In this document: in pieces, positions 1 to 64,000 of the stretch
How positions within the stretch are numbered: the stretch's first letter is position 1
Layout: each line of letters starts with the position of its first letter
Source: Streptomyces mexicanus
GTDB taxonomy: Bacteria; Actinomycetota; Actinomycetes; Streptomycetales; Streptomycetaceae
Direction: 5' to 3'
DNA length: 64,000 nucleotides
NCBI RefSeq assembly: GCF_902506575.1
Contig: NZ_LR732544.1
Span: 4,949,458-5,013,457, forward strand
Program-made: the position numbers and the translations under genes
Notes under the pieces: model-generated
Databases searched by the model: none
Told to the model about the DNA's origin: nothing
The model's input: only the letters and a program-made list of their open reading frames with translations

Positions 1-28
1 GTGCCCCGCCCTTCCGGCGGAGCACCGC

Positions 29-82
29 AGCCGGCCTTCGCCCGGGCCGCTCGCCGTGGTGCGCTCCGGGCGAAGGCCGGCT
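29..82. terminator. Long hairpin, likely intergenic terminator
   Basis: A perfect inverted repeat has 17-bp arms (29-45 and 66-82) around a 20-nt loop. There is no T tract, as is usual for Streptomyces terminators. It lies at the left edge, downstream of whatever gene precedes the window, and before a second hairpin. The rest of 1-245 shows no convincing gene. Confidence 0.55.
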
Positions 83-205
83 GTCGCGCGGTCGGGCGGT
101 CCTCGCGCCGGTCCCAGGGGCTCAGCCGAATCCGCTGGGGCGACGAGAGTCCGTACGCGGTGCGGTGGCCCCGGACAGAGAGGGCTTCACGGCCCTCGCC
201 CCTGA

Positions 206-241
206 GGGCGACGGCGCCGGGTCGGTCCGGCGCCGTCGCCC
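206..241 (-). terminator. Terminator of the carbonic anhydrase gene
   Basis: A perfect inverted repeat has 15-bp arms (206-220 and 227-241) and a 6-nt loop. It starts 4 nt beyond the stop codon of the minus-strand carbonic anhydrase gene. The very stable GC stem fits a factor-independent terminator without a U tract. Confidence 0.7.
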
Positions 242-245
242 GGCC

Positions 246-890
246 TCACGCCGCGGTGCCGGCCGCCTCCTCCAGGCCCCGGGTGGTGACCACGTGGGCG
301 GTTCCGTCGACCAGCCGGTAGGACAGGCCCACCACGGCGGCGCGGCCGTCCGCCACCGCCTCGGCGAGGGCGCGGGAGCGGTCCAGCAGCAGGTCCACAC
401 TGCGACGCACGTGCTCGGCGATGAAGTCCGCGTCCTCGGTGTGCCCGGCGGCGCGCGAGGCCAGCACGCTCGGGGTCACGCGCTCGATCACGTCCCGCAC
501 GTACCCGTCGGCGGTCGTGCCGTCCGCGACGGCGGCCCGGGTGGCCGCGACGGCGCCGCAGGAGTCGTGGCCCAGCACCACCACCAGGGGGCAGCCGAGC
601 ACGCCGACTCCGTACTCGATGCTGCCGAGTACCTCCGGTCCCATGACGTGGCCGGCGGTCCGCACCACGAACAGGTCACCCAGGCCGCGGTCGAAGATGA
701 TCTCGGCGGCGAGCCGGGAGTCGGAACAGCCGAACAGCACCGCGAAGGGGTGCTGCACCGGTGCGGTCTCGGTGCGGCGGGCGGCGTCCTGGTTGGGGTG
801 CTCGGGGGTGCCCGCGACGAAGCGCTGGTTGCCGGACATCAGCAGGTCGAAGGCTTCGCGCGGGGTCGGAGAGGGTGTCTTCGTGGTCAT
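246..890 (-). CDS. Beta-class carbonic anhydrase
   Basis: This 214-residue cytoplasmic protein should interconvert CO2 and bicarbonate. The beta-class zinc site is complete: Cys55 with the Asp57-Arg59 dyad in GCSDSR, then His108 and Cys111 in GHDSCG. The length is normal for the family. It is transcribed away from the urea transporter and urease genes, and handling the CO2 released by urea hydrolysis is a plausible shared role, though this is inference from position. The ATG start at 890 gives the expected N-terminus, with an amphipathic helix before the catalytic fold. Confidence 0.93.
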   Translation of the reverse strand: MTTKTPSPTPREAFDLLMSGNQRFVAGTPEHPNQDAARRTETAPVQHPFAVLFGCSDSRLAAEIIFDRGLGDLFVVRTAGHVMGPEVLGSIEYGVGVLGCPLVVVLGHDSCGAVAATRAAVADGTTADGYVRDVIERVTPSVLASRAAGHTEDADFIAEHVRRSVDLLLDRSRALAEAVADGRAAVVGLSYRLVDGTAHVVTTRGLEEAAGTAA

Positions 891-1165
891 GGCGGAAGCC
901 TACGAGCAGGGGCGGCCCCGCGCACCGACCACCCCCCGGTGACCACCGTGCCGGTCGTCACCGGTCGTCGCCGTTTCCGGGCCGCCCCGTCGGTCGAATT
1001 TTCGTCTCGCTGAGTCCAAGGAGTTCCCAAGAACCGCCAACAACGTGCAATTCCGTCACCTGCCGCGGACGTGAGACGGACCCTGTCACCTGCGGCGATA
1101 TCCTTGGGCTCACTCCTCGTCACGCTTCGTCGCCGAACGGTCCCGTCCGGCGCGAGGCGTACGCT

Positions 1166-1180
1166 TCAACAAGTTGTTGA
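1166..1180. promoter_or_regulatory. Dyad upstream of the urea transporter/urease genes
   Basis: The sequence TCAACAA-G-TTGTTGA is a perfect dyad, 66 nt before the urea transporter start. The 356-bp divergent gap 891-1246 holds no convincing gene, so it probably carries the promoters of both the carbonic anhydrase and the urease operon. An operator for an unidentified repressor is the simplest reading. Confidence 0.4.
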
Positions 1181-1246
1181 TCAAGGCCATCTCCCGGCGA
1201 TCGGACGGGTGTTGGCACGTTCGTGCGCGTCCATCAGGGAGCAGTC

Positions 1247-2200
1247 ATGCCGACGGCGGGGCAGGTGGCACGGCCCATGCGCTGGGCTCCGGCCGATGTC
1301 GGAAGAGTACAGCTGCGCGGCGTGGCGCAGGTGGCGCTCAGCCCCAGCGCGTGGACCGGACTGCTCTTCACGATCGCGCTCTTCACGGGCGGTTGGCGGA
1401 TCGGCGTCTACGGACTGCTCGGTGCGGCGGCCTCCACGCTGGCCGCGGTCGTGCTGGGCGCGGACCGGGACGGGGTGAGCCAGGGCCTGGAGGGCTACTG
1501 CGGATGCCTGACCGGCATCGCGGTCGTCAGCCGGCTCGGCGTCTCCTGGCGCACCGCGCTGCTCGCCGTCCTGGCCGGGGCCGTCTGCGCCGTCCTGGCC
1601 GCGGCGACCGGCCGGCTGCTCGGTCGGCTCGGACTGCCGGTGCTCACCGCTCCGTTCTGCGTGGTCGCCGGGGTACTGGCGGTCGCGCTGCCGACCGCGC
1701 CGGCCACGGCCGCCCCCTGGGAGCCCCGGCCGGAGTTCACCTCCCTGTCGGCCGCGCAACTCGGCCGTGCCTTCTGCGACAACATCGGCCAGGTCTTCCT
1801 GCTCGACCGGTGGTACGCGGGCCTGATCCTGCTCGTCGGCCTGCTCGTCGCCTCCCGCAAGGCCGCCGTCGCCGCCGCCGGCGGCAGCGTCGCCGCGATC
1901 CTCACCGCCTGCGTCATGGGCCTGCCCGCCGACCGGATCGCCCAAGGCCTGTACGGCTACAACGCCGTGCTCGTCGCCCTCGCGCTCGGCGCCACCTTCC
2001 TCACCCCCACACCGTGGAGCGCCGGATACGCCGCACTGGCCGCCGTGGCCACGGTCCCCCTCACGGCCGCCTGGCTGGCCTTCGCCCAGCCCGTCGGCGG
2101 ATCTCCCTACACCTGGCCGTTCGTCGTGACGACCTGGCTCTTCCTCGCGGCCGCTCCCGCCTTGGACCGGCCCGGCATCTCCTTCGAGAAAGCGAAGTGA
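1247..2200 (+). CDS. Urea transporter, UT family
   Basis: This 317-residue polytopic membrane protein is predicted to be a channel-like urea transporter. Hydrophobic segments alternate along its whole length. The family pattern of leucine-proline followed by threonine and Pro-Phe occurs in both halves: LPVLTAPF near residue 138 and [14 protein letters not shown] near 286. The ATG at 1247 is preferred over an upstream GTG at 1223 because AGGGAG lies 6-11 nt before it. It ends 4 nt before ureA, so transporter and enzyme are probably co-transcribed, with urea imported directly to the urease. Confidence 0.85.
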
Positions 2201-2204
2201 CGCC

Positions 2205-2510
2205 ATGAACCTCGCACCCCGCGAAATCGACAAGCTCCACGTCTACGTGGTCGCGGACCTGGCACGACGGCGCCGGGCCCGGGGCACCAAACTCAACGTC
2301 ACCGAAGCCGCCGCGCTGATCACCGAAGCGGTCCTGGAGGCCGCGCGCGACGGCCACACCGTGGCCGAGTGCATGGAACTGGGCCGCAAGGTCGTCACGG
2401 CCGACGACGTCATGCCCGGTGTGCGCGAGATGCTCACCGTGCTGCAGGTCGAGACGGCGTTCGTGGACGGCACCAAGCTGGTCACCTGCCACGACCCCAT
2501 CAGCGCCTGA
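2205..2510 (+). CDS. ureA: Urease gamma subunit
   Basis: This 101-residue protein is a full-length UreA, the smallest structural subunit of the nickel urease (alpha-beta-gamma)3 complex. It begins [20 protein letters not shown] and contains the [10 protein letters not shown] and VMPGVREM segments typical of the family. It starts 4 nt after the transporter stop and is followed by separate ureB and ureC genes. Some Streptomyces loci, as I recall them, fuse gamma and beta, but here they are distinct. Confidence 0.95.
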
Positions 2511-2548
2511 CCGCCGACCCCACCACCGCCCAGGACAAGGAGACAACG

Positions 2549-2968
2549 ATGTCGGGTGGAGCACACTACCTCTACGGGGACGACCCCGTGGAGATCAACG
2601 CCGGCCGGGCCAGGGTCAGCCTCACCGTCGCCAACACCGGCGACCGCGCCGTCCAGGTCGGCTCCCACTACCACTTCTTCGAGGCCAACCGCGCCCTGCG
2701 GTTCGACCGCGAGGCCGCCTACGGCATGCACCTGGACATCCCGTCCGGCACCGCCGTGCGCTTCGAGCCCGGTGACAGCCGCGAGGTCGAGCTGGTCGCC
2801 TCCGGCGGCACCCGGCGCCTGGTCGGGTTCGCCGCACTCGTCAACGGCGGCCTGAACACCGCCGACACCCGCGGCGCCGCCCTGCGCCGCGCCGCAGACC
2901 TGGGATTCGCCGACACCGGCCGCGAGACCGGCGGCGCCGCCACCGACACCGAAGGGGCCGACCACTGA
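2549..2968 (+). CDS. ureB: Urease beta subunit
   Basis: This 139-residue UreB has the signature core [19 protein letters not shown] followed by ALRFDR and the [13 protein letters not shown] segment. The chosen ATG at 2549 follows AAGGAG with 8-nt spacing. It is somewhat longer than the roughly 100-residue bacterial average because of an Ala/Gly/Thr-rich tail after about residue 110. The stop overlaps the ureC start (TGATG), which implies translational coupling of beta and alpha subunits. Confidence 0.95.
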
Positions 2969-4692
2969 TGGCGATCATCCCCCGCAAGCAGTACACCGAC
3001 CTGTTCGGCCCCACCGTGGGCGACCGGTTCCACCTCGCCGACACCAACCTGGTGGTCGAGGTCGAGCACGACTACAACGCCGGTTCCTACGGCGACGAGG
3101 CCGTCTACGGCGGCGGCAAGGCCATCCGCGACGGCATGGCCCAGGACCCCGCCGCGCTCAACCGCGAGGGCGCCCTGGACCTGGTGATCACCAACGTGGT
3201 GGTCCTCGATCCGGTGCTGGGCGTCGTCAAGGGCGACATCGGCGTGCGCGACGGCCTGATCGTCGGCGTCGGCAAGGCCGGCAACCCGCATGTGCAGAAC
3301 GGCGTCGACCCCAAGCTGGTCATCGGCCCCGGCACCGAGGTCATCTCCGGCGAGCACCTGATCGCCACCGCCGGCGGCATCGACACCCATATCCACTTCA
3401 TCTCGCCCCAGCAGGCCCAGGAGGGCCTGTCCAACGGCATCACCACTTTCTTCGGCGGCGGCACCGGCCCCACCGACGGCAGCAACGGCACCACATGCAC
3501 CCCCGGCCCGTGGAACATCCACCGGATGCTGGAGGCGGTGGAGGACCTGCCGGTCAACGTGGGCCTGCTCGGCAAGGGCAACGGCAGCCTGCCCGAGGCA
3601 CTGCGCGAGCAGGTCGAGGCGGGTGTGGCCGGACTGAAGGTCCACGAGGACTGGGGCGCCACCCCGGCCGTCATCGACAACGCGCTCAGGGTCGCCGACG
3701 AGCACGACGTGCAGCTCGCCATCCACACCGACACCCTCAACGAGGGCGGCTTCTTCGAGGACACCCTGTCCGCCATCGACGGCCGGACCATCCACACCTT
3801 CCACACCGAGGGCGCGGGCGGCGGTCACGCCCCCGACATCATGCGCGTCTCCGGCGAACCCAACGTCCTGCCGTCCTCCACCAACCCCACGCTGCCGTAC
3901 ACCATCAACTCGGTGGACGAACTGCTGGACATGGTGATGGTCTGCCACCACCTGTCCCGGGACATCCCCGAGGACGTGTCGTTCGCCGACAGCCGGGTGC
4001 GGGCGGAGACCATCGCGGCCGAGACCGTGCTGCACGACCTCGGCGTGATCAGCATCTTCTCCTCCGACTCCCAGGCCATGGGCCGGGTCGGCGAGTCCTT
4101 CCTGCGCGCCTTCCAGACCGCGCACCACTGCAAGGAAGTGCGCGGCGCGCTGGCCGAGGACAGCTCCCGCAACGACAACGCCCGGGTGCTGCGCTACCTG
4201 GCGAAGCTCACCATCAACCCGGCCATCGCGGTGGGCGCCGCGGACGTGATCGGCTCGCTGGAGCCCGGCAAGCTCGCCGACATCGTGCTGTGGCCGATCC
4301 ACTCCTTCGCCGCCAAGCCCAAGCTGATCATCAAGGGCGGCATGGTGAACTGGGCGCTGATGGGCGACCCGAACGCCTCCCTGCCGACCCCGCAACCGGT
4401 CTACTACCGCCCGATGTTCGGCTCCTACGGCCGCGCCCGGACGCGTACCTCGGTCACCTTCATGTCCCAGGCGTCCATCGCCGCCGGCGTCCCCGGCGAA
4501 CTGGGCCTGCGGCGGCGGATCGAGCCGGTGCAGCGCTGCCGCTCCATCGGCAAGCAGCACATGGTCCGCAACGACGCCCTGCCGCGCATCGAGGTGGACC
4601 CCGAGACCTACAAGGTCACCGTCGACGGCGAGCCCGCCACCATCGAGCCCGCCGAGCGCCTCCCGCTCAACCACCTCTTCTACATCGTCTGA
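2968..4692 (+). CDS. ureC: Urease alpha (catalytic) subunit
   Basis: This 574-residue subunit hydrolyses urea to ammonia and carbamate. All dinickel-site residues are visible: His141 and His143 (HIH), the carbamylated lysine Lys224 in GLKVHEDWG, His253, His279 and Asp367 in SSDSQAMGR. The flap Cys326 and catalytic His327 lie in MVCHHLS. The length is standard. Its 5' end overlaps ureB by one base. The accessory genes ureF, ureG and ureD follow after 124 bp, so structural and maturation functions form one cluster. Confidence 0.97.
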
Positions 4693-4816
4693 CGCGCGGG
4701 CGCCGCACGGGGCGCCCGGTAGGCCCGCGCGCCCCACGGCACCACGACCGAGCCGGACCACCACAGCCGGACCCCCGGGCGGAGACGACGGACACCCGGC
4801 AGAACGGAGACCAGGT

Positions 4817-5515
4817 GTGAACGAACCGATGCCGACCGCGGCGCTGCTGTCGGGGCTTCAGCTCACCGACTCGGCGTTCCCCAGCGGCTATTACACCCTC
4901 TCCCACGGCCTGGAGGGTTTCCAGCAGGCCCGCGCGGTCACCCCGCGCACCCTGCCCGCCCTCCTCGCCGACCTGCTGCGGCACAGCGCCGGACCGGCCG
5001 ACGCCACCGCCCTGGCTCTCGCCCACCGCGCGGTGGGCGCGCAGGACTGGGACGAGGTGGTGGCCGTCGAACGGCGGCTGTACGCCACCAAACTGGGCCG
5101 CGAGGCCCGGCAGGCCGCCGTGCGCACCGGACGGCAGCTGCTCGACCTGGCCGGCGAGGTCTACGCCACCCCGCAGGTCGCCCGGTACCGGGAGCTGTAC
5201 GCCGACGGCGCGGTCCGCGGCTGCCAGCCGGTGGTGGCCGCCGCCGTCCACGCGGGCAACGGGCTGACCACCCGGCAGGCGGTCACCTGCGAACTGTTCG
5301 CGTTCGCGGCCAGCTTCGTCGGCGCGGCCCTGCGGCTGCGGCTCACCGACCACCGCCGGGCCCAGGTCGTCCTGCACACCGCCGCGCCCGTGATCGAGGA
5401 GACCGTCGAGGCGGCCCTGCGGCGCGACCTGGCCGACCTCGGCGGATGCGTCCCCGTGGCCGACGTCATGGCCGGCCGGCACGAGCGCGCCGAGGCCCGC
5501 CTGTTCGCGAGTTAG
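4817..5515 (+). CDS. ureF: Urease accessory protein UreF
   Basis: This 232-residue UreF is part of the UreD-UreF-UreG complex that delivers nickel to apo-urease and acts on the GTPase cycle of UreG. The N-terminus has the family pattern [20 protein letters not shown]. The remainder is alpha-helical and alanine-rich, as expected. The GTG start at 4817 is supported by GGAGA 6 nt upstream; an ATG at 4829 is possible. It lies between ureC and ureG. Confidence 0.93.
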
Positions 5516-5582
5516 CACCCGGCCCCCGGTCCACACACCGCACCACCCCTTCCGAACCCCACCACTTCCGACGAGGACGACC

Positions 5583-6293
5583 ATGCACGACCCCACCCAG
5601 GTACGCCACTCCCACCACCACGACCACGACGACGACCTCGTGCAGCGCCCCAAGGACGGCGTGCTGCGCGTGGGCGTCGCGGGCCCCGTCGGCTCCGGCA
5701 AGACAGCGCTGATCGAGGCGCTCGTGCCGGTGCTGATCGCCCGCGGCCGCACCCCCGCCGTGATCACCAACGACATCTACACCTCCGAGGACGCCAACCA
5801 CGTCCGGCGCACCCTGGACGGCGTCCTCGCCGCGGACCGCATCGTCGGCGTCGAGACCGGGGCGTGCCCGCACACCGCGGTCCGCGACGACCCGACGATG
5901 AACCAGGCCGCCGCCGACGAGATCCTGGAGCGCTTCCCGGAGGTGGACACCCTCCTGTTCGAAAGCGGCGGCGACAACCTGACCCTCACCTTCAGCCCGG
6001 CGCTCGTCGACCTGTTCCTGTTCGTGCTGGACACCGCCGAGGGCGACAAGATGCCCCGCAAGCGGGGACCGGGCATCACCGAGTGCGACCTGCTCGTCAT
6101 CAACAAGATCGACATCGCCCGGTACGTGCGGTGCGACCTGGCCCGGATGGAGGCGGACGCCCACCAGGTCCGGCAGGGGCGGCCGGTGCAGCTCACCAAC
6201 TCCCTCACCGGGGAGGGCCTGGACGCGATCGCCGACTTCCTCCTGGCCCACGAGGCCGCCCGACCGGCCGGCCAGGGAGCGGTCTCCGCATGA
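5583..6293 (+). CDS. ureG: Urease accessory GTPase UreG with His-rich N-terminus
   Basis: This 236-residue SIMIBI-class GTPase powers nickel insertion. The P-loop GPVGSGKT spans residues 34-41. The metal-binding Cys94-Pro-His96 motif and the guanine-specificity NKID segment are present. Residues 9-18 read [10 protein letters not shown], a nickel-binding-like tract. No ureE lies in the cluster, so this tail may store or relay nickel in its place; this is inference, though His-tailed UreG and HypB proteins are known. The ureG stop overlaps the ureD start (ATGA). Confidence 0.95.
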
Positions 6294-7231
6294 CCACGGC
6301 GCCCGCGCGGCTGGACCCCGCACACTACGAACCCCGGCGGGTACCGGAGCGGATGCGTGCCCTGACCGGCACCCCGGACACCCTGGCCGCCGGGCGCCCC
6401 GGCAAGGTCGGCCTGCTCGAACTGCGCTACGCGCGCGTCGGCGACCGCACCGAACTCGTCCAGCGCTACCAGAAGTCACCCCTGCAGATCATGCGCCCGC
6501 TGTACGTCGATCCGCAGCGGCCCGACATGCCGGTGACCTATCTGATGTCCGTCGGCGGCGGTGTCGTGCAGGCCGACCGCAACCGCATCGACATCGACTG
6601 CGGACCCGGCACCGCGGTCCACCTGACCACACAGGCGGCCACCAAGCTGCACCGCATGGAGTTCGACCACGCCACCCAGGTCGTCCGCCTCACCGCCGAG
6701 GCGGGCAGCTACGTGGAGTACCTGCCCGACGCCCTGATCCCGTACCGGGACGCGCGCTTCTACCAGCACACCCACGTGGTCGCCGACCCCACCGCCACCG
6801 TGCTGCTGGGCGAGACCATCGCGGCCGGCCGGCTCGCCCGCGGCGAACGGCACGCCTACCGCATGCTGTTCAGCGACCTGGAGATCACGCGCCCCGACGG
6901 CGAACCGCTGGTGATCGACACCGTACGCCTGGACCCGCACGAGCCCGGCTCGGTCACCGGCCCGGCCGTCTTCGGCGCCCACGACCTGATGGCCACGCTC
7001 TACGCGCTCACCCCGCTCGCACCCGCCGCCCAGGTCGCCGACACCCTCCACGAGGCGCTGCGCACGTGCGCGGTGTCCTTCGGGGTGAGCGAGCTGCCCG
7101 ACGAGTGCGGGGCCTGGGCACGGATCATGGGCAGCGACCCGCCGGCCGTGGCCCGCGCCGTGCACACGGCCTGGGACGCCCTGCGCCGCCTGCTCATCGG
7201 CGTGCCCGCGCCCGACCTGCGCAAGACCTGA
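6290..7231 (+). CDS. ureD: Urease accessory protein UreD
   Basis: This 313-residue UreD (UreH) scaffold binds apo-urease and recruits UreF and UreG. Recognisable family segments are [51 protein letters not shown] and [12 protein letters not shown]. The ATG at 6290 overlaps the ureG stop, giving translational coupling. It is the last recognisable gene of the cluster. The gene order A-B-C-F-G-D is complete for urease maturation except for ureE. Confidence 0.93.
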
Positions 7232-7253
7232 CCCGCGCTCCCCCGGACCCGCC

Positions 7254-7400
7254 CCTGCCGCCGCCGTGGTCGCCGACGGCGCCGGGGTGGCCGTCGTTCG
7301 GGGCGGGGCCGGCGACACGGTCGCCGCGTGGCTGCCGCTGCCCGTCGGCGGTGTCCTCTCCGCCCGACCCGTGGCCCAGATCGCCCGCGAAGATCACCGA
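7254..7400 (+). pseudogene. Possible remnant of an adenine deaminase C-terminus
   Basis: In the frame of 7254 the sequence encodes VVADGAGVAVVRGG followed by AAWLPLPVGGVLSARPVAQIA. This resembles the adenine deaminase C-terminal pattern in which a 'V-x-DG-x-V-L-x-x-LPLPxAGLMS' segment precedes 'RPAEEVA'. No start codon with the rest of the enzyme precedes it, because ureD ends only 22 bp earlier. It is therefore read as a decayed fragment. The rest of 7232-7573 shows nothing else. The match is from memory of the family and is short. Confidence 0.3.
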
Positions 7401-7573
7401 CCGGTCACTCGTCGACGTGGTGCGCCGAAACCCGTCGGACCGACGACAGCGGCGTGAGGATCCGGCGGTCCGGCACGACACACCTCGCCGTACCGCCGGA
7501 ACGGCGCACTTCGCCGGACCGCCGGCACGGCACACGAGCCGGGCCGGGGCCTGGTGCGAAGACCCAGAAGCCC

Positions 7574-8437
7574 CTAACGGACCGGCACGATCGCGACCGG
7601 GCACTGAGCGTGGTGCAGCACCGCGTGGGTCACCGACCCCAGGGGCAGCCCGAGCCGGCCCTCGACCGGGTGGCGGGGCAGCACCACCAGCGACGCCCGC
7701 CGCGACGCCTCCACGAGTGCCTCCGCAGGTGATCCCAGGGCCAGCTCCGTCTCCACGGGCACCTGCGGGGCGTCCCCGTCGGGACGGGCGAGGCGGTCCA
7801 GCAGCCGGCGGCGGGCGCGCTGCTCCGCGTCGACGCTGTCCACCTCGGGCACCACCAGGCCGGCTTCGGCGACCGGCGACCAGGCGTGGACCACGCGCAC
7901 ACCCGTGTGCCGCAGCCCCGCCTCGGCCAGTGCGAACCGCACCGCCGCCGCGTCCCTGTCGTCGCGCACCCCGACCACGACGGCGCCGTCCGCCACCTGG
8001 CCCGGATCCCCGCGGGTGACCACCACCGGGCGGTCGGCGTGCGCCGCCACTTTCAGGCTCACCGAGCCGAGCAGCAGACCGGTGAAACCGCCCCGGCCCC
8101 GGGTGCCCACCACGATCAGGCCGGCGTCGCCGGCCTCGTCCAGGACCGCCTCGGCCGGCCGGCCGTGGGCGAGGACGGCGTCGATCCGCAGTCCCGGACG
8201 GCCCGCCGCCAGCCGGGTGCGGCCCCGGTCCAGCATCCCGGTCGCCGCCTCGAACACCGGTCGGCTCAGTCCCGCCCCGGTCTCGTCGTATCCGACCTCG
8301 GGGCCCGGGCCGACGGCGTGGACGATCCGCAGCGCACTGCCGCGCAGCCCCGCTTCCCCGGCCGCCCAGTCGGCGGCGCGCCAGGCGTGCGACGTGTCGT
8401 CGACCCCCGCCAGCACCGGGTCCTCGCCGCCCGTCAC
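7574..8437 (-). CDS. Tandem universal stress protein (UspA family)
   Basis: This 287-residue protein has two Usp domains. The first runs from VLAGVDDTSHAWRAADWA to the ATP-binding motif GTRGRGGFTGLLLGSVS. The second runs from VVVGVRDD and ends PLGSVTHAVLHHAQCPVAIVP. The second domain's glycine loop (PRHPVEGRLGLPLGSVTH) is less canonical than the first. The GTG at 8437 is preferred because the first Usp strand begins 6 residues later; longer in-frame starts would add an Arg-rich tail. It probably binds ATP and acts in stress or dormancy physiology. It is co-oriented with the hydrolase gene 58 bp upstream. Confidence 0.88.
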   Translation of the reverse strand: MTGGEDPVLAGVDDTSHAWRAADWAAGEAGLRGSALRIVHAVGPGPEVGYDETGAGLSRPVFEAATGMLDRGRTRLAAGRPGLRIDAVLAHGRPAEAVLDEAGDAGLIVVGTRGRGGFTGLLLGSVSLKVAAHADRPVVVTRGDPGQVADGAVVVGVRDDRDAAAVRFALAEAGLRHTGVRVVHAWSPVAEAGLVVPEVDSVDAEQRARRRLLDRLARPDGDAPQVPVETELALGSPAEALVEASRRASLVVLPRHPVEGRLGLPLGSVTHAVLHHAQCPVAIVPVR

Positions 8438-8495
8438 GGCGCCCACCCCACGGCCGCTGACCTCACCCGGTGTCGTCGCTCGTCCCGTGGGCCGC

Positions 8496-9185
8496 TCACG
8501 TCTCCTCCTGCGGCGTCCTGCGGTGCCCGGACGCGGCACGCAGCCGTTCCTCGCACCACCGCCTGGCCGTCGCGGCGACCTCCTGCAGCGCACCGGGCTC
8601 CTCGAACAGGTGCGTCGCCCCCTGAACGACGTGCAGGGCGTGCGGGGCGCGCAGCCGCCGGGCCGCTTCCTCGTTCAGCGCCAGCACCTGCCGGTCCTGG
8701 CTGCCGACGATGAGCAGGACCGGTGCCCGCACCCGTGTCAGGGCGTCCTGGGCGAGATCGCACCGGCCGCCCCGCGCGATGACGGTCAGCACCCGCTCCG
8801 GGCGTTCGGCCGCGGCCACCAGCGCCGCGGCGGCGCCCGTGCTCGCGCCGAACAGGACGACGGGCAGGCCGCGGGTGTCCGGTTGCGTCCGCAGCCAGTC
8901 GATGGCGCCCACGAGCCGCCGGCCGAGGAGGGGGATGTCGAAACGGTGCTCGGCGGTGAGCGCGTCGTGCCGTTCCTCCCGCTCGTTGAGCAGGTCCAGC
9001 AGCAGCGTGCCGACTCCGGCGGTGCGCAGCTCGGCGGCCACCGCCCGGTTGCGGGAGCTGTGCCGGGAGCTGCCGCTGCCGTGCGCGAACAGCACCACGG
9101 CCCGGGCCGGTGTCGGGACGACGAGGTCACCGGGGAGCGCGGCGTCGCTGGTGTGGACCAGGACCATCTGGGAGATCACCGGCAT
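8496..9185 (-). CDS. Alpha/beta hydrolase, dienelactone hydrolase-like
   Basis: This 229-residue cytoplasmic hydrolase has the fold's landmarks. An oxyanion-region AVVLFAHGSGSSRHSSRN lies near residue 31. The nucleophile elbow GASTGA (Ser in the GxSxG pattern) lies near residue 115. An acid appears in VGSQDRQV, and a terminal histidine in QGATHLFEE. The family is often annotated as a hydrolase linked to phosphoribosyltransferases; the substrate is unknown. The ATG at 9185 was chosen by the start of conserved sequence. The reading frame stays open upstream through a 12-bp CACGTG repeat, which would add a Thr-Trp repeat tail. Confidence 0.8.
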   Translation of the reverse strand: MPVISQMVLVHTSDAALPGDLVVPTPARAVVLFAHGSGSSRHSSRNRAVAAELRTAGVGTLLLDLLNEREERHDALTAEHRFDIPLLGRRLVGAIDWLRTQPDTRGLPVVLFGASTGAAAALVAAAERPERVLTVIARGGRCDLAQDALTRVRAPVLLIVGSQDRQVLALNEEAARRLRAPHALHVVQGATHLFEEPGALQEVAATARRWCEERLRAASGHRRTPQEET

Positions 9186-9207
9186 CAACTTCTTCCCCGT
9201 GCTGTTC

Positions 9208-9290
9208 CACGTGCCTTTCCACGTGTCTTTCCACGTGTCTTTCCACGTGTACGGCCACGTGCCGGTCCCGCGGACGTGGTCGGCCACGTG
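9208..9290. repeat. Phased CACGTG array upstream of the hydrolase
   Basis: CACGTG occurs at 9208, 9220, 9232, 9244 and 9256, exactly 12 bp apart, and again at 9285. The repeat unit is TTCCACGTGTCT with small changes. The array begins 23 bp upstream of the minus-strand hydrolase start and fills the gap after the SRPBCC gene. It could bind a protein in multiple copies, or be a replication-slippage repeat in a 5' leader. Confidence 0.75.
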
Positions 9291-9384
9291 CCGATCCGGT
9301 GGATCGTGGGCGATCCGGATCCGTTGGCGCACCGCGTACCCAGCGCTCGCGTCGGGAACCGCCACGGCGCCGGGCGTCCGCCGC

Positions 9385-9816
9385 TCACCGTCCCTGTTCC
9401 ACGCAATCCTTGAAATGCTCCAGGTCACTGCGGACGAGCCGTTCTATCGCGGTCGCCTGGGCGAAGCCCCTCGGCCCGCCGAAGGCGTCCCGGAGAGCGC
9501 GGGGGTCGTACTCCACGCGTGCCTGGACCCGGGTGTGGCCGTCGTCGATCGGCTGCAGCGAGAAGGACCCCGCCAGGTCGGGAGCGCCGGTGGTCCGCCA
9601 CTCCACCACATGCTGCTCCCGGCGGTCGGAGACCTCGGCCTCGATCTCCCGGGAGCGGCCGCCGGCCTCGATGTCGAGATGCGTCCGGCCCGCCTGTTCC
9701 GCCCGGGCGTCGCGGACGCCCGCCACGAAGCGCGGATAGTCCTCGATCCGGTGCAGGCCCTCCCATGCCCGGTCGAGCGGCACCGAGACGTCCACATGTT
9801 CTTCGAGGGTGCTCAC
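9385..9816 (-). CDS. SRPBCC (cyclase/dehydrase-like) family protein
   Basis: This 143-residue protein has the START/Bet v1-like helix-grip fold: STLEEHVDVSVPLDRAWEGL, then IEDYPRFVAGVRDA, a central strand series and the C-terminal helix ending LEHFKDCVEQ. The GTG start at 9816 has a strong GGGAGG site 8 nt upstream. Proteins of this type bind small hydrophobic ligands or stabilise polyketide cyclisation. No polyketide genes are nearby, so a general stress or membrane role is as likely. It is co-oriented with the hydrolase and Usp genes. Confidence 0.8.
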   Translation of the reverse strand: MSTLEEHVDVSVPLDRAWEGLHRIEDYPRFVAGVRDARAEQAGRTHLDIEAGGRSREIEAEVSDRREQHVVEWRTTGAPDLAGSFSLQPIDDGHTRVQARVEYDPRALRDAFGGPRGFAQATAIERLVRSDLEHFKDCVEQGR

Positions 9817-10312
9817 GGCGCACCTCCCTGTCCGGCTCCTGTGCCCATGGCCTTCCGTTTCCAGTGTGCGCCCGGCGTGTCCACCGCAGGAGGCCGAGCG
9901 CGGCTGTGCAGGTCGCCGCCGACGGGCGCCCGGCCGCTTCCGGTGGCCCGCGGCCGCCCGGCACGTCGCCGGGGGCGACCCGCCGCACGCCGCCGTGGGC
10001 GCGCCCACGAAGGCCGGCCTCGCGGACGCGGTTGCGAACAGGGGCTGGGAGAAGGCGCCCGCGGCAGCCGTGAGGACTGCCGCCTGTGCGGCCCGTTCCG
10101 GGAGGTGCGGGTCCGGATCGGCGCGTCCGCACCCGCTACGACACCGCGGACATCGCCCGGCTCCTCGCCGTGGCGTGGTGGAGCGGAGCCGGCCCGCGCA
10201 GCACATCACCGGCCCGACCGGGCCCCTGGGCCGCCGACGTGGTGCGGCGCGGTGGCGTCACGGCTCGCGCAGGTCTTCCGTGTCAGGCACCGGCGCCGCC
10301 GACACGTCCTTG
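9817..10312. other. Intergenic stretch without a convincing gene
   Basis: These 496 bases lie between the start of the SRPBCC gene and the end of the lactate permease gene, both on the minus strand. Open frames here lack ribosome-binding sites and any recognisable domain. The stretch should contain the promoter of the SRPBCC-hydrolase-Usp group. I see no clear operator or hairpin. Confidence 0.5.
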
Positions 10313-12097
10313 TCAGGGTGTGGTGGCCGACGTGCGCACGACCATCCAGTCGAGCACCGGGGTGCTCTGCAGGTAGACCAGCGCACACATGAAGGCCGTG
10401 AAGACCACGCTCCACACGATGACCCGGCGGAAGAGAAGCCCCTCGCGGCCCTGGAAGCCGACCGCGGCAGCGGCGATGGCGAGGTTCTGCGGAGAGATCA
10501 TCTTGCCCAGCACGCCACCGGAGGAATTGGCCGCGGCCATGAGGGTGGGGGACAGACCGGCCTGGTGGGCGGCGGTGACCTGGAGGGCGCCGAACAGGGA
10601 GTTGGAGGAGGTGTCGGAGCCGGTGACGGCAACGCCCAGCCAGCCGAGCACAGGCGACAAAAGGGCGAAGGCACCGCCCGCGCCGGCCACCCACAGACCC
10701 AGTGTGGTGGTCTCGCCGGACTCGTTCATGATGTAACCGAGTGCCAGGACGAGCATGACGGTGAGCACCGCGAACTTCAGCTGGTCGAGGGTACGTCCGT
10801 AGGCGCGCAGGGCGCGGCGCGGTCCGATCCCGATCAGTACCATGCTGGTCAGGCCGGCTATCAGCAGCAGACTCCCGGCGGCCGAGAGGTAGTTGAGCTT
10901 GAAGGTGGTGGCGACCGGGTCGCCGTTCGGCTTGGCTATGTGCAGCCCGGGCCAGTCGATGATGTGCGTCACCGACTCCAGGCCCGTGCCGCTCGCGCCG
11001 ACCTCGGTCGGGGCCTTCCCGGTGATGGCCGGTACGCGGGTGGCCAGGACGAACACCACGATGACGGCCAGGTACGGCGCGTACGCCTTGAAGACGGCCG
11101 ACGGCGCGTCGTGCGTGTCGTGGCCGGAGTCCGCGCGGGCTCCGGCCACTGCCCGGGTGTCCACCGGCTCGCCGCCGTTCGGGCGTGGCTCGGCGGCGGG
11201 GGGCCGCGGCCGGCGCGAGTCGTCGCCGGCACCGTCGAGGCCACCCCTGTCGCCGCTCTCCCGATATGTCTCCCTGGCCCGCCACACCCGGGTGAACCCG
11301 AGGACCGCCAGCGCGGAGGCGAGCGCGGCGACGATGTCGGCGAGCGGCACGGACCAGAAGTTCGAGGACAGGTACTGGAAGACCGCGAAGGACACACCGC
11401 ACACCACCGCCGGCGGCCAGGTCTGCCGCAGACCTCGGCGGCCGTCCACGATGAACACCAGGGCCAACGGCACGAACAGCGCCAGGATCGGCGTCTGCCG
11501 CCCCACCATCGCGCCGAGGTCGTCCACGGGCAGGCCGGTGACGCCCGCCAGTGTGGTGATCGGCACGGCTATCGCCCCGAACGCGACGGGAGCGGTGTTG
11601 GCGACCAGGGCGACCGTGGCCGCCTTGAGCGGTTCGAAGCCCAGCGCGATCAGCATCACCGAACTGATCGCGACCGGCGTGCCGAAACCGGCCAGCGCCT
11701 CCATGAGGGCGCCGAAGGAAAACGCGATGAGGATGGCCTGCACCCGCTGGTCGTCGCTGATGGACGCGAACGACCTGCGCAGTACGTCGAAGTGACCGGT
11801 CTCGACGGTGAGGTTGTAGATCCAGATCGCGTTGATGACGATCCACATGATCGGGAAGAAGCCGAACGCGGCCCCCAGCAACCCGCTGTCGAGCGCGTCG
11901 ACGAGGGGCATCGAGTACACGGCGACCGCGAGCACCACGGCCATGACAAGAGAGATCAGCGAAGCCAGCCACGCCTTCATCCGCACCACACCGAGCAGCA
12001 CGAACAGCACCAGCAGCGGAAGAATCGCGATGATGGACGACAGTCCCAGCGAATCGCCCACAGGACTGTAGTTCTGCTGATAGTCGGCGAGGATCAT
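10313..12097 (-). CDS. lctP: L-lactate permease
   Basis: This 594-residue membrane protein has 12 or more hydrophobic segments and matches the LctP family. Diagnostic stretches are AFSFGALMEALAGFGTPVAI near residue 130, NTAPVAFGAIAVPITTLAG, SDTSSNSLFGALQVTAA and ANSSGGVLGKMISPQNLAIA. A polar Arg/Asp/Gly-rich loop (about residues 270-330) is longer than in enterobacterial members. It would import L-lactate or glycolate by proton symport. No lactate dehydrogenase gene is adjacent. A glycolate/D-lactate oxidase-like gene lies about 12 kb away. Confidence 0.92.
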   Translation of the reverse strand: MILADYQQNYSPVGDSLGLSSIIAILPLLVLFVLLGVVRMKAWLASLISLVMAVVLAVAVYSMPLVDALDSGLLGAAFGFFPIMWIVINAIWIYNLTVETGHFDVLRRSFASISDDQRVQAILIAFSFGALMEALAGFGTPVAISSVMLIALGFEPLKAATVALVANTAPVAFGAIAVPITTLAGVTGLPVDDLGAMVGRQTPILALFVPLALVFIVDGRRGLRQTWPPAVVCGVSFAVFQYLSSNFWSVPLADIVAALASALAVLGFTRVWRARETYRESGDRGGLDGAGDDSRRPRPPAAEPRPNGGEPVDTRAVAGARADSGHDTHDAPSAVFKAYAPYLAVIVVFVLATRVPAITGKAPTEVGASGTGLESVTHIIDWPGLHIAKPNGDPVATTFKLNYLSAAGSLLLIAGLTSMVLIGIGPRRALRAYGRTLDQLKFAVLTVMLVLALGYIMNESGETTTLGLWVAGAGGAFALLSPVLGWLGVAVTGSDTSSNSLFGALQVTAAHQAGLSPTLMAAANSSGGVLGKMISPQNLAIAAAAVGFQGREGLLFRRVIVWSVVFTAFMCALVYLQSTPVLDWMVVRTSATTP

Positions 12098-12602
12098 GGA
12101 GCACCCTTTTCTACGCCACCGGAGAGGAGGGGCCGCGCCACGGGTCGGCGCCGTGGCGGGCTGCGGGACGGCACGTGCGCCTGTCGAGGGTCGGGGTGGG
12201 GCAGGGAGACGGAAGACCGTACGGTCCGGCGCTCGTGCGCATGCCGAGGCGGCACCGGATGCGGTGTCTCATGGGCACTGCGAGGCGTTGGCGACCAGAT
12301 CGATTCCACTCCCCGGTAGACCCCTGCTGATTGCTGGCAGAGTGCAGTGGTACCGGATCCGTGTCAAGGAGCACGGGTGTCCCGTGGCACGGCGGGGGGC
12401 TGCGCCGCTTCCCCTTGCGGCACACGCGCCGGTGGGGGAGCGTCATAGGTGACGCCGCGCCCCACCTTGCCTCCTCGTTCCAGCCCGCCTCAGCATCCCG
12501 GCGGCCGTAAGGAACCCCGGTGTGCGGTGATCGAACACGTCGGGGGGTCGGCGGCCCGACGGCGCCGCGCGATCTCCGTCATCGCCGTCCCAGGAGGAGC
12601 GG
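12098..12602. other. Divergent promoter region, no gene seen
   Basis: The 505-bp gap separates the minus-strand lactate permease gene from the plus-strand nitroreductase gene. A GGTACC-centred GTGGTACCGG at about 12348 is the only short palindrome I noticed and is too weak to call an operator. The nitroreductase ribosome-binding site AGGAGGAG ends 3 nt before its ATG at 12603. Confidence 0.5.
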
Positions 12603-13268
12603 ATGGACGTATACGAGGCCCTGTACACCACGCGGATGATGCGGCGCATGCGCAAGGACCCCATCCCGCTGGAGACGCAGTGCCGCATCCTCGACGCCGC
12701 CATCCGGGCGCCGAACGGCGGCAATGCCCAGCGCTGGCACTTCCTGGTGGTCGACGACCCCGCACGCAAGAGCGAGATCGCCGAGCTGTACCGCGCCTGC
12801 CGCCGGCAGGAGTACGCCGAGATCGCCGAAGGGGCACTGGCGAAGACGATCCACGACCCCGAGGAACACGCCGCCACGATGCGCAGGATCAAGGACTCGG
12901 GTGACTACTTCACCGAGCACTTCACCGACATCCCCCTGCTGCTCTTCGTGTTCTCCATCGACGACCACGGTGGCGCGAACATCTACCCCGCCATCTGGAG
13001 CGCCCTGCTCGCCGCGCGGGCGGAAGGGGTGGGCGGTGTCATCACGACCGTCCTGCGGTACCAGGAGGAGGCCGTGCACAAGCTGCTCCAAGTGCCCACC
13101 GCTGAGGGCTGGAAGATGAACGTCATGCTCGCCCTCGGCTACCCGCTCGGCCGCTGGGGTGTGGCGGCGAACCGGCGACCGATCCATGAGGTGGCCAGCC
13201 GCAACACCTGGGGTCACGACATCGGGGCGAGGGTCACCGAGCCCCTGTGGGCGCCCGCGGCCGAATGA
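12603..13268 (+). CDS. Nitroreductase family flavoprotein
   Basis: This 221-residue protein belongs to the FMN-dependent nitroreductase fold. It opens with the classical 'YTTRMMRRMRKDPIPLE' FMN-phosphate-binding Arg cluster, followed by AAIRAPNGGNAQRWHFLVV and a C-terminal ALGYPLGRWG. The ATG follows a strong AGGAGGAG site. The family reduces nitro groups or quinones with NAD(P)H. It precedes a TetR gene and a 4-hydroxylaminobenzoate lyase-like gene, so reducing a nitrobenzoate to the hydroxylamine, which the lyase would then convert, is an attractive but unproven role. A hairpin follows at 13283-13319. Confidence 0.88.
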   Translation: MDVYEALYTTRMMRRMRKDPIPLETQCRILDAAIRAPNGGNAQRWHFLVVDDPARKSEIAELYRACRRQEYAEIAEGALAKTIHDPEEHAATMRRIKDSGDYFTEHFTDIPLLLFVFSIDDHGGANIYPAIWSALLAARAEGVGGVITTVLRYQEEAVHKLLQVPTAEGWKMNVMLALGYPLGRWGVAANRRPIHEVASRNTWGHDIGARVTEPLWAPAAE

Positions 13269-13282
13269 CCTCGCGGCGAGCG

Positions 13283-13319
13283 CGCACCGCGCCGCCGCCC
13301 GGCCGATCGGCGCGGTGCG
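13283..13319 (+). terminator. Hairpin after the nitroreductase gene
   Basis: Perfect 12-bp arms (13283-13294 and 13308-13319) flank a 13-nt loop, 15 bp after the stop. The remaining bases to 13610 carry no gene I can support and should hold the promoter of the TetR gene. Confidence 0.5.
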
Positions 13320-13610
13320 GCCTTCGGCACCCCTCGGCGCCGGGTCGCGCACCGGAGCGCGCTGCTTGACGCGACACCGCGCACGGCGCCCCGGATCCCG
13401 CCCGGGGGACAGCCAAACCGCGCCGACGGGGCCGGGCCGCGGCCTCCGTCGGCGACCACGGCGCGACCCACGTGGGCATCCCCCGGGCTTTCCTCCACGG
13501 GCATCGAAGGCGCTGCTGGTGGTGGGCCTGCGGTCGCGTAATGTGCTGGTGCGGCGACGGAGCCGATGGACGACCCGGCTCCGGTCGGCTTGTGTGTCGG
13601 AAGGGATGAG

Positions 13611-14297
13611 ATGGCGAAGGCGAAGACGACGCGTTCCGGTGAACGGGCCGGCGGGCGTGCGGGGCGCCCGGGGGCGGAGTCGGCGGCGCCCGCAGGCGGA
13701 CGGCCCCGGGACCCGGCGATCGAGGAGGCGATCATCCGGGCCACACGCGAGCGGCTGGCCACCGACGGCTACTCGTCCATGACGATCGGGGACATCGTCG
13801 CGGACGCCGGTGTCACCCGGCCGACCCTGTACCGGCGGTGGGCGAACAAGTACGACCTCGTCATCGACGCCCTGCAGTACGGGTTGCGCAAGCAGCGCGA
13901 GGCCTATCCTCCGCTGGACATGGAGCAGTTGACTCCGCGCGAGGCGCTCGTCGAAGCCGTTCGGCGCCTCGATCCCCGCTACCACAACGATCGGGCCATG
14001 TCCCTGCACGGCAACTTCATGGCCGAGGTGGAGCGGGCGCCCGGCCTGCTGGAGCAGTTGCGGGAGCACGGCGTGCGGCCTCGTTGCGAGGAACTGCTGA
14101 TGACGCTGGTCTCGCTGCAGCGCCGCGGGGCCGTGCGCGAGGACGTGGACCTGGACATGATCGTCACGCTCTGCTTCGGCAGCTACTTCGCGGACTACCT
14201 GCGGACCGGTCGCGGCGTGCCGGACGACTTCGCCGAACGGATCGTCGCCACGGTCTGGCCCATGCTCGCCGTGGACGGCGAGGCCGGGTCCGCCTGA
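13611..14297 (+). CDS. TetR family transcriptional regulator
   Basis: This 228-residue protein has an N-terminal TetR helix-turn-helix, MTIGDIVADAGVTRPTLYRR (about residues 57-76), after a basic Gly/Ala-rich leader. The C-terminal ligand domain resembles other actinobacterial repressors with DUF-type sensor regions. The ATG at 13611 has AAGGGATGAG just upstream. It sits between the nitroreductase and lyase-like genes. The perfect palindrome at 14381-14413, just downstream, is its most likely operator, and a second copy lies at 20530. Ligand and target remain inferred. Confidence 0.88.
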   Translation: MAKAKTTRSGERAGGRAGRPGAESAAPAGGRPRDPAIEEAIIRATRERLATDGYSSMTIGDIVADAGVTRPTLYRRWANKYDLVIDALQYGLRKQREAYPPLDMEQLTPREALVEAVRRLDPRYHNDRAMSLHGNFMAEVERAPGLLEQLREHGVRPRCEELLMTLVSLQRRGAVREDVDLDMIVTLCFGSYFADYLRTGRGVPDDFAERIVATVWPMLAVDGEAGSA

Positions 14298-14380
14298 GAG
14301 GAGCTCTTCGGGGCGGCGCTGCGCGAGTGCGGCCCCGGGGCACACCCGACGGCGCTTCACCCCATGCCGATCGGCACCCG

Positions 14381-14413
14381 CATTTCGTTACAGCTGTTGA
14401 CTGTAACGAAATG
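14381..14413. promoter_or_regulatory. Operator palindrome before the lyase-like gene
   Basis: CATTTCGTTACAG and its exact reverse complement flank the 7-nt spacer CTGTTGA, giving 13-bp arms. It lies 53 bp before the ATG of the gene at 14466 and 84 bp after the TetR stop. Its core, CGTTACAG-N7-CTGTAACG, recurs at 20530-20552. The size and symmetry suit a TetR dimer or dimer pair. Confidence 0.75.
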
Positions 14414-14465
14414 TCGAGGCATCGTTCTCGTGTCAGACCCGTGGCGACACGAAAGGACTCCGCCC

Positions 14466-14999
14466 ATGAGCGACGACAACCGCAAGGCGCTGATCGAGCG
14501 CAGCATCCCGTTCCTGGCCGAGGTCAGGAACCGCACGGCCGGCGACGACCTGGAGAGCTGGCTGAACACCGCCTACGGCCCCGACAGCGAGCTCTACCAG
14601 GACCTCGCGCGCCTGATCACCATCGGCGTCCTGGAGGAGGGCTGGGCGGCCAACGTCGAGGTCGACGGCCCCCGCTACCGCCGCAGCCTCATCGCCGAAC
14701 CGTCGGCGCAGACGCACTACTTCAGCATCACGGCCGTCTACATGAACAGCGTGGAGCGCTACCGGGGCCAGTACCACGCGCATCCGTACGGCGAAGTGAA
14801 CCTCGTGGCCCCCATCGACCCCCAAGCCCAGCTGGCGGGGCCGAACGGTTGGCAGGGGCCCGGCTGGACCGCGCCCGCTCCGGGCAGCCACCACTACCCC
14901 GAGGTGCGGGGAGGGGCGCTGATCGCGCTGTTCTACCTGCCCGCCGGACGCATCTCGTACGACATCCGTCCCTCCCGGTCCGCCACGGCCGCCGCGTAG
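14466..14999 (+). CDS. 4-hydroxylaminobenzoate lyase-like protein (DUF4863, PnbB-like)
   Basis: This 177-residue soluble protein matches my memory of the DUF4863 family, which includes 4-hydroxylaminobenzoate lyase. That enzyme converts p-hydroxylaminobenzoate to protocatechuate and ammonia. Conserved stretches are IERSIPFLAEV, YGPDSELYQDLARLI, EGWAANVEVDGPRYRRS, YHAHPYGEVNLVAPID and GSHHYPEVRGGALIALFYLP. The histidines in the last two suggest a cupin-like metal or substrate site. The ATG at 14466 is preceded by AAAGGA at about 12 nt. It is probably repressed by the adjacent TetR protein through the palindrome at 14381. Confidence 0.75.
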   Translation: MSDDNRKALIERSIPFLAEVRNRTAGDDLESWLNTAYGPDSELYQDLARLITIGVLEEGWAANVEVDGPRYRRSLIAEPSAQTHYFSITAVYMNSVERYRGQYHAHPYGEVNLVAPIDPQAQLAGPNGWQGPGWTAPAPGSHHYPEVRGGALIALFYLPAGRISYDIRPSRSATAAA

Positions 15000-15154
15000 G
15001 GCGGCGCCGGAGCGAGCAGGTGCGGTCGCACGGCCGGCCGCAGCGAACGGGCGGCGGCCCGGACCCCGGCCTGCGGCGCGTGTGCCGGGAGCCCCGGCTC
15101 GGGCCGAGCGACCCGTCCCGGCGGGCTCAACGCATCCTTCGTCCGACGGGGTGT

Positions 15155-15194
15155 GCCGACCGCCCGGCAGAGGGCAGGTGACGGGGCGGTCGGC
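15155..15194. terminator. Bidirectional terminator
   Basis: GCCGACCGCCC (15155-15165) pairs with GGGCGGTCGGC (15184-15194) around an 18-nt loop. It lies between the convergent lyase-like gene and the GH30 glycosidase gene, 6 bp from the stop of the latter. Confidence 0.6.
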
Positions 15195-15200
15195 GGATGC

Positions 15201-17069
15201 TCACTTCAGCTGCCACTTCTGGTTCGACGCCCCCGTGCACGACCAGATCTGCGTCCGGGTGCCGTTGGCCGAGGAATTGTCGGTCACGTCCAGGCACTTG
15301 TCCGCGGCCGTGTTCACCACGTCACCGGTCGAGGCGTTGTACGACCACTGCTGCGCCCCGGTGCCGTTGCACTCGTAGAGCTGCACCTTCGCACCGTCGG
15401 CCGTCGAACCGGACGCCACGTCCAGGCATGCGCCGAGCGCCCGGATCGACCCGTCCGCCTGCACCGTCCACTGCTGGGCGGCCGTGCCGTTGCAGTCGTA
15501 GAGCTGCACGGCCGTACCGTTGACGGCCGCGCCGCCGGCCACGTCCAGGCACTTGCCCGCCATCCCGACGAACGTTCCCGACCGGCTTCCGCCGCCCGAC
15601 TGCGCACCCGCCCAGGTGAACGTGGCCGACGTCTTGCCGGGAAGCGTGTAAGTGGCGTGCTGGGAACCCCAGTCGATGGTCATCGTCTTGCTGCTCGACG
15701 CGTCGTTGTAGGCGATCAGCGCCTTGCTGCCGTCCGGGTTGCGCCACGCCACGTTCGGCACCGATGCCGAGGCGGTCGACGCGATACGCTGCGCGCCCGG
15801 TCGTACGAACTTGGTCAGGTGACCCATGTCGTAGTACTCGACGGTGTAGTCGACCTGGCCCGACCGGGCGTCCCCGTTGTGCCCCGTGATCAGGCCGCTG
15901 CAGGGGCCGCCCCCGCCGTTGTGCGGCCCCCGGTCCTGGTCCACCGCCAGCGACCACTTCGTCACCGATTTCGCCCAGTTGCGGGTGTAGTCGACGATGT
16001 CGTGCATGTCCTCGCGCTGCTGGTTCTCGATCCAGGTGCCGCCCGAGTGCTCGGTGGCGAAGGCGTCCAGCTGCGGGTATTGGTTGTGGACGCTCGTCTG
16101 CTTGGCTACGTCGCCGCCGTAGCCGTGCCAGGCGATGCCTCCGAAGTTCGGGTGCGAGCGCACCGCGGCGTCGTCCACCGTCTGGGCGGCGTAGGAGTCG
16201 TAGGTGTCCCAGTTCCAGTCGTGGGCGAGAACCTTGGTCGTCAGGCCCGCCGACTGCAGCTTGGGCAGCAGCTCGTTCTTGGTGAAGTAGGCCAGGCCGG
16301 AGGCGTTCCAGCTCATCGAGGGATACCCGGAGCAGCACGTCGGCTCGTTCTGCGCCGTCACGTAGGAAACCGGGATGCCCTGGTCGCGGTAGGCCTGGAG
16401 ATACTTCACGAAGTACGACGCGTAGGCGCCGTAGTCCTCCGCCTTCAGCCAGCCGCCGTTGAGCTGCCCGCTGTCCTTCATCCAGGCGGGCGCCGTCCAC
16501 GGTGTGGCCATCACCGTCAGCGACGGATTGAGCTGCAGCGCCTGCCGGGTCAGTGGCACCACGTCCGCCAGGTCGTGGGCGATGGAGAACTTCGCCAGCG
16601 ACGGGTCGCTCTGGCCGGCCGGCACGTCGTCGTACGTGTACCCGTAACGGGCCAGGTCCGAGGCGCCCATGGGGTTGCGCAGGAACGACAGGCCGATCCC
16701 ATCGGACGGCGAGAACAGTTTGCGCATGGTGGCGTCCCGCGTGGCCTGGGACAGCGCTCCGCTGCTGTTCATGAGCCAAGCCGCGGTGTCGGTGAACGAC
16801 GCTCCGCCGCCGGTGAAGGTCTGGTACCGGGTGTTCTCGTCGACCGTGATGTTCTCCCCGCCGCCACCGGTGCCGGCCTGGAAGGAGAACGGCGTCTGCG
16901 GCTCCAGGCCGCGCACGACGTGCCGGCCACCGGAGTCGTCGGTCGTGGTCAGCCAGGCCGTCACCTGCTCGCCGGCCGCGTGCGCGGACGCAGTGCCGAG
17001 TGTGGTCAGGCCGGTCGTGGCCAGCAGTGCGGCAAGGAGCAGCCGAGCCGCGCGCAGGGGTCTTCTCAT
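15201..17069 (-). CDS. Secreted GH30 glycosidase with C-terminal ricin-type CBM13
   Basis: This 622-residue exported enzyme has a signal peptide (RR leader, hydrophobic core, ASAHA at about residues 27-31). The GH30 domain spans roughly residues 35-480. The acid/base Glu lies in VTAQNEPTCC and the nucleophile Glu in FATEHSGG. The C-terminal domain has three CLDVA...QLY-C...QW units of a beta-trefoil lectin (CBM13), which would bind polysaccharide. Substrates in GH30 include glucosylceramide, beta-1,6-glucan and xylan; I cannot assign one. Two dyads in the long upstream region suggest sugar-dependent control. Confidence 0.9.
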   Translation of the reverse strand: MRRPLRAARLLLAALLATTGLTTLGTASAHAAGEQVTAWLTTTDDSGGRHVVRGLEPQTPFSFQAGTGGGGENITVDENTRYQTFTGGGASFTDTAAWLMNSSGALSQATRDATMRKLFSPSDGIGLSFLRNPMGASDLARYGYTYDDVPAGQSDPSLAKFSIAHDLADVVPLTRQALQLNPSLTVMATPWTAPAWMKDSGQLNGGWLKAEDYGAYASYFVKYLQAYRDQGIPVSYVTAQNEPTCCSGYPSMSWNASGLAYFTKNELLPKLQSAGLTTKVLAHDWNWDTYDSYAAQTVDDAAVRSHPNFGGIAWHGYGGDVAKQTSVHNQYPQLDAFATEHSGGTWIENQQREDMHDIVDYTRNWAKSVTKWSLAVDQDRGPHNGGGGPCSGLITGHNGDARSGQVDYTVEYYDMGHLTKFVRPGAQRIASTASASVPNVAWRNPDGSKALIAYNDASSSKTMTIDWGSQHATYTLPGKTSATFTWAGAQSGGGSRSGTFVGMAGKCLDVAGGAAVNGTAVQLYDCNGTAAQQWTVQADGSIRALGACLDVASGSTADGAKVQLYECNGTGAQQWSYNASTGDVVNTAADKCLDVTDNSSANGTRTQIWSCTGASNQKWQLK

Positions 17070-17108
17070 ACTGCGCCGCCCTTCTTGAGGTGGGGGACGG
17101 GGGCGTGC

Positions 17109-17131
17109 GAGCCGTGAGTAAATGACGGCTC
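17109..17131. promoter_or_regulatory. Dyad upstream of the GH30 gene
   Basis: GAGCCGT and ACGGCTC (17109-17115 and 17125-17131) form a 7-bp dyad with a 9-nt spacer, 40 bp upstream of the glycosidase ATG. The left arm extends into GAGCCGTGAGT, which is nearly repeated at the second dyad (17306-17316). Confidence 0.4.
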
Positions 17132-17289
17132 AGGGCGTGCGTCAAGAGGATGCGCGTTCACAGCCTGAAGGGAGCAAGTCCCCGGAGTCGCCCGTGAGTT
17201 GCGATTGACGTGGTCGTGAGCCGGTTGCGTGCCGTCGTGGCAGCGATCGGTGATGTGAAGCCTTGACGGGACAGGCCGACCGGTAGTTC

Positions 17290-17316
17290 ACTCACGGCGT
17301 GAGCCGAGCCGTGAGT
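17290..17316. promoter_or_regulatory. Second dyad in the GH30 upstream region
   Basis: ACTCACGGC (17290-17298) and GCCGTGAGT (17308-17316) form a perfect 9-bp dyad with a 9-nt spacer. It lies 221 bp upstream of the glycosidase start, in the 476-bp gap 17070-17545 that holds no gene. The right arm shares GCCGTGAGT with the site at 17111, so one regulator could bind both. Confidence 0.45.
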
Positions 17317-17545
17317 CGGCACGCTCCCGGCAGGGGAGATTCCTGCGATGCGGCGAGGCCGGTCGGTGGAAGGCGTCGCGACGGCTGGGCTGCGCTCGTC
17401 GCGCCGGGGTACGGGCCCGGCGAGGTGAGCCAGGCGCCCGGGGCCGAGCTTCCGAGGCAGGCGTCCCGCGACGGGTGCCGCAGACCGCGTGCCCGGAGCC
17501 ACGTGTCCCGTGCCACGCGCCCCCGGGCCCGGCCCGGCGCCGGGG

Positions 17546-19807
17546 TCAGGGGTCGTCACGGACGCGTACGCCGAGCGTGCGGGCCAGGCCCTGGACGCTC
17601 CGGTCCACGCGTTCCAGATGCCGTAGCACCCGCCGCGTCGTGCGGACGTCCTCGGCGCGTGCCCCCTCCTCACCCAGTGCCGGCCGGGCGGTCGTCCCGG
17701 GGCCGCGCTCGAGCGGGGTGGCGTCCCCGCCGGCCGTCTGGCCGATCAGGGCCGCCAGGTTGCGGTCGATCCGGACGGCCATGTCGACGAGGCAGTGCTC
17801 GGTGCCGATGCGGATGCCGGCCGGCATCAGTTCGGCGGTGCCGGCCAGGCTGCGCGTGTGCAGGGCCGCTGTCTCGAGCAGCCCCAGCACGGCGAGCGCG
17901 GTGCGCCGCCGGGACCGCAAGGGGCTGAGCGGAGTGATCAGCGGCTGCACCGCCAGACGCAGGCCGTCCAGGGCCGCATCCAGCGCGCGGGCCGACCCGA
18001 GCAGATCACCGTCGGGCTCTCCGCACAACCGGGCCAGCGACCGGGCGAGCACCGCGCGCAGCCGCTCCAGCACCTCGCGCAGCAACCGGTCCGTACGTTC
18101 CCGGGTCGGCGCCGGCAGCACGAGCAGCGCCGCGGCGAGCCCGCACGCGATCCCCAGCGCGGTCTCCTCGATCCGCACCACCAGCACGCCCGGGGTGAGG
18201 GCGTGCAGCAGGGCGTACAGCATGCCGATCATCGTGGTGACGAAGAACGACATCAGCGTGTAGGACACCGTGGCCGTGTAGTACATCCCGAAAACGCTGA
18301 GGACCGCCAGGGCGAAGGCCGGCCAGGGATGGCCGCCGATCAGCGCGGCGAGGGCGAGACCGGCGACGACACCCGTCACGGTGCCGACCAGCCGGCGGTA
18401 CCCCCGCACGAGGACGTCGCCGGTGGAGGAGGTGCTGATGAACACCACCCAGCACGTGAACACCGCCCAGTACCAGCGCTGCGGCGACAGCAGTTCGCCA
18501 CCGACGACGGCCAGCGCCGATCCGGTGGCCACCTGCAGCGCGGTCCTGGTGGTGGGACGGACGTGGCGGCCCTCGCGCTCCGGTGCCACGTCCTCCGCCG
18601 GACCCGAGCCCTGCGGGCCCTGCCCCTTGGCCGACCGCGCCGCCTCGGGGGTCTCCCGGGGCGCAGGGGCCTGCGCGTCGACGGCCAGGCGCAGGTCGGA
18701 CAGGGCGCACGCGAAGTCCCCGGCGGAGCGCAAGGCGTCCTGTACCGCCGGGGGCGCGTCGGACAGTGGCTCGTCGTCGAGGTGGCCGAGCAGCCGGTCG
18801 CGGGCCTGCGCGCCATCGGCCCACGACTCGGTGCTGTCCGTCCGTCCGGGCCGCCTGGGGTCAGGACGGACGGCGGCGCGCAGCGCGCGCAGCTTCGAGG
18901 CGAGCGCGGGCAGCCAGACCGCGACCCGGACGTCGAGACGGGAGCCGGTGCGGTGGACCGGCGTCGGGTGCCGGGTCAGGGTGTCGATGTCGGCGGCGGG
19001 CCACACCAGCCGCAGCACGAGGACGGCCAGCCGTTCCGCGGCCGTCTCCGCTTCCGCCACGCGGCGCTGGATCGTGGCGGCGACGCCCCGGTCGGGTGTT
19101 CCGGTCTCCAGCCGGCTCTGGATCATCAGTGCCCCCGCGTGCAGCCTGGCCGCCTGCCGGCGAAGGTCGTCGGCCGCACGCTCGGCCCGCGGCGTACCCG
19201 GTCCGCCGTCGACCACCTCGATCAGGGCGTCGAGCATCAGGGCCAGCCGCAGCCGGAACGCCTGGTGCAGCCGCATGAGCGTCCGCTCCGGCGGCGAGCG
19301 CAGGAGGGCGAACCGGACCAGCGCGGAGGCGGTGAAGGCCACCAGCACGGCCGGCACCAGGTGCGGCAGCTGCGCCAGGCGGGTTCCGACGAACTGGGTC
19401 ACGAAGAACAGCTGGAAGGCGAAGACGCCGAGCGTCGTCGCACGCGGCCCCAGCCGCCGGATGTAGAGGGCGGTGAAGATCACTGCCACGAACACCACGT
19501 CGGCCAGGACCCGGTACGGCGTCAGCGCGCTGCCGACCACGACGACGACCAGCGCGACGGGCACTCCGGCTGCGAGGGTCAGGGCCTGGTCGCGCGGACG
19601 ACGCTCGGTGACCGCCACCGTGCTGACCATGGCGGTGAGCGCGCCCGTCACCAGGATCGGCACCGACGCGTCCACCGCCGCAAGGGCGCCGAGCGTCAGC
19701 AGCACCGCGCAGACCGTGCTGAGAGCGGACAGCAGCCGGAGCAGTCCGGGATCGGATGCCAGGAACCGATCCCGCACGCCCGCCGGCCTCACTCGTGCTC
19801 GCCGCAT
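17546..19807 (-). CDS. FUSC family membrane protein (aromatic acid exporter-like)
   Basis: This 753-residue inner-membrane protein has two clusters of hydrophobic helices (about residues 20-175 and 430-580). They are separated by a long cytoplasmic, Arg-rich helical region, and a helical tail follows. This is the layout of FUSC/YccS/AaeB-type transporters. The second block contains RWYWAVFTCWVVFISTSSTGDVLVRG, shown here in parts as RWYWAVFTCW and STSSTGD, a conserved FUSC pattern. Members export aromatic carboxylic acids. Its place between two genes sharing an aromatic-module operator fits that, but it has no such operator of its own. Confidence 0.82.
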   Translation of the reverse strand: MRRARVRPAGVRDRFLASDPGLLRLLSALSTVCAVLLTLGALAAVDASVPILVTGALTAMVSTVAVTERRPRDQALTLAAGVPVALVVVVVGSALTPYRVLADVVFVAVIFTALYIRRLGPRATTLGVFAFQLFFVTQFVGTRLAQLPHLVPAVLVAFTASALVRFALLRSPPERTLMRLHQAFRLRLALMLDALIEVVDGGPGTPRAERAADDLRRQAARLHAGALMIQSRLETGTPDRGVAATIQRRVAEAETAAERLAVLVLRLVWPAADIDTLTRHPTPVHRTGSRLDVRVAVWLPALASKLRALRAAVRPDPRRPGRTDSTESWADGAQARDRLLGHLDDEPLSDAPPAVQDALRSAGDFACALSDLRLAVDAQAPAPRETPEAARSAKGQGPQGSGPAEDVAPEREGRHVRPTTRTALQVATGSALAVVGGELLSPQRWYWAVFTCWVVFISTSSTGDVLVRGYRRLVGTVTGVVAGLALAALIGGHPWPAFALAVLSVFGMYYTATVSYTLMSFFVTTMIGMLYALLHALTPGVLVVRIEETALGIACGLAAALLVLPAPTRERTDRLLREVLERLRAVLARSLARLCGEPDGDLLGSARALDAALDGLRLAVQPLITPLSPLRSRRRTALAVLGLLETAALHTRSLAGTAELMPAGIRIGTEHCLVDMAVRIDRNLAALIGQTAGGDATPLERGPGTTARPALGEEGARAEDVRTTRRVLRHLERVDRSVQGLARTLGVRVRDDP

Positions 19808-19845
19808 GCTCCGGCTTCTCCCCTGGACGCCCTGCCGGTCAGGTG

Positions 19846-20475
19846 CTACCGGGCCGGCTCGTCGAGCGAGGCCAGGAAGTCGTCGACGCCGACCACACGG
19901 TGGGAGACCATGTTCAGGCCGCGCATCATCGCCTGGTACGTGACCAGGCCACCGGGAGCGGCGATCGCGTCGGTGAACGTCGTGACGTGGAAGCCGCGCT
20001 CCATCGCGGTGCGGGCCGTCGACTCCACGGCCATGATCCCGGAGACACCGGCGATCGCGAGGTACTCGACGCCGCGCTGGCGCAGCTGGAACTCGAGGTC
20101 GGTGTGGTGGAGCACGTCGAGGCTCTTGTGCGGCGGGAGGACGACGTCGCCCGGCCGGGGGGCCAGGTCCGGGTAGAACTCGGTGTTCCAGGTGTCCGCC
20201 CGGAACAGGCGGTTGTCGAACATCTGCCGGTGGATCCCGGAGACGTGCTTCCAGGAGGAGTAGTCCTCGTCGGTGAAGGAGGTCCTCGAGTAGAAGATCG
20301 GGATGTCCTTGCGCTGCCGCACCCCGGCGATGAGCTTCTTCAGGCTGTCGATCGTGCCCAGCCGTTCGAACTCGGGGGCGTAGATGGAGTAGGCGTTGCC
20401 GTCCTCGGAGAAGTTCTCGTTGACCAGGTCGACGAGAAGCAACCCCACCCGACCGCGTTCGTAGTCAGTCGCCAT
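19846..20475 (-). CDS. Isochorismatase-fold protein lacking the catalytic cysteine
   Basis: This 209-residue protein has the isochorismatase/cysteine hydrolase fold. LLLVDLVNENF carries the first acidic residue, PPHKSLDV the lysine, and IAGVSGIMAVESTARTA the usual nucleophile region. In hydrolases this last motif reads T-x-x-C-V-x-x-T-A; here Ala replaces Cys. It may be a non-hydrolytic isochorismatase-like enzyme or a binding protein. The ATG at 20475 follows GGAGGAC. The operator at 20530-20552, 54 bp upstream, matches that of the hydroxylaminobenzoate lyase-like gene, and a GlxA-type regulator is divergent. Confidence 0.85.
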   Translation of the reverse strand: MATDYERGRVGLLLVDLVNENFSEDGNAYSIYAPEFERLGTIDSLKKLIAGVRQRKDIPIFYSRTSFTDEDYSSWKHVSGIHRQMFDNRLFRADTWNTEFYPDLAPRPGDVVLPPHKSLDVLHHTDLEFQLRQRGVEYLAIAGVSGIMAVESTARTAMERGFHVTTFTDAIAAPGGLVTYQAMMRGLNMVSHRVVGVDDFLASLDEPAR

Positions 20476-20529
20476 GACCGTCCTCCGGCGTAGAAGCAAG
20501 GGTCGGCAGCCGAGCCGCCGGCCGACTGT

Positions 20530-20552
20530 CGTTACAGTCAATGACTGTAACG
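20530..20552. promoter_or_regulatory. Second copy of the CGTTACAG-N7-CTGTAACG operator
   Basis: CGTTACAGTCA and TGACTGTAACG form a perfect dyad about a central A. The outer 8-bp arms and their 7-nt spacing match the palindrome at 14381-14413, while the spacer differs. It lies between the isochorismatase-like gene (start 20475, minus) and the GlxA-type regulator (start 20863, plus). The rest of 20553-20862 shows no gene. Confidence 0.75.
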
Positions 20553-20862
20553 TAATCCCCCTCGAAAGGCATCCCGCACCTCCAAGGTCGACACCGAGGG
20601 GCGCCGGAAAGAGGTGCGCAGGACTGATCGGGCCTGCCGCAGCCGGGCGATGGCGGATGAGACACTGGTCGCTCGCGGGCGACGACCGCCTGGCCTGTGC
20701 CGCGGCGCCGTCGCCGGTCTCCCGGCGCCGCCGCGGGCCACGATGTCCGCGTGGGGGATGTGGCGCAGGGACGAGTGGACAGCGCCGCGGCTCCGGGTGA
20801 GGATCGTGCAGCCCGGGTCCGGCCGTGCATCAGTCAATCGTAGATGCCCGAGGAAGAAGACG

Positions 20863-21843
20863 GTGAGCTCACACGTGCAGCACCGGGTCGCCCTTCTCGT
20901 CTACGACGGGGTGAAACTCCTGGACGTCGCCGGTCCTGCCGACGTGTTCGCGGAGGCCAATCGACTCGGCGCCGACTACCGGATCGTCCTGCTGTCGACG
21001 ACCGGCGACGATGTCACGTCCTCGGTCGGCATCCGGATCACCGTCGACGGCACCCCCGACTCGGAGCCGGCCCCGGACACGTTCGTGGTGCCGGGCGGCG
21101 ACGTCTATCCGAGGACTCCCGTCGGGCGCGATCTGGTCGAGGCCGCGAGGGATCTGGCCAGCCGCTCCGGCCGTGTGGCCTCCGTCTGCTCGGGAGCGTT
21201 CGTCCTCGCTGCCACCGGGCTGCTGGACGGAAAGCGTGCCACCACTCACTGGCAGGTGGCGGCCGAACTCGCCACCCGCTGTCCGAGGGCCCACGTGGAG
21301 CCCGACGCCATCTACGTACGCGACGGCACCACGTACACCTCGGCGGGGGTCACCGCGGGCATCGACCTGGCGCTGGCTCTGGTGGAAGAGGACCACGGTG
21401 CCGAACTCAGCCGGAACGTCGCCCGCGCCCTGGTGGTCTACCTGCAACGCGCGGGCGGTCAGTCGCAGTTCTCTCCTCCGCTGCAGGGCCCGCCGCCCCG
21501 GTCGCCCGCGCTGCGCAGGGTCCTCGAACTCGTCCAGGCCGATCCCGCGGGACGCCACTCCCTCGCTGAACTCGCCCAGCACCTCAACGTCAGTCCCCGA
21601 CATCTGACGCGACTGTTCCGCGAGGAGCTGTCGACCACGCCGGCCCGGTACGTGGAGGCGATCCGGTTCGACCTGGCCAAGGCCTTCCTCGACCAGGGGT
21701 ACACCGCCACCCAGGCGGCTGCCTCGGCGGGATTCCCGAGCTACGAGAGTCTGCGCCGGGTCTTCGCACGGGAGCTGTCCATCAGCCCTGCCGCCTATCA
21801 GCGCCGCTTCGGCACGGCGCGCCGCGCGCAGGCGGGGCGGTGA
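20863..21843 (+). CDS. GlxA family transcriptional regulator (DJ-1/PfpI + AraC)
   Basis: This 326-residue protein has two parts. Residues about 5-185 form a DJ-1/PfpI-like ligand domain with the elbow cysteine in ASVCSGAFVLAATGLLDGKR and a following THWQ. Residues about 215-315 form an AraC double helix-turn-helix (HSLAELAQHLNVSPRHLTRLF and SAGFPSYESLRRVFARE). The GTG at 20863 has GAGGAAG upstream and begins 10 residues before the first strand. It is divergent from the isochorismatase-like gene, a common pairing for this family, so it may activate that gene alongside TetR repression. Confidence 0.9.
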   Translation: MSSHVQHRVALLVYDGVKLLDVAGPADVFAEANRLGADYRIVLLSTTGDDVTSSVGIRITVDGTPDSEPAPDTFVVPGGDVYPRTPVGRDLVEAARDLASRSGRVASVCSGAFVLAATGLLDGKRATTHWQVAAELATRCPRAHVEPDAIYVRDGTTYTSAGVTAGIDLALALVEEDHGAELSRNVARALVVYLQRAGGQSQFSPPLQGPPPRSPALRRVLELVQADPAGRHSLAELAQHLNVSPRHLTRLFREELSTTPARYVEAIRFDLAKAFLDQGYTATQAAASAGFPSYESLRRVFARELSISPAAYQRRFGTARRAQAGR

Positions 21844-21999
21844 CGGGGGAGGGACACGCTGTCCCCCGACGCGGGTGTCCGCCCGAGCGGATCACGCGCG
21901 GTGGCAGCCCGGGGAGACGTCCCTACGCTTGATCGGTAGGAAGACGGCTCTCCTGTTCCAGGGGGCTGCTGTGTCGCGCATTCACAGAGGAGTCACTCC

Positions 22000-22500
22000 A
22001 TGACCGCTGCCCCCGGTGCTTCCCGACGTGCGGAGAGCGATGTCGCCGGATTCACGGCCTCACCGCAGCTTGCCCAGGCTCTGCAGCAGATCCTGGTGGA
22101 TCTCGTCGAACTGCATCTCCAGGGCAAACAGGCCCACTGGAACGTCGTCGGCCACAACTTCCGGGACCTGCACCTGCAGCTCGACGAGATCGTCGACGAA
22201 GCCCGGGAGGCGGCCGACACCATTGCCGAACGCATGCGTGCTCTCGCGGCCCGGCCGGACGGCCGGTCCGACACCGTGGCAGCCGGTACCACGCTCCCCG
22301 CGTTCCCCGACGGCGAGCTGAACGTGAGCACCGTCGTCGATCTCGTCACCACGCGCCTGCGCGCCACGGTCGACACGCTGCGGACCCACCACGACCAGGT
22401 CGACAGCGAGGACCCCGCCACGGCTGACCTGCTCCACGGGATCATCGACTCCCTGGAGAAGTACGCCTGGATGGTCAGCTCGGAGAACCGGACGGTGTGA
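22000..22500 (+). CDS. dps: Dps-like DNA-binding ferritin
   Basis: This 166-residue ferritin-like protein probably oxidises and stores iron and shields DNA. The ferroxidase segment QGKQAHWNVVGHNFRDLHLQL followed by DEIVDEAREAADTIAERM is characteristic; the His, Asp and Glu ligands are all there. Ser/Ala-rich residues 1-18 form a short flexible N-tail. It starts 156 bp after the GlxA regulator, with an AGAGGAGT site 7 nt before ATG. The upstream GGTAGG could be part of a stress-sigma promoter, but this is weak. Confidence 0.92.
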   Translation: MTAAPGASRRAESDVAGFTASPQLAQALQQILVDLVELHLQGKQAHWNVVGHNFRDLHLQLDEIVDEAREAADTIAERMRALAARPDGRSDTVAAGTTLPAFPDGELNVSTVVDLVTTRLRATVDTLRTHHDQVDSEDPATADLLHGIIDSLEKYAWMVSSENRTV

Positions 22501-22569
22501 CACTGCGTTCCCGGATGCCTGCGCGGCGAAGACGTCCGCCGGCCACCCGGCCGGAGCGTCGCTCCGCGG

Positions 22570-22776
22570 TGCGAGGCCGACCGGCACGATGTCCGCCGAC
22601 GGCGGCCGGCTCAGCAGGCCAGGTCAGTGCGGCTCGACCCGTCCCCCGCCGTCCACCCCCTGCGCCGGGACCGCCTCGTGGTGGCACTGCCGGCCGAGCA
22701 TCCGCGGGCCGGTGCGGCCGAAGGCGCTGTTCCTCCGGGAGCGCCCCTGCCCGGGGACGGTGCGCAGCCCGAGTGA
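22570..22776 (+). pseudogene. Probable LysR-type regulator remnant
   Basis: In one frame the gap between dps and the methyltransferase gene encodes VRLDPSPAVHPLRRDRLVVA, then LPAEHPRAGA. This is the pattern of a LysR effector-binding domain (...PLRRDRLVVALPAGHPLA...). Neither a helix-turn-helix nor the remaining effector domain is present, and the frame stops at 22774. I read it as a decayed fragment. The call rests on pattern memory of a short stretch. Confidence 0.4.
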
Positions 22777-22813
22777 TGGTCAACAGGCGGTGTCCCAGGG
22801 CAGGATGGTCGCC

Positions 22814-23629
22814 ATGACGGATGAAGGCATCTCCATCGACCCGACCAGGCCCAGCATCGCCCGCGTCTACGACTACCTGCTCGGCGGCAAGGACAACTAC
22901 GCCGTGGACCGGGAGATCGGTGACGTGTTCAAACGCGACCTTCCCGGTTCGGTGGCCATCGCCTTCGCCAACCGCGCGGCCCTGACACGGGCGGTCGGCC
23001 AGATCGCGACGACCACCGACGTACGGCAGTTCATCGATCTGGGCAGCGGCCTTCCGACCGCCGACAACGTCCACCAGGTGGCGCAGCGGCACGCGCCGGA
23101 GTCCCGGGTCGTGTACGTCGACATCGACCCCCAGGTGCTGGTCCACGGCCGGGCGCTGCTGGAGGAGAACGACCGGACCCGCGTCGTCGCCGCCGACGTG
23201 CGCGACCCCGAAGGCGTCCTGACCCACCCCGACACCCGGGACCTGATCGACTTCGACCGCCCGGTCGCCGTCATGTTCAGCGCGATCCTCCACCACGTCA
23301 ACGACGAGGAGGACCCCGCCGGGATCGTCCGCTACTGGCGCGACCACGTGCCCTCCGGGAGCTACTTCTTCGTCAGCCACTTCCGTTCCGGCAACAACCC
23401 GGAGACGGAGGAGGCCGAGCGGGTGCTGCAACAGACCTTCGGCCGGGGCCGGTGGCGCACCGACGAGGAGATCGAGTCCCTGCTGGACGGCCTGGAGATC
23501 CTCGACCCCGGCGTCGTCCCCGCACCCCTGTGGCGCCCCGAGGCGGTCGACAGCCCCCTGCACGGCGGAGAGCGGGACCTCACCGTCTGGGAACGGCTCA
23601 TCTCCGCCGGGCTGGCCCGCAAGCCGTAG
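22814..23629 (+). CDS. SAM-dependent methyltransferase, DUF574 family
   Basis: This 271-residue protein belongs to the actinomycete-abundant DUF574 family. Marks are SIARVYDYLLGGKDNYAVDR near the N-terminus, the SAM-binding FIDLGSGLPTADNVHQVAQ, VVYVDIDPQVLVHGRALL, and the C-terminal ERDLTVWERLISAGLARKP region. Substrates of the family are unknown, and it often sits near stress or regulatory genes. The ATG at 22814 is preferred to that at 22805 because AGGA lies 8 nt before it. No partner gene is evident. Confidence 0.88.
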   Translation: MTDEGISIDPTRPSIARVYDYLLGGKDNYAVDREIGDVFKRDLPGSVAIAFANRAALTRAVGQIATTTDVRQFIDLGSGLPTADNVHQVAQRHAPESRVVYVDIDPQVLVHGRALLEENDRTRVVAADVRDPEGVLTHPDTRDLIDFDRPVAVMFSAILHHVNDEEDPAGIVRYWRDHVPSGSYFFVSHFRSGNNPETEEAERVLQQTFGRGRWRTDEEIESLLDGLEILDPGVVPAPLWRPEAVDSPLHGGERDLTVWERLISAGLARKP

Positions 23630-23633
23630 GGCG

Positions 23634-23735
23634 GACGGCGGCACCGGGCACCGTCCGGCGGGGCGGCGGCACCGGTGATCGTCGGGCGGGGCGGCCGCAC
23701 CGGACACCGCCGGGCGGGCAGGCGGCGCCAGGGGG
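23634..23735. repeat. Degenerate GC-rich tandem repeat after the methyltransferase gene
   Basis: About three imperfect units of roughly 30 bp, each built from GGCGGCACCGG... and CGGGCGGGGCGG, fill the gap between the methyltransferase stop and the convergent FAD oxidase gene. They may supply overlapping hairpins for termination. Confidence 0.5.
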
Positions 23736-23768
23736 CATCACCGGGCAGGGCGCGGCCGCAGCCGGCCG

Positions 23769-25175
23769 TCAGCGCCCTGCGCCCCGGGCCACCACCTTGC
23801 CGGGGTTGAACAGGTGCTGCGGATCGAGGGCGTCCTTGATCGCCCGGTTCAGGGCCAGCACCTCCGGGCCCAGCTCGCTTTCCAGGCCGTCCCGCTTGAG
23901 CAGGCCCACCCCGTGCTCCCCGGTGACCGTGCCGCCCAGCGCCAGGGCCTCGGCGATGATCTCGTGGAACGCGGCCTGCGCCCGCTTCCTGGCCGCCTCG
24001 TCCCCGGGCGGCGTGATCAGCAGAGGATGCAGATTGCCGTCGCCCGCGTGCGCGATGTTGGCGATCAGCGTCTCGTGCCGGGCGGCGATCGCGTCGATGC
24101 GCCCCAGCATCTCCGGCACCGCGGCCTTGGGCACGCACACGTCCTCGGTCAGCACCGGGCCGAGCCGCTCCAGCGCCGGATAGGCCAGCCGGCGGGCCTC
24201 GAACAGGGCGTCGGCCTCCTGCTGGTCGGTGGAGCGCACGGCGTACGTCGCACCCGCCTCGGCGAAGCAGCGCCGCATCGCCTCCGCCTCCTCCTCGCCG
24301 GCGGGGCCGGGGGCGTCCGTGCGACCCAGCAGCACCACGTCCGCCTCGGTCGACAGGCCCATGTTCTTCCAGGCGTCGACCGCCGCGAGGCAGTGCCGGT
24401 CGACGAGTTCCAGCGCCGACGGGGTCAGCCCGGCGGCGCCCACGGCGGCCACGGCCCGCCCCGCGTCCACGGTCGAGGAGAAGTACCCGGCGACGGTGTG
24501 CTCGGGCAGCCGGCGCGGCCGCAGCCGCACCGTCACCTCGGTGATCACCCCCAAGGTGCCCTCCGAGCCGACCATCAGCGCGGTCAGGTCGTACCCGGCC
24601 ACGCCCTTGGCGGTGCGGCGGCCCACCCGGACCAGCTCGCCGGTGCCGGTGACGAACTCCAGGCCCAGCACGTAGTCCCGGGTGACGCCGTACTTCACAC
24701 AGCACAGACCGCCGGCGTTGGTCGCCACGTTGCCGCCGATCGTCGACCAGGGGGCGCTGGCGGGGTCCGGCGGATACCACAGTCCCCGCTCGGCGCACGC
24801 GGCCCGCAGGTGGTCGTTGACCACGCCCGGCTCCACCACCGCGAGCCGCTCCAGCGCGTCGATCTCCTTGATCGTCGTCATCGTCTCGGTGGACAGGACG
24901 ACACAGCCGTCCACCGCGTTCGCACCGCCGGACAGCCCGGTACCCGCGCCGCGGGTGACGATCGGCACCCCGTGGTCCCGGCAGGCCCGCACGACCCGCG
25001 GCACCTCCGCGGCCGTCCTCGGGCGGACGACCGCGAGGGGTGCGCCGTACGGCGCCCATTCGGCCTCGTCGTGGGCGTAGCCCGCGGTCGCGGCCGGGTC
25101 GGTCAGCAACCGGCCGGCCGGCAGTTCGCGGCCCAGCCGCTCGGTCAGGGCAGCGGTGGTCGATTCGTCGCGCAT
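23769..25175 (-). CDS. FAD-linked oxidase, glycolate oxidase GlcD / D-lactate dehydrogenase type
   Basis: This 468-residue flavoenzyme has a PCMH-type FAD-binding domain (IVTRGAGTGLSGGANAVDG near residue 73, GNVATNAGGLCCVKYG near 150, MVGSEGTLGVITEVTVRLRP near 205). It also has the C-terminal substrate domain of the VAO/GlcD group (NIAHAGDGNLHPLL; GTVTGEHGVGLLKRD). It would oxidise a 2-hydroxy acid such as glycolate or D-lactate. The iron-sulfur partners GlcE and GlcF are absent here. A dyad at 25209-25227 lies 34 bp upstream of its ATG and may be its operator. Confidence 0.9.
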   Translation of the reverse strand: MRDESTTAALTERLGRELPAGRLLTDPAATAGYAHDEAEWAPYGAPLAVVRPRTAAEVPRVVRACRDHGVPIVTRGAGTGLSGGANAVDGCVVLSTETMTTIKEIDALERLAVVEPGVVNDHLRAACAERGLWYPPDPASAPWSTIGGNVATNAGGLCCVKYGVTRDYVLGLEFVTGTGELVRVGRRTAKGVAGYDLTALMVGSEGTLGVITEVTVRLRPRRLPEHTVAGYFSSTVDAGRAVAAVGAAGLTPSALELVDRHCLAAVDAWKNMGLSTEADVVLLGRTDAPGPAGEEEAEAMRRCFAEAGATYAVRSTDQQEADALFEARRLAYPALERLGPVLTEDVCVPKAAVPEMLGRIDAIAARHETLIANIAHAGDGNLHPLLITPPGDEAARKRAQAAFHEIIAEALALGGTVTGEHGVGLLKRDGLESELGPEVLALNRAIKDALDPQHLFNPGKVVARGAGR

Positions 25176-25208
25176 GACAGCACGCTAGGGACCGCACCGG
25201 CCCACCTC

Positions 25209-25227
25209 AATGGACGGGACGTCCATT
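25209..25227. promoter_or_regulatory. Dyad in front of the FAD oxidase gene
   Basis: AATGGAC and GTCCATT (25209-25215, 25221-25227) form a perfect 7-bp dyad with a 5-nt spacer. It lies in the 305-bp divergent gap with the phosphatase gene, close to the oxidase start. TGGAC...GTCCA resembles IclR-type sites, but that assignment is a guess. I see no gene in this gap. Confidence 0.45.
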
Positions 25228-25483
25228 CTCCGGACGCCCTGGTGGATGAAGCGTCCACAACAGGACCAGCCCGGCCATCGACCGCACTCCCGGGCGCAGC
25301 CACCGAGGAGGGCCGAAGACCGCCCTCGCCGATTCCCGGGGGGCGAGCCGAACCGATCTCCAGACGGGCCGTTCGGCGCAGGCCGGAGCCGGCCTCCTCG
25401 TGCCGTCGCCGGCCCGGGCGTGTTTACCTTGAGGTGGACCACACGACGCCAGGTCGTCCTCCGCGCGCGTCAGGAGCACCGTG

Positions 25484-27604
25484 GTGAGCGACAACGATCA
25501 CAGCCGGCTGGCCGCGGCGCTGCGACGCGCCGTGCAGGAGCTGCGCGCCAGTACCGGCATCGCCTACGTGCCCGTCGACGAGGGACGGTCACTCGCCGCG
25601 GTGACGGTCGTCGGCACCCCCGTCTCCCTCTACACCGCGCTGGAAGGCATCGGCGTGGACAACGAGAGGTACACCCCGGCCGTCGCCTACCGGACCGGCG
25701 AGCAGATCATCGGCTCCTGCCCCGGCACCCTGCCGGCCCCCTCGACCGCCGACGTGACGATGCCGTTCCCCTACACGGTCGCCTCGACGCCCGTGGCGGC
25801 CGCCGGGCACGACGTGGGCGTCCTCACGCTGCTGTGGGTGCCCCCGCTCGGACCCCGGCAGCTCCTGCCCGAGGAGAAGAAGCGATGCACCCGGTGGGCG
25901 GACGCGATGGCGCACGACCTGGACATCGCCCGGCAGCGGCATGCGCGGGCCCGCCCGGCGTCGGTGCCGTTCTTCCTGCTCCCGGGAGCCGAGGACACCC
26001 TCGGTTCGAACGTGTCCTTCCTCTACGACTTCCAGAAGGTGGCGTCCGCGCTGACGCAGGCCGTGCGGCCGCAGGACGTCATCGAGACGGTGGTGCAGCG
26101 GATCATGGCGCCCTTCGACGCGCAGAGCATGCTGGTCTCCGTCCTCGACGACGGCCGCTCGCGCGTACTCGGCTACACCGGGTACCCGCCGGAGGTCACC
26201 CGTTCCGGCCCGGTGCCCGCCCCGGGCGAACCGCTCTTCCTGGAGAACGACACCGACCTGGCGGCGGCACACCTGGGCCCGCTCGCCGAGGGCGTGCGGG
26301 CGTGCGCACTGCTGCCGCTGGTCAGCGAGGGCCGCGTCACCGGCACCTTCGTCCTCGGTTTCGACCACCCGCGCCGCTTCGGCGCCGAGGACCGGGCGGT
26401 CCTGGTCTCCATGACCGGCCTGCTCGCCCAGTCCCTGGACCGGGCCCGGCACTTCGAGACCGAGCACGCCGTGGTCCGCCGACTGCAACAGGGGCTGCTG
26501 CCCCACATGCTCCCCCATCTGGAGGAACTGGACACCGCGGCCCGCTATGTGCCGGCCCCGGGCGCCGACGTCGGCGGGGACTGGTACGACGTGCTCACCC
26601 TGCCGGACGGCAACGTGGGCCTGGTCATCGGCGACGTCGAGGGGCACAGCCCGACCGGGGCGGCGATCATGGGCCAGATCCGCAGTGTCGTGCGGGCCTA
26701 CGCCACCGAGGGGCACGGACCCGCCGACGTACTCGGCCGGACCAACCGGCTGCTGGCCGAACTGGGCACGGACCTGTTCGTGACCTGCAGCTGCATCTGG
26801 CTGGACCGGGCGGCCGGCACGGCCGAGATCTCCTGCGCCGGACACCCCAGCCCCCTGCTGCGCCTGCCCGACCGCAGCGTCGAGGTGGCGGACCCGGAGG
26901 CGGGGATCCCGCTCGGGGTCGCGCCGGACACGGTGTACCACTCCGTGGAGGTGACCCTCCCTCCCGGGACCGTCCTCGCGCTGTACACCGACGGCCTGAT
27001 CCACTCCCGGGGCACGGACCTGGTCTCCGGGACCAAGACCCTGTGCCGCCTCCTCGCCGAAGCCGACGAGCAGCGCCTGGAGGAACTGGCCACCCGGCTC
27101 CTCGGCATCACCGGGGAGGACGCGGGGGAGGAGCGCGAGGACGACGTGGCCCTGCTGCTCGCCCGCTACGACGGGGCACTGCCGGGCGCACACCGCAGGG
27201 TCAGCCGGATGTCCGTTCAGCGCCACGACCTCCAAGCGGTCAGGGAGGTCCGGCACTTCCTGCACGCGAAGCTGCGTGAATGGGGCTGGCGGGAGGTCTC
27301 CTACGACGTGGAGCTGCTGGCCACCGAGCTGGTCACCAACGCGCTGGTCCACGCCGACAGCGACGTCGACGTCAGGCTGCGCGAATACCCGGACCGCATC
27401 CGCGTGGAGGTGCGCGACTGCGACCCGCGCCCTCCGATGCCGGCCCCCATCACCGTCACGGAGGAGGTCGACGCCGACGCGGAACACGGCCGGGGTCTGG
27501 TCATCGTCGAGGCGGTGGCCTCCGCGTGGGGCAACTCTCCGAGCGGGCGCGGCAAGTCGGTCTGGTTCGAGGTCACCGCCGCTGCCGCGGACCCGGGCGG
27601 ATAG
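25484..27604 (+). CDS. SpoIIE-type PP2C phosphatase with GAF and HATPase domains
   Basis: This 706-residue cytoplasmic signalling protein has three parts. A GAF-like region occupies residues about 15-330, probably as two units. A SpoIIE/PP2C domain spans about 340-570, with the metal-site motifs GADVGGDWYDV, VIGDVEGHS and LYTDGLI followed by EDDVALLLARY. A C-terminal anti-sigma-type HATPase spans about 580-700 (ELVTNALVHADSD, HGRGLVIVEAVASAWG). Such Streptomyces proteins act on anti-anti-sigma factors and may also bind a sigma factor. The GTG at 25484 has AGGAG 7 nt upstream; the GTG at 25481 is also possible. Confidence 0.9.
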   Translation: MSDNDHSRLAAALRRAVQELRASTGIAYVPVDEGRSLAAVTVVGTPVSLYTALEGIGVDNERYTPAVAYRTGEQIIGSCPGTLPAPSTADVTMPFPYTVASTPVAAAGHDVGVLTLLWVPPLGPRQLLPEEKKRCTRWADAMAHDLDIARQRHARARPASVPFFLLPGAEDTLGSNVSFLYDFQKVASALTQAVRPQDVIETVVQRIMAPFDAQSMLVSVLDDGRSRVLGYTGYPPEVTRSGPVPAPGEPLFLENDTDLAAAHLGPLAEGVRACALLPLVSEGRVTGTFVLGFDHPRRFGAEDRAVLVSMTGLLAQSLDRARHFETEHAVVRRLQQGLLPHMLPHLEELDTAARYVPAPGADVGGDWYDVLTLPDGNVGLVIGDVEGHSPTGAAIMGQIRSVVRAYATEGHGPADVLGRTNRLLAELGTDLFVTCSCIWLDRAAGTAEISCAGHPSPLLRLPDRSVEVADPEAGIPLGVAPDTVYHSVEVTLPPGTVLALYTDGLIHSRGTDLVSGTKTLCRLLAEADEQRLEELATRLLGITGEDAGEEREDDVALLLARYDGALPGAHRRVSRMSVQRHDLQAVREVRHFLHAKLREWGWREVSYDVELLATELVTNALVHADSDVDVRLREYPDRIRVEVRDCDPRPPMPAPITVTEEVDADAEHGRGLVIVEAVASAWGNSPSGRGKSVWFEVTAAAADPGG

Positions 27605-27727
27605 CGGACGGCCCCGGCCCGCTCCCCTTCCCCTTTTACCCACGCTTTGCCGTGAGCCGGTCCTGTCCCAGAATGGAAGGAGCCGCACAGGCCGACAGCG
27701 CCTGCCGATCCCTGGGAGAGACACCTG

Positions 27728-28003
27728 ATGGGCCCGCGTCACCACTTCCACCTGGATGCCAGGGGCCACTCGGTGACCGTGAACGTCGAGGGCCGCCGCC
27801 GCGGGGCGGTCGAGCTGCTCATCGACGGCAAGGAAACCGGCCGCGCCGACCTGCGCGGGCGCCGCCCCCTGCTCCTTTGCGGCGAGCTGCCCACCGATCC
27901 ACCGGTGACCGTGACCGTCGACGTCACGCTCGAACCCGGCGCGCCCCGCTGTGTCGCCGTGATCGACGGCGCGGCGACGCCCATGCCCGCGCGCCCCTTC
28001 TGA
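27728..28003 (+). CDS. Small conserved hypothetical protein
   Basis: This 91-residue protein begins GPRHHFHLDARGHSVTVNVE and is rich in alternating Val/Thr, suggesting a small all-beta fold. A single Cys lies in LLLCGELP and another near the C-terminus. I do not recognise a function. It has an ATG at 27728 with GGGAGAG upstream, and follows the phosphatase gene after 123 bp in the same orientation, so the two may be co-regulated. Third-position GC content supports real coding. Confidence 0.7.
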   Translation: MGPRHHFHLDARGHSVTVNVEGRRRGAVELLIDGKETGRADLRGRRPLLLCGELPTDPPVTVTVDVTLEPGAPRCVAVIDGAATPMPARPF

Positions 28004-28200
28004 CCCCGGCACCTCCCCGTACCGGGCCGGCCCGTCGCGGCTGCCAGGGCATGAGTGGTGTGGCCGCCCAGGGACCGGCCCACGACGACCGGCCGGTGCG
28101 GCCGTGCCGGTGGCGTGGGGCGGGTGCCGCCACGCGCGTCTGCCGGTGCGTCGTCCACACGGTGGCGAAGCTCCCGGCGGTCCTCTCGGTCGGCGGCCGG

Positions 28201-28647
28201 TCAGTTCACCAGGGCGCGCCGGGGCAGCGGCGAGGAGTACACGACACTCGTGGTCACCGATCCCAGCCCGCCGATCCGGCCGGACACCTCCTCCAGATGC
28301 CGCATGGAGCGCGCGGCCACCTTGATGACGAAGCAGTCGTCACCCGTGACGTGGTGGGCCTCCAGGATCTCCGGGGTGGCCGCGACCAGGTCGTGGAACG
28401 GCTTGTAGTTGCCGTGAGGGTAGCGCAGCCGGACGAAGGCGAGGATCGGCAGCCCCAGCCGTTCGGGGTCGACCACGGCCGCGTACCCCTGGATGACGCC
28501 CGCCTCCTCCAGACGGCGGACCCGTTCGGTGACCGCGCTGGCGGACATGGACACCACCCGGGCGAGATCGGCGAAGCTGACGCGGCCCTGCCGCTGGAGG
28601 ACGTCGAGGATGCGCCAGTCGGTGGCGTCCGGGGAAAACGCGGTCAT
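28201..28647 (-). CDS. Lrp/AsnC family transcriptional regulator
   Basis: This 148-residue regulator has a winged helix-turn-helix (DWRILDVLQRQGRVSFADLA, then SMSASAVTERVRRLEEAGVI; residues about 10-60) and a C-terminal RAM/ligand domain ending PLPRRALVN. The ATG at 28647 gives the normal family N-terminus. It is divergent from the rhodanese gene, with a 123-bp gap that holds an 11-bp inverted repeat. It probably controls that gene and itself in response to an amino acid, which is inferred from family behaviour. Confidence 0.92.
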   Translation of the reverse strand: MTAFSPDATDWRILDVLQRQGRVSFADLARVVSMSASAVTERVRRLEEAGVIQGYAAVVDPERLGLPILAFVRLRYPHGNYKPFHDLVAATPEILEAHHVTGDDCFVIKVAARSMRHLEEVSGRIGGLGSVTTSVVYSSPLPRRALVN

Positions 28648-28665
28648 GGGCGAGGGATAGCAGCT

Positions 28666-28701
28666 CGATCCCCGGTCGATCAAGCCGTTCACCGGGGATC
28701 G
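28666..28701. promoter_or_regulatory. Inverted repeat between lrp-like and rhodanese genes
   Basis: CGATCCCCGGT (28666-28676) and ACCGGGGATCG (28691-28701) form a perfect 11-bp dyad with a 14-nt spacer. It lies 19 bp from the regulator start in the divergent promoter region. It is a good candidate for the Lrp-type operator. Confidence 0.55.
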
Positions 28702-28770
28702 CCCCTTCGCGGGCGTGATCTTGGGCCATAGATTTGCCGGTGTCGATCCCGACCAGGCAAGGACTTCCCG

Positions 28771-29202
28771 ATGACCGCACCGACCGCCGCCCACTTCCGG
28801 GCCGCCCTCGCCTTCCACGCCGACGTGTCCGACGTCGCCGCCGCGCTCGCCGCCGGCGGCCACCCGGGGTTCGTCCTGCTGGACTCCCGCTCCACCGAGT
28901 CCTGGGACCAGGGGCACCTCCCCGGAGCCGTCCACCTGCCGACCGCGCTCATCCCCGAGCAGGCCCCGGCCCTCCTCGACCCGTCCGTCCCCGTGGTCAC
29001 CTACTGCTGGGGCCCGGGCTGCAACGGCGCCACCCGGGCCGCCCTCGCCCTGGCCGAACTCGGCTACCAGGTCAAGGAGATGCTCGGCGGCTTCGAGTAC
29101 TGGGTGCGTGAGGGCTTCGCCTACGAGACCTGGCGCGGCGGTGAGCGACGCACCGCCGACCCGCTCACCGCACCCGTCGGCGACGGCGACTGCGGCTGCT
29201 GA
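28771..29202 (+). CDS. Rhodanese-like sulfurtransferase
   Basis: This 143-residue single-domain rhodanese contains LLDSRSTESWDQGHLPGAVHLP, quoted here as DSRSTESWDQGHLPGA, followed by the active-site loop TYCWGPGCNGATRAA. Two cysteines lie in the loop and two more at the C-terminus (DGDCGC), a useful pair for sulfur relay or redox switching. The protein would move sulfane sulfur to a thiol acceptor. It is divergently transcribed from an Lrp-type regulator, a pairing seen in other Streptomyces as I recall. ATG at 28771. Confidence 0.9.
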   Translation: MTAPTAAHFRAALAFHADVSDVAAALAAGGHPGFVLLDSRSTESWDQGHLPGAVHLPTALIPEQAPALLDPSVPVVTYCWGPGCNGATRAALALAELGYQVKEMLGGFEYWVREGFAYETWRGGERRTADPLTAPVGDGDCGC

Positions 29203-29253
29203 CGCGCCCGGTCCGACCGGCGCTCACCCCGGCCGGACCCCGTCCGCCCGGCG

Positions 29254-29475
29254 TCAGCAGGCCCATCCCGTCCTCGCCGGCAACCCCGCGAGAGCGGCCG
29301 TCACCGCGGCGGACGCGCGCACGTCCAGCTGCGCACCGGTGCCGCGGACCTGATGCCGCAGATCCTCGGCGGCCAGCGCGACCAGCTGCGGCAGCAGGTC
29401 CGTGCACCGTCGCGCCACCCAGCCGGTGCCCGCCGTGGCCAGCCACCACAAGCCCGAGATCCGGGTGGGTGCGGG
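29254..29475 (-). pseudogene. 3' fragment of an unidentified gene fused behind AIM24
   Basis: Downstream of the AIM24 break at about 29477, the frame ending at 29254 has strong third-position GC. It encodes ISGLWWLATAGTGWVARR, then LLPQLVALAAEDLRHQV and a C-terminal end GLPARTGWAC. This is typical Streptomyces codon use, in a frame different from AIM24. I read it as the 3' end of another gene left by a deletion or mis-join. I do not recognise the family. A TTG at 29451 could in principle start a 65-residue protein. Confidence 0.5.
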
Positions 29476-29807
29476 GGCATCGTGCCCTGCCGCAGCGTGC
29501 CCTCGAAGGCGAGCAGCCGGTCCGCCTCCACGTAGAGGGTGTCGCCCGCCGGCTCGATGACGTGCACATGGTGCCCGCCGTGCCCGAAGAGCACGGTCCC
29601 GCTGCCCTCCACGGTCATCAGCGGCGTCGCCTCCCCGGCGACCCGCCGCCCGATCATGGACATCACGCCGCCCTGACCGCCCTGCACGTTCGGCGTGAAC
29701 GACACCTCGCCCCGGTACGCCAGCATCGCCCCCCGCTGGCTGAACAGCCGCTGCCCCGGCACCACCGTGGCCTCGACCATCTTCGCGTTGATCTCCCGGA
29801 AGGCCAT
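29301..29807 (-). pseudogene. Truncated AIM24 family protein
   Basis: The ATG at 29807 opens a good AIM24 (DUF124) N-terminal half: FREINAKMVEATVVPGQR, LFSQRGAMLAYRGEVSF, MSMIGRRVAGEATPLMTVEG, then VEADRLLAFEGTLRQGTM at residues 93-110. From about residue 111 (29477) family similarity stops abruptly. The frame becomes Arg/Trp/Cys-rich noise until 29301. Roughly 100 C-terminal residues are missing compared with the neighbouring paralogue. The intact paralogue at 29809 ends 1 bp before this start, so the two formed an operon. Confidence 0.75.
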
Positions 29808-29808
29808 G

Positions 29809-30441
29809 TCAGACGTCCCCCGCGACGGTGTTCCGCTCGCTCGGCTGGACGTACACCAGCCCGTCGCCCTCGAACCGGATCTGGAAGGCCTCCCCGCCGC
29901 CCTCGCCGAGCAGGGTGCGGAAGGTGACCCCGGACTGGAAGGACTGCCGCACATTCCCCTGGTGCGCCACGTACGCCCCCGGGTCCACGATCAGCGGGTA
30001 CTGCGGCGTGACCCGGAGCACCACCGCCGGGCCGTCCGACAGGATCGCCGCCTGCCCGTGCCCCTCCACGGTCGTCGTGAACAGCCCGTTGCCCTGCGAG
30101 GCGCCGCGCAGCCCCGTGAACGTCGTCCCCGTCCTCAGCCCCTCCTCCGTCGCCAGCAGATTGCTCGACTCCACGAACAGCCTGTCGCCCGCGAGCCGCA
30201 CCAGATTGATCTCCGACGCCCGGTCGGCGAACCAGCAGGTCCCCTGCCCCCGCACCTCCATCACGGTCATCTGCTCCCCGGTGAGCCGCCGCGTCACCAT
30301 GCCCCGCAGCCCCTCACCGCCCCCGGTCAGCTTCTTGAAGGCCATCTGCCCGTCGTAGGCGACCATCGAGCCGTTCTTCGCCTTCACGGCGTCCCCGGTC
30401 ATCTCGACGGCGAGCACCTTGCTGCCTTGCAGTCGGAACAT
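29809..30441 (-). CDS. AIM24 family protein
   Basis: This 210-residue protein is a full AIM24/DUF124 member. It starts FRLQGSKVLAVEMTGDAVKA and has KKLTGGGEGLRGMVTRRLTG, SNLLATEEGLRTGT, GLFTTTVEGHGQAAI, VDPGAYVAHQGNVRQSF and a final EAFQIRFEGDGLVYVQP. The fold is an all-beta TRAP-like double barrel. Its biochemical role is unknown in bacteria; the yeast namesake is mitochondrial. The ATG at 30441 or the GTG at 30447 could be the start. A truncated paralogue follows 1 bp after its stop. Confidence 0.88.
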   Translation of the reverse strand: MFRLQGSKVLAVEMTGDAVKAKNGSMVAYDGQMAFKKLTGGGEGLRGMVTRRLTGEQMTVMEVRGQGTCWFADRASEINLVRLAGDRLFVESSNLLATEEGLRTGTTFTGLRGASQGNGLFTTTVEGHGQAAILSDGPAVVLRVTPQYPLIVDPGAYVAHQGNVRQSFQSGVTFRTLLGEGGGEAFQIRFEGDGLVYVQPSERNTVAGDV

Positions 30442-30540
30442 CGCCACGCTGCGAAGGTAGCGGCGCACGCCCGCCCACCGACAGGGCCCACGGGTGGAGA
30501 AGACCCCGGACCGCACCCTTAGGGGTCCGGCTCGGAGTGT

Positions 30541-30610
30541 GCGGCCGAGACACCCCGGTGTCCGGCCGAGACACCCCGGCATCCGGACCGGCATCCCGCC
30601 GAGACACCCC
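30541..30610. repeat. Short tandem repeat GGCCGAGACACCCCGG
   Basis: Two nearly exact copies of a 21-22-bp unit (GGCCGAGACACCCCGG plus TGTCC or CATCC) are followed by a degenerate third containing CCGAGACACCCC. They occupy the divergent gap between the AIM24 gene and the DUF3817 gene. The unit is short and without regular spacers. Confidence 0.6.
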
Positions 30611-30703
30611 CTGAGGACGGGCACGGCGACCGGTTTGCCACAATGGACGGAGACTTTGTGCCCGCGTTCACAAACTGAGCGTCTCTCTCACCGAAGGTGA
30701 CCC

Positions 30704-31048
30704 GTGGACATCAAAACCGCCACCGCCCTCCGCCGCCTCCGCCTGGTCTCCGCCCCCGAGGCGGTGTCCTTCATCCTCCTGCTGGTCTGCTCGGTCCTGA
30801 AGCGGACCACGGACTTCAACGCGGTGCCCGTGATGGGGTCGATCCACGGCATCCTCTTCATCCTCTACGTGCTCTTCTGGGCCGACGCCTGGAACCGCAC
30901 GAAGTGGCCGCTGAAGACCGCCGCGCTCTACTTCGTCCTGTCCGTCCTGCCCACCGGCGGCTTCTTCGCCGAGCGCAAGCTCAAGCGGGCCGCCGAGGAC
31001 GCGGTGATCGCCTCCCGCGCCCGTCGCGAAGGGGTCGTGAACGCATGA
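30704..31048 (+). CDS. DUF3817 family membrane protein
   Basis: This 114-residue protein has three hydrophobic segments (about residues 20-32, 45-60 and 70-88). The DUF3817 pattern is [17 protein letters not shown], then [19 protein letters not shown] and [16 protein letters not shown]. The function is unknown. The GTG start at 30704 gives the family N-terminus. Its stop overlaps the next start (ATGA), so it is translationally coupled to the thiamine-binding-like protein. A second DUF3817 gene lies 1.1 kb downstream. Confidence 0.87.
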
Positions 31049-31338
31049 TCGTCGCCTTCTCCGTCACTCCGCTCGGCGTCGGCGAGGACGTCGGTGCGTA
31101 CGTCGCCGAGGCCGTCCGCGTGGTCCGCGAGTCCGGTCTGCCCAACCGCACCGACGCGATGTTCACCTCGATCGAGGGCGAGTGGGACGAGGTCATGGAC
31201 GTGGTCAAGCGCGCCGTGGCCGCGGTGGAGGCCCGCGCCCCCCGGGTCTCCCTGGTCCTCAAGGCCGACATCCGCCCCGGCGTCACGGACGGCCTGACGA
31301 GCAAGGTGGAGACGGTCGAGCGGCACCTGGCCCAGTAG
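31045..31338 (+). CDS. MTH1187 family (thiamine-binding type) protein
   Basis: This 97-residue protein has the ferredoxin-like MTH1187/YkoF-type sequence: [55 protein letters not shown] and [11 protein letters not shown]. Family members bind thiamine or related compounds and form dimers or tetramers. The ATG overlaps the stop of the DUF3817 gene. There is no thiamine biosynthesis gene nearby, so the physiological ligand is uncertain. Confidence 0.87.
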
Positions 31339-31558
31339 GGCCCCGCACCGGCACCACGGCCCCCGCGGGGCCGGGAGCGGCCCGCGCGGGCGCGTCCGGT
31401 GCCGGGCGCCCACCCGCGCGATCCGTCCGTCGGCATGCCCCGCCGGCGCCCGCGCCATGCCCCGTCGGCGCCCCGGCCCGACCACCCGAGGTCACCATGC
31501 GGACCGATCCGCGAGACAGGGCTGACCACGATATGACCGCCGGGTAGGGTGTGATGAC

Positions 31559-32068
31559 GTGCCCAAGCCCCTCAGTCTCCCCTTCGACCCCATCGCCCGA
31601 GCCGACGAACTCTGGAAGCAGCGCTGGGGAAATGTGCCGTCCATGGCGGCGATCACCTCCATCATGCGCGCGCACCAGATCCTGCTGGCCGAGGTCGACG
31701 CGGTGGTCAAGCCGTACGGGCTGACGTTCGCGCGCTACGAGGCCCTGGTGCTGCTCACCTTCTCCAAGGCCGGCGAACTGCCGATGTCCAAGATCGGCGA
31801 GCGGCTCATGGTGCACCCCACCTCCGTGACCAACACCGTCGACCGCCTGGTGAAGTCCGGGCTGGTGGCCAAGCGCCCCAACCCCAACGACGGGCGCGGC
31901 ACCCTCGCCGTCATCACCGACAAGGGGCGCGAGGTGGTCGAGTCGGCCACGCGCGACCTGATGGCGATGGACTTCGGCCTGGGCGTCTACGACGCCGAGG
32001 AGTGCGCGGAGATCTTCGCGATGCTGCGCCCGCTGCGGGTGGCGGCGCACGACTTCGACGAGGGCTGA
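31559..32068 (+). CDS. MarR family transcriptional regulator
   Basis: This 169-residue protein is a MarR-type winged helix regulator. It has an N-terminal dimerisation helix (WKQRWGNVPSMAAITSIMRA), then LPMSKIGERLMVHPTSVTNT as the recognition helix region. The wing RPNPNDGRGTLAVIT follows, and a C-terminal helix. The GTG at 31559 gives a Pro-rich leader of 10 residues. It is followed by a DUF3817 gene and icmA in the same orientation. Its targets are not evident; the palindrome at 32539 is more typical of TetR. Confidence 0.9.
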   Translation: MPKPLSLPFDPIARADELWKQRWGNVPSMAAITSIMRAHQILLAEVDAVVKPYGLTFARYEALVLLTFSKAGELPMSKIGERLMVHPTSVTNTVDRLVKSGLVAKRPNPNDGRGTLAVITDKGREVVESATRDLMAMDFGLGVYDAEECAEIFAMLRPLRVAAHDFDEG

Positions 32069-32156
32069 GCGGCCCGGCCGCCCCGGGGGAGCCGGGCGCC
32101 TCCGACCGGGCGACCCCGCCCAAGATCTACCGGAACGTGCGGTTACGCTCGACTCC

Positions 32157-32495
32157 ATGAAACGAAGCGTGCTGACCCGCTACCGCGTCATGGCCTACGT
32201 CACCGGCGTCCTGCTGGTGCTCCTGTGCCTGAGCATGATCGCCAAGTACGGGCTGGACATCGACGGTGCCGCGGACTTCACCCGCGTCGTCGCCATCGCG
32301 CACGGCTGGCTGTACGTCATCTACCTGATCTTCGCCTTCGACCTGGGCTCCAAGGCGAAGATGCCGGTCGGCCGCCAGCTGTGGGTCCTGCTGGCCGGGA
32401 CGATTCCGACGGCCGCCTTCTTCGTCGAGCGGAAGATCAGCCGCGAGCTGGAGGCCAAGGTCGACGGCCCCGCTCCGGCCGCCGCCAAGGCGTAG
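32157..32495 (+). CDS. DUF3817 family membrane protein (second copy)
   Basis: This 112-residue protein again has three membrane segments (about 8-28, 44-62, 73-90) and the closing motif GTIPTAAFFVERKISRELE, parallel to the [13 protein letters not shown] of the copy at 30704. HGWLYVIYLIFAFDLGSKAK replaces the [13 protein letters not shown] segment. The function is unknown. ATG at 32157. It lies between the MarR gene and icmA, with the icmA operator directly downstream. Confidence 0.87.
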   Translation: MKRSVLTRYRVMAYVTGVLLVLLCLSMIAKYGLDIDGAADFTRVVAIAHGWLYVIYLIFAFDLGSKAKMPVGRQLWVLLAGTIPTAAFFVERKISRELEAKVDGPAPAAAKA

Positions 32496-32538
32496 CCCCC
32501 ACCGCCGCGCGGACCCCGTGCGGCGGTCAGCCGTCGAC

Positions 32539-32562
32539 ATTTACTAGGACGTCCTAGTAAAT
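32539..32562. promoter_or_regulatory. Perfect 24-bp palindrome, icmA operator
   Basis: ATTTACTAGGAC and GTCCTAGTAAAT are exact reverse complements with no spacer. The palindrome ends 7 bp before the ATG of icmA. It is notably AT-rich for this genome. It would cover the transcription start or ribosome-binding region, so a bound repressor should block expression. The TetR gene convergent with icmA (34385-35005) is the obvious but unproven partner. Confidence 0.8.
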
Positions 32563-32569
32563 TCGAAGC

Positions 32570-34270
32570 ATGGACGCTGACGCCATCGAAGAGGGCCGCC
32601 GCCGCTGGCAGGCCCGGTACGACGCGGCGCGCAAGCGCGACGCGGACTTCACCACGCTCTCCGGCGACCCCGTGGAGCCGGTGTACGGACCCCGGCCCGG
32701 GGACACCTACGAGGGCTTCGAGCGGATCGGCTGGCCTGGTGAGTTTCCCTTCACGCGCGGCCTGTACCCGACCGGCTACCGGGGGCGCACCTGGACCATC
32801 CGGCAGTTCGCCGGGTTCGGCAACGCCGAGCAGACCAACGAGCGCTACAAGATGATCCTCGCCGCGGGCGGCGGCGGTCTCTCGGTCGCCTTCGACATGC
32901 CCACGCTGATGGGCCGCGACTCCGACGACCCGCGCTCGCTGGGCGAGGTCGGCCACTGCGGGGTGGCGATCGACTCCGCGGCCGACATGGAGGTCCTGTT
33001 CAAGGACATCCCGCTGGGCGAGGTCACCACCTCGATGACGATCAGCGGCCCGGCCGTCCCCGTCTTCTGCATGTACCTGGTCGCCGCCGAACGCCAGGGC
33101 GTGGACGTCTCCGCGCTCAACGGCACCCTGCAGACCGACATCTTCAAGGAGTACATCGCGCAGAAGGAGTGGCTCTTCCAGCCCGAGCCGCACCTGCGCC
33201 TGATCGGCGACCTGATGGAGTACACCAGCTCCAGGATCCCCGCCTACAAGCCGCTGTCCGTCTCCGGCTACCACATCCGCGAGGCGGGCGCGACGGCCGC
33301 GCAGGAGCTGGCGTACACGCTCGCGGACGGCTTCGGCTACGTCGAGCTGGGCCTCAGCCGCGGTCTGGACGTGGACGTCTTCGCCCCGGGCCTGTCCTTC
33401 TTCTTCGACGCGCACGTGGATTTCTTCGAGGAGATCGCCAAGTTCCGCGCGGCCCGCCGGATCTGGGCCCGCTGGATGCGGGACGTCTACGGCGCGAAGT
33501 CCGACAAGGCGCAGTGGCTGCGCTTCCACACGCAGACCGCCGGCGTCTCGCTGACCGCGCAGCAGCCGTACAACAACGTCGTCCGCACGGCCGTGGAGGC
33601 CCTGGCGGCGGTGCTCGGCGGCACCAACTCGCTGCACACCAACGCCCTCGACGAGACCCTGGCGCTGCCCAGCGAGCAGGCCGCCGAGATCGCACTGCGC
33701 ACGCAGCAGGTGCTGATGGAGGAGACCGGCGTCGCCAACGTCGCCGACCCGCTGGGCGGTTCCTGGTACGTCGAGCAGCTGACCGACCGGATCGAGGCGG
33801 ACGCGGAGAAGATCTTCGAGCAGATCAAGGAGCGCGGACTGCGCGCCCACCCCGACGGGCAGCACCCCATCGGGCCGATGACCTCCGGCATCCTGCGGGG
33901 CATCGAGGACGGCTGGTTCACCGGCGAGATAGCCGAGTCGGCGTTCCGCTACCAGCAGGCGCTGGAGAAGGGCGACAAGAAGGTCGTCGGCGTCAACGTG
34001 CACACCGGGTCGGTCACCGGGGACCTGGAGATCCTGCGGGTCAGCCACGAGGTGGAGCGCGAGCAGGTGCGGGTGCTGGCCGAGCGCCGGGCGGCGCGGG
34101 ACGACGCGGCGGTGCGCTCCGCGCTGGACGCCATGCTGGCGGCGGCCCGGGACGGCGCCAACATGATCGAGCCGATGCTGAACGCCGTGCGGGCCGAGGC
34201 CACCCTCGGCGAGATCTGCGAGGCGCTGCGGCAGGAGTGGGGGGTGTACACCGAGCCGGCCGGGTTCTGA
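32570..34270 (+). CDS. icmA: Isobutyryl-CoA mutase large subunit
   Basis: This 566-residue enzyme isomerises isobutyryl-CoA and n-butyryl-CoA with coenzyme B12. It has the methylmalonyl-CoA mutase large-chain TIM barrel. The two residues known to separate the activities are Phe80 in TIRQFAGF, where methylmalonyl-CoA mutase has Tyr, and Gln198 in KEYIAQKEW, where it has Arg. Both are of the isobutyryl type, and the length equals that of Streptomyces IcmA. The cobalamin-binding small subunit icmB is not in this window. The gene would link valine catabolism to butyryl-CoA for polyketides. The operator lies just upstream. Confidence 0.93.
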
Positions 34271-34384
34271 GGCCCGAAGCCGCTGCGGGCGGGCAGGCGG
34301 GCGGGGCGCAGGGCCGCCGCGGCGCTGAGGCGCCCGCCGGTGCCGCGCCGGACGGGCCGGCGCGCGCCGCCCGACCGCCCGCGG

Positions 34385-35005
34385 CTACCCGGACACCGCG
34401 CCCAGCCCCTGCAGCAGGACCTGGGTGAACCTGCGCACCCACTCCTCGTCCGCCGGTTCCGCGCTGACCAGGGTGCGGTGGACCACCGCACCCGCCACCA
34501 CGTCGAAGATGAGGTCGGCGGTGCGGGCCGCGGTCTCGGCGTCGTCCTCCCGGGGCAGTTCGCCGCGTGCCTGGGCGCGGGCCCGGCCCTGCAGGACCAG
34601 CCGTTTTTGGCGGTCCACGATCGAGGTGCGGATCCGTTCCCGCAGCGCCTCGTCGCGGGTGGACTCGGCGACGACGGCCATCAGGCCGCTGCGGGCCTCC
34701 GGGCGGGCCAGGATCGCCGCGAACTGCAGCACCACGCCCTCGATGTCGGCGGCCAGGCTGCCGCGGTCGGGCAGGCGCAGTTCGTCGAAGAGTTCGGCGA
34801 CCGCGTCCACGACGAGTTCGTTCTTGCCCGCCCAGCGCCGGTACAGCGTCGTCTTGGCAACCCCGGCGCGGCCGGCGACGTCCCCCAGGGTGAGCTTCGA
34901 CCAGCCCAGCTCCACCAGGGCCGCGCGGGTGGCGGCCAGGATCGCCGCGTCCGCGGCGGCGCTGCGCGGACGGCCGGCGCGGGCGTGCGGGGTGCGGCTC
35001 TGCAT
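34385..35005 (-). CDS. TetR family transcriptional regulator
   Basis: This 206-residue regulator has the TetR DNA-binding region LTLGDVAGRAGVAKTTLYRR (about residues 38-57) and an all-helical ligand domain of the TetR_C type common in Streptomyces. It is convergent with icmA and may act on the palindrome at 32539. Its own promoter region carries CGCTACG-N3-CGTAGCG, a possible autoregulatory site. ATG at 35005. Confidence 0.9.
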   Translation of the reverse strand: MQSRTPHARAGRPRSAAADAAILAATRAALVELGWSKLTLGDVAGRAGVAKTTLYRRWAGKNELVVDAVAELFDELRLPDRGSLAADIEGVVLQFAAILARPEARSGLMAVVAESTRDEALRERIRTSIVDRQKRLVLQGRARAQARGELPREDDAETAARTADLIFDVVAGAVVHRTLVSAEPADEEWVRRFTQVLLQGLGAVSG

Positions 35006-35070
35006 CCCTTGACCATAACCGGAGGGAAACCGGGCGGTTCCGTGTGGTGGTGAGGGAGATCACCGGCCGG

Positions 35071-35122
35071 CGCTTTCGCGGAGGCGTCGCCTGCCATTAC
35101 GCTACGGGTCGTAGCGAAAGCG
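35071..35122. promoter_or_regulatory. Nested dyads upstream of the TetR gene
   Basis: CGCTACG-GGT-CGTAGCG (35100-35116) lies inside a wider pair, CGCTTTCG (35071-35078) and CGAAAGCG (35115-35122). It sits in the 339-bp divergent gap 35006-35344 between the TetR gene and the thioredoxin-TPR gene, in which I see no gene. The inner dyad is a likely repressor site. Confidence 0.5.
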
Positions 35123-35344
35123 TGGGCCGAGGCCCGCGCCCGAGCGACGACCACACAGCACCACGCACAGCGACACGCACACATCGTCACGCGGCCGGCG
35201 CGGCACGACCCGCCCGCGTGACGGCACGGCGGCACCGCGCACGGCTCGGGCACCCGGTGGGGACCAGGCGCCCGGCACGGCCGGCCGGTAGCGGCTTTGA
35301 CGGCGGTTTTCACTCAGAGAGGCGGAACGGGGGAGGATGGACGC

Positions 35345-36310
35345 ATGCAGCCACGGAACATGTCCATGAGCGGCGTCGTCGACCTCGCCGCGGTGAAGGC
35401 GGCCCAGGAGGCCAAGGCGAAGGCGGAGCAGGCACGCGCCCAGGCCGCCCGGGAGGGTGGAACCGGCGCCGTCTCCCCGGCCGACCTCGTCATCGACGTC
35501 AGCGAGGCCACCTTCGAACGCGACGTCCTGCAGCGCTCCGCCGAGGTGCCGGTCGTCATCGACTTCTGGGCCGAGTGGTGCCAGCCCTGCAAGCAGCTGA
35601 GCCCGGTCCTGGAGCGGCTGGCCGTCGAGTACAACGGGCGCTTCCTCCTCGCCAAGATCGACGTCGACGCCAACCAGCTGCTGATGCAGCAGTTCGGGAT
35701 CCAGGGGATCCCCGCGGTCTTCGCGGTGGTCGCCGGCCAGGCCCTGCCCCTGTTCCAGGGTGCGGCGGGCGAGGCGCAGATCCGGCAGACGCTGGACCAG
35801 CTGGTGCAGGTCGCCGAGCAGCGCTTCGGCCTGACCGGCCTGACCGTCGACGCGGAGGCGGAGCCGGGCGCCCAGCCGCAGCAGCCGGCCGGCCCCCACG
35901 ACGCGGCGCTGAACGCCGCGGCGCAGGCCCTGGACGCCGGTGACCTGGGCGGCGCCATCCAGGCGTACAAGAACGTACTGGCCGACGACCCGGCCCACCC
36001 GGAGGCCAAACTGGGCCTCGCGCAGGCCGAGTTGCTCCAGCGGGTGCAGGGCATGGACCCGCAGAAGGTGCGTCAGGAGGCGGCCGGGAAGCCGTCCGAC
36101 GTGGCGGCGCAGATCGCCGCCGCCGACCTGGACCTGGTGGGCGGGCACGTGGAGGACGCCTTCGGGCGGCTCATCGACACGGTGCAGCGCACGGCGGGTG
36201 AGGACCGGGACGCGGCGCGGCTGCGGCTGCTGGAGCTGTTCGAGGTCGTCGGCGCCGAGGACCCCCGGGTGACGGCGGCCCGACGGGCGCTCGCCCGGGC
36301 GCTGTTCTGA
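35345..36310 (+). CDS. Thioredoxin-TPR protein (CnoX/YbbN-like)
   Basis: This 321-residue cytoplasmic protein has a charged Ala/Glu/Lys leader. A thioredoxin domain (residues about 50-160) follows, with the site FWAEWCQPCKQLSP. The rest is a helical tetratricopeptide region with two or more repeats (AQALDAGDLGGAIQAYKNVL; ADDPAHPEAKLGLAQAELL). The layout matches YbbN/CnoX co-chaperones. The active site is CQPC rather than CGPC. ATG at 35345. A hairpin follows at 36349. Confidence 0.9.
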   Translation: MQPRNMSMSGVVDLAAVKAAQEAKAKAEQARAQAAREGGTGAVSPADLVIDVSEATFERDVLQRSAEVPVVIDFWAEWCQPCKQLSPVLERLAVEYNGRFLLAKIDVDANQLLMQQFGIQGIPAVFAVVAGQALPLFQGAAGEAQIRQTLDQLVQVAEQRFGLTGLTVDAEAEPGAQPQQPAGPHDAALNAAAQALDAGDLGGAIQAYKNVLADDPAHPEAKLGLAQAELLQRVQGMDPQKVRQEAAGKPSDVAAQIAAADLDLVGGHVEDAFGRLIDTVQRTAGEDRDAARLRLLELFEVVGAEDPRVTAARRALARALF

Positions 36311-36348
36311 GCCCGGTGAGGACCGGTCTGCTGACCAGTCGTTAAACG

Positions 36349-36369
36349 CCCGGGCATGTGATGCCCGGG
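36349..36369 (+). terminator. Terminator after the thioredoxin-TPR gene
   Basis: CCCGGGCAT-GTG-ATGCCCGGG is a perfect 9-bp stem with a 3-nt loop, 38 bp after the stop codon. It opens a 649-bp gap (36311-36959) that contains two TTACT/AGTAA dyads and the promoter of the DUF6230 operon, but no gene that I can support. Confidence 0.7.
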
Positions 36370-36436
36370 TGAAAGATCTGCCGACACGTCGTCACAGCGG
36401 CCGCGCTTTACCAAAACTTGGTCATCGCGGCCGCTG

Positions 36437-36449
36437 TTACTGCAAGTAA
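36437..36449. promoter_or_regulatory. TTACT-N3-AGTAA dyad
   Basis: TTACTGCAAGTAA is a dyad with a 3-nt spacer, 510 bp upstream of the DUF6230 gene. Alone it is weak, but a stronger relative lies 114 bp downstream. Confidence 0.4.
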
Positions 36450-36563
36450 GTCCCGGCCGTTGATGTGCCCGCTTCCGTCCGGGCATCGACAGTTTTGTCC
36501 TGGCCTTTGTTACCACCGAGTGTCGCCGTTCGGGATCGGTCTGTCGTCACGCGGTTATCCGGC

Positions 36564-36581
36564 CGTTACTAGTGAGTAACG
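36564..36581. promoter_or_regulatory. CGTTACT-N4-AGTAACG dyad
   Basis: A perfect 7-bp dyad with the spacer AGTG lies about 380 bp upstream of the DUF6230 operon. It shares TTACT...AGTAA arms with the site at 36437. A common regulator of the operon is plausible. Confidence 0.5.
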
Positions 36582-36959
36582 AACCCCCTTGTGCGGGCGG
36601 CGAGAATGCACCACGATCGGCCACGCTCGGTCCATTCCCGTACCCCGACAGCCAATCGGGTCACGGGATGTCTGGGTCCCCACCGAGCAGAACCGGCGGC
36701 AGTGGCGCCGGCTCTTGGACAGGGGGGTCTTCGCCGGCCGGCGAAGCCTGTCCAGCAGGGTTGTGCGTGATGCGTGTCAGGCGCGACCAGTGGTTGTCGC
36801 TCGGGGGTGATCGCCGGTGATTCGGGCGCGGTACGCGCCACCGAGCGCGGGCGCTCTCCTTCCCGAGGACGTAGCACTTCTCCCATCCCTGCCCGGCTTC
36901 CAGCCGCCGACCGGGGGCTGAGCCGAGGCCAGGAGATGTACGTCCGAGAAGGAGGAAAT

Positions 36960-37613
36960 ATGGAGTCCCAGGTGCGTGGCGGGACCAGATGGAAGCGGTT
37001 CGCTGTGGTGATGGTGCCCAGCGTGGCCGCGACGGCGGCGATAGGCGTGGCGCTGGCGCAGGGTGCGCTCGCCGCGTCGTTCAGTGTGTCGGGCCAGTCG
37101 TTCAAGGTGACGGCCAAGTCGCTCGAGGGCACGGGCTTCGAGCAGTACGGCGCGATCGATTCGGGCTACACCCTCACCGGTGAGAAGGCAGATCACCCGG
37201 TCGCGGTCTCGGCGTTCAGCGAGGCGCGCATCCAGAAGCTCTGCCAGTCCGTCGTCACTCCGGTCCCGCTGTTCGGAGGAGCCGTCAGCCTGACGCTGAC
37301 GGCGGGTGACAGCACCGACCAGCAGCGGCAGGTCTACGCCAAGAACCTGTACATCGACGTCGAGGACCTCGGTGCCGACGCCACGTTCCGCAACATCGAC
37401 ATCGGTGTGGCCGCGAAGGACGCCAAGAAGGGTCCCGGCCTCAACCAGGACGAAGTGGCGAACAAGAAGACGAATCCCTACGGCTTCGCCCAGCAGGCCG
37501 AGTCGGCGACCCTGACCGATGTGAAGCAGACGGCGTGGGCGACCACCGCCGGAACCTTCAAGCTGCCGGGGCTGCACATGAAGCTGCAGACGGGCAAGCA
37601 CGAGTGCTACTGA
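36960..37613 (+). CDS. DUF6230 family exported protein
   Basis: This 217-residue protein has an N-terminal hydrophobic export or anchor segment (about residues 13-38, ending GALAASFSVSG). A Val/Thr/Lys-rich extracellular domain follows, containing SFKVTAKSLEGTGFEQYGAI and a C-terminal LPGLHMKLQTGKHECY. It belongs to the Streptomyces family once mislabelled cholesterol esterase. The GAAGGAGGAA site before ATG at 36960 is very strong, implying high expression. It is the first gene of a three-gene operon with DUF6114 and a repeat-rich surface protein whose C-terminus resembles this one (LHVPGMHLYT). Confidence 0.85.
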   Translation: MESQVRGGTRWKRFAVVMVPSVAATAAIGVALAQGALAASFSVSGQSFKVTAKSLEGTGFEQYGAIDSGYTLTGEKADHPVAVSAFSEARIQKLCQSVVTPVPLFGGAVSLTLTAGDSTDQQRQVYAKNLYIDVEDLGADATFRNIDIGVAAKDAKKGPGLNQDEVANKKTNPYGFAQQAESATLTDVKQTAWATTAGTFKLPGLHMKLQTGKHECY

Positions 37614-37741
37614 GCACTCGGTGACGGGCGGGGGAGCCGACGGCGCCCCCGCCCGTTCCGCCTCCTGCCGCTCCTTCACACACCCCCCACACCACCCACG
37701 TACCACCCTTCACAGCAAGCCGCACCAGGGAGCTGTTTTCC

Positions 37742-38290
37742 ATGAGCGCCGAGACTTCCGCCGTACCCGGCCAGTTCACCCGCCGGAGGCTGCAGTTCCG
37801 CGCCTGGCGGGGCACGCGACCGTTCTGGGCCGGTCTGCTCGTCCTGCTCGGCGGCTTTCCGATCATCTACTTCCCGTACGCCCATCTCCAGCTCGGCCAC
37901 CTGACCCTGGCGATGGCCACCACCGCGGGAGCCGGCTCCCTGATCATCGGCGTGCTGCTCATCGTCCTGGGCATCAGCCTGTGGTTCCAGAAGCACATCC
38001 GGGTCTTCGCGGGCGTCGCGTCGATCCTGCTGGCGCTGGTGTCCATCCCCGTGTCGAACTTCGGCGGCTTCGTCATCGGCTTCCTGCTCGCCCTCGTCGG
38101 CGGTGCGCTGGCCGTGTCGTGGGCGCCGGGTGTGCCGCCCGCGCCGGAGGACGCGCAGGAGACCGGCCGGGGGCAGGGCGGTGCTCCCGATGCCGCGCCC
38201 GGCCCGGTGGGGAACGGGACGAACCAGTCGAACGACCTGTCAGGAACGAGCCCGGCCAACGGGGCGAACGGGAGGCACAGTGCCGGCTGA
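37742..38290 (+). CDS. DUF6114 family membrane protein
   Basis: This 182-residue protein has four hydrophobic segments (about 30-46, 55-80, 85-103 and 105-123) after a basic N-terminus (RRRLQFRAWRGTRPFWAG). A hydrophilic, Pro/Ala/Asn-rich tail follows. The function is unknown. It sits between the DUF6230 gene and the repeat protein gene, whose GTG start lies inside its last codons (11-bp overlap). Translational coupling argues that membrane and exported proteins work together. Confidence 0.87.
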   Translation: MSAETSAVPGQFTRRRLQFRAWRGTRPFWAGLLVLLGGFPIIYFPYAHLQLGHLTLAMATTAGAGSLIIGVLLIVLGISLWFQKHIRVFAGVASILLALVSIPVSNFGGFVIGFLLALVGGALAVSWAPGVPPAPEDAQETGRGQGGAPDAAPGPVGNGTNQSNDLSGTSPANGANGRHSAG

Positions 38291-39710
38291 CGAGGTGACC
38301 CACGGGGCGGATGCGGACAGGTCCCGTGCGAGAACCGGGGCGCGCCACGCGGCCCCCAGGAAGCCACTGTTCACCAGGTTCCACATGCCGGCCGGCAAGG
38401 CGATCGCCATGGCGGCGATGCCGACGGCGGTCATCGTCGGGATGGGCTTCACGTCCTCGCTCGCCCTGGCGGACAACAACACCCCGGCGCCGTCCGCCAA
38501 GAGCCTGACCGCGGACGAGTACAAGGACTGCGTGGCGGCGCTCGGCGACGGCAAGGACAAGACCGCTGCCTCGCCCACGCCGTCGGCCTCCGCGAGCGCC
38601 GACGACTCCGCCGAGGACGGCAAGGACACCAAGGACGGCAAGGACGCCTCCTCCGGGCCGACCCCGTCGGCGACGGCCTCCACGGGCAAGCCCGGGCAGT
38701 CCGCGACCGGCGACCGGACGGATGACGCCGCCACGGACGGCGCGGACAAGGCTTCGGGCACCTCCTCCTCGGACACGGCCTCTTCGCCGGCTTCAGGTGC
38801 CGACGACAAGGCCGCAGCGCCCACCGCCTCCGCCACGCCGTCCCCCTCGGCCACCGCGGGCAAGGGCGGCGGACTGCTGGGCGGGCTCGGCGACGCGCTC
38901 GGGGACCTGCTGGGCGGCGGCACGCACACGGACGCGCAGACGACGCCCTCCGCCTCCGCCACGCCCTCCGCGGGCGCGACCGACAGCGTGACCGGGACGG
39001 TGAAGGACACCACCGAGAAGGTCACCGGCACCGTCGATGAGACGGTGAAGGACACCACCGGCACCGCGTCCGAGGCGGCGGGCGACGTCACCGGCACCGT
39101 CAAGGACACCACCGGCAAGCTCACGGACACCGCCGGCAAGCTCGCGGACACCGTCAAGGACACCGCGGGTGCGGCCACCGGCTCGGCGAGCCCGAGTCCG
39201 TCGGCGAGTGCGTCCACCGACCCGGAGAACTGCCCCAAGGCCACCGACGCCCAGGGCGGCGTGGACAACACGGTGCCCCTGGCCGACGACCCCTGGTACC
39301 TGGACGCCAGCTCCCTGCTGCTCAAGGGCGCCGAGTACAAGGGCGTCGTGGAGGTGAGGACCGCGAGCGGCGCCGTCAAGAAGGTGCTGAAGTACGTCAT
39401 CTCCGACGGCACCGACATCGGCGATCTGCACCAGACGGTGAAGGACAAGCAGGCCGGCAAGACCTACCACGTGCAGGCCGCCAAGGGCTCGATGTCCACG
39501 ATCACCGGCGGGCAGACGGTGATGTACACCGAGTCCATCTCCGGCAATCTGCTCGGCCTGATCCCCGTGACCTTCAGCCCGGACAGCCCGCCCCCGCTGA
39601 ACATCCCGATCATCTACTTCACCAAGGTGCACGTGGTGCAGGCGGCCCAGTTCGGCGGCAACCTGCACGTGCCCGGCATGCACCTGTACACCACCGACGG
39701 GATCGGCTGA
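38280..39710 (+). CDS. Exported repeat-rich protein of the DUF6230/DUF6114 operon
   Basis: This 476-residue protein has a hydrophobic export segment at about residues 41-66 (IAMAAMPTAVIVGMGFTSSL). A low-complexity Ser/Ala/Thr/Asp-rich stretch (about 90-235) includes a Gly/Leu patch, GGGLLGGLGDALGDLLGGG. Then come 11-residue LEA-like repeats (VTGTVKDTTEK, VTGTVDETVKD, LADTVKDTAGA; about 240-300). A folded C-terminal domain ends NLHVPGMHLYTTDGIG. The GTG at 38280 follows GGGAGG. The layout suggests a disordered stalk carrying an extracellular domain. I know of no assigned function. Confidence 0.85.
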   Translation: MPADEVTHGADADRSRARTGARHAAPRKPLFTRFHMPAGKAIAMAAMPTAVIVGMGFTSSLALADNNTPAPSAKSLTADEYKDCVAALGDGKDKTAASPTPSASASADDSAEDGKDTKDGKDASSGPTPSATASTGKPGQSATGDRTDDAATDGADKASGTSSSDTASSPASGADDKAAAPTASATPSPSATAGKGGGLLGGLGDALGDLLGGGTHTDAQTTPSASATPSAGATDSVTGTVKDTTEKVTGTVDETVKDTTGTASEAAGDVTGTVKDTTGKLTDTAGKLADTVKDTAGAATGSASPSPSASASTDPENCPKATDAQGGVDNTVPLADDPWYLDASSLLLKGAEYKGVVEVRTASGAVKKVLKYVISDGTDIGDLHQTVKDKQAGKTYHVQAAKGSMSTITGGQTVMYTESISGNLLGLIPVTFSPDSPPPLNIPIIYFTKVHVVQAAQFGGNLHVPGMHLYTTDGIG

Positions 39711-39768
39711 GCGGTCCGCCGCCCGGCCGTCCCGAGCCGCGCACGGACCGCCGCCGCAACCGGCCGCA

Positions 39769-39816
39769 CACGTCGAGGGCGCCCCCGCCGATCCCGGCAG
39801 GGGCGCCCTCGACGTG
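39769..39816. terminator. Strong bidirectional terminator
   Basis: A perfect 17-bp stem (39769-39785 with 39800-39816) encloses a 14-nt loop, between the convergent repeat-protein and pyruvate kinase genes. It ends 12 bp from the pyruvate kinase stop. Confidence 0.8.
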
Positions 39817-39828
39817 ACTCTCGCGCCG

Positions 39829-41259
39829 TCAGTCGCGCGCGGTGTTGCCCAGGTGGTGGACACGGACCATGTTGGTGGTGCCGGGGACGCCGGGCGGGGA
39901 GCCGGCGGTGATGACCACGACGTCGCCCTCGTTGAACCGCTTGAGCTTGATCAGCTCCTGGTCGACCAGGTCGACCATCTCGTCGGTGCTGGCGACGAAC
40001 GGCACGACGTGCGGCTCCACGCCCCAGCTGAGCGCCAGCTGGTTGCGGGTGGACTCGTCGGTGGTGAACGCCAGGATCGGCTGGGCCGCGCGGTAGCGGG
40101 ACAGCCGGCGGGCCGTGTCACCGGACTGGGTGAAGGCCACCAGGCCCTTGCCGCCGAGGAAGTCGGCGATCTCGGCCGCGGCGCGGGCCACCGAACCGCC
40201 CTGCGTGCGCGGCTTCTTGCCCGGGACCAGCGGCTGCAGGCCCTTGGACAGCAGCTCCTCCTCGGCCGCGGTGACGATCTTCGACATCGTCTTGACGGTC
40301 TCGATCGGGTACGCGCCGACGGAGGACTCCGCGCTCAGCATGACCGCGTCCGCGCCGTCCAGGATCGCGTTGGCCACGTCGGAGGCCTCGGCGCGGGTCG
40401 GGCGGGAGTTGGTGATCATCGACTCCATCATCTGGGTCGCCACGATCACCGGCTTGGCGTTGCGCCGGCACAGCTCGATCAGGCGCTTCTGCACCATCGG
40501 GACCTTCTCCAGCGGGTACTCCACCGCCAGGTCGCCGCGGGCCACCATCACGCCGTCGAACGCCATCACGACGTCCTGCATGTTCTCCACCGCCTGCGGC
40601 TTCTCCACCTTGGCGATGACCGGGACGCGGCGGCCCTCCTCGTCCATGACGCGGTGGACGTCGGCGACGTCCTTGGCGTCCCGGACGAAGGACAGGGCGA
40701 CCATGTCGCAGCCCATGCGCAGCGCGAAGCGCAGGTCCTCGACGTCCTTGTCGGACAGCGCGGGGACGTTCACCGCCGCGCCGGGCAGGTTGATGCCCTT
40801 GTGGTCGGAGACCACGCCGCCCTCGATGACGATCGTCCGCACCCGCGGGCCCTCGACGTCGACGACCTTCAGCTCGACGTTGCCGTCGTTGATGAGGATC
40901 TGGTCGCCGCGCGAGACGTCGCCCGGCAGGCCCTTGTACGTCGTGCCGCAGATCTGCTTGTCGCCCGGGACGTCCTCGGTGGTGATGGTGAACTCGTCAC
41001 CGCGCTCCAGCTCCACCGGGCCCTCGGCGAAGGTCTCCAGGCGGATCTTCGGGCCCTGGAGGTCGGCGAGGACGGCGACGGCCCGGCCGGTCTCCTTGGC
41101 CGCGGCCCGGACCCGGTCGTAGCGGCCCTGGTGCTCGGCGTGGGTGCCGTGGCTGAAGTTGAAGCGGGCCACGTTCATGCCGGCTTCGATCAGGGACACG
41201 AGCATCTCGTGGGAGTCGACCGCGGGGCCGAGAGTACAGACGATTTTCGAACGGCGCAT
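39829..41259 (-). CDS. pyk: Pyruvate kinase
   Basis: This 476-residue glycolytic enzyme makes pyruvate and ATP from phosphoenolpyruvate and ADP. Visible motifs are RRSKIVCTLGPA at the start, NVARFNFSHG, LADLQGPKIRLE, the metal-binding VIAKVEKPQAVENM, MVARGDLAVE and ATQMMESMITNSRPTRAE. The C-terminal allosteric domain closes with GDVVVITAGSPPG. It is a standard bacterial type II enzyme. It is followed upstream on the same strand by ackA and pta, so pyruvate formation and acetate overflow genes are grouped. Confidence 0.97.
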   Translation of the reverse strand: MRRSKIVCTLGPAVDSHEMLVSLIEAGMNVARFNFSHGTHAEHQGRYDRVRAAAKETGRAVAVLADLQGPKIRLETFAEGPVELERGDEFTITTEDVPGDKQICGTTYKGLPGDVSRGDQILINDGNVELKVVDVEGPRVRTIVIEGGVVSDHKGINLPGAAVNVPALSDKDVEDLRFALRMGCDMVALSFVRDAKDVADVHRVMDEEGRRVPVIAKVEKPQAVENMQDVVMAFDGVMVARGDLAVEYPLEKVPMVQKRLIELCRRNAKPVIVATQMMESMITNSRPTRAEASDVANAILDGADAVMLSAESSVGAYPIETVKTMSKIVTAAEEELLSKGLQPLVPGKKPRTQGGSVARAAAEIADFLGGKGLVAFTQSGDTARRLSRYRAAQPILAFTTDESTRNQLALSWGVEPHVVPFVASTDEMVDLVDQELIKLKRFNEGDVVVITAGSPPGVPGTTNMVRVHHLGNTARD

Positions 41260-41354
41260 GGGGCGATCCTATCGGTTTGTTTCGCTGCGGAATATTCCGT
41301 CTGGCGGAAAATACAAATGGGCGCGTCCGCGCTCAGGCGAGTGCCGGTCGAATT

Positions 41355-42563
41355 TCAGGCGGCCTTTCCGACCAGTGCGTAGGTCTGCGTGGCGATCTCC
41401 ATTTCCTCGTCCGTCGGAACCACGGCCACGGCCACCCGGGCGCCCTCGGGCGAGATCAGCCGCGCCTCGTCGCCGCGGCGGGCGTTGCGGTCCTCGTCGA
41501 CCGCCAGGCCCAGCCCCTCCAGGCCCGCCCCCGCCGCCGCGCGCACGAAGTCGGCGTTCTCCCCGACACCCGCCGTGAAGGCGACCGCGTCCACCGTGCC
41601 GAGTACCGCGTAATACGCGCCGATGTACTTCTTCAGCCGGTGGATGTAGATCTCGAACGCGAGCCGCGCCTGCTCGTCGCCCTCGTCCATCCGGCGCCGT
41701 ATCTCCCGCATGTCGTTGTCGCCGCACAGACCGAACAGACCGCTGCTCTTGTTGAGAAGAGTGTCGATCTCGTCCATGGACATTCCGCCAACCCGCTGCA
41801 AATGGAAGATGACGGCCGGGTCCAGGTCACCGGAACGGGTGCCCATCACCAGGCCCTCCAGCGGGGTGAGCCCCATGGAGGTGTCCACGCACACCCCGCC
41901 GCGCACCGCCGAGGCCGACGCGCCGTTGCCCAGGTGCAGCACGATCACGTTGACGTCCTCGGGCGCCTTGCCCAGCAGCTTCGCCGTCGCGCGGGAGACG
42001 TAGGCGTGCGAGGTGCCGTGGAAGCCGTAGCGCCGCACCCGGTACCGGTCGGCGATCTTGGTGTCGATGGCGTAGCGGGCCGCGGACTCCGGCATCGTGG
42101 TGTGGAAGGCGGTGTCGAAGACGGCGACCTGCGGCAGGTCCGGGCGCAGCGCCATGGCGGTGCGGATGCCGGTGAGGTTGGCCGGGTTGTGCAGCGGCGC
42201 CACCGGGATCAGCCGCTCGATCTCGGTGAGCACCTCCTCGTCGATGACGGTCGGCTCGGTGAAGAACATGCCGCCGTGCACCACCCGGTGCCCGATCGCG
42301 GCCAGCTCGGGGGAGTCCAGGCCGAGCCCGTCCTTGGCCAGCTCCTCGGAGACCGCCTTCAGGGCGGCGTCGTGGTCGGCGATGGGGCCGCTGCGCTCGT
42401 GGGTGTCGCCGGAGGTGACGCAGGTGTGCTTCAGGCGGGAGGTCTGCTCGCCGATGCGTTCGACCAGGCCGACGGCGAGCCGGCTCGCGTCGCGCATGTC
42501 GAGCAGCTGGTACTTCACCGACGAGGAGCCGGAGTTGAGGACGAGGACGCGGGTGGCGGTCAC
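41355..42563 (-). CDS. ackA: Acetate kinase
   Basis: This 402-residue enzyme interconverts acetyl phosphate and acetate with ATP. The N-terminal VLVLNSGSSSVKYQLLD is the family signature, followed by GHRVVHGG, AVFDTAFHTTMP, YGFHGTSHAYVS, HLGNGASASAV and GVGENADFVR. The GTG at 42563 places the signature 4 residues in. It ends 95 bp before pyk begins and starts 38 bp after the pta stop, consistent with a pta-ackA-pyk transcript. Confidence 0.97.
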   Translation of the reverse strand: MTATRVLVLNSGSSSVKYQLLDMRDASRLAVGLVERIGEQTSRLKHTCVTSGDTHERSGPIADHDAALKAVSEELAKDGLGLDSPELAAIGHRVVHGGMFFTEPTVIDEEVLTEIERLIPVAPLHNPANLTGIRTAMALRPDLPQVAVFDTAFHTTMPESAARYAIDTKIADRYRVRRYGFHGTSHAYVSRATAKLLGKAPEDVNVIVLHLGNGASASAVRGGVCVDTSMGLTPLEGLVMGTRSGDLDPAVIFHLQRVGGMSMDEIDTLLNKSSGLFGLCGDNDMREIRRRMDEGDEQARLAFEIYIHRLKKYIGAYYAVLGTVDAVAFTAGVGENADFVRAAAGAGLEGLGLAVDEDRNARRGDEARLISPEGARVAVAVVPTDEEMEIATQTYALVGKAA

Positions 42564-42601
42564 GGTGGGGAAAACTCTCTTCTCGGGGGTGTGCTGGGGC
42601 G

Positions 42602-44683
42602 TCACCGGGCGGGGGACTGGGCCTGGGCCTGGATCGCGGTGATCGCGACGGTGTTGACGATGTCCTGGACCAGGGCGCCGCGCGAGAGGTCGTTCACCGG
42701 CTTGCGCAGGCCCTGCAGCACCGGGCCCACCGCGATCGCGCCGGCCGAGCGCTGCACGGCCTTGTAGGTGTTGTTGCCGGTGTTCAGGTCCGGGAAGATC
42801 AGCACGGTGGCCTGCCCGGCGACCTGAGACCCGGGCAGCTTGGTCGCCGCCACCGACGGCTCCACGGCCGCGTCGTACTGGATCGGGCCCTCGATCATCA
42901 GGTCCGGCCGGCGCAGCCGCACCAGCTCGGTCGCCTCGCGCACCTTGTCCACGTCGGCGCCCGAGCCGGAGGTGCCGGTGGAGTACGACAGCATCGCGAT
43001 GCGCGGCTCGACGCCGAACTGCGCGGCGGTCGTCGCCGACTGGACGGCGATGTCGGCCAGCTGCTCGGCGTCCGGGTCGGGGTTGACCGCGCAGTCGCCG
43101 TAGACGAGCACCTTGTCGGCCAGGCACATGAAGAACACCGAGGAGACGATCGACGCCTCCGGCTTGGTCTTGATGATCTCGAAGGCCGGGCGGATGGTGG
43201 CGGCCGTGGAGTGCACCGAGCCCGACACCATGCCGTCGGCCAGGCCCTCCTGGACCATCAGCGTGCCGAAGTAGTTCACGTCGGACACCACGTCGTAGGC
43301 CAGCTCCACGGTGACGCCCTTGTGGGCGCGCAGCTGGGCGTACTTCTCCGCGAAGGCGTCCCGCAGCTCGGAGGTGGCCGGGTCGATCAGCAGGCTGTCG
43401 CCGAGGTCGATGCCGAGGTCGGCGGCCTTCTTGCGGATGGCGTCCTGGGGTCCGAGCAGCGTCAGGTCGCACACGCCGCGGCGCAGCAGCACCTCCGCCG
43501 CGTGCAGCACGCGCTCCTCGGTGCCCTCGGGCAGCACCACCCGCCGCTTGTCGGAGCGGGCCTGCTCCAGCAGCTTGTGCTCGAACATCATCGGCGTGAC
43601 CCGGTCGGTGCTGGGCGCGGAGACCCGCTTGCTCAGGTCGGCGGTGTCGACGTACCGCTCGAACAGGCCGAGCGCGGTCTCGGCCTTGCGCGGGGTGGCC
43701 GCGTTCAGCTTGCCCTCCAGGGAGAACAGGCGCTCGGCCGTGGGGAAGCTGTTGCCGGTGACCGAGATCACCGGGGTGCCCGGGGCGAGTCGCGCGGCCA
43801 GGGTCAGGATCTCCTCGCCGGGCTCCTCGTTCAGGGTGAGCAGCACGCCCGCGATCGGCGGGGTGCCGGCGCTGTGCGCGGCCAGCGAGCCGACGACCAG
43901 ATCGGCGCGGTCGCCGGGGGTGATGACCATGCAGCCCGGGGTCAGGGCCTTGAGCAGGTTGGGCAGCATCGCGCCGCCGAAGACGAAGTCCAGCACGTCG
44001 CGGGCCAGGCCCGCGTCGTCGCCCAGCAGCACCTTGCCGTCCAGGACCTGGGCGATCTGCGCGACCGTCGGCGCGGACAGGGCCGGCTCGTCGGGCACCA
44101 CCCAGCAGGGGACCGGCAGCCGGTCCGCCAGGTGCCCGGCTATCTCGTCGCGCATCTCGCGGGCCACCCGGTTGGTGACCATGGCCAGCACGTCGCAGCC
44201 CAGGCCGTCGTAGGCGCGGTAGGCGTTGCGGGTCTCGGCGAGCACGGACTGCGCGCTCTGCCGGCGTCCGCCCACCACCGGGATCACCGAGGCGCCGAAC
44301 TCGTTGGCGAGGCGGGCGTTCAGCGACAGCTCGTCGGGCAGCTGGGTGTCGGCGAAGTCGGTGCCCAGCACGAGCACCACGTCGTAGTCGCGGGCCACCC
44401 GGTGGAAGCGGTCGACGAGGACGGACACCAGCTCGTCGGTGCCCTGCTCGGCCTGGAGCGCGGACGCCTCCTCGTAGCCCATGCCGTAGACGGTCGCCGG
44501 GTCCTGGGCGAGCCGGTAGCGGGCGCGCAGCAGCTCGAAGAGACGGTCGGGGCCGTCGTGGACGAGCGGGCGGAAGACGCCCACCCGGTCGACCTGCCGG
44601 GTCAGCAGCTCCATGACTCCCAGCTCGACGACCTGACGGCCGTCGCCGCGGTCGATGCCGGTCACGTACACGCTGCGGGTCAC
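42602..44683 (-). CDS. pta: Phosphate acetyltransferase (long, three-domain form)
   Basis: This 693-residue enzyme forms acetyl phosphate from acetyl-CoA and phosphate. It has an N-terminal P-loop-like BioD/DRTGG region (SVYVTGIDRGDGRQVVELGV; TPGCMVITPGDRADLV). The C-terminal PTA_PTB catalytic domain starts near residue 370 (MMFEHKLLEQARSDKRRVVL; PEGTEERVLHA; GMVSGSVHSTAATIRPA; LIFPDLNTGNNTYKAVQR). The length equals that of enterobacterial Pta. In this version the usual glycines after the first strand (SxxxGxGKT) are replaced by GIDRGDG, so the P-loop is degenerate. The GTG at 44683 has GGAGAG upstream. Confidence 0.95.
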   Translation of the reverse strand: MTRSVYVTGIDRGDGRQVVELGVMELLTRQVDRVGVFRPLVHDGPDRLFELLRARYRLAQDPATVYGMGYEEASALQAEQGTDELVSVLVDRFHRVARDYDVVLVLGTDFADTQLPDELSLNARLANEFGASVIPVVGGRRQSAQSVLAETRNAYRAYDGLGCDVLAMVTNRVAREMRDEIAGHLADRLPVPCWVVPDEPALSAPTVAQIAQVLDGKVLLGDDAGLARDVLDFVFGGAMLPNLLKALTPGCMVITPGDRADLVVGSLAAHSAGTPPIAGVLLTLNEEPGEEILTLAARLAPGTPVISVTGNSFPTAERLFSLEGKLNAATPRKAETALGLFERYVDTADLSKRVSAPSTDRVTPMMFEHKLLEQARSDKRRVVLPEGTEERVLHAAEVLLRRGVCDLTLLGPQDAIRKKAADLGIDLGDSLLIDPATSELRDAFAEKYAQLRAHKGVTVELAYDVVSDVNYFGTLMVQEGLADGMVSGSVHSTAATIRPAFEIIKTKPEASIVSSVFFMCLADKVLVYGDCAVNPDPDAEQLADIAVQSATTAAQFGVEPRIAMLSYSTGTSGSGADVDKVREATELVRLRRPDLMIEGPIQYDAAVEPSVAATKLPGSQVAGQATVLIFPDLNTGNNTYKAVQRSAGAIAVGPVLQGLRKPVNDLSRGALVQDIVNTVAITAIQAQAQSPAR

Positions 44684-44765
44684 GCGGGCTCTCCGTTTCG
44701 TCAGGGATGTGCTGATCTGTCGCTCGCCCGGGCAAAAAAACGCCCGCCGGGATGAGCGGACCCTC

Positions 44766-44794
44766 TTGACAATACCTCCGCCGCTAGATAAGGC
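44766..44794 (+). promoter_or_regulatory. Possible pfkA promoter
   Basis: TTGACA at 44766-44771 is a consensus -35 hexamer. TAAGGC at 44789-44794 is 17 bp away, and TAGATA overlaps at 44785. It lies about 90 bp before the pfkA start, in the divergent gap with pta. The -10 is poor, so this is tentative. Confidence 0.35.
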
Positions 44795-44879
44795 GCCCGT
44801 CAAGGCATCGCCGGCTCCAGGACGTGAAACAATCGGACAGGATCACCGGTATCAACAGTGAGCAGGAGACGACAGCACG

Positions 44880-45905
44880 ATGCGTATCGGAGTTCTCACG
44901 GCAGGCGGCGACTGTCCGGGACTGAACGCGGTGATCCGGTCGGTCGTGCACCGAGCGGTCACGATGTACGACGACGAGGTCATCGGCTTCGAGGACGGCT
45001 ACGCGGGCCTGCTCGACGGCCGCTACCGCGAGCTGGACCTCAACGCGGTCAGCGGCATCCTCGCGCGCGGCGGCACCATTCTCGGCTCCTCCCGGCTGGA
45101 GCGCGACCGGCTCAGGGAGGCCTGCGAGAACGCCTCCGACATGATCCACCGGTTCGGCATCGATGCGCTCATCCCGATCGGCGGCGAGGGCACGCTGACC
45201 GCCGCGCGCATGCTCTCCGACGCGGGCCTGCCCGTGGTGGGCGTGCCGAAGACGATCGACAACGACATCTCCTCCACCGACCGCACCTTCGGCTTCGACA
45301 CCGCCGTCGGCGTGGCCACGGAGGCCATGGACCGCCTGAAGACCACCGCCGAGTCGCACCAGCGTGTGATGGTGGTCGAGGTCATGGGCCGGCACGCGGG
45401 CTGGATCGCCCTGGAGTCCGGCATGGCTGCCGGCGCCCACGGCATCTGCCTGCCCGAGCGCCCCTTCGACCCGGCCGACCTGGTCAAGATGGTCGAGGAG
45501 CGGTTCGCGCGCGGCAAGAAGTTCGCGGTGATCTGCGTCGCCGAGGGCGCCCACCCCGCCGAGGGCACCATGGACTACGGCAAGGGCGAGATCGACCAGT
45601 ACGGCCACGAGCGCTTCCAGGGCATCGGCACGGCGCTGGCGTACGAGCTGGAGAAGCGGCTCGGCAAGGAGGCCAAGCCGGTCATCCTGGGCCACGTCCA
45701 GCGCGGCGGCGTGCCCACGGCCTACGACCGCGTCCTGGCCACCCGCTTCGGCTGGCACGCGGTGGAGGCGGCGCACCGCGGCGAGTTCGGCCACATGACC
45801 GCGCTGCGCGGCACCGACATCGTGATGGTGCCGCTGGCGGAGGCGGTCACCGAGCTGAAGAGGGTGCCCAAGGACCGGATGGAGGAGGCGGAGTCGGTCT
45901 TCTAG
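44880..45905 (+). CDS. pfkA: 6-phosphofructokinase, ATP-type
   Basis: This 341-residue enzyme phosphorylates fructose 6-phosphate. GVLTAGGDCPGLNAVIRS opens the protein. PIGGEGTL near residue 102 has the glycine associated with ATP rather than pyrophosphate. PKTIDNDI, EVMGRHAGWIAL and GHVQRGGVPTAYDRVLA follow. It belongs to the actinobacterial group III clade. It is divergent from pta-ackA-pyk, which puts two committed glycolytic steps and acetate metabolism side by side. The last codons and stop are part of a 15-bp triplicate (45891-45935). Confidence 0.96.
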   Translation: MRIGVLTAGGDCPGLNAVIRSVVHRAVTMYDDEVIGFEDGYAGLLDGRYRELDLNAVSGILARGGTILGSSRLERDRLREACENASDMIHRFGIDALIPIGGEGTLTAARMLSDAGLPVVGVPKTIDNDISSTDRTFGFDTAVGVATEAMDRLKTTAESHQRVMVVEVMGRHAGWIALESGMAAGAHGICLPERPFDPADLVKMVEERFARGKKFAVICVAEGAHPAEGTMDYGKGEIDQYGHERFQGIGTALAYELEKRLGKEAKPVILGHVQRGGVPTAYDRVLATRFGWHAVEAAHRGEFGHMTALRGTDIVMVPLAEAVTELKRVPKDRMEEAESVF

Positions 45906-45935
45906 GAGTCGGTCTTCCAGGGGTCGGTCTTCCAG
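45891..45935. repeat. 15-bp tandem triplicate over the pfkA stop codon
   Basis: GAGTCGGTCTTCTAG (45891-45905) encodes the end of PfkA. GAGTCGGTCTTCCAG (45906-45920) and GGGTCGGTCTTCCAG (45921-45935) follow in the same phase. The first unit has TAG where the others have CAG, so one substitution would extend PfkA by at least 10 residues. Confidence 0.85.
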
Positions 45936-45968
45936 CCCGGGAGCGACGGGCCGCCGGGGCGGTTGTGC

Positions 45969-46709
45969 CTACGGCCCGACCTTCTGCCAGAAGTGCTCCA
46001 CGATCCGCTCCAGGAACGCCCGGCCGGCGTCGCCCGCCGCGCCGGCGGCCTTGGTGCCGCTCCAGCTGAGCGAGGCCACCATCCGCCCCTGGTAGTCCTG
46101 GTGCAGCGCGCGCAGCGTCCGCTCCAGCACCGGCCGCGGAAGCGGCACCACCTCGGCCACCGGGCGCACGTACGCCTGCCAGCGGGTGCCGACCGCGCTG
46201 CGCAGCAGTCCGGCGAGCCGTTCCTCGCGCCCGGTGACGGCGACGAAGTCCGGCACGGACAGCTCCAGCACCTCGGCGAGCGCGGCGGACTGGCGTTCGG
46301 TGCCGCGCCAGTCGTCTCCGTCCTCCATGCGCCGGTAGCGGGCCAGGTCGAGCCCGACGGCCCGGGCCACGGCCTCCGCGGCCAGGCCGCGGGCGATGCG
46401 GTGCTCGCGCAGGGTGCGCGGCCGGCCGATCAGGTCGCCGGGCGCGCACCACAGCGCACCGGCGAGCGCGGTCAGCTCCGGGGTGGACGGGGCGGCGGTC
46501 CCGCGTTCCCAGGCGGTGACGAGATCGGGGGTGACGTGGGGCAGCCCGTAGGAGATCCGCAGGGTGTGGGCGACGTGCTCGGGGCCCATGCCCAGGCCCG
46601 CCCGGATCCGGCGCGCGGCGAGCGCGTTGAACGGCAGGGCGGGCGACGGTCCGGACGGGCGGGGCCGGTCCGGGGGGAGCGGAGGAACTGAGGGTCGGTG
46701 CACGGGCAC
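45969..46709 (-). CDS. Helix-turn-helix (XRE-like) protein with two HTH segments
   Basis: This 246-residue protein has two Cro/cI-like segments. The first (NALAARRIRAGLGMGPEHVA; TPDLVTAWERGTAAPSTPEL) lies at about residues 28-80. The second (LREHRIARGLAAEAVARAVG; DLARYRRMEDGDDW) lies at about 98-135. A C-terminal region of about 90 residues without a known domain ends VEHFWQKVGP. The GTG at 46709 or 46703 is the start. It is convergent with pfkA. DNA or partner targets are not evident. Confidence 0.82.
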   Translation of the reverse strand: MPVHRPSVPPLPPDRPRPSGPSPALPFNALAARRIRAGLGMGPEHVAHTLRISYGLPHVTPDLVTAWERGTAAPSTPELTALAGALWCAPGDLIGRPRTLREHRIARGLAAEAVARAVGLDLARYRRMEDGDDWRGTERQSAALAEVLELSVPDFVAVTGREERLAGLLRSAVGTRWQAYVRPVAEVVPLPRPVLERTLRALHQDYQGRMVASLSWSGTKAAGAAGDAGRAFLERIVEHFWQKVGP

Positions 46710-46871
46710 AAGCTAGGGGCCCGCGAGGCCGGTGACCACGGTCCGTTCCACCAGGATCACCGGTTGTGGGAACGTACGGTTCCGTAGCCCCCGCACCGGG
46801 CCCAGGTGACGCCCCGCGTCCCGCCGGTGTCCCGCGCCCGGGCGACGCCCCACGCCCGGCTTCGGCGCCTC

Positions 46872-47585
46872 CTACCTGCTCCGGCCGCTCGCGTCCGGCA
46901 CCCACCGGTACACCAGCTCCGGGCGGCCCACCTGCCCGTACAGCGGGCGGCGGGCCGCGCGTCCGGCCTGGACCAGGTGCTCCAGGTAGCGGCGGGCGGT
47001 GATCCGGGAGATGCCCACCGCCTCGGCGAGCCCGGCCGCGGTCAGGCCGTCCTCCGCCGTGCGCAGCGCGCCCGTCACCCGCTCCAGGGTGGGCGCGCCC
47101 AGGCCCTTGGGCAGGGCGGGCGGGGCCGGGGCGCGCAGCACCGCCAGCGCCCGGTCCACCTCCTCCTGGCCGCTGGCCTCGCCGACCGCCGCGTGGAACT
47201 CGGCGTAGCGGACCAGGCGGTCCCGCAGTGTGGCGAAGGTGAACGGTTTCAGCACGTACTGCACCACCCCCAGCGAGACCCCTTCGCGCACCACCGCCAG
47301 GTCCCGGGCCGAGGTCACCGCGATCACGTCCGCGTGATGGCCGGCCGCCCGCAGGGTGCGGGCCAGCTGCAGGCCGTGCACGTCCGGCAGGTGCAGGTCG
47401 AGCAGGAGCAGGTCCACCGGGGTGCGTTCCAGTGCCCGCCGGGCCTCGGCGCCGGTACGGGCCTTGCCGACCGCGACGAAGCCCGGCACCCGCCCCACGT
47501 ACATCACGTGCGCGTCCGCGGCGACCGGGTCGTCCTCGACGACCAGCACGCGGATGGGCTCCGGGTCCGCCGTTGTCCGGCTCAT
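46872..47585 (-). CDS. Response regulator, CitB/DpiA type
   Basis: This 237-residue protein has a receiver domain (VLVVEDDPVAADAHVMYVGR at residues about 13-32, phospho-Asp in LLLLDLHLPDVHG, Lys in VLKPFTF) and a C-terminal helix-turn-helix (LTAAGLAEAVGISRITARRY). This is the layout of CitB, DctR and DpiA, which control di- and tricarboxylate transport. The ATG at 47585 overlaps the restored kinase stop (ATGA). It is divergent from dctA, its likely target. In the given sequence the upstream kinase frame runs into it through a frameshift. Confidence 0.92.
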   Translation of the reverse strand: MSRTTADPEPIRVLVVEDDPVAADAHVMYVGRVPGFVAVGKARTGAEARRALERTPVDLLLLDLHLPDVHGLQLARTLRAAGHHADVIAVTSARDLAVVREGVSLGVVQYVLKPFTFATLRDRLVRYAEFHAAVGEASGQEEVDRALAVLRAPAPPALPKGLGAPTLERVTGALRTAEDGLTAAGLAEAVGISRITARRYLEHLVQAGRAARRPLYGQVGRPELVYRWVPDASGRSR

Positions 47586-49253
47586 GCCGCGCCTCCGGCC
47601 GTCCCGGTGCCGGCCCGCTCGGCCGCGCGCCGCTCGTCCCCGCCGCCGAGCGGCAGCCGCGCCTCGAAGACCGCGCCGCCGCCCTCCGCCTCCCGCACGG
47701 TGAGCGTTCCGGCGTGCCGGTGCACCGCCTGCCGCACCAGGGCCCAGGCCCAGCCCCCGGCCGCCCGGTCCCGTCGGCTTGGTCGTGAAGCCGCGCTCGA
47801 AGACGAGGTCCGCGTGGGCGGGGTCCACGCCCGGACCGGTGTCCGCCACCCGCAGCACCAGCTCGTCCCCGGCCGTGCGCACTGTCACCGTCACCCGCGC
47901 CGGTACGCCGCCCTGGGCCGCGTCGACCGCGTTGTCCACGAGGTTGCCGAGGATGGTCACCAGGTCCCGGGAGGGCAGGCTCGGCGGCAGCAGTCCGTCG
48001 TCCAGGCCGCTGTCCTGCCCGACCACCAGTTCGACGCCCCGCTCGTTGGCCTGCGCCGTCTTGCCGAGCAGCAGCGCGGCCAGCACCGGCTCGCTCACCG
48101 CAGCGACCACCTGGTCGGTGAGCGCCTGGGCCAGTTCCAGTTCGGCGGTGGCGAACTCCACGGCCTCCTCCGCGCGGCCCAGTTCGATCAGCGACACCAC
48201 CGTGTGCAGCCGGTTCGCCGCCTCGTGCGCCTGGGAGCGCAGCGCCTGGGTGAAGCCGCGCTCGGAGTCCAGTTCGCCCATCAGCGACTGCAGCTCGGTG
48301 ACGTCCCGCAGGGTCACCACCGTGCCGCGGCGCTGCCCGCCCGACACCGGGGAGGTGTTGACCACCAGCACCCGGGAGGCGGTCAGGTGGACCTCGTCCA
48401 CCCGGGGCTCCGAGGCCAGCAGCGCCCCGGTCAGCGGCGCCGGCAGCCCCAGGTCGGCCACCGAGCGGCCCACCACGTCCGCCTCGCCGGCCGGGCCGCC
48501 CACGCCCAGCAGCTCCCGGCCGCCGTCGTTGATCAGCGCCACCCGGTGCTGCGCGTCCAGCATCAGCAGCCCCTCGCGCACCGCGTGCAGCGTGGCCTGG
48601 TGGTAGTCGTACATGCGGCTGAGCTCGTCGGCGCCCATGCCGTGGGTGTGCCGCCGCAGCCGGGCGTTGATGACGTACGTGCCCAGCGCGCCGAGCACCA
48701 GGATGCCGCCCGCGACCGCGAACAGCGCCGTGACCTGCTCCTGGATCCGCGCGCTGATCGCCTCCACCTTGATGCCCGCGCTGACCAGGCCGATCACGCG
48801 GCCGTCGGTGTCCTCGACGGGGGTGACCGCGCGGACGGAGGGGCCGAGGGTGCCGGTGTAGGTCTCGGTGAAGGAGCGGCCCTTTTGCGCGGGGGCGATG
48901 GTGCCGAGGAACCGCTTGCCGATCTGGTCCGGTTCCGGGTGGGTCCAGCGGATGCCCTCGGGGTTCATGATCGTGACGAAGTCGACCTGGGTGTCGCGCT
49001 GCACCTTCAGCGCGTAGGGCTGGAGCCGGGCCGTGGGGTCGGCGGTGCGGATCGCGGTCCGCACCGAGGGGGAGTCGGCGATCGAGCGGGCCACCGCGGT
49101 GGCCTGGCGGCGGGCCGCCGCCTCCGCCTGCCCGCGGTCGCTGACGAACGTGAACAGTGCATATCCGGCCACCACGAGAGCCAGCAGCACGGCCTGCATC
49201 GCGAAGAGCTGGCCCGCCAGGCTGCGAGGTCTCGGGAGGTCGGGTATGCGCAT
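47582..49253 (-). pseudogene. Sensor histidine kinase, CitA/DcuS type, with a frameshift
   Basis: From ATG 49253 the kinase has a membrane segment (about 15-37) and an extracytoplasmic sensor (FVTIMNPEGIRWTHPEPDQI, a DcuS/CitA-like Cache). A second membrane segment (about 170-190) and a PAS domain follow. The phospho-acceptor His lies in RSQAHEAANRLHTVVSLIEL, then LVDNAVDAAQGG and DTGPGVDP. After GRGLGL the frame breaks: one extra C in the CCC at 47743-47745 shifts it. Removing it restores LVRQAVHRHAGTLTVREAEG and a stop overlapping the regulator start. It is a pseudogene only if the extra base is real. Confidence 0.85.
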
Positions 49254-49404
49254 GCCGTCAGTCTGCCTCCCCGCCGTGGCGTGAACTAAATGAACGCAAG
49301 GGTGACCGCCCTCACACGGCACGAGATAGTCACGGCATCCCCGATATCCCCCGGACGTGAGCCGCACGCCGGTGATGCCGACGACGTCGTCAAGGAGGGC
49401 CGCC

Positions 49405-50808
49405 GTGACCAGCGCAGCCGATACGGCACCTGCCGCGCCCGCAGCAGGGCCCGGCCCCGCCGCCAAGCGGGACCGCACCCACTACCTGTACATAGCGGTG
49501 ATCGCCGCGGTGGTCCTCGGCGTGATCGTGGGATTCGCCGCGCCGGACTTCGCCAAGGAGCTGAAGCCGCTCGGCACCGGCTTCGTGAACCTGATCAAGA
49601 TGATGATCTCGCCGATCATCTTCTGCACGATCGTGCTCGGCGTCGGGTCGGTGCGCAAGGCCGCGAAGGTCGGCAAGGTGGGCGGGCTCGCCCTCGGCTA
49701 CTTCATCGTGATGTCGTTCGTGGCGCTGGCCATCGGCCTGGTGATCGGCAACCTCGTCCATCCCGGCAGCGGCATGCACCTGACCGAGGCGGTCCGGGGC
49801 GTCGGCCACGCCCAGGCGGACGCCGCCAAGGAGGGCCCGGTCGACTTCGTGCTGGGCATCATCCCGACCACGCTCGTCTCGGCGTTCACCGAGGGCCAGG
49901 TGCTGCAGACGCTGCTGGTCGCGCTGCTCGTCGGGTTCGCGCTGCAGGCCATGGGCCGCAAGGGCGAGCCGGTCCTGCGCGGGATCGAGCACATCCAGCG
50001 GCTGGTCTTCCGCGTGCTCGCCATGATCATGTGGGCGGCCCCGATCGGCGCGTTCGGCGCGATGGCCGCCGTCGTCGGCGAGACCGGCGTGGACGCCCTC
50101 AAGGCCCTGGCCACCATCATGATCGGCTTCTACGTCACCTGTGTGCTGTTCGTGATCGTGGTGCTCGGCGCGATGACCCGCCTGGTGGCCGGCGTCAACA
50201 TCTTCCAGCTGCTGAAGTACCTGGGCCGCGAGTTCCTGCTGATCCTGTCCACCTCGTCGTCGGAGTCGGCGCTGCCCCGGCTGATCGCCAAGATGGAGCA
50301 CCTGGGCGTCAGCCGCCCGGTCGTCGGCATCACCGTGCCGACCGGCTACTCCTTCAACCTCGACGGCACCATGATCTACCTGACCATGGCCTCGCTGTTC
50401 ATCGCCGACGCCATGGACCAGCCGCTGTCCATCGGCCAGCAGATCACCCTGCTGCTGTTCATGATGATCGCCTCCAAGGGCGCGGCCGGTGTCACCGGCG
50501 CCGGGCTCGCCACGCTCGCCGGCGCCCTGCAGTCCCACAAGCCCGCCCTCGTGGACGGCGTCGGCCTGATCGTCGGCATCGACCGCTTCATGAGCGAGGC
50601 CCGCGCCCTGACCAACTTCGCGGGCAACGCCGTCGCCACCCTGCTGATCGGCACCTGGACCCACGAGGTGGACAAGGACCGGGTGCGCCGGGTGCTCGCC
50701 GGTGAGCTGCCGTTCGACGAGCGGACGCTGCTGGACGACTCCGAGGGCGCGTCGGCGGAGCGGCCCGAACAGCGCGAGGACGGCCAGAAGGAACTGGCCA
50801 CGGCCTGA
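49405..50808 (+). CDS. dctA: C4-dicarboxylate:cation symporter DctA
   Basis: This 467-residue inner-membrane transporter (DAACS family) should import succinate, fumarate and malate. Motifs are LIKMMISPIIFCTIVLG, the serine-rich re-entrant loop STSSSESALPRLIAKME, SFNLDGTMIYLTMASLFIAD, and NFAGNAVATLLIGTW. The GTG at 49405 is preferred because AAGGAGG lies 6 nt upstream; an ATG at 49357 would add 16 residues. It is divergent from the CitA/CitB-like pair that probably regulates it. A 15-bp-stem terminator follows. Confidence 0.94.
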   Translation: MTSAADTAPAAPAAGPGPAAKRDRTHYLYIAVIAAVVLGVIVGFAAPDFAKELKPLGTGFVNLIKMMISPIIFCTIVLGVGSVRKAAKVGKVGGLALGYFIVMSFVALAIGLVIGNLVHPGSGMHLTEAVRGVGHAQADAAKEGPVDFVLGIIPTTLVSAFTEGQVLQTLLVALLVGFALQAMGRKGEPVLRGIEHIQRLVFRVLAMIMWAAPIGAFGAMAAVVGETGVDALKALATIMIGFYVTCVLFVIVVLGAMTRLVAGVNIFQLLKYLGREFLLILSTSSSESALPRLIAKMEHLGVSRPVVGITVPTGYSFNLDGTMIYLTMASLFIADAMDQPLSIGQQITLLLFMMIASKGAAGVTGAGLATLAGALQSHKPALVDGVGLIVGIDRFMSEARALTNFAGNAVATLLIGTWTHEVDKDRVRRVLAGELPFDERTLLDDSEGASAERPEQREDGQKELATA

Positions 50809-50834
50809 GGCGGCCGTCCGCGCCGCCCCCGACT

Positions 50835-50875
50835 CCGGACGCCCGGCCCCGCCTGAACCCGGGCCGGGCGTCCGG
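50835..50875 (+). terminator. dctA terminator
   Basis: A perfect 15-bp stem (50835-50849 with 50861-50875) encloses an 11-nt loop, 27 bp after the dctA stop and between convergent genes. Confidence 0.75.
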
Positions 50876-50902
50876 CCGTCCGCACCCCCGCCCCACGCGG
50901 CC

Positions 50903-50939
50903 GAGCGGCCGGGTCCACCTCAGGTGGGCCCGGCCGCTC
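50903..50939 (-). terminator. Hairpin overlapping the TetR gene stop
   Basis: An 18-bp stem with one G-T pair (50903-50920 with 50922-50939) spans the last codons and stop of the minus-strand TetR gene. The loop is a single base, so a few closing pairs must open. It probably terminates that transcript. Confidence 0.55.
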
Positions 50940-51576
50940 GCGTGTTCTCCCCGTCCGCGCGGTCGGCGATCCTGCTGACCAGGGCCCCGGCCGGTGACGC
51001 CGGCACCCCCGCGGTGGTCAGGACGGTCGTCGCCGCCGCGCGGCCCGCCTCGCCGGCCGGCACCAGGCCGTCGTTCACGGCCTCCATCAGCGCGAACAGC
51101 ACCTGCTCGTGCACGTAGGCGAGGGCGGGCGCGGGCAGCGCGGAGCGGAACACGCCCTGGTCGAGCCCGCGCTGGAGGAGTTCCACGGTCTCGCCGCGCA
51201 CGGGGGCCAGCCGCTCGCGGATGCCCTGCATGGTGACCGTGCGCTGGGCGAGCGCCACCAGCAGCCGGTAGCGGTCGGCGATGGGCCAGATCGCCAGCAC
51301 CGAGCGCGCCACCGCCTCCGCCGGGTCCTCCACTCCGGCCCGTCCCGCCGCGTGCGCGTCCGCGAGCGCCCGCACCGCGTCGTCGACGAGCGTGCCGATC
51401 AGGGCCTCGCGGCTGGGGAAGTGGCCGTACACCGTGCGCCGTACGACACCCGCGGCGCGCGCGATCTGGTCCATGGACGCGTCGGGGTCCCGCAGCAGCT
51501 CGGCGAGGGCCACGTCCAGGATGCGGCGCCGGTTCGCGTCGGCGCGGCTGGTGTTACCCGTGGTCATGGCTGACAT
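50920..51576 (-). CDS. TetR family regulator of the adjacent efflux pump
   Basis: This 218-residue protein has a TetR DNA-binding domain (ANRRRILDVALAELLRDPDA; MDQIARAAGVVRRTVYGHFP, about residues 14-56) and a helical C-terminal ligand domain. It is divergent from an MFS drug exporter with a 129-bp gap full of TGCACA/TGTGCA dyads, so it almost certainly represses the exporter and itself. ATG at 51576 with GGGAGG nearby, or ATG at 51567. Confidence 0.92.
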   Translation of the reverse strand: MSAMTTGNTSRADANRRRILDVALAELLRDPDASMDQIARAAGVVRRTVYGHFPSREALIGTLVDDAVRALADAHAAGRAGVEDPAEAVARSVLAIWPIADRYRLLVALAQRTVTMQGIRERLAPVRGETVELLQRGLDQGVFRSALPAPALAYVHEQVLFALMEAVNDGLVPAGEAGRAAATTVLTTAGVPASPAGALVSRIADRADGENTRAAGPT

Positions 51577-51594
51577 TCTGCCCTCCCGCGGATT

Positions 51595-51657
51595 TGCACA
51601 GTGGTGTGCAGAGGCGTACCTTGCACAAGGATGTGTAGTTGCACGTCATTGTGCAAC
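51595..51657. promoter_or_regulatory. Operator cluster TGCACA/TGTGCA between tetR and the MFS gene
   Basis: TGCACA-GTGG-TGTGCA (51595-51610), CTTGCACAAG (51620-51629) and GTTGCAC-N6-GTGCAAC (51638-51657) share the core TTGCAC. A further TGTGCA lies at 51662. They fill the divergent promoter region, so cooperative repression of both genes is likely. Confidence 0.75.
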
Positions 51658-51705
51658 TCGCTGTGCAGTACCCCCGTCGCGCATCCGAGGAAGGCGACCT
51701 GAGCC

Positions 51706-53430
51706 ATGCGACTCGTCCTGACCGAACCGGCCGAAAGGATGGACCGCCCCTACGCCCGGCGCTGGTGGGCGCTCCTCGTGCTCTGCCTGAGCCTGCTGAT
51801 CATCGTGATGGCGAACACCGCCCTCACGGTCGCCGCACCCGAGATGACCCGCGATCTCGGCCTGTCCAGCGCCGACCTGCAGTGGGTCATCGACGCCTAC
51901 ACCGTGCCGTACGCGGCGCTGATGCTGCTGCTCGGCGCGATCGGCGACAAGTACAGCCGGCGCGGCGCGCTCGTCCTCGGCCTGGTGGTCTTCGGCGGCG
52001 GCGCCGTCTTCGGCTCCCTCGCCGGCAGCGCGGCCACCGTCATCGCCGCCCGCGCGGTGATGGGCGTCGGCGCCGCGCTGATCATGCCGGCCACGCTCTC
52101 CCTGCTCGCCGCGACCTTCCCGCGCGCCGAACGTGCCAAGGCGATCACCCTGTGGACGGCCACCGCGGGCCTTGCGATCGCGGCCGGCCCGGTCGTCGCC
52201 GGCGCCCTGCTCAAGGACCACGGCTGGGCCTCGACCTTCCTGATCAACGTGCCCGTGGCCGCCGTGGCCCTGGTGGCCGCCTTCGCCCTCGTCCCGCCCT
52301 CCAGGGCCGGTCACCAGGACCGCATCGACTACGTCGGCGGCCTGCTGTCCGTGCTCTGGACCGGCTCCCTCGTCTACATGATCATCCAGGGGCCGCACTT
52401 CGGCTGGGACACCAAGGCGGTCACCGCCGCGGTCGTCGCGGGCGCGGGCCTGGTGGCCTTCGTCCTGTGGGAGCTGCGCCACCCGCGGCCCCTCCTCGAC
52501 GTGCGCCGCTTCACCGCCCGCCGCTTCGCCGGCGCCAACCTGGCCGTCGCCCTGTTCTTCCTGGCCGTCTTCGGCGCCTTCTACTACCTCACCCAGCACC
52601 TGCAGTTCGTCCTCGGCTACGACGCCCTGGCCACCGGCGTGCGGATGCTGCCGCTGGCGGGCGCCGTCTTCGTCGGCTCGGCCCTGACCGGCTACCTCAC
52701 CCCGCGCGTCGGCATGAAGTGGACGGTCTCCGCGGGCATGGCCGGCGGCACCGCCGCCCTCGCCCTGCTCACCCGGGTGGACGGCACCTCCTCCTACGGC
52801 GACTTCGTATCCCCCCTGATCATCCTGGGCCTGGCCATCGGTCTCGCGCTGTCCCCCTGCACCGACGCGATCATGGGCTCCTTCCCGGAGTCCGAGCTGG
52901 GCGTCGGCGGCGCCGTGAACGACACCTCGCTGGAACTGGGCGGCTCCCTCGGCATCGCGATCCTCGGTTCCCTGCTGTCCACGGCGTACTCCGGCCGGCT
53001 CTCCGACGCCGTCGCCGGCAGCAAGCTCCCCGCGAGCGCCCTGGCCACCGCGCAGGACTCCGTCGGCGCCGGATACGCCGTCGCCCAGGGCATCGGGGCG
53101 AAGGCCCGGCAGCTCGCCGCGCAGGCGGCCCACGCCACCGACCCCCACCAGGCCGCCCAGCTCAAGGCCCAGGCCGGGCAACTCGCCCAGGGCGCCCGCC
53201 AGATGAAGGACGCGGTCGGCTCCGCCTTCGCGGACGCGGTGGCCCACACCAGCCTGGTCGGCGCCGTGATCCTCGGCGTGGGCACCGTCGTGGTGGCCCT
53301 GCTGCTGCCGCGCGGAACCCGGCGGGACGCGGAACCGACGGACGCGGAACCGACGGACGCGGACGAAGCGGCGAAGGAGACCAAGGGAACGAAGGAGACG
53401 AAGCAGCCGGTGGACGACCGGGTGAACTGA
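51706..53430 (+). CDS. MFS drug exporter, DHA2 (EmrB/QacA) 14-TM type
   Basis: This 574-residue membrane protein has about 14 hydrophobic helices. The DHA2 motifs are IVMANTALTVAAPEMTRDLG, LQWVIDAYTVPYAALMLLLG, GDKYSRRGALVLG, and motif C-like WTATAGLAIAAGPVVAGALL. A long periplasmic Ala/Gln-rich loop (about residues 440-495) lies before the last helix. The C-terminus is a hydrophilic tail with DAEPT repeats. It would export antibiotics or dyes with protons. It is under the divergent TetR repressor. Confidence 0.92.
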   Translation: MRLVLTEPAERMDRPYARRWWALLVLCLSLLIIVMANTALTVAAPEMTRDLGLSSADLQWVIDAYTVPYAALMLLLGAIGDKYSRRGALVLGLVVFGGGAVFGSLAGSAATVIAARAVMGVGAALIMPATLSLLAATFPRAERAKAITLWTATAGLAIAAGPVVAGALLKDHGWASTFLINVPVAAVALVAAFALVPPSRAGHQDRIDYVGGLLSVLWTGSLVYMIIQGPHFGWDTKAVTAAVVAGAGLVAFVLWELRHPRPLLDVRRFTARRFAGANLAVALFFLAVFGAFYYLTQHLQFVLGYDALATGVRMLPLAGAVFVGSALTGYLTPRVGMKWTVSAGMAGGTAALALLTRVDGTSSYGDFVSPLIILGLAIGLALSPCTDAIMGSFPESELGVGGAVNDTSLELGGSLGIAILGSLLSTAYSGRLSDAVAGSKLPASALATAQDSVGAGYAVAQGIGAKARQLAAQAAHATDPHQAAQLKAQAGQLAQGARQMKDAVGSAFADAVAHTSLVGAVILGVGTVVVALLLPRGTRRDAEPTDAEPTDADEAAKETKGTKETKQPVDDRVN

Positions 53431-53448
53431 CACCGGTGAACTGACACC
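53421..53448. repeat. 14-bp duplication spanning the MFS stop codon
   Basis: GGTGAACTGACACC occurs twice in tandem (53421-53434 and 53435-53448). The first copy contains the last codons and TGA of the exporter. Confidence 0.8.
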
Positions 53449-53559
53449 CCTGGGCCTGCGTCTCTTACCCCGACGCACTACCGTGCCGTGGCCGGAAACA
53501 ACCGGTCACGGCACGGCCGTGCACATCCGGTCCCGCACGTGGATGGAGGCACTCGGGGG

Positions 53560-54324
53560 ATGGCGATCGACTGGAACCGGCGCACCTGCGCGCGCAAGGG
53601 GCATGTGACCTACGCCCCGGACGACCCCCGGCTGCGCATCCGGCTGCACGCCCAGACCGCGCTCGGCGAGGTGTGGCGCTGCCTGCGCTGCGGCGACTTC
53701 GTCCTGGGCGAGCCGCACGGCGCGGGCCCGGCGGCGGAGGCCCCGCTGGTGCCGCGCGGCAAGGTGCTGCGGGACCTGTTCGTCCTGCGCTTCCTGGCCC
53801 TCGAACGGGCCGTGCGCGGGGTGTTCATCGTCCTGGCGGCGGTGGCCGTCTGGAAGTTCAGCAACAGCAAGGACGCGGTCCGGCGGCTGTTCGACGAGTA
53901 CCTGGACGTCTTCCGCCCGGTCTTCCGGCACTTCCACTACGACCTCGACCACTCGCCGGTCGTCGGCACCATCCAGAAGACCTTCGGCTACCAGCACTCC
54001 ACCCTGCTCCTGGTGGCCGCCCTGCTGCTGGCCTACGCGCTGATCGAGATCATCGAGGCGGTCGGCCTGTGGTACGCCAAGCGCTGGGCGGAGTACCTGA
54101 CGGTGGTGGCCACGGCCGCGTTCCTGCCGCTGGAGATCTACGAGCTGACGGAGCACGTCAGCGCCCTGAAGATCGCCACCCTGGTCCTCAACATCCTCGC
54201 CGTCCTCTACATCGCCGTCGCCAAACGCCTCTTCGGCCTGCGCGGCGGCCGCCGCGCCTTCGACGAGGAACGCCGCAGCGCCTCCCTGCTGGAGGTGGAG
54301 GAGTCGGCGGGCGCGCTGGTCTGA
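53560..54324 (+). CDS. DUF2127 family membrane protein
   Basis: This 254-residue protein begins with a hydrophilic region carrying four or more Cys/His positions (RRTCARKGHVTYAP; WRCLRCGDFVLG), possibly a small metal site. Four hydrophobic segments follow: FLALERAVRGVFIVLAAVAV, STLLLVAALLLAYALIEIIE, YLTVVATAAFLPLEIYEL and ATLVLNILAVLYIAVAKRLF. This is the DUF2127 pattern; the function is unknown. The ATG at 53560 begins IDWNRRTC; a start at 53488 is less likely. It is convergent with the VanZ-like gene, 12 bp apart. Confidence 0.87.
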   Translation: MAIDWNRRTCARKGHVTYAPDDPRLRIRLHAQTALGEVWRCLRCGDFVLGEPHGAGPAAEAPLVPRGKVLRDLFVLRFLALERAVRGVFIVLAAVAVWKFSNSKDAVRRLFDEYLDVFRPVFRHFHYDLDHSPVVGTIQKTFGYQHSTLLLVAALLLAYALIEIIEAVGLWYAKRWAEYLTVVATAAFLPLEIYELTEHVSALKIATLVLNILAVLYIAVAKRLFGLRGGRRAFDEERRSASLLEVEESAGALV

Positions 54325-54336
54325 GCGGGCGGGGCC

Positions 54337-55737
54337 TCAGTCGGCCGTGTCGTAGTCGAACACCTCTCCGCTGAGGGCGTTCACGCGGTACCGGTCACCG
54401 GAGTACGGCTCCTGCGCCGTGTCGTCCGGCGCCGGCCTCACATCGTCCGTCACCTGCACGAGCCACTGGGGCGTCCAGACGCCGTCCTGGGAGACCGCCT
54501 TCAGCTTGAGGGCCTTGACCTCGAACGCGGCGTCGGCGTTCCCATTGCGCCGCAGCCGTGCGGTCACTTCCTCGCGGACCGCCTCCTCGGCCTGCCGGGC
54601 GCCGATCCTGGCCCGCGCGAGGTCCACCCGGGACGGGCCCAGGGTGACGTCGATCTGCGCGATGCGTCCGGCCCTGTCCACCTGGACGTCCAGCATCCTG
54701 GGCATCAGCACGCCGTTGTGCGTCCACCGCCAGCGGGTGACCCAGCCCTGCCGGGCCTTCTCGCCCACGGGAGAGGTCCGCCGGACGTCCGCGTCCGCCA
54801 CCCACGGGTACCGCTGCCGGGCGTAGGACTCGGCCACGCGGTAGGCGTCCTGGGCGCGCGTCGGCGCCTTCGCGCCGGCCACCGGGTAGCCCATGACGGT
54901 GAGACGGTCCCCGTCCTCCAGCACCACGTTCAGGTGTCTCTTGTCCGGCCAGGACAGGGTGCCGTTACCGAACTCCTGCGGATGGTCCTTCCCGCGGCTG
55001 AGCAGGATGGAGACGATGTTCGTGCACGGCGCTCCCGTGCACGGCTGCGCATAGACTCGGCCCATCGTGTACCGATCGCCGAACGCCTTCCGCACGGCGG
55101 CCTCCATGGCCCGCTTCTGCTCCGGGTCGGCCGCGGACAGGCCGGTGCCGTCCACGTTCGTGTAAGCGAGCATCGGGCGCGCGACTCCCGTGCCGAGGAC
55201 CAGGAACGCGAGCGAGGCGATCAGCGCGCCCTTCAGCCCGGCCCGCCAGACGACCGTCCGGCGGGCCGTGAGCACGATCGCGGCGACGGTCCAGCCCACC
55301 AGTCCGCCCAGGATGTTCATCTCGGCGTCCGAGCTGTCGCACACGCGCCCCAGACCGTCCACGGTGGCCTGGGTGAACTCGATGCCCAGCGGCAGCACGA
55401 CGACGCCGACCAGGGCGGGCAGCGGACGCCGGACGGCCATCAGGGCGAGGAAGCCGACCGGCACCGTCATGGCGAGGTTCCACAGCCCCTGGGTGGTGTG
55501 GAACGGCTCGGCGAACCGGTGGTTGAGGACGCACTCACCGCTCGCCCGGCCGGCGTCCATGAACGTGACACCCAGTACGCCGGTGAGGGTGAAGGCGAGG
55601 CCCGACCACCACCCCCCGTGCGCGGCACCCAGCCTGCGGGCGAGTACCCAGGCCGCGCCCGCGAGCACGAGAGCGGTCACAGTGCAGGCGGCCAGGTAGC
55701 CGACCTGATCGCGGAATATCGCGGTGAACACGGGCAC
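54337..55737 (-). CDS. VanZ-like membrane protein with long extracytoplasmic domain
   Basis: This 466-residue protein has an N-terminal membrane domain of about five helices. The VanZ pattern is VLPLGIEFTQATVDGLGRVC then SSDAEMNILGGLVGW. A final helix (residues about 175-195) leads into a roughly 270-residue extracytoplasmic region ending GDRYRVNALSGEVFDYDTAD, which looks like a PepSY-type beta strand end. VanZ homologues influence glycopeptide or lipid handling; no such substrate is evident here. The GTG at 55737 has AAGGGA 5 nt upstream. It follows a DUF397 gene on the same strand. Confidence 0.8.
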   Translation of the reverse strand: MPVFTAIFRDQVGYLAACTVTALVLAGAAWVLARRLGAAHGGWWSGLAFTLTGVLGVTFMDAGRASGECVLNHRFAEPFHTTQGLWNLAMTVPVGFLALMAVRRPLPALVGVVVLPLGIEFTQATVDGLGRVCDSSDAEMNILGGLVGWTVAAIVLTARRTVVWRAGLKGALIASLAFLVLGTGVARPMLAYTNVDGTGLSAADPEQKRAMEAAVRKAFGDRYTMGRVYAQPCTGAPCTNIVSILLSRGKDHPQEFGNGTLSWPDKRHLNVVLEDGDRLTVMGYPVAGAKAPTRAQDAYRVAESYARQRYPWVADADVRRTSPVGEKARQGWVTRWRWTHNGVLMPRMLDVQVDRAGRIAQIDVTLGPSRVDLARARIGARQAEEAVREEVTARLRRNGNADAAFEVKALKLKAVSQDGVWTPQWLVQVTDDVRPAPDDTAQEPYSGDRYRVNALSGEVFDYDTAD

Positions 55738-55823
55738 GTCCCTTGCGTGTCGGAGCGAGCAGGACAGGGGACGGCGAAGGCCCCGCCTGACCAGACGGGG
55801 CCTGTGGGGTGGTCGGTTTCGGA

Positions 55824-56033
55824 TCAGCCGCGCGACGCGTAGGTCACGAAGTCGGCCCAGGCGGCCGGGGCGAGGGCGAGCTGAGGACCGCCGACGCTCT
55901 TGGAGTCGCGGACGTGGACGGTGCCGGGAGCGTGGGCGACCTCGACGCAGGAGTTGCCGTCGTTGCCGCTGCTGTAGCTGCTCTTGAACCACGCCAGCTC
56001 GGAGGTGTCCCCGGTGGTGGGCTTGCGGATCAT
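55824..56033 (-). CDS. DUF397 protein
   Basis: This 69-residue protein is a typical DUF397 member: LAWFKSSYSSGNDGNSCVEV, VHVRDSKSV and AWADFVTYASRG. Such proteins pair with Scr1-type helix-turn-helix regulators in Streptomyces and act as small partners or antitoxin-like modulators. Its ATG overlaps the stop of the regulator gene (ATGA). Confidence 0.92.
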   Translation of the reverse strand: MIRKPTTGDTSELAWFKSSYSSGNDGNSCVEVAHAPGTVHVRDSKSVGGPQLALAPAAWADFVTYASRG

Positions 56034-56905
56034 GTCTCTCCCAGCAGTTGTTCGATGAAGGCCAGCGACTCCCGGGGCGAGAGTGCCTGAGCCCGGATGG
56101 TGCCATACCGCAGCTCAAGGATGCGTAGGCGCCGGGGATCGTGGGTCGGTCGGCCGTTGAACGCGCCGTCGGCGCGACCCACTGCAGTGCCGTCCGCGAA
56201 CTTAAGCAGCTCGATACGGCCGTCCAGCCCCGAGTGGGTGTCGCAGTCCATCGGCATCACCTGCAGCACGACGTTGTGCAACCGCCCCACCTCCAGCAGC
56301 CGTTCGAGCTGGTGACGCCACACAATTGTGCCCCCGATCGGACGACGTAGGGCCCCCTCTTCCAGGACGAAGTGGATCGACGGCGCCGGATCGCGGTCGA
56401 AGACCGATTGTCGGGCCAGCCGTGCCGCCACCATGCGCTCGACGTCATCGGGCGAATACGGCGGCTGGGCCGCGCCGATGACGGCCCGCGCGTGCTCCGG
56501 CGTCTGCAACAGCCCGTGGACGCTGTTGCACTCATACACCCCGATCTCGACCGCCTGGGCCTCCAGCTTCGCCAGCTCCCGCACCCTCTTCGGGTACCGG
56601 ACCTTCTTCACGTCCTCCCAGGTCGCCGCGATGAGTCCGTCCGCGTTCAGCAACTCGTCGGCCGCGATCAGGTACTCCTGCCGGGGGATGCGCTTGCCGC
56701 CCTCGATCTTGTACACCATGTCCTCGCTGTACCCCACGGCCTTGGCGAACTCGCCGGCGCGCATCCCGGCCGCCTCCCGCCGCAGCTTCAACTGCCGCCC
56801 CACGGTGGTGATCACCGCCACGCCCCATTCGTCGTCCGGGTCCACCTCCCACCCCGGCTCGTCCGCCTCGCTCCTGAGCCCTACGGCCTGCTCCTCCTGC
56901 GACAT
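56030..56905 (-). CDS. Helix-turn-helix regulator with DUF5753 domain
   Basis: This 291-residue protein has a Cro/cI helix-turn-helix (VGRQLKLRREAAGMRAGEFA; GYSEDMVYKIEGGKRIP; about residues 35-75). A C-terminal DUF5753 domain follows, containing YECNSVHGLLQTPEHARAVI and MPMDCDTHSGLDG and ending ESLAFIEQLL. It is the standard partner of DUF397. The ATG at 56905 follows AAGGAGGGG. The upstream gap has four spaced GGACA repeats and leads to a divergent ATPase gene. Confidence 0.92.
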   Translation of the reverse strand: MSQEEQAVGLRSEADEPGWEVDPDDEWGVAVITTVGRQLKLRREAAGMRAGEFAKAVGYSEDMVYKIEGGKRIPRQEYLIAADELLNADGLIAATWEDVKKVRYPKRVRELAKLEAQAVEIGVYECNSVHGLLQTPEHARAVIGAAQPPYSPDDVERMVAARLARQSVFDRDPAPSIHFVLEEGALRRPIGGTIVWRHQLERLLEVGRLHNVVLQVMPMDCDTHSGLDGRIELLKFADGTAVGRADGAFNGRPTHDPRRLRILELRYGTIRAQALSPRESLAFIEQLLGET

Positions 56906-56962
56906 CCGCGCCCCTCCTTCGTCCCGCACCGCACCTCGGCGCCCTACCCGTGCCAACGGTGA

Positions 56963-56997
56963 GGACAGCCAGGACAGCACCGGACAACCACTGGACA
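56963..56997. repeat. Four spaced GGACA repeats
   Basis: GGACA occurs at 56963, 56972, 56982 and 56993, roughly one helical turn apart, in the 154-bp divergent gap between the helix-turn-helix gene and the ATPase gene. They may be direct-repeat binding sites for the regulator. Confidence 0.5.
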
Positions 56998-57059
56998 GTG
57001 ACCCTACGCAACCGCCCCCTCACGCATCACGGTAGGCGGAAGCCGCCACGCTGGGTGAC

Positions 57060-57491
57060 GTGAACCGAGAAATCACCGACCCGCCGTCCCGACTCGGCGG
57101 TCCCGTCCGCAACTTCAGCCTGCAACTGTCCCCGACGCCCCGCGGTGCCCGCCTCGCCCGTCTGCTCGCCGCCGAGCAACTGCGCACCTGGGGCCTGCCG
57201 TTGCACCCGGCAGAGCACATCGTCGCCGAGCTGGCGGCCAACGCCGCCACCCACGGCCGCGTCCCCGGCCGGGACTTCCGGCTGCTGCTGTACGTCGTCG
57301 GCGACACCCTCCGGATCGAGGTCACCGACACGCGCGGTGACCGGCTGCCCCGGGTGCGGCCGGCTGCCGCCGACGCCGAGTCCGGCCGCGGCCTGCTGCT
57401 CGTGGACGCCCTCGCCGACCGCTGGGGCGTCGTCTCCGGCCCGCCGCCGCGCAAGACCGTGTGGGCGGAGGTGAGGGCGCGGGCGATCTGA
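57060..57491 (+). CDS. Anti-sigma-type HATPase domain protein
   Basis: This 143-residue protein is a single GHKL ATPase domain of the RsbW/SpoIIAB-like kind. HIVAELAANAATHGRVPGRD is the N box, VTDTRGD the G1 region and ESGRGLLLVDALADRWGVV the G2 region. Such genes are found next to DUF397 and helix-turn-helix genes in Streptomyces, and the trio forms a small regulatory unit. The GTG at 57060 is the best start available; no strong ribosome-binding site is seen. Confidence 0.88.
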   Translation: MNREITDPPSRLGGPVRNFSLQLSPTPRGARLARLLAAEQLRTWGLPLHPAEHIVAELAANAATHGRVPGRDFRLLLYVVGDTLRIEVTDTRGDRLPRVRPAAADAESGRGLLLVDALADRWGVVSGPPPRKTVWAEVRARAI

Positions 57492-57537
57492 GCGGGGTGC
57501 TGCGTTCGCCCGGGCACGGGCGGCGCCCACCCGTTGC

Positions 57538-57555
57538 CTTGACGCCGACGTCAAG
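57538..57555. promoter_or_regulatory. MerR-type dyad CTTGACG-N4-CGTCAAG
   Basis: A perfect 7-bp dyad with the spacer CCGA lies 16 bp upstream of the merR-like ATG. MerR proteins bind dyads within stretched promoters. The site could autoregulate the merR-thioredoxin operon. Confidence 0.65.
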
Positions 57556-57571
57556 CCCTACGGTCGTGCTC

Positions 57572-58018
57572 ATGCGAATCGGTGAGCTGGCCGAGCGGGC
57601 CGGGACCACGGCGCGGGCGGTGCGGTACTACGAGGCCCGCGGGCTGCTGCCCGGGCGGCGGGATGCCCGGGGGCACCGTGTCTACGACGAGCGGGACCTG
57701 AGGCTGCTGCGGCAGATCCGAACCCTCCAGGACTTCGGGTTCGAACTGGAGGAGACGCGGCCCTTCGTGGAGTGCCTGCGGGCCGGGCACCCTCAGGGCG
57801 ACTCCTGCCCGGACTCGCTCGCCGTCTACCGGCGCAAGCTGGACGAGCTGGACGCGTTGATGGGCGAGCTGCGGGCGGTGCGGGAGAGGGTCGCCGGGCA
57901 GTTGGCGCGCGCCGAGAGGGCGCGGGACGCGCTGGTGGCCGAGGCGCTGGTTCCGGGGGGTCCGGAACCCAGGTGCGAGCTGGTGCCCCAGGGGGCGCCG
58001 GAAGGGCGGGAGCGATGA
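57572..58018 (+). CDS. MerR family transcriptional regulator
   Basis: This 148-residue regulator has a MerR winged helix (MRIGELAERAGTTARAVRYY and EARGLLPGRRDARGHRVYDE), a dimerisation helix and a Cys pair in FVECLRAGHPQGDSCPDSLA. These cysteines may sense redox or metal, which fits its coupled thioredoxin partner. The ATG at 57572 gives the family N-terminus. Its stop overlaps the thioredoxin start. Confidence 0.92.
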   Translation: MRIGELAERAGTTARAVRYYEARGLLPGRRDARGHRVYDERDLRLLRQIRTLQDFGFELEETRPFVECLRAGHPQGDSCPDSLAVYRRKLDELDALMGELRAVRERVAGQLARAERARDALVAEALVPGGPEPRCELVPQGAPEGRER

Positions 58019-58350
58019 TCAAGCAGGTGGCCGGGGTGGCCGAGGTGACCGACGCGGACTTCGCGGCCGAGGTGCTTCAGGCGGAGCTGCCGGTGCTGGT
58101 GCAGTTCACGGCCGAGTGGTGCGGGCCGTGCCGGCAGCTGGCGCCCGTGCTCGGGGCGATCGCCGCGGAAGAGGGCGACCGGCTGAAGATCGTGCAGGTG
58201 GACGTGGACCGCAATCCGCGGACCACGCTCGCCCACGGCGTGCTGGCGACCCCGACGCTCATGGTGTTCCGGGGCGGGGAGCCGGTGAAGTCGATGGTGG
58301 GGGCGCGGGCCAAGCGGCGGCTGCTGGAGGAGCTGGCCGACGTGCTCTGA
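58015..58350 (+). CDS. Thioredoxin
   Basis: This 111-residue thioredoxin has the canonical active site FTAEWCGPCRQLAP at about residues 31-44 and the cis-proline loop LATPTLMVFRGG. It reduces disulfides with electrons from thioredoxin reductase. The ATG at 58015 overlaps the MerR stop (ATGA), so regulator and thioredoxin are co-translated. A 17-bp-stem terminator follows, closing the operon. Confidence 0.95.
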   Translation: MIKQVAGVAEVTDADFAAEVLQAELPVLVQFTAEWCGPCRQLAPVLGAIAAEEGDRLKIVQVDVDRNPRTTLAHGVLATPTLMVFRGGEPVKSMVGARAKRRLLEELADVL

Positions 58351-58385
58351 TCAGCGCCCTCGGAGCAGGCCGGACGCTCGCCCGG

Positions 58386-58433
58386 ACGCAAGGAAATCCC
58401 CCGCGCAATTGCGTTCGGGGGATTTCCTTGCGT
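58386..58433 (+). terminator. Strong terminator after thioredoxin
   Basis: A perfect 17-bp stem (58386-58402 with 58417-58433) encloses a 14-nt loop that itself contains GCAATTGC. TATATT follows. It is the most classical terminator of the window, 35 bp after the stop. Confidence 0.85.
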
Positions 58434-58439
58434 ATATTC

Positions 58440-58472
58440 GGTGATTCGTGACTTCCGGAAAGTCGGGTCACC
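58440..58472. promoter_or_regulatory. Nested dyad before the HelD-like gene
   Basis: GACTT-CCGGA-AAGTC (58450-58464) lies within GGTGA (58440-58444) and TCACC (58468-58472). It is 43 bp before the helicase start. It does not match the rifamycin-associated element as I remember it. Confidence 0.4.
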
Positions 58473-58514
58473 AAGAAGCCTTACTGAGCACAGTATATCC
58501 GGGCGGGAGCGGAA

Positions 58515-60767
58515 TTGTCAAACACCGAATTTCACGACGGTGAATTGCGGCGGGAGCAGGAATTCATCGACGGCCTGTACGCGCACGTGGACGCGCTGCG
58601 CGGTGCCACCGAGGCCGCCGTCGCGGACGCGCTTTCGCAGGGCGACAAGCCCATGCAGGCCCGGCTGGAACGGGACATCCTCGTCGCGGAGCGCTCGGCG
58701 GTGCTCGCCGCGCTGAACGCCGTGGACGGCTCGCTGTGCTTCGGCCGGATCGACCTGACCGACGGCACCGGCCACCACATCGGCCGGATCGGCCTGCGCG
58801 CCGACGACGCCGAGCGCACCCCGATCCTGATCGACTGGCGGGCGGACGTCGCCCGGCCGTTCTACCTGGCCACCGGCCACACCCCGATGGGGCTGCGCCG
58901 CCGTCGGCACATCTCCACCGAGGGCCGCCGGGTCACCTCCCTGCACGACGAGATCCTCGACCTGGGCGACACCACCCGCACCGGCCACGAGGACCCGACC
59001 GGCGACGCGGTGCTGCTGGCCGCGCTGAACTCCGCGCGCACCGGCCGGATGGGCGACATCGTGCGCACCATCCAGGCCGACCAGGACCGCATCATCCGCG
59101 CCCCGCACCGCGGCGTGCTCGTGGTGGAGGGCGGCCCGGGCACCGGAAAGACCGCGGTCGCCCTGCACCGGGCGGCGTACCTGCTCTACGAGCACCGCGA
59201 GCTGCTCGCCCGGCGCGCAGTGCTGATCGTCGGCCCGAACCCCGCCTTCCTCGGCTACATCGGCGAGGTGCTGCCCTCGCTCGGTGAGACCGGTGTGCTG
59301 CTGGCGACCGTCGGCGAGCTGTTCCCCGGCGTGAAGGCCACGGCCGGCGACACCCCCGAGGCCGCGGCCGTCAAGGGCCGCGCCGACATGGCCGACGTGC
59401 TCGCCGCCGTCGTACGGGACCGGCAGGCGCTGCCCGACCCGGTGATCCCGATCGAGCACGACCGCGAGGTGCTGATGCTCGACGACGACCTGGTCCGGGT
59501 GGCCCGCGACCGCACCCGCGCCGCGAAGCTGCCGCACAACGCGGCCCGCGAGCACTTCGAGGGCCACATCCTCAACACGCTCACCGACCTGTACGCCGAG
59601 CGGGTCGGCACCGACCCCTACGACGGCTCCAGCCTGCTCGACGCCGCCGACATCACCCAGATCCGCGACGAGCTGGCCGAGAACCCCGAGGTGTGGGCGG
59701 CCATCGACCAGCTGTGGCCGCGGCTGACCCCGCAGCGCCTGGTCGCGGACTTCCTGGCCGAGCCGGAGGGGTACCTCTCCGCCGAGGACGCCGCCGCCGT
59801 CCGCCGGCCGGTGACCCGCCACTGGACCGTCGCCGACGTGCCGTTGCTGGACGAGGCCGCCGAGCTGCTGGGCGAGGACGACCGGACGGCCCGGGCCCGC
59901 GCCGAGGCCGAGCGCGAGACGCAGGTGGCCTACGCGCAAGGTGTGCTGGACGTGTCGTACGCGTCGCGGACGTACGAGTTCGAGGACAAGGACGACGAGG
60001 AGTCCGAGGTCCTGTCCGCGCACGACATCATCGACGCCGAGCGGTTCGCCGAGCGCCACGAGGAGGCCGACCACCGCAGCGCCGCCGAGCGGGCCGCGGC
60101 CGACCGGACCTGGGCGTTCGGGCACATCATCGTCGACGAGGCGCAGGAGCTGTCGCCGATGGCGTGGCGGCTGCTGATGCGGCGCTGCCCCACCCGCTCG
60201 ATGACGCTGGTCGGCGACCCCGCGCAGACCGCGGAGGCGGCCGGTGTCGGCTCCTGGGAGGACATCCTCGCCCCCTACGTCGAGGACCGCTGGGAGCACA
60301 CCCGCCTCGGCGTCAACTACCGCACGCCCGCAGAGATCATGGACGTCGCCGCGGCCGTGGTCCGCGCCGAGAACCCGGACTTCCGGCCGCCGAGCTCCGT
60401 GCGCTCGACCGGGGTGCGGCCCTGGGCGCGCGCCACGGACGACCTGCCCGGCGCCGTGGAGAAGGCCGTGGCGGAGCTGACCCCGGACGAGGGCCGGCTC
60501 GCGGTGATCGCCCCGCGCGCCCTGCACCGCGCGCTGGCCGCCCGGCTGGACGGGGTCACGGCCGGCACCGAGCCCGACCTGACCCGCACGGTCGTCCTGC
60601 TGGACCCGCGCCAGGCCAAGGGCCTGGAGTTCGACTCCGTCCTCGTCGTCGAGCCCGCCCGCTACGGCACCAGCGACCTGTACGTGGCCCTGACCCGCGC
60701 CACCCAGCGCCTCGGCGTGCTGCACACCGGCGAGCTGCCGGCGCCGCTGGCCGAGGCCCTGGCCTGA
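58515..60767 (+). CDS. helD: HelD-type RNA polymerase-recycling helicase
   Basis: This 750-residue superfamily 1 ATPase resembles actinobacterial HelD/HelR. It has an N-terminal coiled region (EQEFIDGLYAHVDALRGATE), Walker A GGPGTGKTAVALHRAAYLL at about residue 205, and a Walker B IIVDEAQELSPMAWRLL. TLVGDPAQTAEA, LGVNYRTPAEIM, QAKGLEFDSVLVVEP and LYVALTRATQRLGV follow. HelD proteins release stalled RNA polymerase, and some confer rifampicin tolerance; I cannot tell which applies. The TTG at 58515 has GGGAG upstream. It is convergent with glgB. Confidence 0.9.
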   Translation: MSNTEFHDGELRREQEFIDGLYAHVDALRGATEAAVADALSQGDKPMQARLERDILVAERSAVLAALNAVDGSLCFGRIDLTDGTGHHIGRIGLRADDAERTPILIDWRADVARPFYLATGHTPMGLRRRRHISTEGRRVTSLHDEILDLGDTTRTGHEDPTGDAVLLAALNSARTGRMGDIVRTIQADQDRIIRAPHRGVLVVEGGPGTGKTAVALHRAAYLLYEHRELLARRAVLIVGPNPAFLGYIGEVLPSLGETGVLLATVGELFPGVKATAGDTPEAAAVKGRADMADVLAAVVRDRQALPDPVIPIEHDREVLMLDDDLVRVARDRTRAAKLPHNAAREHFEGHILNTLTDLYAERVGTDPYDGSSLLDAADITQIRDELAENPEVWAAIDQLWPRLTPQRLVADFLAEPEGYLSAEDAAAVRRPVTRHWTVADVPLLDEAAELLGEDDRTARARAEAERETQVAYAQGVLDVSYASRTYEFEDKDDEESEVLSAHDIIDAERFAERHEEADHRSAAERAAADRTWAFGHIIVDEAQELSPMAWRLLMRRCPTRSMTLVGDPAQTAEAAGVGSWEDILAPYVEDRWEHTRLGVNYRTPAEIMDVAAAVVRAENPDFRPPSSVRSTGVRPWARATDDLPGAVEKAVAELTPDEGRLAVIAPRALHRALAARLDGVTAGTEPDLTRTVVLLDPRQAKGLEFDSVLVVEPARYGTSDLYVALTRATQRLGVLHTGELPAPLAEALA

Positions 60768-60769
60768 CC

Positions 60770-60843
60770 GGCGGTTCCGGTCCGAAAGGCGGTTCCGGTC
60801 CGGGCCTGAGGTTCTGGTCCGGACCGGCGGCTGTGGTCCGAAC
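60770..60843. repeat. GC-rich tandem repeat after helD
   Basis: GGCGGTTCCGGTCCG occurs twice (from 60770 and 60788), followed by two degenerate relatives (GGTTCTGGTCCGGACC, GGCGGCTGTGGTCCG). They fill the gap between convergent helD and glgB and may help terminate both. Confidence 0.65.
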
Positions 60844-60851
60844 GACGGTGC

Positions 60852-63050
60852 CTACGCCGGCCGCAGCCACACCGTGGCCAGTGGGGGCAGGGTCAGCCGG
60901 ATGCTCGCGGGGCGGCCGTGCCAGCCCTGCGGCTCCGGCTTGACGGGGTCGGGGTGCACGACGTCGCTGCCGCCGTAGCGGGCCGCGTCGGTGTTGAGGA
61001 CCTCCGCCCAGGCGGGCACGTCGTCCGGGACGCCGAGGCGGTAGTCGGGGCGGACCGCGGAGGAGAAGTTCGACACCGCCAGCAGCGGGGAGCCCCGGTC
61101 GTCGTAGCGCAGGAACGCGAACACGTTGTCGTCCGCCGCGTCCCCGACGATCCACTGGAAGCCGTCGGGGTGCACGTCCCGCGCCCACAGCGCGGGCGTC
61201 GCGCGGTACACGGCGTTCAGGTCGCGCACCAGGTCCAGCACGCCCCGGTGGTCGGCCGCCGCACCGTAGGACGGGTCCAGCAGCCACCAGTCCGGGCCGC
61301 GTGCCTCGGACCACTCGGCGCCCTGTGCGAACTCCTGCCCCATGAACAGCAACTGCTTGCCCGGGTGGGACCACATGAAGCCCAGATAGGCGCGCAGGTT
61401 GGCGCGCTGCTGCCACCAGTCGCCGGGCATCTTCGACACCAGCGAGCCCTTGCCGTGCACCACCTCGTCGTGGGAGATCGGCAGCACGTAGTTCTCGCTG
61501 TAGGCGTACACCATCGAGAACGTCATCTCGCCGTGGTGGTACCGGCGGTGGATCGGATCGTGGCTCATGTACTGCAGCGAGTCGTGCATCCAGCCCATGT
61601 TCCACTTCAGCCCGAACCCGAGCCCGCCGAAGCCGCTCGGGCCCCGGTGGTGGGTCGCGCGGGTCACCCCGTCCCAGGCCGTCGACTCCTCCGCCACGGT
61701 CACCACACCCGGCACCCTGCGGTACACGGTCGCGTTCATCTCCTGCAGGAACGCCACCGCGTCCAGGTTCTCCCGGCCGCCGTGCACGTTCGGCGTCCAC
61801 TGGCCCGGCTCGCGCGAGTAGTCCAGGTAGAGCATGGAGGCCACGGCGTCCACGCGCAGCCCGTCGATGTGGAACTCCTCGCACCAGTACAGGGCGTTGG
61901 CCACGAGGAAGTTGCGCACCTCGCGGCGGCCGAAGTCGAACTCCAGCGTGCCCCAGTCCGGGTGCGCGGCCCGCAGCGGATCGGAGTGCTCGTACAGCGC
62001 ACGCCCGTCGAACTGCGCCAGCGCCCAGTCGTCGCGCGGGAAGTGCGCCGGCACCCAGTCCACGATCACGCCGATGCCCGCCCGGTGCAGGGCGTCCACC
62101 AGGTACTTGAAGTCGTCCGGCGTGCCCAGGCGCGCGGTGGGCGCGTAGAAGCCGGTGACCTGGTAGCCCCAGGAGCCGCCGAAGGGATGCTCGGCGACCG
62201 GCATCAGCTCCACATGGGTGAAGCCCAGGTCCTTGACGTAGGCGGGCAGTTGCTCGGCCAGTTCCCGGTACGTCAGGCCCGGCCGCCAGGACGGCAGGTG
62301 CACCTCGTACACCGACATCGGCGCCTCGTGCGCGGGCCGCTCCGCCCGCCGCGCCAGCCACTCCTCGTCGCCCCACACGTGGTGCGAGGCGTGCACGATC
62401 GACGACGTCGCCGGAGGGACCTCCGTGCGGCGGGCCATCGGGTCCGCGCGCAGTGTCTTGGAGCCGTCCGGCCGGGTGATCTCGAACTTGTACAGCTCGC
62501 CCTCGCCGATGCCCGGCACGAACAGCTCCCACACCCCGCTCGCGCCCAGCGACCGCATCGGGTACGCGGTGCCGTCCCACAGGTCGAAGTCACCGGCCAC
62601 CCGCACGCCGCGCGCGTTGGGCGCCCACACCGAGAACCGGGTGCCCTCCACCCCCTGGTGGGTCATCGGGTGCGCGCCGAGCACCTGCCACAGCTGCTCG
62701 TGCCGCCCCTCGCCGATCAGGTGCAGGTCCAGCTCGCCGAGCGTGGGCAGGAAGCGGTAGGGGTCCTCGGTGTGCAGCACCGTGCCCTCGTAGGCCACCT
62801 CCAGCCGGTAGGCGGGGACCTCCGCGAGCGGCAGCAGCGCCGAGAAGAACCCGTCCCCGTCGTGCCGCAGCTCCACCTGCACGCCCTCGGCGTGCACGGC
62901 CACCCCCAGCGCGTACGGCCGGAACACCCGCACGGCGATCCCGCCCGGCACGGGGTGCGCGCCGAGCACGGCGTGCGGGTCGTGGTGCGTCCCGTTGATC
63001 AACCGCTCCCGGTCCTCGAACGGGACGGCGGGGGAGACGGAGGACGAGGG
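60852..63050 (-). CDS. glgB: 1,4-alpha-glucan branching enzyme, 5' end missing
   Basis: About 733 residues of GlgB are genuine. A CBM48 region begins [20 protein letters not shown], and a GH13 barrel follows. Catalytic landmarks are VDWVPAHFP, the nucleophile Asp in [11 protein letters not shown], the acid/base Glu in VTVAEEST, and [11 protein letters not shown]. It transfers alpha-1,4 chains to alpha-1,6 branches in glycogen. The true N-terminus, a low-complexity Ala/Lys/Pro-rich tail in relatives as I recall, is replaced by adapter sequence from 63051. The apparent start at 63149 is therefore artificial. Maltokinase lies upstream, as in the GlgE pathway. Confidence 0.92.
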
Positions 63051-63400
63051 CTGCCTCTTATACACATCCGACGCTGCCGACGACTCCTTACGTGGAGTTC
63101 GCAGTAGCACGCGGATCGCGAAAAAAAAAAAAACATACCATAGCTCCACGTGAAGTCTACAGATGGTGCTATACTAATCGTCACCATGTGGTAAATCTCC
63201 ACCTGACACGAGCCACACAATGACGAACCGTTAAACAAGGTCAAGAGGGAGGTCAAAAGGATACAGAACATAGGCAGAAGGGAGGGTAGTAGGTACCGTA
63301 GAAGGCACAGTGAGATGTATATTGTTTAGAAAGCAAGGGGCGGCAAGAAAGGTCGCCACAGAAGGAGTCGGCGGCAGCGTCAGATGTGTATAGAAGACGG
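63051..63400. other. Illumina Nextera adapter read-through (assembly artefact)
   Basis: At 63051-63069 the sequence is the reverse complement of the Nextera transposase mosaic end with two mismatches. The adapter GACGCTGCCGACGA follows at 63070-63083, then CTCCTTAC (63084-63091), the reverse complement of a standard i5 index, degraded adapter and 13 A (63121-63133). AT-rich noise follows. At 63367-63400 the same adapter appears in the other orientation (GGCAGCGTCAGATGTGTATA). In the glgB frame it reads SDVYKRQ, the known contamination peptide. No gene here is real. Confidence 0.95.
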
Positions 63401-64000
63401 GGGGGGGCCCGGGCCGGCCAGGCGGCGTATGGCCGACAGCGGGACCGCGAGCCAGTCGGGGCGGTGCCGTGCCTCGTAGACCACCTCATATACCGCCTTG
63501 TCGGTCTCGCAGGCGCGCAACAGGACAGGATCGGTGCGCGGGTCGTTCCCACCGGCCTCCGCGTACCCGGTGCAGTACGCCGCCCGGCAGGCCGCGGCCC
63601 ACTCCAGGGCGGGCGGCCCGCCCGCGGAGTGCGCCGCGTAGTCGAAGGAGCGCAGCATCCCGGCGACGTCCCGCACCGCCGGCTGCGCCATCCGCCGCTC
63701 GGCCAGCGGCCTGGCCGGCTCGCCCTCGAAGTCGATCAGCGACCAGTCCCCGGCGGGTGCGCGCAGGCACTGCCCGAGGTGCAGGTCGCCGTGGACGCGC
63801 TGGGCGGTCCAGGTGTGACCCTCGGCGGCCAGGTCGGCCAGCGCCTCGTAGGCGGAGTGCAGGGCGGGCGCGTACGGCCGGAGCGCGGGCACCGCCTGGG
63901 CCGCCGCCTCCAGGCGCGCGGTCATCCCCTCGACCAGCGACTGCAGCTGGAGGTGGCCGAGGGTGACGGTGGGCAGGGCCCGGGCCAGCGCGGTGTGCAC
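63401..64000 (-). CDS. mak: Maltokinase, partial
   Basis: The C-terminal roughly 200 residues of a maltokinase (Pep2-type) are present; the gene runs off the right edge. The aminoglycoside-kinase-like catalytic loop RVHGDLHLGQCLRA and the metal-binding LIDFEGEPARPLAERRM are clear. Near the end, VYEVVYEARHRPDWLAVPLS precedes AIRRLAG. The last few residues (PPPSSIHI) come from adapter sequence, so the true stop is missing. It phosphorylates maltose to maltose 1-phosphate for GlgE, and is normally followed by glgB. Confidence 0.9.

Follow-up and report, generated by a model that had tools for sequence, protein, structure and literature searches.

The window, i.e., the whole 64,000-nucleotide stretch of Streptomyces mexicanus DNA that was analyzed (G000:C17:4949458-5013457), lies within a 7,159,421-base scaffold of a 7.93-Mb assembly that comprises 159 contigs. 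A gene for a 1,4-alpha-glucan branching enzyme (glgB) is encoded on the minus strand at positions 60852 to 63050; this genuine part of the gene specifies 732 amino acids (TIGR01515; E = 3.9e-299), including the Pfam domains GlgB_N, CBM_48, Alpha-amylase, and Alpha-amylase_C, and its start and an N-terminal stretch are missing. On the same strand, the C-terminal part of a maltokinase gene (pep2), also genuine, occupies positions 63419 to 64000 and runs past the window end (TIGR02457 TreS_Cterm; E = 2.1e-36). The maltokinase bit score falls below the whole-protein cut-off, as expected for a fragment, and the fragment has no Pfam match. Both pieces match the NCBIfam joint model NF011293 in the proper order (271-469 and 506-1223), again below the whole-protein cut-off. 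Between the two genes lies an insert whose GC content is 0.44 to 0.51, compared with approximately 0.75 in the surrounding sequence.

Each end of the insert consists of an Illumina Nextera adapter. The left adapter, on the plus strand, comprises the transposase mosaic end (ME; 19 nt; positions 63051 to 63069; sequence as given in PMC3046479) and the i5 arm (63070 to 63083), which together (63051 to 63083) contain 2 mismatches in 33 positions. They are followed at 63084 to 63091 by an i5 index, the reverse complement of GTAAGGAG, and by a degraded P5 end at 63092 to 63120. The right adapter has the opposite orientation and is encoded on the minus strand, with a degraded P5 end (63331 to 63359), an i5 index (63360 to 63367), the i5 arm (63368 to 63381; 13/14 identical), and the ME (63382 to 63400; 3/19 mismatches). 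The two arms form a 37-nt inverted repeat that is 89% complementary across a spacing of 260 nt, and neither the left 33-mer pattern nor the right ME pattern was matched in any of 100 dinucleotide shuffles. These results bear out the first-pass annotation, which had described two Nextera adapters in opposite orientations, each with its ME. Compared with the S505 i5 primer end sequence given in PMC10528933, which spans 70 nt (i.e., 19 + 14 + 8 + 29), the left arm is identical at 55/70 positions (ME, 17/19; arm, 14/14; index, 8/8; P5, 16/29) and the right arm at 51/70 (ME, 16/19; arm, 13/14; index, 6/8; P5, 16/29). Although 16/29 is a poor score for P5, it was reached in only 15 of 20,000 shuffles for the left arm and 31 of 20,000 for the right. 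On both sides, ME, arm, and index match this primer well and the agreement declines toward P5, with all segments in the fixed order and spacing of an i5 read-through tail. The two adapters had also been said to share the same i5 index. The left index is S505 without error, and the right index agrees with S505 at 6/8 positions only, although none of the other seven indexes in the comparison fits better than S505. A Nextera mate-pair junction adapter was considered separately and rejected; it requires an ME followed directly by its own reverse complement, and here an i5 arm follows each ME.

Two inverted MEs flanking a foreign stretch are also what a Tn5-type transposon or cassette inserted between the genes (e.g., in an engineered mutant) would leave, with the MEs as its ends. 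However, the i5 arm, sample index, and P5 end that follow each ME, as defined by the published primer end, are not elements that a transposon would carry, and the sequences immediately outside the two MEs (GGACGAGGG and GGGGGGGCC) do not form the 9-bp target duplication. Together with the assembly-wide distribution of such ends and the content of the insert (see below), these features make a transposon insertion exceedingly improbable.

An adapter screen of the assembly, which the first-pass annotation had recommended, identified 58 MEs with at most 3 mismatches, compared with 0 for a reversed-pattern control. Thus, the adapter chimera proposed between glgB and maltokinase is supported by its own adapter segments and by the 58 ends in the assembly, although it is no lone accident, since the site accounts for only 2 of those 58. 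The numbers of MEs with 0, 1, 2, and 3 mismatches are 1, 0, 41, and 16, respectively, and this scarcity of near-perfect copies suggests a trimmer that tolerated one error. Twenty-six ends face a 101-N gap no more than 400 nt away (in one case with another adapter in between), 9 point at a contig end, and 23, including both ends of the insert described here, point at neither. On the genomic side of the adapters, N residues occur within 400 nt at only 1 of 49 scaffold sites. For a transposon, one would not expect 58 ends that carry differing errors, 35 of which point into gaps or at contig ends. By type, 43 of the tails are i5 and 15 are i7. Among the 41 i5 tails whose length allowed the index to be read, 31 were called S505 (as defined above), 9 gave no call, and 1 was called S508. 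The i7 tails share a consensus index, AGGCAGAA, which appears in PMC7589761 under the name N703-A, although on a different primer arm. Nearly all of the adapter ends can be explained by a single library.

Beyond the left P5 end is a poly-A run of 13 bases (63121 to 63133, plus strand) that starts at position 71 of the left tail. It marks the place where the read would have run off the library molecule. The molecule ends after 70 nt in the case of i5 and, according to the tail consensus, after 66 nt in the case of i7. A run of at least 6 A's was found within the first 130 nt of 10 of the 43 i5 tails, including the left tail of the insert, and the longest run starts at positions 71 to 75 in all 10. 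Such runs are present in 10 of the 15 i7 tails, starting at positions 67 to 69 in 9 of them and at position 96 in the other. Averaged over all tails, the fraction of A jumps at approximately position 71 (i5) and position 67 (i7). Counting against this pattern, 26 of the 36 i5 tails (of 43) that are at least 80 nt long have no run of 6 A's; these include the right tail of the insert, and the poly-A mark is therefore present on the left side only. Reads running off the end of the molecule would produce such a pattern, and cellular DNA has no reason to exhibit it.

A chimeric library molecule generated by PCR or ligation, in which genome, adapter, filler, adapter, and genome were truly joined, would present the same order of parts. 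We consider such a molecule very unlikely, because, among the i5 and i7 tails with an A run, poly-A begins where the molecule ends, because adapter identity (relative to the published primer end) decays along the read as it does in run-off reading, and because 58 ends would not arise from a single PCR chimera.

Between the two 70-nt arms, the filler measures 210 nt (63121 to 63330), close to the approximately 230 bp reported in the first-pass annotation, which had also characterized it as AT-rich noise. The drop in GC content agrees with that description; the filler is nevertheless not pure noise, as its right tail is partly PhiX174. Specifically, positions 63253 to 63304 (minus strand) resemble PhiX positions 2681 to 2732, within gene G, and the match exceeds chance (E = 3e-5 against a phage collection of 2.3 Gb of records), although the identity is only 82.7% over 52 nt. 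In that collection, 133 records match the filler, and the 5 among the matches listed are all PhiX174. Six plasmid records also match (E = 1e-4); the 5 among the matches listed are 5,386 bases long, i.e., the size of PhiX, and the sixth is, by tally, from Cellulomonas. Along a single diagonal, the identity of the right tail to PhiX in 10-nt blocks is 0.5 to 1.0 from position 63310 down to 63221, 0.4 at 63311 to 63330 and at 63211 to 63220, and mostly 0.1 to 0.3 below that. The remainder of the left tail (63134 to 63230, plus strand; right edge approximate, 63211 to 63240) yielded no PhiX match above shuffles, its best diagonals being no better than those of shuffled sequences.

PhiX is used as a spike-in control in Illumina sequencing, as described in PMC4511556. 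The sequence matches show that the tails derive in part from PhiX, and we infer from its position after the adapter end that cluster cross-talk was the route by which it entered. One could instead regard the filler as a true low-GC element of the strain, such as a small RNA gene or a mobile remnant, that merely happens to lie between adapters. The contrast between its GC content (0.44 to 0.51) and that of its surroundings would fit such an element, whereas its absence from 60 other relatives (E ≤ 0.01), from 20,395 Escherichia coli records, and from Rfam does not, nor does the fact that its best phage and plasmid matches are PhiX174 or PhiX-sized records. PhiX is the sole homologue among the matches listed for phages, plasmids, E. 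coli, and relatives. The filler therefore offers no cargo gene of the kind that a transposon might carry. As PhiX fragments also recur beside other adapters in the assembly (see below), we assign a genuine element a negligible probability.

We compared with PhiX those tails (44 of the 58) that extend 30 nt or more past position 70. PhiX matches were found in 16 of these at E ≤ 1e-6 and in 17 at E ≤ 0.05. At the latter threshold, 50 shuffled sets gave 1.9 matching tails on average and never more than 6, and the reversed tail set gave 3 (none below 0.003). The other 28 tails have no match at E ≤ 1e-6. Three pairs among the 16 matching tails are two views of one insert, leaving 13 separate inserts, and identity to PhiX across the 16 ranges from 69 to 100%. 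A genome-wide search (E ≤ 0.001) detected PhiX at 11 places and missed three of the 13 tail inserts. The pieces at these 11 places measure 35 to 1,172 nt, are 76 to 98% identical to PhiX, and are located within a scaffold or at the ends of other contigs; 10 of the 11 adjoin an adapter. The largest of these (1,172 nt; 98%; C17:1217268-1218439, L297) lies beside a Nextera adapter in the main scaffold. A 35-nt stretch at G000:C17:3602254-3602288 (L307; 91% identity) has no adapter within approximately 1.5 kb and may be either a chance match or a trimmed tail.

We also searched for PhiX in 30 further genomes of the genus that have adapter matches and in 30 that have none; it was detected only in G130, at three places. 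This genome contains 63 adapter copies, and its PhiX fragments (L308, L309, and L310) are error-laden. Like the insert described here, L309 comprises an i5 adapter (3 mismatches), a PhiX segment (86% over 76 nt), and an inverted i5 adapter (5 mismatches), although it belongs to another assembly and to another place; in L310, the single adapter match is weak (7 mismatches), and L308 has no adapter match. Since PhiX occurs in only 1 of the 30 other adapter-bearing genomes, it is not a necessary part of the fault.

The two tails of the insert appear to have been joined at about positions 63211 to 63240, as estimated from the PhiX diagonal and from a composition test. In the latter, the change of direction is best placed at 63230, positions 63219 to 63239 being nearly as good, and the test favors a join only modestly, by 4 log units, over a model with a single right tail. 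A join at this position gives tails of approximately 160 to 190 nt each, and the tails that end at N gaps measure 20 to 258 nt, leaving out one of 392 nt that passes through a second adapter.

We propose that short library molecules would have yielded reads that overran the genomic fragment, entered the adapter, and continued beyond its end. Beyond the end of the molecule, the base caller would have reported A's and then the signal of other clusters, the PhiX control among them. Tails with at least two errors in the ME would have been missed by the trimmer and, left untrimmed, may have formed contig ends where true coverage failed. An assembler or gap filler would then have fused two such tails at about 63211 to 63240. 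The assembly lacks the true maltokinase-GlgB sequence; four close relatives possess a Lys/Ala-rich GlgB tail in this region. That positions 63051 to 63400 represent an assembly artifact and not a real biological feature is, in our judgment, practically certain. We are evenly divided on a further possibility, namely, that PhiX-bearing tails served as glue, with the assembler leaving one contig end, walking along unfiltered PhiX reads, and emerging at another. No tail that ends at a gap or contig end comes close to the length of the 1,172-nt PhiX stretch (the longest measures 258 nt, the one of 392 nt excepted), and PhiX reads were therefore probably used at that site.

The artifact alters both reading frames. 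The glgB frame (ORF 60852 to 63149) acquires a false N-terminus of 33 residues (63051 to 63149, minus strand) that ends in SDVYKRQ, a string read in the minus-strand frame of glgB. The expectation that any protein entry built from this contig would carry SDVYKRQ holds if the start is placed upstream of the string (e.g., at the GTG at 63149) and fails if the annotator's start is further in. Among the papers covered by a text search, VYKRQ occurs in 4 and SDVYKRQ in none. Maltokinase had been said to have lost its stop. Its true end is indeed gone, but the frame (ORF 63380 to 64000) still stops, at an adapter-made TGA (63380 to 63382, minus strand).

To characterize what the insert replaced, we compared the junction with homologous loci. 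Of 24 other genomes, 18 contain a match to the maltokinase fragment (E ≤ 0.001). Of 24 loci taken, the window's own (L124) and 5 without a glgB match were left out, and the 18 remaining loci, which contain both genes, include a second copy in the same genome and paralogues in other genomes. The two genes adjoin at all 18, as had been claimed, but not flush. Their aligned ends, which vary by some codons among the loci, are 59 to 681 bp apart, and sequence must therefore have been lost here as well as inserted. In all 18 loci, the frame remains open for at least 14 further codons upstream of glgB, not all of which need be coding; this further frame agrees with the proposed loss of the GlgB N-terminus. 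The second pep2-glgB pair of the same genome (G000:C17:649188-649748; L143) has an intact junction with 130 bp between the aligned ends. In one relative (L132; G010), the pep2-glgB junction contains a run of Phe codons in frame followed by 314 N residues; another assembly failed at this junction too.

Four close relatives (L125, L126, L127, and L129 from G011, G001, G009, and G007, respectively; 79 to 82% identity in the maltokinase part) have an open frame of 157 to 216 residues before GlgB that is composed of 21 to 26% Lys and 27 to 35% Ala. These GlgB tails are built of tandem units of 15 bases and multiples thereof, with units such as AKKATAKK. Recurring 12-mers make up 2 to 19% of the tails, compared with 0 to 1% of the glgB body in three of these relatives, and the GC content of the tail region (0.66 to 0.71) is not above that of its surroundings. 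Among other close relatives, L128 (83%) has a Lys-poor stretch of 116 residues and L130 (80%) has only approximately 25 residues. That the lost tail stretch caused the coverage gap is a guess. When most of a relative's GlgB tail was searched against this assembly, we obtained 7 weak matches (best E = 5.8e-5), located elsewhere on the main scaffold, and no tail match was present on another contig among the 150 of 1,029 first-look candidates that were scored; the lost sequence was not recovered. Branching enzymes have been typed by their GlgB N-termini (PMC6339891), and that study describes "Type 3" enzymes, whose long N-terminus includes a putative N0 domain resembling CBM48. The tails of the four relatives instead look, from their composition, like low-complexity polycations.

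Of 392 genomes of the genus, 31, including the present one, contain the 33-mer consisting of ME and i5 arm (at most 3 mismatches); a reversed 33-mer gave 0 matches in the genomes listed. Among the matches listed, the copies in G203 (10) and G086 (10) are all exact, those in G108 have 1 mismatch, and those in G012 and G318 have 2 to 3 mismatches, as in this assembly. The single 9.0-Mb contig of G012 (C1) contains 22 adapter matches, of which the 10 among the matches listed are at 6.4 to 8.9 Mb with 2 to 3 mismatches; it is probably a scaffold of the same kind. The exact 33-mer is present in at least 120 stretches of the public genome collection. Among the 80 loci listed, which contain 85 exact matches, 81 matches are within 50 nt, and 84 within 250 nt, of the stretch end to which they point.

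The insert shares its ME and i5 sequence with the untrimmed Nextera read-through found in draft assemblies. In contrast to the usual read-through at contig ends, however, two tails are here fused inside a 7.16-Mb scaffold, and almost every copy that survives contains errors, as though trimming had removed the clean copies. Similarly, PhiX174 spike-in left in a deposited bacterial genome is the kind of contamination described by Mukherjee et al. in 2015 (PMC4511556), but the screen described there flagged scaffolds consisting of at least 80% PhiX at 90% identity or higher, which the pieces found here would escape. Contamination by adapters and by PhiX is a known problem in itself; current screens may be less effective against the form in which error-laden tails are fused and bridged by PhiX. 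The combination of PhiX, adapter read-through, and neighboring clusters was not found in the literature, in a search too thin to call it unreported, and no paper title among those listed names this fault.

Error-laden adapter copies escape exact-match screens. If the glue reading is true, the fault would also produce seamless false joins within genes that are missed by screens for whole PhiX contigs or for adapters at contig ends. The remedy is a mismatch-tolerant adapter screen combined with a PhiX screen that also flags matches covering less than a whole contig. The insert itself has no biological meaning, and its significance is that of data hygiene and a contamination warning only: the GlgB of this organism may be deposited with a false N-terminus, in which as many as 33 residues derived from adapter and noise stand where its relatives carry other sequence.
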